Origin: a virus
Reading direction: 5' to 3' (one strand)
DNA length: 27,846 nt
Virus record (IMG/VR): IMGVR_UViG_3300036834_000144
Coordinates: 1-27,846 of that record
Below are positions 1 to 27,846 of the stretch, piece after piece (positions within the stretch are counted from its first letter, which is position 1; each line of letters begins with the position of its first letter). The position numbers and the translations under genes are program-made. The notes beneath the pieces were generated by a model. It ran no database searches, was not told the DNA's origin, and was given only the letters and a program-made list of their open reading frames with translations.

Positions 1-1110
1 CCCCGCTTCGCCGTCGTCAGGGCTTACGCCAGTAACAGTGCTTATATTTGCTACCAATTGAAACACGCTGCTTGCTGGGAGAGTGGTCAGAATGAAAATC
101 GCGTTCCCGCGCACATCCCAGTCGCCAGCGGTCAAACTGATTGATGTGAGATTTTTCGTTTGCGCGGTGGTATAGGCAACCGCGCTAGTTGAGGGGAGTG
201 CGCTGATAACGGTAAATCCAACATCGGTCGACGCCGCGCTGTCATTGGTATTACTGCCAGTGATGGCTGGCCGGATGATTGCAGGAGTCGTTGCAAGCAC
301 CACTGAGCCGGTGCCAGTAGTTCCATTGGACAGATTGGATGCAGCAATTGTCTGGAATGCCGGGGCTGTTGCTACTCCGGTGTTGTTACCGAAGAAGCTA
401 TTTGCTGCGGCAGGTTGAAGAACGAACGAGAGTGCCGGACTAGTGGTGTAACTCGTTACAGAGGTAGTGAAAAGCGGGAAAAGTGGGCCAGCCGAAAACG
501 AAGTGACCGTACCAGTTCCAGGCGGCGATGTCCAGATTGTGTCATAATCAGTTGGACTATTCTTTGTTAAGACCTGTCCGATTGAGCCGCCTACAGGAAT
601 ACTGGAACTCGCCAGTGCGACGATGACCTTTCCAGTAGGATCGGTTTGTAGAAAAGAGGTCGAACTGGTGTTCGCCAGTTGCGGAAATTTAACTCCTGCA
701 GAGTAATCAATGGCGACTGTTGTTCCGTCGTTCTGAAGTAACTGGCGACTGTTTGCGTTAATGCTGCTGGCACCGGTCGAATCCTGAACGGGTACGGGGA
801 ATTTCAGTCCGGTTGACCAATCGATCATTGTGCCAATTGGATTAATCAGTGTTGCGTTTGAAAAATTGGCGACTGGACCGCCGCCGCCGACGGTCGAACT
901 GCTGATTCTGGTATCGATGAGCGTGTTACTGTTGTTCCACTTGGGTGGCGTCGCCCCGGCGTTCCATATCAGTGATTGACCGCCAGTCGGCGAAGTGATG
1001 GCTACATCGCTCAAACCCGAGAGAGTCGTTACCGGCGGCCGCCCCGCCTGACCAAGAACCAGTTCAATGGTCAGAAATAGAAATAATAACGAAACAAGGA
1101 TCTTCTTCAT
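1..1110 (-). CDS. Tail fibre / collar-like protein, C-terminus beyond window
   Basis: The reading frame is open from the ATG at 1110 to the window edge, so at least 369 residues are seen and the C-terminus is missing. The first ~22 residues (MKKILVSLLFLFLTIELVLG) look like a Sec signal peptide: two lysines, a hydrophobic core, and a small residue before Gln-Ala-Gly. The rest is low in charge and rich in Ser, Thr, Asn and Gly. It contains the repeat style SNLSNGTTGTGSVVLATTP, which is common in phage tail fibres and collar proteins. Its ATG overlaps the stop of the upstream gene, so it is the last visible member of the head-tail operon. A role in host binding is inferred from composition and position. 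A signal peptide is odd for a virion protein; the segment could instead be a hydrophobic assembly helix. Confidence 0.75.
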   Translation of the reverse strand, partial: MKKILVSLLFLFLTIELVLGQAGRPPVTTLSGLSDVAITSPTGGQSLIWNAGATPPKWNNSNTLIDTRISSSTVGGGGPVANFSNATLINPIGTMIDWSTGLKFPVPVQDSTGASSINANSRQLLQNDGTTVAIDYSAGVKFPQLANTSSTSFLQTDPTGKVIVALASSSIPVGGSIGQVLTKNSPTDYDTIWTSPPGTGTVTSFSAGPLFPLFTTSVTSYTTSPALSFVLQPAAANSFFGNNTGVATAPAFQTIAASNLSNGTTGTGSVVLATTPAIIRPAITGSNTNDSAASTDVGFTVISALPSTSAVAYTTAQTKNLTSISLTAGDWDVRGNAIFILTTLPASSVFQLVANISTVTGVSPDDGEAG

Positions 1111-1574
1111 TGGATCGAGATCGGCGCGGTAAAGCGGACGTTATAGACCAGGAGCGGAACTTCTGCGACCAGGAGAAAAGGAATCTCATCCAACTGGATG
1201 CGCCGGATTTTCTGCGAATCGCGCGACCACCAGTGGAGGCGTTTCATGCAAAAGTCGGCCAGAGCTAGCGCGGCAATCTGCGTCCCGCTGGCGCCACGGT
1301 TGATGGTGACGTTCTCCTGGATCTGGACTTCGACCAGGCTGTGAAAGGCGATGTTAGGACCTTCGCCGAGTTTGATGAGCTTGCCGTGTGGTGTCATCAC
1401 AATGCCGATGATCCCCAGTTTCCCGACTGCTCGAGCGATAATGTTAGCAAAATCGCCGATGTCTTCTGTGATCCATTGGATCGTTCCATTGACCGGCACA
1501 AGTGAAGGGATGTTCGGATCGGCCGCGGTAAGCCGGTGAATGATTGATTGCTGGAGATCGCCGAGCTTGCTCAT
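1107..1574 (-). CDS. Putative tail-completion protein (Mu gp37/DUF1834-like position)
   Basis: 155 residues, ATG overlapping the stop of the Mu G-like gene by 4 bases and itself overlapping the fibre gene. The sequence begins with a helix (SKLGDLQQSIIHRL) followed by alternating beta segments and ends in a hydrophobic strand. That is the size and pattern of tail terminators and minor tail proteins encoded after gpG/gp10-type proteins in Mu-like and HK97-like phages. No diagnostic motif is visible, so the family is inferred from size, predicted alpha/beta pattern and gene order. Confidence 0.6.
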   Translation of the reverse strand: MSKLGDLQQSIIHRLTAADPNIPSLVPVNGTIQWITEDIGDFANIIARAVGKLGIIGIVMTPHGKLIKLGEGPNIAFHSLVEVQIQENVTINRGASGTQIAALALADFCMKRLHWWSRDSQKIRRIQLDEIPFLLVAEVPLLVYNVRFTAPISIQ

Positions 1575-2071
1575 TTGCTAAGGTTTTCAAGTGACTTCTC
1601 GATCTCGCCGCTGATCTCGCCGGCGATGAAGTCCACGTTTTCCGTAACACCGGTCCTGAACGGAGCTCGTTCCGGAATGACAGATCTCTTCGCGAAAATT
1701 GTTTTCCCTGCGATCTTGAACACCAGGTATTTCGCAACTCGCGGGTAGATGGTCATACCAAATTCATGGACCCTCCCGTAGATAACGTTCGTGCCGATCG
1801 ATCCCACCACCTGGTTCCCTTGAATCACCGCGGGTTCAGCGCGTACGGAGCCGCGGAGTAGCCCAGTAACTTCTCCGAGTCGTCGTTCTCCTGACGGGTA
1901 AGGTCCTATGCCCGATAGACGGTTTTCTTGAATGCGGCCGCGAACAATTTGGAGTGCTCTGTCCATGCCGCGTTTGATTGCCTGTGGCACTTCGTCGGGC
2001 AGCTTTTGGAAACCTCTAATCAGTGCCTGGCTTTCCGGTGGCAGGTCGACTTTGATATCAACGGTGCTCAT
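1571..2071 (-). CDS. Mu G-like / HK97 gp10-like virion morphogenesis protein
   Basis: 166 residues. The N-terminal helix-rich part (LPDEVPQAIKRGMDRALQIV), the central GLLRGSVRAEP segment, and the VIYGRVHEFGMTIYPR segment match the tail-completion/virion morphogenesis family typified by Mu gpG and HK97 gp10, in which a small protein with a conserved Y-x-x-x-H-E-F-G motif acts at the head-tail joint. It directly follows the Mu F-like gene with a 4-base ATGA overlap, the order known in Mu-like phages. Confidence 0.75.
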   Translation of the reverse strand: MSTVDIKVDLPPESQALIRGFQKLPDEVPQAIKRGMDRALQIVRGRIQENRLSGIGPYPSGERRLGEVTGLLRGSVRAEPAVIQGNQVVGSIGTNVIYGRVHEFGMTIYPRVAKYLVFKIAGKTIFAKRSVIPERAPFRTGVTENVDFIAGEISGEIEKSLENLSK

Positions 2072-2943
2072 TTTTGTTGTGCCTTGTAGTCCTGTTCAGT
2101 TACTGGAATTGAGATGCATCGGCAGTTGATGACGTCTTCTGGAGAACCGTCTGGTGCATGTGGATACATGAGCAGCGGATCACCAACAGGGTAAGGCTCA
2201 TCGATCGGGACAATTAGACCATCGATGGCAATATGATCCGGCCGCGGTTCTTTCGGGATGGGGCTATGCAGCCATTTCTTGTATTTGATCCCGGCTGCGA
2301 GCGCGGCTTGCTGACTTGCGTAACCGTAGGCTGCCGCAGTCTCGGTCGCTGCAATGACATCCGCTCGGCCTTTGTCGATCTCGTCAAAAACATTGGTGAT
2401 CCGCTGTGAAAGCTGGGCCAGCGATTCCCCTGCATTGAGTCCAGCAGACAGTTCCTTTTGAATTTGCTGGTAAATCTCGTCTGGCACATTGCTCAAAAGG
2501 TTCTGTCGTTGGGCAATAAAATCCAAGGTGTCTTGTGCTGGCAGCTTCCACGGATCGCGATAACCAACCGAGTCGAGGGTGTCCTGTGCGCCGGCGGCAA
2601 GGACTGTCGGGATCTCTGTGCGTAACGTTGAATTGAGATCCTGGTCGAGGCCGCCAAGGTCAAAAGCGATCTTCATCGAATCGTGATGGTCTGGAATGCC
2701 TTCGTCTTGTCCAAACAGTGGGCGGTGTGCGTAAAGGTGACGATGGATGTTTCGCAAGGTTTCGTGCTTGGCAAACCCGAGGACTCGAACCACAGACGAG
2801 TGAAAATTCTTTTCGAGCGTGTCCCGCTTTTGCTCTGCAGGATGTTTGATTGCTCCCCGAGCGCACAAGAGTGCAACCACAACACGGGCTTGTGCTGTCG
2901 GCAGAGCGGCTGCAACAAGCAAAGTGCGATTGAAGGAGGTCAT
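2068..2943 (-). CDS. Mu F-like (SPP1 gp7-type) minor head protein
   Basis: 291 residues. The C-terminal half has the usual landmarks of the phage Mu F / SPP1 gp7 minor head family: the helix ADVIAATETAAAYGYASQQA, then KKWLHSP, PRPDHIAIDG, PVGDPLLMYPHAP and the terminal INCRC motif near residue 280. These proteins sit at the portal and are needed for head morphogenesis and sometimes DNA ejection. In Mu-like phages the gene normally lies between portal and protease. Here it is about 3.6 kb downstream of the capsid gene, past an accessory cassette and a fibre gene. It starts 4 bases after the YadA-like gene stops. Confidence 0.85.
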   Translation of the reverse strand: MTSFNRTLLVAAALPTAQARVVVALLCARGAIKHPAEQKRDTLEKNFHSSVVRVLGFAKHETLRNIHRHLYAHRPLFGQDEGIPDHHDSMKIAFDLGGLDQDLNSTLRTEIPTVLAAGAQDTLDSVGYRDPWKLPAQDTLDFIAQRQNLLSNVPDEIYQQIQKELSAGLNAGESLAQLSQRITNVFDEIDKGRADVIAATETAAAYGYASQQAALAAGIKYKKWLHSPIPKEPRPDHIAIDGLIVPIDEPYPVGDPLLMYPHAPDGSPEDVINCRCISIPVTEQDYKAQQK

Positions 2944-2947
2944 GTTG

Positions 2948-4096
2948 TTATTTTCCGGCTACTGTCCAATTCGTTCCATTGTACCAGACCAAATATTTCG
3001 CGGTGCCGCCGCCCGTTACAGTCGCACCCCATGCTAACGACGCAGCACCATCGGTGACGCAAGCCGTTTGTCCTGTCGCAGGTGCAGCAGGTAATCCTGC
3101 AAATGTCACTCCAACATTTGTAAAGCCGCTGGCGGCAACCCCAGCCGTATTGACAGTCAGCGCATTGACCAAAGCGTTAGGTGATGAGCCAGTTGTTCCA
3201 GCAGGAGCTACTTGGATTCTGACCGAACCACCAAGTCCGGCTCCGGTGCCTTTGCCACCAGCTAAAACAAGATCAGCCCCGGTAATATCAGTTCCATTGC
3301 CGCCCGTGCCATGCAGTGTCCACGCAGTGGGAGAAGCGTTATTAAAACCTTTGCCGAAATAAACATCGTTCATGGGAACCGCATTTCCTCCTGAAACGAA
3401 GTTCCCTGTACCGCCGGAATTTGACCCGTAGCCAATTGAGATAGAGGCGTTGACACTCGCGTTGGCAGTTGGGCCAAGTGCAAAAGAATTTGTGCCAGCA
3501 TTAGCCGCGTTGCCTATTGCAACTGAGTTGGCTGCACACGTTGCGCTCATCCCTATTGCAACTCCTGCATTTAAGGAGCTTGTGCCATAACCAATTGCTG
3601 TGCCTTGCCCGGTTGCCGAGGCATTGCTGCCAATCGCCAAACTCCCAGGTGTTGAAACCGTGGTAGAAGGCCCAATGGCCCACGGGGCATTACCTGCTGG
3701 GTTCAAAACCAGTCGTGAACCATCGGCACTAATACTGGCAACCACAGCATTAGTGGAGTTCCGCCACTCGGTCAGATTAGCTGTTTGGGTAGGTGCTCCT
3801 TTGATGATAACCGGAACAGAGGCGGCGGCAGGGTTGGTGAACAAATGTGTGCCTGTCCAGAGATAATTGGCGGTCTGGTCAAAGCCGACAACACCGCCGG
3901 TGTTGGTGATCGGGGCAGTAACACTGGAAAGCGGAACAGATGGAATTGGCAAACCCAATACTGTTGCTGTTGAGAAATCAATTGTCGTTGGGCTAACTAT
4001 CTTGTGATCTTTTGTGCCAAGCATGATGGGTTCATCCGCACGGAGGAGGAGTGCAGAAACAAGCAGGATGACAACGATGAGATTTCTGGTTTTCAA
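2948..4096 (-). CDS. YadA-head-repeat fibre-like protein with N-terminal signal peptide
   Basis: 382 residues. It begins with a Sec-type signal or anchor (MKTRNLIVVILLVSALLLRA). Roughly residues 150-230 hold a run of trimeric-autotransporter YadA-type head repeats (SLAIGSNAS, GTAIGYGTSS, GVAIGMSATC, SVAIGNAANA, SFALGPTANA), each with an A-I-G core spaced about 14 residues. Such repeats form left-handed trimeric beta rolls. The C-terminal part has further Gly/Thr-rich strands ending in KYLVWYNGTNWTVAGK, a tail-fibre-like ending. No beta-barrel anchor or intramolecular chaperone domain is seen. It is embedded by overlaps in the virion operon, so a decoration or receptor-binding fibre is more likely than a secreted adhesin. 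Confidence 0.75.
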   Translation of the reverse strand: MKTRNLIVVILLVSALLLRADEPIMLGTKDHKIVSPTTIDFSTATVLGLPIPSVPLSSVTAPITNTGGVVGFDQTANYLWTGTHLFTNPAAASVPVIIKGAPTQTANLTEWRNSTNAVVASISADGSRLVLNPAGNAPWAIGPSTTVSTPGSLAIGSNASATGQGTAIGYGTSSLNAGVAIGMSATCAANSVAIGNAANAGTNSFALGPTANASVNASISIGYGSNSGGTGNFVSGGNAVPMNDVYFGKGFNNASPTAWTLHGTGGNGTDITGADLVLAGGKGTGAGLGGSVRIQVAPAGTTGSSPNALVNALTVNTAGVAASGFTNVGVTFAGLPAAPATGQTACVTDGAASLAWGATVTGGGTAKYLVWYNGTNWTVAGK

Positions 4097-4785
4097 GCTA
4101 CTTTTGCCCAGTATTTGTTGTTCATAGCCAAGTCGTAATCTAATGGCGCGACCTGGCCGGGATCGACTGGATCAGCCGTTCCGGCTCGGAGTTGAAAGCT
4201 CTGAGCTTGATTGCCAATCACTACTTCCATCAGTGATAACACAGAGCGCGTGGTGGTAGGCACGGTGTTGAGTGCCGGTTGTGCCGGCCCAATCAAGCTC
4301 ACGATCGTTGATTGATACGACCAGTCTAGCTGCACCGGAGGTGGTGGAGGAGGGCCAGGGATCGGATCAGTACGCATCGGGAAGTAGGTTTTGCTGCCCC
4401 ATTTACCGTACTTCAATTCCTGTGCGGTACCCGTTAGTGAAGGATCGGCTGGCGTGATGGCAGAAATCTCTTTGGCGATGTCTTTCAGATGCAGGTAAGC
4501 GTTATCACGTTCTTTTTGCCTGATTGGAGTCAGCAACGTGCCGGTCGGGTCTTGTGCGAGATAGGTTGCCCGTGCGATCGCGATGACGTCATCCACGCAT
4601 TCAGTCGGGATCGACGGCTCCGGTTCCATTGGATTGCCGCCGCCAGCGACGTAGCCTCGCGCCACGTTTTCAGCCGATAGAACGCAACTGTCTAGGCTCT
4701 GAAGAGGTGAGGCTTGCGTCATTATGGTCTGCTCCGTTGCGAGCAGCCTGACGTCTGTGCCTTTAAGTATGAGCCAGTTAGCCAT
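4093..4785 (-). CDS. Putative head-tail connector (Mu gp36/DUF1320-like)
   Basis: About 230 residues from the ATG at 4785 (MANWLILKGTDVRLL); an upstream in-frame start at 4830 would lie deeper inside the methyltransferase gene and is less likely. Helices around VDDVIAIARATYLA and RQKERDNAYLHLKDIAKEIS resemble the helical core of gp36/DUF1320-type connectors. A poly-proline linker (PGPPPPPP) separates this from a C-terminal part of unknown type. Family assignment rests on operon position and helical pattern. The proline linker and long C-terminus are unusual for that family. Confidence 0.55.
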   Translation of the reverse strand: MANWLILKGTDVRLLATEQTIMTQASPLQSLDSCVLSAENVARGYVAGGGNPMEPEPSIPTECVDDVIAIARATYLAQDPTGTLLTPIRQKERDNAYLHLKDIAKEISAITPADPSLTGTAQELKYGKWGSKTYFPMRTDPIPGPPPPPPVQLDWSYQSTIVSLIGPAQPALNTVPTTTRSVLSLMEVVIGNQAQSFQLRAGTADPVDPGQVAPLDYDLAMNNKYWAKVA

Positions 4786-5437
4786 CTTTAAGTGGTTGCT
4801 TGGTAAAAACGCCCATGTCCCAGCCGCCACTGACTCGATCCGCAGGTATGGCTTCAGTGAATTTCCAGCCGGCGCGGCGATCGCTTAGAAGACCAAGATC
4901 GCGGCAGGCACCGCGAACGTCGCAGCCGCCGGCACAATGCGGCTGTGGATGTCCAGATTGGTCTTCGCTAAAGTCGTGGAACATAACGACGCCGTCAGGT
5001 GCCATGAATATTTCCAATGCGATAAAGTCCGCGGTCACGCACGGTTTACCGTGACAACCATCAATCAGTGCTAAGTGGATCGGAGAGTTCCAATGCTCAG
5101 TCAAAAAGCTTTGGCTGTCCTTGAAATAGACTATGACTCGCTCCCAGGCTGGGTACACGATCGTTTCAGGATGAACGAAGGTGAGGGGAAGAGATCTCCT
5201 CGCCGCAATCTCCATCGTCCGCAGACGATCGAATGAGTAACCGTTTGGCAATTCGAGGCCGATTGCTCGCCATTTCTTTTTGGTCATTCGCAGTTCCCGA
5301 GCAATACCAGTGAGTGTCGTGCCTTCGCCTACGCCAATTTCCATGTAAGTGATCTCGTCAAAACGGCCGGCGAGATCTCGGACGACCTGACAAATCCGTT
5401 CTTCCATTCCGGTCATGCCAAAGCCCAGTGCGGTCAT
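4778..5437 (-). CDS. Class I SAM-dependent methyltransferase-like protein (Methyltransf_24 type)
   Basis: 219 residues. The SAM-binding glycine loop is visible as EIGVGEGTT (residues ~33-41), followed by a GLELPNG strand and the acidic ALIDGCHG segment around Asp126, then MFHDFSED, a pattern of the sugar- or cephalosporin-hydroxylase-like Methyltransf_24 group. The Cys/His-rich HPQPHCAGGCDVRGACRD stretch near residues 163-180 could bind a metal. It overlaps the Acb2-like gene by 4 bases and follows the glycosyltransferase, so modification of a surface or virion glycan is a reasonable inference. The substrate cannot be read from the sequence. Confidence 0.65.
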   Translation of the reverse strand: MTALGFGMTGMEERICQVVRDLAGRFDEITYMEIGVGEGTTLTGIARELRMTKKKWRAIGLELPNGYSFDRLRTMEIAARRSLPLTFVHPETIVYPAWERVIVYFKDSQSFLTEHWNSPIHLALIDGCHGKPCVTADFIALEIFMAPDGVVMFHDFSEDQSGHPQPHCAGGCDVRGACRDLGLLSDRRAGWKFTEAIPADRVSGGWDMGVFTKQPLKDG

Positions 5438-5727
5438 GCTGCTGAAGTTCCTTCAACGCCTCGCGCTTTTCGGTCGGCGGTACGTTTGTTTAGCCACATG
5501 AGAGCTTCCTCGCATCTCGTAATGGCGATTGAATTCTCTCGACACGGAACTGTTTCACCGAGCGAGCGCAAGCGATCGATGAGCATGGCTAGCACCTCTT
5601 CGTTCGTGGTGCCATCATTGATGGTTTTCATCGAAGGATGTTCCTTTTCGATAAATTGAACCACTTGCGGATCCGATCCTTCAAAGCTCGCGAGTTCGTA
5701 TTTGTGTCCTGGCGTAATTATTTTCAT
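5434..5727 (-). CDS. acb2: Acb2-like cyclic-nucleotide sponge (anti-CBASS / anti-Thoeris, T4 Vs.4 family)
   Basis: 97 residues from the ATG at 5727, which overlaps the stop of the GT9 gene (ATGA); a longer open frame upstream is just overlap. It shows the Acb2/Tad1-hairpin family pattern: N-terminal PGHKYELASFE and QFIEKE, then DGTTNEEVLAMLIDRL, CRENSIAI, EEALMWLNKRTADR and RGVEGT at the C-terminus. Acb2 proteins of Pseudomonas phages and T4 Vs.4 form hexamers that sequester the cyclic oligonucleotides made by CBASS and, in some cases, Thoeris systems, blocking effector activation. Tyr10 and Lys28 sit where the ligand-contacting Tyr and Lys of characterised members are expected (inference). 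The length fits the family. Placement in the late structural operon, not the early region, is odd. Confidence 0.85.
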   Translation of the reverse strand: MKIITPGHKYELASFEGSDPQVVQFIEKEHPSMKTINDGTTNEEVLAMLIDRLRSLGETVPCRENSIAITRCEEALMWLNKRTADRKARGVEGTSAA

Positions 5728-6539
5728 GCTGCTTTCTCCATACTGAGAGTTTGAATTGCGAACTCGGCCACTTCTTCCGGCAACGTCCGATAGAGCTCGA
5801 GGCAACCGGTATCGCATGTCGCGCGGAAATTTGGCGGCAGACAGTGGCACCCAGCGCAAGACAACGCTTTCTTGCGATACGAAATCACCTCTGGGATATG
5901 GACGTATATCCTTTCAGTGGTTGCGCCTTGGATCGCGATCGTCCTTGTGCCGATCGTCCCGGCAAGGTGCGCGGGGCCACTGTCGTTCCCGATGACAAGC
6001 TTTGCGCTTTGAATCGCTGCAGCGATGTAGTTCCAGCTTTGCCCAACGATGCAATGGAACGGCATGAAGAAACCGTAGTCCCGTTGTTCAGTCACCACTT
6101 TTACGCTGAAGCCTGCGGCCTTGAGTAACAGACCAAGTTCAATGAAATAGGCTTTCGGCCAGCTACGGACCGGTGAGTAACTGAACGGGAAAATCAGGAC
6201 GTCCGCGCTGTCGCGGCGGCCCATCTCCCTGTCCATTGGTGTCAGGTCCAGGCGCGGCCGTTTCGGTTGCGCTTTGACCCCGAGGTGGTGCGCGATCCAG
6301 TCCAGATAATTGAGTGGCGAGTGAGTGCTAACGGCTTTTTCATAGCCTTCCCATGTTAGGACTGCGCCGTCCCTGTCCGCGCCCACGGGCATCTGGAACA
6401 TGCGCAAGACCTCTGCTCGCCAGTCGGTGGCGAAGAATTCAACTGGTTCCCCGGCGGCTAGTAAACCTTCGCCTAGCCACGCATAACACACAATGTCGCC
6501 CAGCCCGCGAAACCAGCCATTGATAGTGTCGATCTTCAT
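5724..6539 (-). CDS. Glycosyltransferase family 9 (heptosyltransferase-like)
   Basis: 271 residues. The hallmark GT9 donor-site motif GNDSGPAHLAG is at residues ~184-194, followed by TRTIAIQGAT. The N-terminal Rossmann half begins with GWFRGLGDIV, the acceptor-side glycine loop of this family. A Cys cluster (CAGCHC plus two later Cys, residues 228-246) is also typical of GT9 C-termini. GT9 enzymes add ADP-heptose-type sugars to LPS core. It heads an accessory trio with the Acb2-like and methyltransferase genes. A 35-bp hairpin (6550-6584) lies between it and the capsid gene. Likely roles are altering host LPS or glycosylating the virion. Confidence 0.85.
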   Translation of the reverse strand: MKIDTINGWFRGLGDIVCYAWLGEGLLAAGEPVEFFATDWRAEVLRMFQMPVGADRDGAVLTWEGYEKAVSTHSPLNYLDWIAHHLGVKAQPKRPRLDLTPMDREMGRRDSADVLIFPFSYSPVRSWPKAYFIELGLLLKAAGFSVKVVTEQRDYGFFMPFHCIVGQSWNYIAAAIQSAKLVIGNDSGPAHLAGTIGTRTIAIQGATTERIYVHIPEVISYRKKALSCAGCHCLPPNFRATCDTGCLELYRTLPEEVAEFAIQTLSMEKAA

Positions 6540-6549
6540 TTGCTCGCTA

Positions 6550-6584
6550 CACGCGCCTCCCGCATGCCGAAAAGGAAGCGCGTG
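6550..6584 (-). promoter_or_regulatory. Hairpin between capsid gene and GT9 gene
   Basis: CACGCGC at 6550-6556 is a perfect inverted repeat of GCGCGTG at 6578-6584, and the stem can extend after one mismatch by TCC/GGA. On the transcribed (minus) strand the 3' arm holds the G-rich GGGAGG that could act as a distant Shine-Dalgarno for the GT9 gene. There is no U-tract after it, so it is more likely an attenuating or translation-controlling hairpin than a standard terminator. It sits in one of the few non-overlapping junctions of the operon. Confidence 0.4.
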
Positions 6585-6605
6585 AGAGTAAACAAACGAA
6601 CCCGT

Positions 6606-9083
6606 CTACCTGGACGAACCGCTTCCCGCCGAGGCTTTGATCAGTTGACCGGCACCAGTCTGACCGGCGGCCGTGCCATACATGATCGCAATACGCGAGG
6701 TGGCGGTTCCTAGCGTGTGATTGACGTATTGTACCTGCATGACAGTGATGTTGATGTCAGGGTCAGTGACCATCTGGACGTTCCCGAATGACGCTCCAGG
6801 CAGAACACTGGTGTAATCATTCGGCGGCCTGGTGGTGACTACCAGTGCCGACCTGCTGCCGCCGAACCCGACCAGGTTCGCGTTGTTGCTCGGCATATTC
6901 GGTGCCGAGTAAACCTCGAACGTATCAACGGTAAGAACGAACGTGCTTTGCGGTGTCGTGCCTTCGGTGACAATCCGCGGTTGTTGATAAGCGGCGAAGG
7001 TTACCAATGTCGGGTCTTTGACGAGACTGCCGAAAGCTGTCGGCCACAGTAATAGCGTGCGGTTCCCAAGCCCCAGCGGTACACCACGCTGAGTCAGGGC
7101 AACTCCAATGTCGACTACCGTCGCTCGCGCGAAGTTGGCGGAAGCAACGATGGTGTTGTTGGTGAAGTTGGCATCCGTGAGCAGCGCATAAATTGCGTCT
7201 ACGATGTTCTTCGCCAGCGCGTAAGCACTAGCCGGCGCGAATTCATCGAAAAGCCTACGCATCGTCGATGCCAGGATGTTCTCGTTAAATGTGATGGGAA
7301 CGCCCTTGTGATTATTGAGAACCACAGGCACATCAGTTGTGAGAGCTGCAGCATCCGTCCAACCGCTCGCAGTACTGTAAGTCTGCACCGTTGGGACGGT
7401 GATGATCCTGGTCATTACCGTCTGGTTGAACGTGGCCGGTTGGTCGGAGAAATCCGATGTGAACCGGGTCAATGCCGGGAAGATGAATTTCAGCAATTCG
7501 AGTGTCCGTTGCGTGACGAGCGTTCCGGCCAGCGTACCGAGGTTAGCGTCCGTAACGTCCGCAGCCTGGATGGCGTCGTTGAGGATATTCATCCTGCATC
7601 CCTTAAGCCTGTCAGAATTGGGTTTCCCCTCTTTGAATTCCGCAGCGTAAATCGCGCCGAACTCGCTCGCGAATTGAGCCTTTTCCTGTGGCAAACTGGC
7701 TCTGGCCGAGCATGCCAGAACCTTTGCCAGCTTGGAGTAAACGCTGATCGGGTCATCGTTTACCACCGATGTCCGCGAGACATCGCTGCTGGTGATGCGT
7801 TCGCTTAAGCGGTCGCCTGAGCCTTGCATTTTGTTGATGACCTCGATGAACCGCGGATCCGCCGCGGCTTTCATGGCAAGGTCTTCCTGCGTCCTGATGT
7901 CCCTGGGCAAAATGGCGCCCCGTTTTACGGCAGCGCGAACCGCCGCATCCGCGTCCGCCTTGTTGCGCTTGCGGATGACTGAGGCTTGCTGGTCATTTTG
8001 CGCCTTGATTTCTCCAAGCTCCAGTTCCGCCGCGTTAGCGCGAATAGTAGCGTCTGTCGCTGCTAATCGTGATTCAATTACTTTGTCGTCAGCATTCTGT
8101 GCCGCGATTGCTCTGAGGCCTTCAGCCTCTTTTTCAAGCTCCTGATTTTTCGCTCGGAGCGCAGCGATCTCTTCTGGTGTCATTGTATTTGTCTCTCCAG
8201 TTTTTGGTTTCTTCGCTGGTTGCTCCAGCGCGGTGACGGGTGATCCGTCGTTTTTTGCCCACAAGGGCAAATCGTTAAAAGCGGGGTCGTTAACCAGGCC
8301 GCCCATGTTCGGGCCGGCCTCAACGCAGCAGACGACTCGCGCAGGATCTTTGCGCTTGTCGTCCACATGGAACACGGGCGAGAAAGCCCGAAAATCTTTT
8401 CCTTCCACGGCTCGCCGGCCGCTCGCAGTCCATTCGCCTTTGGCGACTACCCCGTCGTTCTCGCGCCAGGTGAAAGAGCTCGGCCAGAACGATGCCGGTC
8501 CGTCTTCATGGTTAAAATCGAAGTAAACGCGCTTGCCGGTGCGAGCGGTAATCTCCGCTCGTTGCTGTTCTATTTTTGCCGCTGCTTCGGTATTGATCAG
8601 GACCTTGATCGCACGGCCGATGCCGCCTGCTACCGGCCGGATGGAATGCAAACCTGCGGGAAGAAACGTGATCTCGTTCGTTGCAGTCGGCGAGATTGCG
8701 ATCGCTGCTCGGCACTGGACGGGCTGAGAATCTTCAAGATCGGCTAGGGTCTTGATTTCTTCGTGAGCTTTTGCGCTTGAGTCTTCGGAGACATCAATTC
8801 CGAACTTCTTGCAGGCCGCTCGGATTTTCGCTTTGACTTTGGCTAGGTCATCGGATGAATATTTAGACGCGTTATCATCCTGATTGATGTAACTCCAGGC
8901 AGCGCGAACGTGTTTCTCCGTGTCGACCGGATAACGTTTTTTCTTGTCGCTTTGGTAACCGGGATCGGCGTACTCAACATCGCCGTACGGTTTTTTGGAA
9001 TCATCGGCGCAGTAAAGCGCATCATGTGCGGTTTGTGTGCGTATCACGCCCCCAATTGGGTTAAAAAAATTTTGGTTCTTCAT
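6606..9083 (-). CDS. Fused head maturation protease, scaffold and major capsid protein
   Basis: 825 residues with four recognisable parts. Residues 1-~100 form a small module (ADPGYQSDKKKRYPVDT, KIRAACKKFGID). Residues ~110-290 resemble the Mu I-type protease with FDFNHEDGPASFW as likely active-site region. Residues ~300-420 are a charged coiled coil (EEIAALRAKNQELEKEAEGL) typical of scaffold. Residues ~420-825 are an HK97-fold-like major capsid protein (GVPITFNENILAST, VGFGGSRSALVV). In Mu, protease/scaffold and coat are separate genes. An in-frame ATG at 8183 (Met301, MTPEEIAAL) has a GGAGAG site 9 bases upstream, so a separate scaffold-capsid product of about 525 residues is likely, as in nested lambda C/Nu3. 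Confidence 0.88.
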   Translation of the reverse strand: MKNQNFFNPIGGVIRTQTAHDALYCADDSKKPYGDVEYADPGYQSDKKKRYPVDTEKHVRAAWSYINQDDNASKYSSDDLAKVKAKIRAACKKFGIDVSEDSSAKAHEEIKTLADLEDSQPVQCRAAIAISPTATNEITFLPAGLHSIRPVAGGIGRAIKVLINTEAAAKIEQQRAEITARTGKRVYFDFNHEDGPASFWPSSFTWRENDGVVAKGEWTASGRRAVEGKDFRAFSPVFHVDDKRKDPARVVCCVEAGPNMGGLVNDPAFNDLPLWAKNDGSPVTALEQPAKKPKTGETNTMTPEEIAALRAKNQELEKEAEGLRAIAAQNADDKVIESRLAATDATIRANAAELELGEIKAQNDQQASVIRKRNKADADAAVRAAVKRGAILPRDIRTQEDLAMKAAADPRFIEVINKMQGSGDRLSERITSSDVSRTSVVNDDPISVYSKLAKVLACSARASLPQEKAQFASEFGAIYAAEFKEGKPNSDRLKGCRMNILNDAIQAADVTDANLGTLAGTLVTQRTLELLKFIFPALTRFTSDFSDQPATFNQTVMTRIITVPTVQTYSTASGWTDAAALTTDVPVVLNNHKGVPITFNENILASTMRRLFDEFAPASAYALAKNIVDAIYALLTDANFTNNTIVASANFARATVVDIGVALTQRGVPLGLGNRTLLLWPTAFGSLVKDPTLVTFAAYQQPRIVTEGTTPQSTFVLTVDTFEVYSAPNMPSNNANLVGFGGSRSALVVTTRPPNDYTSVLPGASFGNVQMVTDPDINITVMQVQYVNHTLGTATSRIAIMYGTAAGQTGAGQLIKASAGSGSSR
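8181..8200 (-). promoter_or_regulatory. Internal ribosome binding site and in-frame start inside the capsid fusion gene
   Basis: On the minus strand GGAGAG lies 9 bases before an ATG (8183-8181) that is in frame with the protease-scaffold-capsid reading frame and falls exactly at the start of the coiled-coil scaffold part. The position at a domain border suggests a functional internal start rather than chance. Confidence 0.5.
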
Positions 9084-9084
9084 T

Positions 9085-9270
9085 TTAAGAAAGGAGTTTG
9101 AGCCGCCGGTATTCGGACTCAGAAAGATTTGTGGTATCGGTGCTAGAGATGCGCCGAGCTTTACCGTTCTCAGCGGACTGGCTCTCAGCGTCTGAGTGTT
9201 CTTCGGATGATTTTTCTCCAGAAGCGTGAGCGTGATGGTGTGGGTGGGTTGTTTTCTTGGCGGTAGTCAT
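9085..9270 (-). CDS. Small His-rich, Ser/Glu-rich protein of unknown function
   Basis: 61 residues from the ATG at 9270, which has an AGGGA site about 7 bases upstream. It overlaps the 3' end of the portal gene by about 86 bases in another frame. The N-terminal half contains HPHHHAHA, a possible metal-binding cluster. The rest is hydrophilic and probably disordered (SEEHSDAESQSAENG). It lies between portal and capsid genes. No family is recognised. A longer upstream reading of the same frame is overlap with the portal and is not favoured. Confidence 0.55.
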   Translation of the reverse strand: MTTAKKTTHPHHHAHASGEKSSEEHSDAESQSAENGKARRISSTDTTNLSESEYRRLKLLS

Positions 9271-10963
9271 TGATTTCCCTTCGTGTGAGTTCGGCTGCCA
9301 GCTTGCGCAGTTCAGACGCGAAAATTCCGTCATCCTCTTCTCGAGAAAGCCGCTCCAGCCGGGCCTGGACATGGAACCCGGCCTCATGCGGTCTCGATAC
9401 GTTTGCTTCCCTCGGATTTGCCGGCGGGTTGTGCGGCGGCTCGCCCAACGGCGTCACACCGTCTGGAGCCGCAGTAGGTGCCGGTGGACCGGCACCTTTT
9501 GGCGGCGCTGGATGCGCGACGTCTTCGCCTTCTGTCGCTTGAGGAATGCCGTACTTTGTCCGCAAATAAGACAGCGGAAGATCAAGTCCGATAGCAGCAA
9601 GGATCTGGTCGCGCTCTGCATCTTGATATGTGCCAGTGGTTTCCTGTAGAAACCGGCATTCTGGCGGCTCTTCGGCATCGCCGTAATTGAGCATCAGAAT
9701 ATACGGGATCAGTTGCGCGTTGATCACGTTGGCGACATAAGCACTCGCGGCGTCCAGGCGATCTTGTTTCAGTTGCGCTTCAACGGTCCCGAACGCTTGG
9801 CCGCCGCGGCCACTAGCCAGCGTTGCGCCGGTCATGGTCTGACCAAGAATCAGGTGCCGCGCATAACGATCTGCGCGATCCAGAAGATCTCCTTGCGGGG
9901 TGCGATCACCGCCAGCGTGTGTCGGCTCTTTGAGCTCGAGCTTCGTGCCTTCAGGAAATGCGGCCCAGCCGGCGCTACCCATGTTTTGGAGCATGTCGCA
10001 CAACGCTGAAACTGTCTGATCGGGCGAGGTCCCAACGTAGGTAGCCCAGCGAAATGGAAGTCCAAAAACTTGCGCGAGATTAAGCAGCCAATCGCTCGAG
10101 AAATTGGACGCGCACCACCACCAGGCTAAAGGCCGCAGCATCGGGCCGCCAAGTGGACTTCCCGATTTTACTTTGTGGATGCAAGAAAGAAACTTGTAAT
10201 CAGGAAACGGTGTTACTCCTCGATTGCTTTGCGGATAGCCTGGAAAGGCCCGATTGCCTTGATGATATTGATAACTCTGATAGCTCTGAGGTCCGAGTTG
10301 TGAAGTATCAAATCCAGCCTCGCCAATGTAAGTCAGCCCGAGAATGCCGTTTTGGTCGAAAGCGTAGCTGATCGGATGCGCCCAGCAGGTGCATCGTGGC
10401 GCGGCGATCAGACCGCGATTCTTGGTCTGGAGCATCTGCCACAAGATCTCAAGGACGCTGAAGCCACGGAACCAGCCGTCCATGATGTCCGTGACCGTGC
10501 CGTCCAGACCGTTCTCGTCTGCGGCCGCCTCGGGCTTCATTCCGAGGATCGCCGTCGCGCAAAGTTTTTCGCGTTCTACGGCATCAGCGGTCGGATCCTG
10601 ATCTTCCTCGACATACGGGTCGAAGATTATGTCGCGCCGATTGATCCCGTAGAGCAATTCCTGCTGGCAAGCGGCCAATTCCGGCCAGGTGTCCAGCATG
10701 AGATCAAAAAGCTGCCATTGCTGCACATGATTTCCGGCCAACGCCCCGCGCAAAATCATCTCAATCCATTGCGGGGTGATAGCGGCTAGACTCGGCAGGA
10801 TCCACCTGTATTGCGCTTGACTGCGAAGGATTCGTTGGAACCCAAACGTTGGTATGGCAATCGTCGACTTCGCATCAACTGCTCGCTCGCCGTTCGTGCG
10901 AACCTTGACAGTCTTTACACTGCGCGAACGAGCGGCTTTTATCGGGACTTTTCGAGTTTTCAC
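9185..10963 (-). CDS. Phage portal protein, DUF935 (Mu gp29-like)
   Basis: 592 residues. Typical DUF935 landmarks: YRWILPSLAAITPQWIEMIL near the start, DIMDGWFRGFSVLEILW, LRPLAWWWCASNFSSDWLL, GLPFRWATYVGTSPD, and the conserved helix region RHLILGQTMTGATLASGRGG with QLKQDRLDAASAYVANVIN. DUF935 portals form the DNA-entry ring of Mu-like heads and dock TerL. The start overlaps the terminase stop (ATGA). The C-terminus beyond ~500 is Pro-rich and then basic (RRKIIRRTLRR), a likely contact region. Confidence 0.92.
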   Translation of the reverse strand: MKTRKVPIKAARSRSVKTVKVRTNGERAVDAKSTIAIPTFGFQRILRSQAQYRWILPSLAAITPQWIEMILRGALAGNHVQQWQLFDLMLDTWPELAACQQELLYGINRRDIIFDPYVEEDQDPTADAVEREKLCATAILGMKPEAAADENGLDGTVTDIMDGWFRGFSVLEILWQMLQTKNRGLIAAPRCTCWAHPISYAFDQNGILGLTYIGEAGFDTSQLGPQSYQSYQYHQGNRAFPGYPQSNRGVTPFPDYKFLSCIHKVKSGSPLGGPMLRPLAWWWCASNFSSDWLLNLAQVFGLPFRWATYVGTSPDQTVSALCDMLQNMGSAGWAAFPEGTKLELKEPTHAGGDRTPQGDLLDRADRYARHLILGQTMTGATLASGRGGQAFGTVEAQLKQDRLDAASAYVANVINAQLIPYILMLNYGDAEEPPECRFLQETTGTYQDAERDQILAAIGLDLPLSYLRTKYGIPQATEGEDVAHPAPPKGAGPPAPTAAPDGVTPLGEPPHNPPANPREANVSRPHEAGFHVQARLERLSREEDDGIFASELRKLAAELTRREINDYRQENNPPTPSRSRFWRKIIRRTLRR

Positions 10964-12465
10964 GATACGAGCCTTGCTGGCCTAAATGGCTGTGTGAAAC
11001 GCGACGGTGCCGGTCGTCCGAAATGGATGATTTTCGGATCGCGGATTGCGCCGGCCATGCTGTCGGTCCCGGCACGAACCGCCAGTGCGAGCGCGGTACA
11101 CCGGTCGCTATGTCCTTCGCGTGACCTCGGCGCCCAGTAACTGTATTCGCCGGCCTTCACCACCTGTTGCATGGAGTGAAGGTCTTCGCGCACCGCGCGG
11201 GATACCGGGATGCGGATCGCAGTCGGCGCCTCGAACTTGCGGCGAAGCGTCGGAAAAAGCAGACGCTTAGATCGCGGCGTAAACGTGAATTTCTCTACGC
11301 GCCCAAACTTATGCTCTTCCGGTTTCCATTCGCCGTGGCCTTTAGCCGCGTAGTCGCCGAACCCAACGCCTGGACCCGTGTAATCAACGCAAGTGCGCCT
11401 GGACCCTCTAATCCGTGAAGCCAGAATCTCGTTCTGGTTCGGCGTGTCTGTCTTGTGGAGGACCAGGACTTCGCGGGTCCAGAGAATGTCGCCGACCAGT
11501 TCAAGCGTCCAACAAACCGTCGGATCGTTCGAGCGGCCAAAGTCGATGCCGCAAAAAATGTCACGCCGCGAATCAAAAAATTCCGGCTCAATCGCCTCAC
11601 TGGCCTGAGTAGTCTCAGCAAGTGCGATAATGTCATATGGAAGAAGGACGTTGCTGGTATCAGTCGGTTCGCACTCGTATTCCTGTTGCCACAAGTCTTC
11701 GTCATCGAGGCCGGCTCGCAGTTCTTCGGCGTCTACCGGTAAGCCATCTCTGATGGCATCGTGGATAGTGACCTTGTAGCCAGCGTAACCATTCTCTTTT
11801 TGCTTTTCCCAGAGTTGGAAAAATTTGTTGTCGCGGCCGTTGAACGTCGAGACAATCCGGATCTTCATGTTCCGCCTGATTCCGTCGATGTCCTTACCGG
11901 CGAACAATGCCTGAACCCGTGTCATAAACGTGCCGGCCAACGGGTTCGTCAGGGACGGAAACATGGCGCCCCAGATCAGGTCGCAATCTTCGTGATAGGC
12001 GAACTCGTCCAGAATCACGTTTGCCGAGTACCCGCGAGCGGTGCTGGGATTGGCCGGAATCGCCACGATTCTCGAGCCGTTAGCAAAACGGATCTCCGCT
12101 ACACGCAGAAGTGCTTCGCCGATCTCGCGATCCTCCGCGTAACTTTCAATGGCGAGCCGAAAGGCTTCAGCCCATTCCTTGCATTTATCTATCCACTCAA
12201 TGGACTGCCGCTCTCCGGAGCTTAAGCAGACCCACTTAGCACCTGGATCGGTAAGCGCAGACGTCGTCGCTTCACATGCTGTCTGGAAACTTTTACCGGT
12301 TTGCCGTGCCTGAACGCCAATCTTGAATCGCGCAGGATCGTTTACCCACCGGTTTTGGTAAGGCAGAAGCAGACCAAGCGGTGACACGACAGGACCATCT
12401 TTTCTTGGGCGTGACCGCTTTTGGAATGCGGGATACGGAGGTTTCCGATGCTCAAGCGACCTCAC
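10960..12465 (-). CDS. terL: Terminase large subunit (Mu gp28-like)
   Basis: 501 residues. ATPase: Walker A VQARQTGKSF at residues 51-60, Walker B VILDE at 150-154 followed by the catalytic-glutamate region, and a coupling-type segment IVSTFNGRDNKFFQ near 204-217. RNase-H-like nuclease: GIDFG with Asp308, CVDYTGPG with Asp361 and HSDR with Asp454, the expected triad of acidic residues. It packages DNA into proheads as the motor docked on the portal and cuts DNA. The start overlaps the small-subunit stop by 4 bases. The Mu-type TerL does not by itself imply transposition; no Mu A/B transposase is in the window and an integrase is present. Confidence 0.93.
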   Translation of the reverse strand: MRSLEHRKPPYPAFQKRSRPRKDGPVVSPLGLLLPYQNRWVNDPARFKIGVQARQTGKSFQTACEATTSALTDPGAKWVCLSSGERQSIEWIDKCKEWAEAFRLAIESYAEDREIGEALLRVAEIRFANGSRIVAIPANPSTARGYSANVILDEFAYHEDCDLIWGAMFPSLTNPLAGTFMTRVQALFAGKDIDGIRRNMKIRIVSTFNGRDNKFFQLWEKQKENGYAGYKVTIHDAIRDGLPVDAEELRAGLDDEDLWQQEYECEPTDTSNVLLPYDIIALAETTQASEAIEPEFFDSRRDIFCGIDFGRSNDPTVCWTLELVGDILWTREVLVLHKTDTPNQNEILASRIRGSRRTCVDYTGPGVGFGDYAAKGHGEWKPEEHKFGRVEKFTFTPRSKRLLFPTLRRKFEAPTAIRIPVSRAVREDLHSMQQVVKAGEYSYWAPRSREGHSDRCTALALAVRAGTDSMAGAIRDPKIIHFGRPAPSRFTQPFRPARLVS

Positions 12466-13055
12466 TTGTTGAAAATTTCCTTGAGCCTTTTGAATTTCTG
12501 CTCGGGATTAAGCTGGGAATCTCGCAGAGTCTCGGTCGCTCGTTTCTCGCGCCTCTCAGCCATCGCGAGCTCACGCAGTTGGCAGTTGAGCTTCGTCTCC
12601 GCTACGATCTGCGCCCGATATCTCAGGCACATGTTCGTAAGCAGGTTCAGATCTTTGACGGTTACGAACCGGTCACGCGCGGCATTGTGCGTTTTCTCTT
12701 CCAACGCATCGATCGTAGACTGGGTATAGTTGCTGGGGTTCTGCGAGATGTCCTTGTTGACTTCTCCAGCAAGCCCCAGAGTTCTATGCCTTTGCGTGAT
12801 CTGATGAGCCGCAACATGCTTCTTGTAAAAATTGGTGAGTGCCGTGCGGTGGCTGTGAATGCCAAACTCGTTCTCCAGCTTTACGAGAATCTGGCCGTAC
12901 TGCAGATTGGTTGTGAGCAGCCAGTCACACAGTTGGGCGTGTTGCTCGTCCGACAGGTAATCGAGCTTGCTGTTGTACCGCGGCCTTTTAACTATTACCC
13001 GTTTTCGCCGCGCGATTTCACGCGCACTGAGCGGGGCTTCTGCTTCATCGAACAT
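12462..13055 (-). CDS. terS: Terminase small subunit (DUF3486 / Mu gp27-like)
   Basis: 197 residues directly upstream of TerL with a 4-base overlap. It has an N-terminal basic segment (REIARRKRVIVKRPRYNSKL), then a helix-turn-helix-like part (QYGQILVKLENEFGIHSHRTALTNFYKKHVA, given in pieces here as residues ~50-82), and a long helical C-terminus rich in Arg/Glu (ELAMAERREKRATETLRDS). This matches the DNA-recognition subunit of Mu-type terminases in size and position. It would bind the packaging initiation site. Confidence 0.78.
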   Translation of the reverse strand: MFDEAEAPLSAREIARRKRVIVKRPRYNSKLDYLSDEQHAQLCDWLLTTNLQYGQILVKLENEFGIHSHRTALTNFYKKHVAAHQITQRHRTLGLAGEVNKDISQNPSNYTQSTIDALEEKTHNAARDRFVTVKDLNLLTNMCLRYRAQIVAETKLNCQLRELAMAERREKRATETLRDSQLNPEQKFKRLKEIFNK

Positions 13056-13119
13056 GACGTCGATGAAGAATGCTGGCGGAATCTAAAAAGACGCAAACCG
13101 CCCGTTGGCTCTATTGCCT

Positions 13120-13350
13120 CTATTGGAGAATATTTATCGAACCACCGAAGAAATCGGGTCGCCGCCGGCGTTTTTCTTCGGTTGGCATAACAGCTTTCGT
13201 GAATATGATGGCCGCGCGGCACAATCGTTCGCACAAGAAATCAGCGTCTGGTGCCACCAGGTACGCTTCAAGCGCGTCCGTGTCCAAGCGGCTCGCCAAA
13301 CCTGCAAGCTCCCCAGCGATGATTAGTGCCTGTTGCTGTGCCGGGTTCAT
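13120..13350 (-). CDS. Small alpha-helical protein of unknown function
   Basis: About 76 residues from the ATG at 13350 (MNPAQQQALIIAGELAGLAS); a TTG nine bases upstream (13359) is an alternative. It is predicted helical throughout, with basic KRRRRPDFFGG near the C-terminus. It lies between a small membrane protein and TerS in the same direction, 64 bases before TerS. No family is recognised; the orientation and spacing support it being real. Confidence 0.5.
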   Translation of the reverse strand: MNPAQQQALIIAGELAGLASRLDTDALEAYLVAPDADFLCERLCRAAIIFTKAVMPTEEKRRRRPDFFGGSINILQ

Positions 13351-13377
13351 CCTAGTCAACGATGACTGCTGCTACGG

Positions 13378-13563
13378 TCAGTCCTCCGGTTCCGACGGTC
13401 GGTCCCGATGGAGTTCTTTCCACCGATTCCAGCCGGCCAAGGTCCAGTGCTGGTAATCGTCATTCACAGCGAAATGCTCGGCGTCGTACCGCTCGCAGTC
13501 CCGAACAAGCCACCAGCCAAGCAAGATTCCTACTGCTGCACTGATGATGACGGTCTTGCTCAT
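13378..13563 (-). CDS. Small single-span membrane protein
   Basis: 61 residues, ATG overlapping the stop of the preceding gene (TAATG). The N-terminus is one hydrophobic span (VIISAAVGILLGWWLV) followed by a soluble, charged tail with several Trp. The layout (short N-terminal anchor plus hydrophilic domain) resembles i-spanins or small superinfection proteins, but the tail is too short to decide. Function unknown. Confidence 0.5.
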   Translation of the reverse strand: MSKTVIISAAVGILLGWWLVRDCERYDAEHFAVNDDYQHWTLAGWNRWKELHRDRPSEPED

Positions 13564-13778
13564 TAATTGCCAGATCCGTTGAAAATTTCTACGATGTTTT
13601 CGATATCGATCAGGACAAGTTCTGTCTCGCCAAAATAGACCAGTGTATGAGAGAGCTTTCGCGGAGCACCGATGTCGCGACGTTCGTTGAATGAATAACT
13701 TGCACCATTAGACAAGCGGATTCCGAACGGGCGAAACGGCTCGCGCTCTACCAATAATTTTATCTCTTCAACTTTCAT
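13563..13778 (-). CDS. EPFRPF-type small conserved protein
   Basis: 71 residues from the ATG at 13778 (MKVEEIKLLVEREPFRPFGI), overlapping the upstream stop by 4 bases. The EPFRPF-x-I-x-L-S-x-G motif and the later LVLIDIENIVEI segment recall a widespread uncharacterised chromosomal family (VEREPFRPFRIHLTDG-type) seen in Planctomycetota, Verrucomicrobiota and Acidobacteriota. Finding it here is one hint of the host group. Function is unknown. Confidence 0.65.
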   Translation of the reverse strand: MKVEEIKLLVEREPFRPFGIRLSNGASYSFNERRDIGAPRKLSHTLVYFGETELVLIDIENIVEIFNGSGN

Positions 13779-14059
13779 AAGCCATGCCAATGACCGTTAC
13801 GGTCACAATAAACGCCGTCCTTGTTTTTTGGCCCATCCATTAAGTGTCCTTTTATCGTAGTACCACTGTCGAGTGCCCCGACGATCGCTCCAAAAAATGG
13901 GATAGCGATGGACACGCCAATCGCGCAGAGGATGATCATTGCCAGAATGTTAATTGGCGTTGATTTGAGTTTCCTGCCGCAGTTTGGACAGGCAGTTGCC
14001 GACGTGGAGATTTCCCGTCCACAATCAGGACATGGTTGCAATGTTTCGTTCTGGCTCAT
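13775..14059 (-). CDS. Zinc-ribbon membrane protein
   Basis: 94 residues. The N-terminus is a double-CxxC zinc ribbon (CPDCGREI and CPNCGRKL, Cys at ~9, 12, 24, 27). It is followed by one or two hydrophobic spans (INILAMIILCAIGVSIAIPF and FFGAIVGAL) and a short C-terminus with Cys and His (GVYCDRNGHWHGL). Such ribbon-plus-membrane proteins are common small host and phage proteins without an assigned role. Starts with an ATGA overlap to the upstream basic protein. Confidence 0.6.
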   Translation of the reverse strand: MSQNETLQPCPDCGREISTSATACPNCGRKLKSTPINILAMIILCAIGVSIAIPFFGAIVGALDSGTTIKGHLMDGPKNKDGVYCDRNGHWHGL

Positions 14060-14220
14060 GCCGCCACACTAGCCAACAGTTGGCTAGATGCAACCTTTTT
14101 TTGCTTTTTTTTCTTGTGCTTCCGCGGCCGCTTCGCGTTTGCCCTGGCGGCGGCTGTCTTGCGTTTGCTCGTCCGGCTGCCGAGTTCAGACATTACCCGT
14201 CTAATCAACTCTTTATCCAT
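14056..14220 (-). CDS. Small highly basic protein
   Basis: 54 residues from the ATG at 14220 (MDKELIRRVMSELGSRTSKR). The middle is a dense Lys/Arg stretch (AKRPRKHKKKKQKK), which suggests nucleic-acid binding. The stop overlaps the next ATG. A longer frame upstream to 14325 overlaps the HTH gene and is less likely. No family recognised. Confidence 0.45.
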   Translation of the reverse strand: MDKELIRRVMSELGSRTSKRKTAAARANAKRPRKHKKKKQKKVASSQLLASVAA

Positions 14221-14252
14221 TAGCCAACCGTTAGCAGCGGCCGGTATCGAAA

Positions 14253-14471
14253 TCAAATCTGATACCCTTTGACTTGGCGTCTTTGGAGGAATTCGATCAG
14301 TGCGTTGCGAGGAACTCGGACGCACGAACGGCTTGAAGTTTTCCCGCGCAGATCAAATGCAGTGATCTCGCCTTCCTCAATCAGGTTGACCAAGTGCTGG
14401 TCTGAAACATGAAATAACTGCGCCAGTTTCCAGACGGGAAACGATTCGCCGGCTGGCAGATGCTCAGTCAC
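14253..14471 (-). CDS. Excisionase/MerR-like helix-turn-helix protein
   Basis: 72 residues, GTG start at 14471. FPVWKLAQLFHVSDQHLVNLIEEGEITAFDLRGK reads (residues ~11-44) as a MerR/excisionase-type HTH followed by the wing and RVPRNALIEFLQRR helix. It is the gene nearest the attachment region on the side opposite the integrase, and so heads the late operon. It could be an excisionase (Xis) or a late regulator. If recombination occurs at the tRNA-like core, this gene and the integrase would end up at opposite ends of the prophage. Confidence 0.6.
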   Translation of the reverse strand: MTEHLPAGESFPVWKLAQLFHVSDQHLVNLIEEGEITAFDLRGKTSSRSCVRVPRNALIEFLQRRQVKGYQI

Positions 14472-14576
14472 GAACTACATTTCTACGCCCCGTTCCTGCT
14501 CATCACAACCAAAATCTGGTACTTTTCTGATACTTTTTTTTGTTAGTCTAACGAGTTTACCTATGAAAATGGGGTA

Positions 14577-14601
14577 TTGCGGGGGCGGGATTTGAACCCG
14601 T
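14577..14601 (-). other. tRNA 3'-end copy, probable attachment core
   Basis: On the minus strand: T-stem ACGGG (14601-14597), T-loop TTCAAAT (14596-14590), stem CCCGC (14589-14585), acceptor strand CCCCGCA (14584-14578) and an A. Upstream bases (to about 14665) do not supply a matching 5' acceptor TGCGGGG or D and anticodon arms, so this is not a full tRNA gene. Phages that integrate in tRNA (or tmRNA) genes carry exactly such a 3' piece. tRNA identity cannot be told. Confidence 0.65.
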
Positions 14602-14639
14602 CCGGGCTGCCCAAGGCAAAGTTGCGTTTCATAGGTGAA

Positions 14640-14670
14640 GAACACTGTTCGAAAGTCGAAAATAGTGTTC
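14640..14670. repeat. Nested inverted repeat in the attachment region
   Basis: GAACACT (14640-14646) pairs with AGTGTTC (14664-14670) and inside it TTCGA pairs with TCGAA, giving a 12-bp interrupted stem with a 3-base loop. It lies between the tRNA-like core and the first arm-type repeats. Could be a binding site for an accessory bending protein, an excisionase site, or a terminator. Confidence 0.4.
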
Positions 14671-14798
14671 TTGGAGTCATTTTTTTGATACTTTTTTGAT
14701 ACTTGATGGGGGCGGGACTGAATGCGACAATCATGCTTGGTAACGCTTGATACATTCTGGTACTTTTGGGGGCGGGACTGAAATCCGCTAAATCCGTT

Positions 14799-14823
14799 GG
14801 GGGCGAAATGCGTTCCCGCCCCC
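14799..14823 (-). terminator. Hairpin directly after the integrase stop
   Basis: GGGGGCG (14799-14805) and CGCCCCC (14817-14823) form a perfect 7-bp all-GC stem with an 11-base loop, 12 bases downstream of the integrase stop codon. On the minus strand it is followed by no clear U-run, so intrinsic termination is possible but not certain. Confidence 0.4.
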
Positions 14824-14834
14824 ACTGCCGAATT

Positions 14835-15959
14835 TTATCCCACACGATTCTTGGCACCATAAAACGGCACCACATTCTTGGCAAACTTTGCCGGTTTGAT
14901 GTTGAACCATTTGCGAGCTTCGCGAAGGGACTGCTGGCGATGATATGACCGTTTAACCATCGCGATCGAATTGCCCATCTCGTAGCTGACCTTTGGGACG
15001 TTCTGGGTAATTCGCGCACGGTAACTGCAATAGGAATCGCGCAGCGCATTGTGCTTCCAGCCCCCGATGAATTTCCCGATGCGCGTAGCCTCCCGTTTGC
15101 TTGGTTGTTCTGCACTGCCAAGAACCGGTCCTTCAGCAGATTTATAAGGGGCGAGCCATTGAGCGAGATTCGTTTGGATCGGCACTTCACGCGCCTCTTT
15201 AGTCTTGGCTGTTTCAGCCCTGACGATGATGACTCCATCTCTCCAATGAAAATCCTCCCATCGCAGCGGAGATTTTTTAGACTTGGGATCTGGCGCTATT
15301 TCCTCCGAGCGTATGCCGGCAAAACCGCCGATGAGAAGCCACGGCAAAAATTGGTCTTGAACGTTTACGATCAGTGTACGCATTTGATCGGCCGTCAGGA
15401 CATTTGCTTGCCCAGGGACTGCCACGATCCGCTCGACTTTCTCCGCTTCAGTTATGCCTTCCCCTCTCGGCAGATATGACATTCGCGTTGCCCAGCGAAA
15501 TAAACTAACGATTGAAGATCGCAAATTGAGTTTGCGGCGTTCACTTGCGCCCGTCCGTGAATCCAGAAAGCTTTGGATCTGTAGTGCCGTAATCGCGGCT
15601 ATTGGCGTTGCGGGTTGAATGAATTGCTCAAACAATTTGAGGTCGCGTTCGAGTGACTGAACGTGACGACTGCTTTTGCCGTGCTTGATTTGCAAGAATT
15701 CCCAGCAGAGCCCCGAGAGCGGCCGGCCGGAATTGCGGGCGTCTCGCAATCGACGAACCTCGGCAATTTCTTCTCGAGTGATCCCGAGAAGATCAGGCCG
15801 ACCGTTTGCCAGAAGAACGGCAATATCACTGGCTCGCGCCTCGGCTTTCTCTTTCTTCCATAACCGCACCATCCGGCGCGGACCCTGCGAGTAATCATCA
15901 AAGCCCCAGCGACCGTCGGCGTACTGTTGAACTTTTATTTCTACGTGACCAATTTTCAT
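14835..15959 (-). CDS. int: Tyrosine recombinase / phage integrase
   Basis: 374 residues. The catalytic domain shows Arg217 in GGFAGIRSEE, a Lys in the ETAKTKEAREVPI beta-hairpin (252 or 254), Arg307 in HNALRDSYCSYR, and the nucleophile Tyr339 in MVKRSYHR. Many family members read NALRHS at box II; here His is replaced by Asp. The core-binding domain spans ~80-165 (SRHVQSLERDLKLFEQFI), and the N-terminal ~65 residues begin with a beta-rich arm-binding-like part (HVEIKVQQYADGRWGFDDY). It is transcribed toward attP. Confidence 0.9.
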   Translation of the reverse strand: MKIGHVEIKVQQYADGRWGFDDYSQGPRRMVRLWKKEKAEARASDIAVLLANGRPDLLGITREEIAEVRRLRDARNSGRPLSGLCWEFLQIKHGKSSRHVQSLERDLKLFEQFIQPATPIAAITALQIQSFLDSRTGASERRKLNLRSSIVSLFRWATRMSYLPRGEGITEAEKVERIVAVPGQANVLTADQMRTLIVNVQDQFLPWLLIGGFAGIRSEEIAPDPKSKKSPLRWEDFHWRDGVIIVRAETAKTKEAREVPIQTNLAQWLAPYKSAEGPVLGSAEQPSKREATRIGKFIGGWKHNALRDSYCSYRARITQNVPKVSYEMGNSIAMVKRSYHRQQSLREARKWFNIKPAKFAKNVVPFYGAKNRVG

Positions 15960-16038
15960 GTCAAAATCTTCATTTGTTAATCTTAAAGAAATCTCTTATT
16001 GGTAGGGTTCCGCTTCGCTCCGCACACTCTCCATTCCA

Positions 16039-16224
16039 ATGCCTGCACCAGCGCGACGATCTGTCGGCTCGCTCGAGCCATCGGATGAACCTATGGATTT
16101 GCGCATATCAGGTGAGGCAAAGAAGAAGGCAGCGGTGGTGGCGGCCGTGTACGGGATCACGCTGGCGCAATTGTTCGAGCGATTGATCGAGGACACGGAC
16201 GAAGTTTTGTCCTTCATCTCTTAA
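16039..16224 (+). CDS. Small ribbon-helix-helix protein
   Basis: 61 residues from ATG 16039, or 43 from ATG 16093 (MDLRISGEAKKKAAVVAAVY); neither has a strong Shine-Dalgarno. The shorter form is a whole CopG/Arc-type RHH: strand MDLRIS, helix A EAKKKAAVVAAVYG, turn, helix B LAQLFERLIED. It is divergent from the integrase and converges on the next RHH gene, overlapping it by 11 bases at the 3' ends. Likely a regulator of int or of the switch. Confidence 0.6.
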   Translation: MPAPARRSVGSLEPSDEPMDLRISGEAKKKAAVVAAVYGITLAQLFERLIEDTDEVLSFIS

Positions 16225-16444
16225 ACGAGGAAGACAGCCATTCTATTTCCCCGCGCTTGGGCTTCTCGGGCTTGAGCTTGAGGTATTCCAAGTGGATTAA
16301 ATACTCGAACAGCGAGGACACGCTGCGGTGTTCTCTTCTGGCGATCCGCTCTGCCTTGGCTCGAATCTCAGGCTTGATCGTCAGGCTCAACTTTTGTTTC
16401 AATTTACGTTTGGATACACGCTTTGACTGCTTTTTTTTGAGCAT
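16214..16444 (-). CDS. Ribbon-helix-helix regulator, candidate lysogeny repressor
   Basis: 76 residues from ATG 16444 (MLKKKQSKRVSKRK); a TTG at 16474 would add ten. After a very basic N-terminus (KRVSKRKLKQ) comes an RHH core: strand LSLTIKP, helix EIRAKAERIARREHR, helix SVSSLFEYLIHLEYLK, then a charged tail. It is transcribed away from the early operon across a divergent promoter region with repeated ATGCA half-sites, the usual place of a phage repressor. No cI-like HTH repressor is seen anywhere in the window. Confidence 0.65.
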   Translation of the reverse strand: MLKKKQSKRVSKRKLKQKLSLTIKPEIRAKAERIARREHRSVSSLFEYLIHLEYLKLKPEKPKRGEIEWLSSSFKR

Positions 16445-16474
16445 AAAAAGAGGTTTTGAGAAAAGTCCCGGCAA

Positions 16475-16614
16475 GAATTTCTACGGGATTCACATGGGCA
16501 AGTTTCTATTTTTGTATGCAATAAAATAGCAAATGCAAGTTTTTTCTTGTCAATTTAGTGCATACTACGCATATAAAATGCACCGAGAATTTTGATAGAA
16601 AAAAGCCCAAAGCG
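16475..16614. promoter_or_regulatory. Divergent early/repressor promoter region with ATGCA half-sites
   Basis: Rightward: TTGTCA at about 16547 and CATATA at about 16570 are separated by 17 bases. Leftward: TTGCAT with TACAAA 16 bases on. ATGCA or its complement occurs at 16516, 16533, 16559 and 16578. The last two form a perfect inverted repeat, GTGCAT at 16558-16563 and ATGCAC at 16578-16583, overlapping the rightward -10 region. This looks like an operator for one of the flanking RHH proteins. Confidence 0.55.
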
Positions 16615-16848
16615 ATGCAGGCAAGCGAGAAAAAAAGAGGCAGGCCACGAAGGAGAATCCCAGGTAAAAGAATATGCCTACTGGTAGATCCCGCAGTACA
16701 AAAGCTAGCTAATAAGATGGCGTGGGAACGCCACATCTCGCTTGGCCGGCTGTTTGATATTCTGGTAACGGCCGTGGACGACGGGGACGACCCGCGGCGC
16801 CGCATCACAGTGAAACGCCGGCGGCTCAGAAAGGCACTTCTCAGATGA
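16615..16848 (+). CDS. Ribbon-helix-helix protein with AT-hook-like N-terminus
   Basis: 78 residues from ATG 16615; a GTG at 16558 is in frame but lies inside the predicted promoter, so the ATG is preferred. N-terminus KKRGRPRRR is an AT-hook-like GRP motif. RHH core: strand RICLLVDP, helix AVQKLANKMAWERH, helix LGRLFDILVTAVDD, and a very basic C-terminus (RRRITVKRRRLRKALLR). First gene of the early operon, in the position of Cro. Its stop overlaps the next ATG. Confidence 0.65.
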   Translation: MQASEKKRGRPRRRIPGKRICLLVDPAVQKLANKMAWERHISLGRLFDILVTAVDDGDDPRRRITVKRRRLRKALLR

Positions 16849-17099
16849 CCACCGCACTGAGGCAACTCGAGCGCGAGATCGACCGGCTCAAAGAACGCAT
16901 TCGCCGTGAGGCTGCTGTAGAGGAAGTGACTGTCCCTGGCGCGGCACGGTTATTGAAAAAAACGCCGGTATGGGTTCGCGCGAACCTGCCTGTAATCATT
17001 CACGGCAAACACAGTCATCACGTCCGCATCGCTGACATTGAAGCGTATCAGACCCGGCGAACGTTAAAGCCACAACTAAACGGAAGGACGCTTAAGTGA
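16845..17099 (+). CDS. Coiled-coil plus excisionase-like helix-turn-helix protein
   Basis: 84 residues, ATGA overlap with the preceding gene. Residues 1-25 are a charged helix (LRQLEREIDRLKERIRRE). Residues ~27-70 read as a MerR/excisionase-type winged helix: VTVPGAARLLKKTPVWVRAN, wing with GKHSHHVRI, then DIEAYQTRR. It may dimerise by the coiled coil. A role as excisionase or early regulator is plausible; being in the early operon makes it a better Xis candidate in timing than the HTH gene beside attP. Confidence 0.6.
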   Translation: MTTALRQLEREIDRLKERIRREAAVEEVTVPGAARLLKKTPVWVRANLPVIIHGKHSHHVRIADIEAYQTRRTLKPQLNGRTLK

Positions 17100-17353
17100 G
17101 CACTGGCAACAACGCGCTCAAGCGCAAGGTCGCACAACGTTGGGACATTATCAGTCAGGCAATGATGATCCCTAGTCCGGCAACAAAGGCATTTATCGAA
17201 CTTGAGTACATCCTGACCGAGGCAGGACTGCTCCCGCGGCGGCGGCAGCCAAAACATAAGCAAGCGGAACTGCCTCTCGGGGAAAGCCCCACAACTAATG
17301 ACGATAACACCATGAGCCTCTCGGAAGAGGTAGGAAGGAACTACAGCGAATGA
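17096..17353 (+). CDS. Early protein of unknown function
   Basis: 85 residues, GTG start overlapping the upstream stop (GTGA), stop overlapping the SSB-like ATG. The N-terminal half is helical (NALKRKVAQRWDIISQAM; AFIELEYILTEAGLL), then a basic link (PRRRQPKHKQ) and an acidic, Asn/Ser-rich tail. No family recognised. Confidence 0.55.
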   Translation: MSTGNNALKRKVAQRWDIISQAMMIPSPATKAFIELEYILTEAGLLPRRRQPKHKQAELPLGESPTTNDDNTMSLSEEVGRNYSE

Positions 17354-17778
17354 ACATCAACGATGCCTACCCCAGCAGATATCTTAAAGTCGGCGACCTG
17401 CCAGACGAAGGTTCGCAGCAAGTCACGATCGAGAGCATCAGTCTCGAGGAAGTCGGACGGGACCGCGACACCGTGCCTGTCATTTACTTTCAGGAATTTA
17501 AGAAGGGATTCACCTGTAATAAAACCAATGCGCGAGCCATTGCTCGATTAATCGGCAGCATCGAGTTCGATGATTGGATTGGTCAAAAGATCACTCTGTA
17601 CGCTACAGAAACGGAAAATCCACAGGGGGAGCTCGTAGATACAATTCGTGTCAGGACCAAAACTGACAAACCAATAAGATCCACTGTCCAGCCAGTAAGC
17701 AAGCCGGCCAGGGTATCAGCACCGATCACGACTCGAGCCACAACTCGAGAGGAGGACGACGATGGAATCCCCTTCTGA
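17350..17778 (+). CDS. SSB-like single-stranded-DNA-binding protein
   Basis: 142 residues. The body (residues ~10-105) is beta-rich (QVTIESISLEEVG, VPVIYFQEFKKGFTCNK, KITLYATETENPQGELVD) and fits a small OB-like domain. A Pro/Thr/Arg-rich linker then leads to the C-terminal acidic tip EEDDDGIPF, which mirrors the DDDIPF tip by which bacterial SSB recruits partner proteins. It probably coats ssDNA during phage replication or recombination. It is not a close copy of host SSB; family inference rests mainly on the tip and fold pattern. Confidence 0.7.
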   Translation: MNINDAYPSRYLKVGDLPDEGSQQVTIESISLEEVGRDRDTVPVIYFQEFKKGFTCNKTNARAIARLIGSIEFDDWIGQKITLYATETENPQGELVDTIRVRTKTDKPIRSTVQPVSKPARVSAPITTRATTREEDDDGIPF

Positions 17779-18070
17779 GACAGGTTCTGAATTTAAAAAG
17801 GCAAGAGCCATCATGGAAGGCAAGCCGGCAACGGAAATTCCCGACGGTGTTAAAGAAGCCCGAAGGTATCTCCAGAAAGCGGCCAACCTCTATAACCTGA
17901 CCGTTAAATGCGTCGACAAGGTCGTTGCGCCTAACGTCCCACCGATCGCGCAGACGGGGGAAATGTTTCGGGCGGCTGTAGGCACTCTTTTCATCGAGGC
18001 AGCCCGTGCCGGCTTTGTTCGACTGATGCCCGACAGACCCACCGAAAAAAAACAAGAGGAGTCGCCGTGA
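17762..18070 (+). CDS. Early protein of unknown function
   Basis: 102 residues, starting inside the 3' end of the SSB-like gene with a GGAGGA site a few bases before the ATG at 17762. Mostly helical (GVKEARRYLQKAANLYNLTV; MFRAAVGTLFIEAARAGFV) with a charged C-terminus (TEKKQEESP). It overlaps the next gene. No family recognised; conserved spacing within the operon supports it. Confidence 0.6.
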   Translation: MESPSETGSEFKKARAIMEGKPATEIPDGVKEARRYLQKAANLYNLTVKCVDKVVAPNVPPIAQTGEMFRAAVGTLFIEAARAGFVRLMPDRPTEKKQEESP

Positions 18071-18375
18071 AGGTTGAAACACCGGATCTCTTTGGAGAAG
18101 CTCACGCTCGCTGGAGTGATCCCGACACTTCAAAGGCCGCGGCAGAAGATCTGGCAGGCACGAAAGCAACCCGCTTGGAATACGTCGTGCTTGCCACTTT
18201 ACAAAACTTTCCACAGGGACTGACCATGCACGAAATCGTGAGATTCACAGGGCTTCTTTGGAATACAGTCAGTCCGCGCATTCGGCCATTGGTCCGAAAG
18301 GGTTTTGTCATTGATTCTGGTAAACGTCGCAAAGGTCCGACTGGCAAGTTCTGCATAGTCTGGATGGCAACATGA
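18067..18375 (+). CDS. Small winged-helix DNA-binding protein
   Basis: 102 residues, GTG start at 18067 with the SD-like GAGGAG seven bases upstream. N-terminus holds the DPDTSKAAAED motif common in small phage wHTH proteins. Then a winged helix: EYVVLATLQNFPQGLTMHEI, recognition helix LLWNTVSPRIRPLVRKG, wing FVIDSGKRRKGPTGKFCIVW. This matches a group of phage early proteins of unknown target, probably transcription regulators. Confidence 0.7.
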   Translation: MKVETPDLFGEAHARWSDPDTSKAAAEDLAGTKATRLEYVVLATLQNFPQGLTMHEIVRFTGLLWNTVSPRIRPLVRKGFVIDSGKRRKGPTGKFCIVWMAT

Positions 18376-18518
18376 CTGATCTAACTCAACAGACCGAGCA
18401 GTTACTCAAGGCATTTACGACGCTCCACAACGATCTGGCTGCGCTGAATCTGACCGCCATGATCACAGGCACGGTGTTAGCTGCGCTGCTATTGGTCGTA
18501 GCCTTTCGAAAAAGATGA
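18372..18518 (+). CDS. 48-residue single-span membrane protein
   Basis: ATG overlaps the preceding stop (ATGA). Sequence: a polar helix (TDLTQQTEQLLKAFTTLH), then a membrane span ending with basic residues (GTVLAALLLVVAFRKR). By the positive-inside pattern, the C-terminus is likely cytoplasmic. Too short to place; early operon position argues against a holin. It could be a superinfection-exclusion or anti-defence mini-protein. Confidence 0.5.
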   Translation: MTDLTQQTEQLLKAFTTLHNDLAALNLTAMITGTVLAALLLVVAFRKR

Positions 18519-18546
18519 ACAGTAAACAAACAACACGAAAGGTAAA

Positions 18547-19122
18547 ATGAAGTTAATTGAAGCACAGATAAAAGGTACTACGCCATTACTACAACATCGA
18601 TTTGAAGAAGGAGCCGAAGTGCCTTCTCCATCTCGTACGGTGCTGGTCAATCATGGAACTCCGCGTGAGCAAGCGGAGAAAGCGGTTTATCGAAACGAAC
18701 GCGGATTTTATTTTCCCGGTGCAGCGATTGCTCGCTTGCTCCGTGAAGCTGGCAGCGGTCATAAACTAAGAGGATCTCGTAAAAGCGCGAAATTCATCGT
18801 GCCGGCTGCTGTGCTGGTGCTGCTGGATGGAATTGATATCCTGAACGGTGACGGCAAATCACACGCTAAAGATTTTGAGGTTGATTCGCGGCCGGTAACC
18901 ATTCCGGCAACCAAGGGCAGAATCATGCGGCATCGTCCGCGATTTGATACATGGAGCGCGAAATTCACTCTCCGAATCAATGAAACGATCCTGCCTGTCG
19001 ATTTCATTAGTCAGTTGTTGACGGAGGGCGGTCAGCAAATCGGAATTGGCGATTATCGTCCACAGACTGGCGGTCCATTCGGAACATTCAACGTCACTTC
19101 ATGGCAGGAACAAAAATCATAA
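18547..19122 (+). CDS. RAMP/Cas7-fold-like protein of unknown function
   Basis: 191 residues, start supported by AAAGG six bases before the ATG. N-terminus is a strand of the type KLIEAQIKGTTPLLQHRF. Residues 54-68 read FYFPGAAIARLLREA, resembling the yi-PGSslkGalR element of RAMP/Cas7 proteins. Residues ~131-136 (PRFDTW) and 137-147 (SAKFTLRINET) begin the last beta-alpha-beta, ending in GIGDYRPQTGGPFGTFNV (165-182), like the glycine-rich loop of RAMPs. No CRISPR array or other cas gene is present. Similar stand-alone proteins occur in other phages (from memory, uncited). It ends at the edge of the GGCNN array, so it may bind that array or its RNA (hypothesis). Fold inference is moderate; function is unknown. 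Confidence 0.6.
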   Translation: MKLIEAQIKGTTPLLQHRFEEGAEVPSPSRTVLVNHGTPREQAEKAVYRNERGFYFPGAAIARLLREAGSGHKLRGSRKSAKFIVPAAVLVLLDGIDILNGDGKSHAKDFEVDSRPVTIPATKGRIMRHRPRFDTWSAKFTLRINETILPVDFISQLLTEGGQQIGIGDYRPQTGGPFGTFNVTSWQEQKS

Positions 19123-19129
19123 CAAACAC

Positions 19130-19634
19130 GGCAAGGCTGGGCTATGCGCGGCTAGGCGTGGTCGGGCCGGGCATTGCCTGGCTAGGCCGGGCTTGGCAGG
19201 GCGAGGCGTGGCGAGTCCAGGCGCGGTCAGGCGGGGTTAGGCTGCGCTGGGCAGGGCTATGCGGGGCTCGGTCAGGCATGGCATGGCGGGGCGGTGCTAG
19301 GCAAGGCATGGCAACGCTGGGTCCGGCCCGGCAAGGCGCGGCGACGCTTGGCTTGGCGTGGCCTGGTGGGGAAAGGCAACGCACGGCATGGTTTTTTTTA
19401 AACACAAAATTTTCGCGGCGCGGCAGTGTCGGGCTTGGTATGGCGCGGCGAGGCAAGGCGCGACCTGGCGAGGCCGGGTTTGGCGAGGCATGGCAACGCG
19501 CGGTGTGGCGCGGCCTGGCGAGCCATGGCGGGGCAACCCTCGGCCCGGCCAAGTGTGGCATGGCACGGCTGGGCAGGCCTGGGCGCTGCGCGGCAGGGCT
19601 GGGCGGCCGTGGTTGGGCGCGGCAACGCGAGGCT
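19130..19634 (+). repeat. GGCNN pentamer array in two blocks around an A/T island
   Basis: About 97 consecutive 5-base units. Left block 19130-19391: 53 units in one unbroken register (GGC always begins at multiples of 5); by eye 36 are exact GGC and all others differ by one base, while the last two positions of each unit vary freely. Then a 22-bp island (19392-19413) of only A, T and one C-bearing step. Right block 19417-19634: about 40 units in a second register plus four units shifted by -1 near 19616. Period 5 is not a multiple of 3, so it is not a coding repeat. Long open frames here (both strands) are a side effect: GGCNN allows only TAG stops. No known repeat class is recognised. Confidence 0.9.
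19392..19413. other. 22-bp A/T island inside the pentamer array
   Basis: Eight T, three A, CAC, four A and four T in order (T-run, AAACAC, then AAAATTTT). It is the only break in composition within 500 GC-rich bases and divides the array in two. It contains the self-complementary AAAATTTT. It could be a melting site, a promoter-like or terminator-like element, or a spacer. Confidence 0.6.
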
Positions 19635-19653
19635 AATTTAAGTAACCAATAAC

Positions 19654-19884
19654 ATGGACCAGTCAGAACGCAAACATCGCCAGCGCATGATTGAACATGC
19701 CAAGAGCTATAATGACGCCCCCAGCTACGACTGCCCCATCTGCGGCGAGGGCGTTCGGGTGCCGACTCATGTTCATGGCGGCCTGGTCCGCTGCCCAAAC
19801 TGCCGAGCTCGGCTGCGAGTGGAGCGTGATGCGCAGTTTCAAGGTGGCATGTGGCATGACCTTTCAAGGCTGATACCAACATGA
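19654..19884 (+). CDS. Small zinc-ribbon protein
   Basis: 76 residues, first gene after the array. A two-knuckle zinc ribbon is visible: Cys27-x2-Cys30 (CPICGEG) and Cys47-x2-Cys50 (CPNCRARL), with an HVHGG segment between. The N-terminus is basic and helical (SERKHRQRMIEHAKSYN). Such ribbons bind nucleic acid or protein. A weak start context, no clear Shine-Dalgarno. Confidence 0.65.
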   Translation: MDQSERKHRQRMIEHAKSYNDAPSYDCPICGEGVRVPTHVHGGLVRCPNCRARLRVERDAQFQGGMWHDLSRLIPT

Positions 19885-19885
19885 A

Positions 19886-20059
19886 ATGAAAAAATTATAT
19901 CTAGGCGATAGCGTTTATGTGACCTGGGACGATTTAGGCCGCCTCGTTCTCACTACCGAAAACGGCTATCCCGATGATCCTCGTAATCGAATTGTTTTGG
20001 AGCCGGAAATATTTGCCAATCTAACCGAATTTGCGGTCAACGGACCGCAATCAGAATAA
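19886..20059 (+). CDS. YLGDSVY-type conserved phage protein
   Basis: 57 residues. The sequence KKLYLGDSVYV, then LVLTTENG, then RIVLEPEIFANL matches a small uncharacterised protein family carried by many tailed phages (YLGDSVYAEFDG...TENG...LEPEV pattern). Mostly beta strands. It begins two bases after the zinc-ribbon stop. Function is unknown in any phage to my knowledge. Confidence 0.7.
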   Translation: MKKLYLGDSVYVTWDDLGRLVLTTENGYPDDPRNRIVLEPEIFANLTEFAVNGPQSE

Positions 20060-20061
20060 AC

Positions 20062-20292
20062 ATGAGTATCCGACGCGAACCTATACTACTCTCCTGGGAA
20101 GTCTTTGGCCGGCTACGGCTGATAGCCAAAGCCCGGTCGCCGGTCGGAGATACAGAGCGGATTATGACCCCTGACGCTGTGGCTGACGACATGCTGCACG
20201 ATGCCATCAAAGAAAAATATCCGCAGTTTATCGAGTATGAGAAGAAGCGGGACAAGGATGATCGCGAGTTTATCAAGACACTTATAACATAA
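20062..20292 (+). CDS. Early protein of unknown function
   Basis: 76 residues, starting two bases after the previous stop and ending in an overlapping TAATG. N-terminal half beta/helix mixed (PILLSWEVFGRLRLIAKA), C-terminal half a highly charged helix (EYEKKRDKDDREFIKTL). No family recognised; operon spacing supports it. Confidence 0.55.
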   Translation: MSIRREPILLSWEVFGRLRLIAKARSPVGDTERIMTPDAVADDMLHDAIKEKYPQFIEYEKKRDKDDREFIKTLIT

Positions 20293-20444
20293 TGATTCCG
20301 ACCATAACTAGCTACCTTTATGAACTGCACCACCACAAGGGTCTTATCGTTGCACAAATGAAACACAGACAGGCAATGCACCTGGCTGGGCTCGGGGCTG
20401 CCATCACGATTTTGTTAGTGCTTTTGATCTTGTTGGAAACCTGA
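20292..20444 (+). CDS. 50-residue single-span membrane protein
   Basis: ATG overlaps the upstream stop (TAATG). Residues 1-30 are soluble and His-rich (YELHHHKGLIVAQMKHRQAM); residues 31-48 are one strong membrane span (LAGLGAAITILLVLLILL) near the very C-terminus, a tail-anchored layout. No family recognised. Confidence 0.5.
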   Translation: MIPTITSYLYELHHHKGLIVAQMKHRQAMHLAGLGAAITILLVLLILLET

Positions 20445-20453
20445 AAGGAATCA

Positions 20454-20651
20454 ATGGACAAAAAACTCGAACAATTCATGCTCAAAGAGAGCCGGCATTA
20501 TTGCGAATTCCCCGATGTGAGCGGTCTGCCGGTGTGTCGCGCTAAAGCCACGCATATTCTGGAACTGACAAACGGCCAAGAGGGATCCAAAAGAATGGTG
20601 GCGGTCTGCGATGATTGCGCCAATTACATTCTTCTTGCACATCATGGCTGA
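20454..20651 (+). CDS. Small Cys-rich, probably zinc-binding protein
   Basis: 65 residues, AAAGGAA six bases before the ATG. Cys17, Cys28, Cys52 and Cys55 (VCDDC) plus His34 could form one zinc site. The pattern C-x10-C-x23-C-x2-C resembles small treble-clef or ribbon proteins of phages. Overlaps the next gene's start. Function unknown. Confidence 0.6.
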   Translation: MDKKLEQFMLKESRHYCEFPDVSGLPVCRAKATHILELTNGQEGSKRMVAVCDDCANYILLAHHG

Positions 20652-20976
20652 CCAGGAGATCCGCACCGTGAGCCTGCCGTTTGCCTCGAAAACGAAGGCC
20701 GGAAAGTTCGTGCGTTTCGCCGAAACCCTCGGCTATGCGCCGGCACTCCAGAAGAGGGGAGCTTTTCACGTCGTGACCACCGTCTTCCAGAACCGCGCCG
20801 ATCGGGTCCGCCTGCTCACGGCATGGACTCGCCAGGGCGGCCAGAGACTCAGAATAAGAACCAAAACAAAGCAACGCAGAAAGGAGAACAAAATGCCAGA
20901 TACAGAAACAGAAACACCCGAAGAAAAACCAGAACCAGCACCAGCGCCCGAACCGCCGCCGCCCAACGGAGGCTAG
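20644..20976 (+). CDS. Early protein with acidic, proline-rich tail
   Basis: 110 residues from ATG 20644. Residues 1-80 form a small basic alpha/beta domain (TVSLPFASKTKAGKFVRFAE, GAFHVVTTVFQNRADRVRLL). The last 28 are Glu/Thr/Pro-rich (TETETPEEKPEPAPAPEPPP). That tail begins at an in-frame ATG (20892) preceded by AAAGGAG seven bases upstream, so it could also be made as a separate short peptide. No family recognised. Confidence 0.55.
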   Translation: MADQEIRTVSLPFASKTKAGKFVRFAETLGYAPALQKRGAFHVVTTVFQNRADRVRLLTAWTRQGGQRLRIRTKTKQRRKENKMPDTETETPEEKPEPAPAPEPPPPNGG

Positions 20977-20986
20977 GGAGTTCCAG

Positions 20987-21739
20987 GTGAAACCACCTAA
21001 ATGGGCAGATCCAACCGGATCTGTCCATTCACATGGATTCATCATGTATAATCGGCTTTTCACGAAGATTCTCGATTCATCGATCTGGCTGGAAGAAGAC
21101 GTAACCAGGATCGTCTGGATCACAATGTTAGCGGCAATGGATGAGGATGGGTTTTGTCCTTTCTCTTGCGACGAAAACCTGGCGCGTCGGGCCAATGTCC
21201 CAACCGAAAAACTCGTCCACGCGTTAAAGGTCCTTGAATCACCCGACCAACGAAGTCCAAATGATGAATTTGACGGCCGCCGAATCGAGAGAGTCCCAAA
21301 TGGCTGGATGGTTCTCAAAGCTCCATATTATCGAACCATGTTAAGCAGGGAAATCCAGAGGGAACGAACCAGGCTCAGAGTCGCACAACACAGAACCAAA
21401 AACAAGAATGTAACAGATGAAGCGTTACAGAATGTTACAGATGTTACTGTAACAAATGTAACACACTCAGAAGCAGATGCAGAAGCAAAAGAAAAAGAAG
21501 TTGTACAAGAAAAAGAAAATCCGTCCTCCAAATGGATTGAAGAACTAAAAACCGATCCGGCTTACACAGGGATCGATGTTGAACGCGAACACGCCAAATG
21601 CGTTCGCTGGAGCAAGGAACACAAAGTCCAGCCCACACGCCGGCGATTCATCAACTGGCTTAACCGCTCTGATAAACCGCTCTTTGAACGCAAATTCAAA
21701 GACGACGACAAGATCCACAAATACGGATTGCCGTTATAA
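20987..21739 (+). CDS. Phage replication initiator / replisome organiser-like protein
   Basis: 250 residues, GTG at 20987; ATG at 21044 (MYNRLFTKILDSS) is an alternative. Residues ~20-115 are a winged-helix module of the type found in phage replisome organisers: IWLEEDVTRIVWITMLAAMD, DGFCPFSCDENLARRANVP, RIERVPNGWMVLKAPYYR. A low-complexity link follows, encoded by the iteron-like DNA (TVTNVTHSEADAEA, rich in NVT). The C-terminus (~180-250, RWSKEHKVQPTRRRFINWLN) resembles DnaD/DnaT-like helicase-loader contacts. It likely binds repeats in its own gene and recruits host helicase, as lambda O does. Confidence 0.7.
   Translation: MKPPKWADPTGSVHSHGFIMYNRLFTKILDSSIWLEEDVTRIVWITMLAAMDEDGFCPFSCDENLARRANVPTEKLVHALKVLESPDQRSPNDEFDGRRIERVPNGWMVLKAPYYRTMLSREIQRERTRLRVAQHRTKNKNVTDEALQNVTDVTVTNVTHSEADAEAKEKEVVQEKENPSSKWIEELKTDPAYTGIDVEREHAKCVRWSKEHKVQPTRRRFINWLNRSDKPLFERKFKDDDKIHKYGLPL
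21408..21520 (+). other. Candidate replication origin inside the initiator gene
   Basis: Six 6-base units of GTWACW at 21410, 21424, 21434, 21443, 21449 and 21458, including the perfect palindrome TGTTACTGTAACA (21442-21454). They are followed at 21481-21520 by an A-rich, nearly all-purine tract. The layout of iterons then a strand-biased AT-rich tract, inside the initiator gene, is that of the lambda origin in gene O. The iterons fall in the low-complexity linker, where protein constraint is weak. Confidence 0.6.
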
Positions 21740-21747
21740 GCAAACGA

Positions 21748-21963
21748 ATGGGCTACCAACATACTCACTTCAAGACTTGGAATGAAGAGCTCACTCACCG
21801 CAAAACCGTCGTCAAAAAGCTCGAGAAAATCGCTGGCCTCCAGGCTCTCTACGAAAGCTGGGAAGCTAATCCTGTCGACTCGGACGAATACCGCGCCTAC
21901 ATGCTCTTACTCAGACGCCGGCTGCGATCCGCCGAAAACCAACTAAAGGCAATGAAACCGTGA
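21748..21963 (+). CDS. Small helical early protein
   Basis: 71 residues. Entirely helical and charged (HRKTVVKKLEKIAGLQALYE, YMLLLRRRLRSAENQLKAM), probably a small coiled-coil dimer. Starts 8 bases after the initiator stop and its own stop overlaps the nuclease start. No family recognised. Confidence 0.55.
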   Translation: MGYQHTHFKTWNEELTHRKTVVKKLEKIAGLQALYESWEANPVDSDEYRAYMLLLRRRLRSAENQLKAMKP

Positions 21964-22409
21964 AAAGTTTGCGCGAAATGTTCATGGGAGGCTCTAAAAC
22001 CTTCTTTGAGCTAAATTCCGATACAATCGCCCACCCGGCTGACAAAAACGAAGAAAACGCCATGCCACGGCGCAGCGCGACCCCTTTCAGAACAAAGACT
22101 GAGCGCGAATTCGCGGTGCTTCTTGAGCATATGAAACGCACCGACCAGATCCTCCGCTACGATTACGAAGGTATCACACTGCGCTGGCTATCCGGTCACC
22201 AGATCATCCGCTATACCCCGGACTTTGTAGTCTTCCCGCCCGCAATCGCCGTTTCCGGCCAGATCAAATTCATCGAGGTCAAAGGCCCTTTCATCAAAGG
22301 CAAATTCGAGCGGGCAATCGAGCGTTTCCGACACGCCCAAACCTACTGGCCTCAGTTCCTTTTCGAACTCCACCAAAAAATAAAAGACGGCTGGCGCCGA
22401 ATCCTTTAA
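21960..22409 (+). CDS. PD-(D/E)XK nuclease (VRR-NUC/DUF1064-like)
   Basis: 149 residues from GTG 21960; an in-frame ATG at 22062 would give 115 residues, still with the whole core. Catalytic signature: Glu48/Glu50 in KTERE, Asp88 in RYTPDFVVF and Glu106-Val-Lys108 in IKFIEVKG, followed by KGKFERAIERFRHA. The spacing fits small phage endonucleases of the DUF1064 type, often resolving branched DNA or helping replication. Last gene of the early operon. The N-terminal ~35 residues look unstructured. Confidence 0.75.
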   Translation: MKSLREMFMGGSKTFFELNSDTIAHPADKNEENAMPRRSATPFRTKTEREFAVLLEHMKRTDQILRYDYEGITLRWLSGHQIIRYTPDFVVFPPAIAVSGQIKFIEVKGPFIKGKFERAIERFRHAQTYWPQFLFELHQKIKDGWRRIL

Positions 22410-22979
22410 AGCGAACGCTTTGCAATCCTCGCCCTCTATTCATCGCGTGACTCTTCGTTCCCCAAAATGACATACAACAACCAAAATCACTTACACACCC
22501 AAATACAACCCCACCGCAAAACAAAACAGACAAACAGACTAGGCAATCCAAACTTAAGGCTCTCAACTACTGGCTTTGGGGGAACGCTGACCATTGATGG
22601 GTGGGAAGATCCGGATGGGCTGCCCAAGACCAATTAATTGTCGCGACCAATTAAACAAAGGTCGGACAATTGCCATACTGGATTCCAGAGGGTTAATGCC
22701 GCGGCCAACCAATCAAAATGCGGTAGCGGCGATTGTGGAAAGCTTAAAGAAAGCAATAAGGTCGACCTGTTTTGGATGTGCCGTAAAGGCCATCCAATCA
22801 AAGACATGGCAACAACATCAGACAAGACCCATCATATAAAGTTGGATGGTTGGCCGGGACCTACCAGGCCTGGCAATCCTTTGACCCGGGAGTGCCTAGG
22901 CTTGCAATCCGTGCCGTATGACTGAAGGCCGACCGCGGCAAAACATCCACCCTTCCGACTGCGCAATAGTTTTTGGAAT
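22410..22979. other. Non-coding gap between convergent operons
   Basis: No convincing gene in 570 bases. It starts with a short hairpin (AAAGCG/CGCTTT, 22408-22421). Seen in it: direct repeat GACCAATTAA at 22629 and 22645 with TCGCGA between; CCAATCAAA at 22709 and 22794; GCAATCC four times (near 22422, 22545, 22874, 22905); palindromes CCAGGCCTGG (22864) and GCCTAGGC (22894). 22440-22550 is A/C-rich on the plus strand. A frame from ATG 22597 to 22839 (80 codons, KIRMGCPRPINCRDQL) is possible but has an unlike-protein composition. Could hold terminators or an RNA. Confidence 0.5.
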
Positions 22980-23480
22980 CTAGGATTTGTGGTTATCCGT
23001 GTTGTGCGTAAGAAGAGGTGGTTCACATTCCCCCTCCTGTTCTGCTGTGATTGCGGCTTCCAGAATATTTAATGCTGAAGACAGCCTCTCCCGCTGAATC
23101 TCGAAAGCAGCGTCTTTCATCGCTACCAGCAACCGCTTGCAACGCTGCTCTGCGGTCACAAGTTGGCGAAATAGTGTAGTTCCGTTTGCCAATTCGCCTT
23201 TTAAGTCCTGCTCCAACCGCTCGCAACGCTGCTGCGCTACTTCGGCTCTGCGCTGTGCTGCTTGCCATGCGCGATCGTATTTCGTATCGCCATTTTCGTC
23301 GCGCTGCTGCAAGACCTCTGTGATCTGCCTTGCTTGATTCTCGGTTAAATCTGCGGCCAGCAGTTTGTCACCGAAGTAGAGATCCCAAGAGCCGTGTCTG
23401 GATTGTCTGGCTCTCCAAAGGTGTTGCATTTTGGCGGCTGACAATTCTGCGTTGAATTGACCGTGTGATAAGTCGCTCAT
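22980..23480 (-). CDS. Coiled-coil protein of unknown function
   Basis: 166 residues. N-terminal part (HLWRARQSRHGSWDLYFGDK) looks like a small beta domain, then LTENQARQITEVLQQRDENG and a long Gln/Arg/Glu helix (RAEVAQQRCERLEQDLKGEL, QLVTAEQRCKRLLVAMKDAA) with coiled-coil spacing. Ends the minus-strand segment that runs into the convergent gap. Function unknown. Confidence 0.6.
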   Translation of the reverse strand: MSDLSHGQFNAELSAAKMQHLWRARQSRHGSWDLYFGDKLLAADLTENQARQITEVLQQRDENGDTKYDRAWQAAQRRAEVAQQRCERLEQDLKGELANGTTLFRQLVTAEQRCKRLLVAMKDAAFEIQRERLSSALNILEAAITAEQEGECEPPLLTHNTDNHKS

Positions 23481-23492
23481 TGTGCTGTTGCT

Positions 23493-23813
23493 CTAAGGGT
23501 TAAGGAGCAGTCGGCAATGGGGGCAGAAGCGGGGGCGTTTGCGATAGGAGCGAAAGTAGGCGGCACGAGAGGTGGGTGGTTGCCTGCCGCCGCGGGAGTC
23601 CGGTTCCCTTACATGCTCCGGTCTTCGGGCTGATGCCTCTCGCGCTTCGCAGCCGATACTGTCATTCACGCTTGGCGAGTGGTCCCGCGGCGTATGATTG
23701 GACTCGGCAGCGTCGGCCGGCACAGGCACGGCAGGCAAATTTGTGTGTGGAGAGGAGAGGGAACGGCCGGTGCGCTGTTGGAATTCGCGGAGAGAATCTT
23801 CGGTTTCGATCAT
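23493..23813 (-). CDS. Small protein with C-terminal CPHC motif
   Basis: About 106 residues from the ATG at 23813 (MIETEDSLREFQQRTGRSLS); a TTG at 23822 is an alternative. The middle is disordered and rich in Ser, Pro, Arg. The C-terminus (RAAYFRSYRKRPRFCPHCRL) resembles short YFR-YRK...CPxC tails in phage small proteins, possibly half of a zinc site shared across a dimer. Its start sits in the four-copy 12-bp repeat. Function unknown. Confidence 0.5.
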   Translation of the reverse strand: MIETEDSLREFQQRTGRSLSSPHTNLPAVPVPADAAESNHTPRDHSPSVNDSIGCEAREASARRPEHVREPDSRGGRQPPTSRAAYFRSYRKRPRFCPHCRLLLNP

Positions 23814-23880
23814 GTAGCGCAACAGTGTAGCGCAACAGAATTGTTGTGCAACACATGTAGCGCAACAATGTAGCGCAACA
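23813..23880. repeat. Four exact 12-bp repeats, operator-like
   Basis: TGTAGCGCAACA occurs at 23813, 23826, 23856 and 23869: two pairs, each at 13-bp spacing, with a 30-bp step between pairs. Between the pairs (23840-23852) lies the palindromic TTGTTGTGCAACA, which resembles one half of the repeat. The first copy overlaps the ATG of the minus-strand gene. This is where an autoregulator would bind; the repeats could also be recombination or uptake-like sites. Confidence 0.75.
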
Positions 23881-23888
23881 GGTGTATT

Positions 23889-24020
23889 TTAGTGGGCGAG
23901 ATGAGTAGTGAGGATAGCTGCACCGAGGAGGACGACGGATGCGCCGAGGAGTTGAGGATAGACGTAGGAGCCTGCGGCCATGAGCATGGCGATTACAGTG
24001 AGGATGAGTTGAGGGTTCAT
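23889..24020 (-). CDS. 43-residue hydrophobic membrane protein
   Basis: ATG 24020 to TAA 23889. Two short hydrophobic spans (LILTVIAMLMAAGSYVY and LLGASVVLLGAAILTT) with a turn at YPQ and hardly any charge. Lies just after the lysis genes, in the same direction, so a second holin or antiholin is possible. No clear ribosome site. Confidence 0.45.
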   Translation of the reverse strand: MNPQLILTVIAMLMAAGSYVYPQLLGASVVLLGAAILTTHLAH

Positions 24021-24044
24021 AATGGTTGGGTTGGGTTTTTTTGT

Positions 24045-24260
24045 TTATATCAGATCGGTTTTGACAAGCTGGTTGGCATTTCTGAGTCGTTCATATTCGT
24101 CTTTCATACCTCGCATGTAGGCAGTTTTGGTAGGCTCGAGGTTGAGGAGGGTTTCGAAAGCGGTCTGGGTTTTATCGTTCCAGAGGCCAGTGACTTCGAC
24201 GCTGAGGATAGCCTGGATAGCTGCGATCTTGCCCTCAGTAGTCATGTGATCGTTTGTCAT
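24045..24260 (-). CDS. Small protein with peptidoglycan-binding-like motif
   Basis: 71 residues from ATG 24260, overlapping the lysin stop (ATGA). The piece AAIQAILSVEVTGLWNDKTQ TAFETLL (residues ~12-38) has the PG_binding_1 pattern: IQ-x2-L, then TG-x-W-x-x-x-T, then a helix. The remainder is helical and charged. It could be a detached wall-binding domain for the GH75 lysin next to it (inference). Confidence 0.55.
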   Translation of the reverse strand: MTNDHMTTEGKIAAIQAILSVEVTGLWNDKTQTAFETLLNLEPTKTAYMRGMKDEYERLRNANQLVKTDLI

Positions 24261-24745
24261 CAGGCGGCTTGCAGTTTGTATCCCGGCGCGGCGATCCCAG
24301 GCCAAAACTCGTAGAGATAGATCTTGTTGGAATCGCCCGTGTTGTGCGTGATCTTTGGATTAATAATTTTGGCGAGGCAATAGGCGCATTCGCCGGTTTT
24401 GTTAGCAGGTCCTACGTCGCCGATGACACCGTCATGTTTTACGCCCGTTTTCAGGTTGGTGACCCGTCCGTGGCAACCCATCACCACAGGCGGCACCATC
24501 TTGCGGACCTGTGGCGGGGTAACGATGTATTTGTCTACGTCGGCGTTGAGATATGACTCGTTGTTGTAGTAAGCAGTTTGCGCTTTGTGGTGCTTATCAC
24601 CATGTGCTGGGCCGCTGCCATCATTGCAAACGTCCAGGTCAGAAATGAACTGGATATAGGTGCCGTCGTTGTTGGAAAGGATGTTGACCTTGGCGATAGT
24701 TAAGAGGATTGTGAGCTCTGACTCTGGCGGTGTTATGAGCTTCAT
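24260..24745 (-). CDS. GH75 chitosanase-like endolysin
   Basis: 161 residues. Landmarks of glycoside hydrolase family 75 (fungal/bacterial chitosanases): YIQFISDLDVCNDGSG, then HHKAQTAYYNNESYLNADVD, YIVTPP, and the core IGDVGPANKTGECAYCLA with the conserved Asp and Glu. GH75 enzymes split chitosan; in phage lysis cassettes the fold probably cuts peptidoglycan glycan. Between holin and a PG-binding-like protein, so endolysin is the natural role. No signal peptide, so release would need the holin. Confidence 0.72.
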   Translation of the reverse strand: MKLITPPESELTILLTIAKVNILSNNDGTYIQFISDLDVCNDGSGPAHGDKHHKAQTAYYNNESYLNADVDKYIVTPPQVRKMVPPVVMGCHGRVTNLKTGVKHDGVIGDVGPANKTGECAYCLAKIINPKITHNTGDSNKIYLYEFWPGIAAPGYKLQAA

Positions 24746-24940
24746 TTATGATCCCTTTCCGTTGCGCGTGGCGAAGTAGCCACCCAGAGCTGAGAGTAGT
24801 CCGCCAGCGATAGCTACGAAGATTTCGCCGCCGGCATCGGTCAGGCTTTTGTGAGTGAACCAGAGTCCCACGATGGTGAGTGCGCCCCAGCCTATTAATC
24901 CGGCTACGATCACAAATGCGATTCGATCTTTGGGTGTCAT
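24746..24940 (-). CDS. Holin
   Basis: 64 residues. Short basic N-terminus (TPKDR), span 1 (IAFVIVAGLIGWGALTIVGLW), a loop with KSLTDAGGE, span 2 (IFVAIAGGLLSALGGYFA) and a charged end (TRNGKGS). Size, two spans and place just before the lysin fit class II/III-type phage holins, which open the inner membrane at lysis. ATGA overlap with the gene upstream. Confidence 0.75.
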   Translation of the reverse strand: MTPKDRIAFVIVAGLIGWGALTIVGLWFTHKSLTDAGGEIFVAIAGGLLSALGGYFATRNGKGS

Positions 24941-25101
24941 TTTCTTGCCTTTCGTTGTGTGTTAAGAGCTACGGGAACGGCTTGTTTGTCGGCTTTGACT
25001 TTTCCAAACTTGGCCTTGGTCGCCGCGAAGGTCTTGCCGGTATGGAACTCTTTAATGTTCTGGCTGACTACTGCTTTCTTTGCGCTGTGTTTCAGTGGCA
25101 T
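24937..25101 (-). CDS. 54-residue basic protein with a perfect extended ribosome site
   Basis: MPLKHSAKKAVVSQNIKEFH, then a Lys-rich second half (KAKFGKVKADKQ, NTQRKARK). It resembles a short family of phage basic proteins that follow tail genes (KKAVSENIKTE-type), function unknown. Strong translation is expected from the exact anti-SD complement at 25104-25116. Overlaps the holin start by 4 bases. Confidence 0.6.
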   Translation of the reverse strand: MPLKHSAKKAVVSQNIKEFHTGKTFAATKAKFGKVKADKQAVPVALNTQRKARK

Positions 25102-25103
25102 GA

Positions 25104-25116
25104 GATCACCTCCTTT
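25104..25116 (-). promoter_or_regulatory. 13-base perfect Shine-Dalgarno
   Basis: The minus strand reads AAAGGAGGTGATC, the full complement of the 3' end of bacterial 16S rRNA (GATCACCTCCTTT), with a 7-base spacer to the ATG at 25101. This is far longer than the 4-6 bases usual elsewhere in the window, where most starts have weak sites. Confidence 0.85.
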
Positions 25117-25123
25117 CTATTTG

Positions 25124-27805
25124 TTAAGGCGGAAGTTGTGGCGGAAATCCTGAGGTGCCGCCGCCGCCTGGTATGTTTTTTGTGTTACTAAAAAAGCCAT
25201 GAGGCGAATCGTCCAGTCCTGCCAGGCTAGCCCAATACTCAACAATATCGCCTGTTGGGTTGGAGGCAAGAGGTATGGGACCGGTATAAGTGCGGACGGT
25301 TCCACCGTTTAAAGCGTAGTGAATGGTTGAGCCGGCTGTGACAGGGGTGAGGGTAAGGTTACCTGCGGTATAATGCTGGTTGCCGCTAAAACTCCAGTGC
25401 GGCTGGGCGCACTGTACTCCTGGGGCTGGTTGTCCAGGGATTTGCTGGACTTTAGTATAGGTAGCAATGCGCTCGCCCGACTGGCGACCGTCCTGCGTGA
25501 CGGCTATGATCCTTAGCGTGATAGTTGTAGTGACGTTGAGCGGGGCCGTTCCCCAGATCGGAGAACCGAAGCCGGGTTGTGTTCCATCGCGCGTATAGTG
25601 CATTGTTGTGCCGGGAGCAGCGGTCGCGTACACGAAGAGCGATCCTACGAATGGTCCAGGCGGCGGTGAAAAGACCGGAGGCTGTAATGGAGCCCAGCCG
25701 CTCACAAGATAAGAGATCGGGGTCACTGTGGTGAGGTCATAGTCGGTGTCGGCGGTGAAAGGCTGGAGCTTGAACAACACAGTCGCGCCAGGCACAAAGC
25801 CGGCGTTGTCCAGAATATGAAGAAGGGAACGGGGAATGAAAAATGCCTGGGCATTGACTGCGTGTGCCGCCTTAGTTGTGCCTAGCCGGCCGGGATACAT
25901 GTATATAAGTTTAAGACCGCCTCCGTAGGAAAACACAGTTGTCAGGGAGTACACTTCCGCGTCGATAAAGCAAAGGAGCGTGTCGTCCAGTCCCTGGGTA
26001 TTGGTTTGCGATTGGACGATCTGGTCATGGTTAGGCCCGTAGACGTAAAACCAGCCGCTGTTGGTCCCTGCGCCAAGACCATACGCAAGCATCCCGAACG
26101 CCCCGAAGTTGTTCGTGTTAGCCAAACAATCATAAGTCGCACCGTTGTCAAAGCTTGCCCAGATCCGGTAACCCATGACCTCCACGTTGCCTTGTACTGC
26201 AAGGCAGACGACCTGGGTAAGGAAAGCATGATTAGTCAGCAGGTATGGGACCTCCGTCACACGGGATTCCCAGATTGCGCGAGGCCCGAGGACAAAGCCG
26301 CCTGGACCCTGGAATCCTGGCGGGATATATAAGGAAGGCCACTTGGCGCGTTCCAACTGGACTGTCATGGTGGCTTTGGCGGAACTGTCTGCGTCGTGTT
26401 CGACTTCCAGCAGGCGCAGGTAAAAAGAAAGACTGTAATAGGCCGAGTTGTAAAGAAAGACGTTTCCAGGCAGGATATGATTGTTAGTGAGCCATTCTCG
26501 TTTAACTACAAGCTGGCCTGTGGTATCAGGGAGGGCAAGGATGGCACCGTATTCTCTCGCATAATGCTTGGCCTGGTTGGCATCGGTAATCCATGATCGT
26601 TGCAAGACCGTGGGCCGCGGAGTGCCGGTTATGCGGAAATTGTTGGGATCGCGATAGCTTTGGGCGTAGGTGTTAAAATGGTGAAGCCGATCCTGGTAAA
26701 CGATTGACACCTCGTTCATGGTCGGTCCCCAGCCTGTCGGAGTCAGTGCGGGATTGCCCAGAAGATCGTCATCGGTCAGGGTTCCGCTGGAAGTAATTGT
26801 GCCATGCGAAAAAAGACCGGCCTGGATCTGGCCGCCATTGTTGCGGATCCAGCCATCGTAATACTCCAGCAGGTTCGCCACGGTCTGGCGAAAATCGTTT
26901 TGTTGAGTGATAACAGGCGAGAGCCTTGCGAAAATTCCGTCAAGCGTGTAGTAGAGGTTTTTGAAAGAAGTAAGATCCAGTTGAGAATCAGATAGCCCCA
27001 TTCCGAAGCGCGTGTCGGTGAGCCAGTCATAGAGGATTGCGGCTGGGTTAACGCCCTGATCGGTTGCGACATCAAAGCCGGGACTGGCCCCGCCGGTTAT
27101 CCACGGGGCGGGACACCCGCGCACCAGTTCGAAAATTATGTTAGGAACACTGGTGCGGCCGCGGCCCAGTTTCCAGTTCTTAAAGACCGCATAACACTGG
27201 CCGCGGTAAGCTGGATGTTTGTCGTAATGACCGCTAAACGGGTTGACGTCGCCGGCAGCAAAGTTCTTGAAAGTCTGTCCGCCTGTACCGGCCGGTGCTG
27301 GAGGGAATGTAGTCGAATCGGTGGGATCGATTGAGCCGGTTGCTACGCCGCGTGGAGTTAAAAGCACTCCGTCTATGGGCTGGGTTTCACTGCCCCAGTA
27401 GAGATGAATCATTCCCTGGTCGCCACCTTGAGCTCCTGCTACAGTGATGACTTCTTTTTCTGCTGTGCCTCTTTGGACGTTGCCGCTCCAGAGCACCTCG
27501 CTGTCCATGACGATAGTGCGAATTGCGTCCACGGGCCGGCGGCCGCCCATGCAAAACATGAGCGCGAAATCCGCGTAATATTTGTAGTCGGTCGTCTGGC
27601 TGCTGCTTCCCTTGCCGCCCTGGGTTTTGATAGGTACCGCTTTCGGGTTGTACGCGGGCGTGATGTAGGCTCCGGTCACATAAGCGCGGCCAGCCAGATA
27701 AGGAACAGGAACTGCTTGCTGATTGCTGTTGAGCGCGTCCTCGGAGATGTTGGCAAGAACTTTCTTGACCTGTTGCTGTGGTGCTGTGTTAGCGAAAAAG
27801 CTCAT
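25124..27805 (-). CDS. Tail tip / baseplate hub protein (J-like) with beta-hexosaminidase-C-type domains
   Basis: 893 residues. The N-terminal two-thirds show features of tail-tip hub proteins: PVPYLAGRAYVTGAYITPAY, YKYYADFALMFCMGGRRPVD, PAYRGQCYAVFKNWKLGRGR, AAILYDWLTDTRFGMGLSDS. Around residue 320-330 is a disc-like NLLEYYDGWIRNNGGQIQAG. The C-terminal ~175 residues contain chitobiase/beta-hexosaminidase-C-type Ig repeats (MHYTRDGTQPGFGSP; STIHYALNGGTVRTYTGP) that may bind surface glycans, and end in a Gly/Pro-rich tail. Ends 22 bases before the basic-protein start signal. It is the last of tail genes that continue beyond the right window edge. Confidence 0.82.
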   Translation of the reverse strand: MSFFANTAPQQQVKKVLANISEDALNSNQQAVPVPYLAGRAYVTGAYITPAYNPKAVPIKTQGGKGSSSQTTDYKYYADFALMFCMGGRRPVDAIRTIVMDSEVLWSGNVQRGTAEKEVITVAGAQGGDQGMIHLYWGSETQPIDGVLLTPRGVATGSIDPTDSTTFPPAPAGTGGQTFKNFAAGDVNPFSGHYDKHPAYRGQCYAVFKNWKLGRGRTSVPNIIFELVRGCPAPWITGGASPGFDVATDQGVNPAAILYDWLTDTRFGMGLSDSQLDLTSFKNLYYTLDGIFARLSPVITQQNDFRQTVANLLEYYDGWIRNNGGQIQAGLFSHGTITSSGTLTDDDLLGNPALTPTGWGPTMNEVSIVYQDRLHHFNTYAQSYRDPNNFRITGTPRPTVLQRSWITDANQAKHYAREYGAILALPDTTGQLVVKREWLTNNHILPGNVFLYNSAYYSLSFYLRLLEVEHDADSSAKATMTVQLERAKWPSLYIPPGFQGPGGFVLGPRAIWESRVTEVPYLLTNHAFLTQVVCLAVQGNVEVMGYRIWASFDNGATYDCLANTNNFGAFGMLAYGLGAGTNSGWFYVYGPNHDQIVQSQTNTQGLDDTLLCFIDAEVYSLTTVFSYGGGLKLIYMYPGRLGTTKAAHAVNAQAFFIPRSLLHILDNAGFVPGATVLFKLQPFTADTDYDLTTVTPISYLVSGWAPLQPPVFSPPPGPFVGSLFVYATAAPGTTMHYTRDGTQPGFGSPIWGTAPLNVTTTITLRIIAVTQDGRQSGERIATYTKVQQIPGQPAPGVQCAQPHWSFSGNQHYTAGNLTLTPVTAGSTIHYALNGGTVRTYTGPIPLASNPTGDIVEYWASLAGLDDSPHGFFSNTKNIPGGGGTSGFPPQLPP

Positions 27806-27846
27806 GGTTTCGGCTTTAAGCGGAAAGCTGCCACAAGATGGATCGA

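Follow-up and report, generated by a model that had tools for sequence, protein, structure and literature searches.

A long GGCNN pentamer array in a temperate phage contig as the very probable guide array of a VIPR system

Introduction

The window analyzed here, 27,846 nucleotides of the IMG/VR record IMGVR_UViG_3300036834_000144, contains a long array of GGCNN pentamers, which raises the question of what such a repeat is and what might read it. A first-pass annotation made from the letters alone treated it as a possibly recurring but unnamed element. A name is offered by a 2026 preprint on VIPR (Viral Interference Programmable Repeat), reported from phage SUSP1 and a Pseudomonas fulva prophage, in which a RAMP protein, Vipr, is combined with vrRNAs of alternating GGY and NN (PMC13142463). 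As described in its main text, NN pairs with dsDNA, one target base, usually the codon wobble base, is skipped per unit, and GGY serves as a scaffold (PMC13142463). Vipr is further characterized by an RRM/RAMP fold with a glycine-rich loop, and the vrRNA by a structured, invariant 3' tail. Most reported VIPR targets are competing phages, satellites, or prophages; repression was demonstrated in E. coli, and vrRNA expression and Vipr binding are reported for relatives of the system considered here (PMC13142463). The preprint distinguishes seven types. Guides in its main text have 9-16 repeats, a range descriptive of the types studied and not defining; it also reports staggered arrays and presents an accessory gene, vap, as typical of VIPR, though not universal (PMC13142463). 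No VIPR literature beyond this preprint was found. Below, the repeat is argued to be almost certainly the guide array of a VIPR system, and the explanation as a whole, namely a phage-borne VIPR with long vrRNA guides, a Vipr filament on dsDNA, and no vap, is assigned a probability of roughly 0.9, its long-guide part about even odds.

Layout of the array

The array was divided as follows.

19130..19394, + strand: block 1 of the array, 53 GGCNN units in one register; candidate for a single long vrRNA
19395..19416, + strand: spacer, 22 nt, T/A-rich, non-repeat, TTTTTAAACACAAAATTTTCGC; candidate vrRNA 3' tail
19417..19606, + strand: array block 2, 38 in-register GGCNN units in a phase different from that of block 1; candidate second vrRNA
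19607..19637, + strand: degenerate stretch closing block 2, with a one-base slip of register; candidate hairpin of a 3' tail

Read in 5-base steps, block 1 has exact GGC in 36 of its 53 units and GGY in 43, and all 53 lie within one base of GGC; there are no indels in its 265 bases, and GGC occurs in none of the other four phases. These counts bear out the first-pass annotation, which had described 36 exact units, the rest one base off, and no insertion or deletion. Its description of a strict 5-nt register of about 97 units holds for the unit total (both blocks plus the degenerate end) and for the register within block 1, but not across the whole span: the 22-nt spacer and a change of phase separate the blocks, and past 19606 one 4-base step is followed by five unit-like words until about 19637. 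In block 2, 27 of 38 units have exact GGC. The NN positions of block 1 use all 16 dinucleotides, and those of block 2 use 15. Departures from consensus in block 1 fall mainly on the first G (15%, versus 2% for the second G), and first-G tolerance is also seen, at 21-24%, in locus L106, whose Vipr is 31-32% identical.

In a scoring scan, the segment scores of the blocks are 86 and 58, respectively, and chance is excluded because 118 control loci collected for unrelated reasons (2.7 Mb, both strands) reach a maximum of only 9.5. Within the window, the pattern matches 34 times on the forward strand, never on the reverse, and never with a reversed control pattern. The spacer TTTTTAAACACAAAATTTTCGC folds weakly. 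Arrays of locus L056 finish like block 1, with GGCATGG and a T-tract after it, and the last units of block 1 may belong to a 3' tail. A similar array end is present in the closest relative, L265.

Two structural candidates were rejected. Folding of block 1 into a long hairpin or palindrome, with an MFE near -151 to -154, has a z of about +0.5 against unit shuffles and reflects composition only, and the folding energy of the tail hairpins in the window is not below that of unit-shuffled controls. Rfam gave no match, hence no listed hammerhead, and no sigma-70-type promoter or terminator was found by consensus. Elsewhere in the window (23813-23886) there is a separate tandem repeat with a period of 13 nt and 5.3 copies, TGTAGCGCAACAG.

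The adjacent vipr gene

The gene next to the array, overlooked in the first-pass annotation, ends 7 nt upstream of it.

18547..19122, + strand: vipr, 191-aa RAMP-fold protein with a C-terminal glycine-rich loop, GGPFGTF

The 191-aa protein has no Pfam match and is assigned to PHROG 4652, the function of which is annotated as unknown. When it was compared with the PDB using phmmer, the sole matching chain was 36pp_D, "SUSP1 Vipr protein" (E=1.8e-6); when 20 homologues were combined into a profile, the match to this chain spanned the full length (E=3.7e-31). With tblastn, the protein aligned to phage SUSP1 at 28486-29061 with 25% identity over 98%. The AF2 model has a pLDDT of 90.2, and its best Foldseek chains are Csm3/Cas7-type subunits, i.e., RAMPs, with E down to 2.5e-7. 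The C-terminal G-rich motif is conserved among Vipr homologues. On the strength of homology and the predicted fold, the product of 18547-19122 is thus identified as a Vipr protein.

Association of vipr and the array in environmental phages

The partnership of gene and array was approached from both sides. An array-only search of IMG/VR with seven exact GGCNN units recovered at least 120 loci, and Vipr homologues (E<0.02, with the single window protein as query) were present in about 70 of the 120 matches listed. A Vipr-only search, in which IMG/VR was scanned by alignment, yielded 80 nearest homologues with 51-74% identity, all 80 of which have a GGYNN array beside vipr. Because each search recovers the partner, the association is two-way, and it indicates that VIPR is common among environmental phages. 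The recurrence in phage assemblies that the first-pass annotation had suggested is therefore borne out by the GGCNN scan, which finds the same arrays in many independent viral contigs; the label "unnamed" does not hold, as such arrays are those reported for VIPR (PMC13142463).

A co-conserved accessory gene was also sought. Apart from vipr itself, every neighbor gene is confined to 8 or fewer of the 47 loci inspected, a count that leaves out antisense frames of vipr and frames spanning the array; the clade therefore has no common vap gene. Within the window, no vap was found in the cassette, where vipr is the sole gene.

The phage, its host, and the cassette site

The contig encodes terminase, portal, head protease, capsid, tail, and integrase genes, a content by which it is identified as a temperate tailed phage. 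A single 825-aa frame (6606-9083) joins the head maturation protease and the major capsid protein. Among bacterial genomes, the nearest relatives of its terminase come mostly from Verrucomicrobiota MAGs, and the host accordingly appears to belong to Verrucomicrobiota. Three further features define the site.

18067..18375, + strand: winged-helix (MarR-like) gene, flank
18519..19643, + strand: VIPR cassette, vipr plus array; the content of this site differs in related phages
19654..19884, + strand: zinc-ribbon-like small protein, flank

The sister phage G002 aligns at about 90% identity as far as 18437 and again from 19644, with other genes between, and in the more distant phage G001 the site is nearly empty; a search of three related phages turned up neither Vipr nor the array. 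Because G002 carries other genes at this position and G001 almost none, VIPR is an exchangeable cassette, as would be expected of an inter-phage weapon. Among other products, the site in G002 (L138 15434-17093) encodes one of roughly 350 aa that includes a segment resembling a helix-turn-helix, and the G002 genes may represent alternative cargo occupying one hot spot. The flanking genes do not belong to the system: that at 18067..18375 is not a vap, since the sister phage without VIPR has it too, and that at 19654..19884 lies outside the cassette, since it is likewise present in phages without VIPR.

Block length and guide boundaries

Of the 80 Vipr loci, 45 contain an in-register run of 20 units or more, 26 one of 30 or more, and 7 one of 50 or more, the longest being 151 units (L281). 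The extreme in-register arrays observed are L281 3663-4417 (151 units), L017 6311-7010 (140), and L046 8059-8933 (175). Many relatives have multiple blocks with repeated spacers between them, some of which form hairpins (L337, L278). Repeated tails are clear in L278, L287/L289, and L337; the window offers a T/A-rich spacer and, at the end of block 2, a possible hairpin that does not stand above shuffles. In L278 (3664-4162), the inter-block tails keep the outer arms CATCC...GGGTG while the inner stem varies, which looks like compensatory change. Loci L080, L088, L120, and L122 consist of many blocks of 7-12 units with a one-base shift (a 4-base unit) at the joins, probably the "staggered" architecture of the preprint (PMC13142463).

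Since block ends are marked by tails at other loci and 19130-19394 runs on without one, the simplest reading is one guide per block, i.e., guides of 53 and about 38 units with targets of about 159 and 114 bp, and we give this reading roughly even odds. Its strongest competitor, with a probability somewhat short of one half, holds that long blocks are in-phase fusions of several vrRNAs, which are processed or used as overlapping guides of 9-16 units, "staggered" without register shifts. Guides of 9-16 units and staggered arrays are indeed those of the preprint's main text (PMC13142463), and GGCAACGC is repeated inside the window blocks. Fusion itself can be traced between two relatives: the 28-unit block of L287 (3800-3939) begins with the opening 12 units of one L289 block and continues in register with the last 16 of the next, the tail that separates the 13- and 20-unit blocks of L289 (3790-4012) having been lost. 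This pair likely records guide recombination, a route by which arrays lengthen or recombine. Against the use of several guides within a block, 19130-19394 contains no internal tail, spacer, or register shift, spacers or tails delimit blocks at other loci of the clade, and the blocks fold no more strongly than shuffled arrays do. Unit strings are also duplicated internally in L086 and L090.

The one-guide reading can be extended, tentatively and with the odds against it, to a VIPR subtype in which a single guide of 50-150 pentamers and a very long Vipr filament would step along 150-450 bp of a target gene, passing over the wobble bases, without an accessory protein, new guides arising by in-register fusion of older arrays.

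Selection on the repeat unit

Across 125 homologous non-identical array pairs of the clade (1397 units; the pairs are not independent, and the arrays were chosen by GGY score), differences per unit position number 35 at G1, 3 at G2, 55 at Y3, 167 at N4, and 197 at N5. The second G is thus almost invariant and the first G looser, in line, as to register and GG, with the earlier suggestion that selection maintains register and GGC and leaves NN free.

A decaying or non-functional array, with the 20-30% of off-consensus units reflecting relaxed selection, is improbable. Units without exact GGC (17/53 in block 1 and 11/38 in block 2) and the loss of register at the end of block 2 would suit such decay, but 265 bases have passed without an indel, the vipr ORF is intact, departures in block 1 cluster at G1 instead of being spread, and L106, with its 31-32% identical Vipr, shows the same tolerance at G1.

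That the array encodes a low-complexity protein of the MARRGKARQG type is very unlikely: open frames do cross it, but the period is 5 and the codon 3, related arrays differ according to the 5-base register (in support of the first-pass annotation's view of a non-coding array), and no homologous protein is conserved across loci except spurious array ORFs. An artefact of assembly or sequencing, or plain microsatellite slippage, might be suspected of a low-complexity repeat in a metagenomic contig, but has a negligible probability given that block 1 holds all 16 NN dinucleotides, both flanks match the sister phage, and the same arrays adjoin vipr in many independent metagenomes.

NN composition best resembles codon positions 1-2, sense or antisense, in 243 of 331 arrays, and both window blocks favor the sense 1-2 reading (+2.6 bits for block 1 and +1.6 for block 2). 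This indirect comparison agrees with wobble skipping, weakly for any single array.

Search for targets

At skips of 0-3, targets in the phage itself, its relatives, and all collected loci (other than those collected by the array pattern itself) showed no excess over shuffles. In 286 genomes of a Verrucomicrobiota class, the decoded target profile of block 1 had no match and that of block 2 had 3 matches at E<=0.01, versus 2.9 expected. Matches of exact 8-unit target patterns in IMG/VR failed to extend. Array-decoded peptides matched Pfam, PHROGs, and ORFs at chance level, and weak TetR_N and HTH_17 matches among them were rejected on the same ground. No route led to a target; because environmental Verrucomicrobiota phages are thinly sampled, this null result says little.

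Proposed mechanism and significance

By analogy with the published relatives, the window member presumably acts as they do. The array would be transcribed from the + strand downstream of vipr into one or two long vrRNAs. One Vipr subunit would grip each GGY and keep it out of pairing, while each NN would pair with DNA and one target base, often a codon wobble base, would be skipped per unit. The resulting RNA-protein filament would bind along an extended dsDNA segment and so keep a competing phage, satellite, or prophage from being transcribed, presumably without a vap protein. The first-pass annotation had suggested reading by a protein polymer, a plausible idea now that RAMP-type Vipr subunits are reported to sit on guide RNA (PMC13142463).

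An anonymous low-complexity repeat is hereby tied to a newly reported RNA-guided system that has been proposed as a CRISPR ancestor. The clade extends the known size of guide tracts several-fold, and guide length, boundaries, and origin become directly testable.

Comparison with known systems

Like VIPR, TIGR-Tas and other tandem-repeat guide systems are compact and use tandem arrays for RNA-guided recognition of DNA. TIGR-Tas uses another protein family and dual-spacer guides. Class 1 CRISPR-Cas backbones (Csm3/Cas7 RAMPs) share the RAMP fold and supply the best Foldseek matches, and there, too, repeated subunits on the guide RNA periodically disrupt pairing, as stated in the preprint (PMC13142463). 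However, the system here has a single small protein gene and pentamers without long repeats or a repeat-spacer array, as the first-pass annotation had recognized in finding no CRISPR layout, and the VIPR unit is a 5-nt RNA with two readable bases and no contiguous pairing.

Closest is VIPR as described in the preprint's main text (PMC13142463): a Vipr RAMP protein of about 20 kDa lies beside GGY/NN pentamer arrays, the system is phage-borne, NN is hypervariable, and blocks in several relatives from the clade end in a tail. The window differs in its blocks of 53 and 38 in-register units versus the published 9-16 (PMC13142463), in having no vap in the cassette and none conserved in the clade, in tolerating change at the first G, and in a Vipr only 25% identical to that of SUSP1. 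The kind is known; with their great length and lack of vap, the arrays here appear to represent a variant beyond the preprint's main text.
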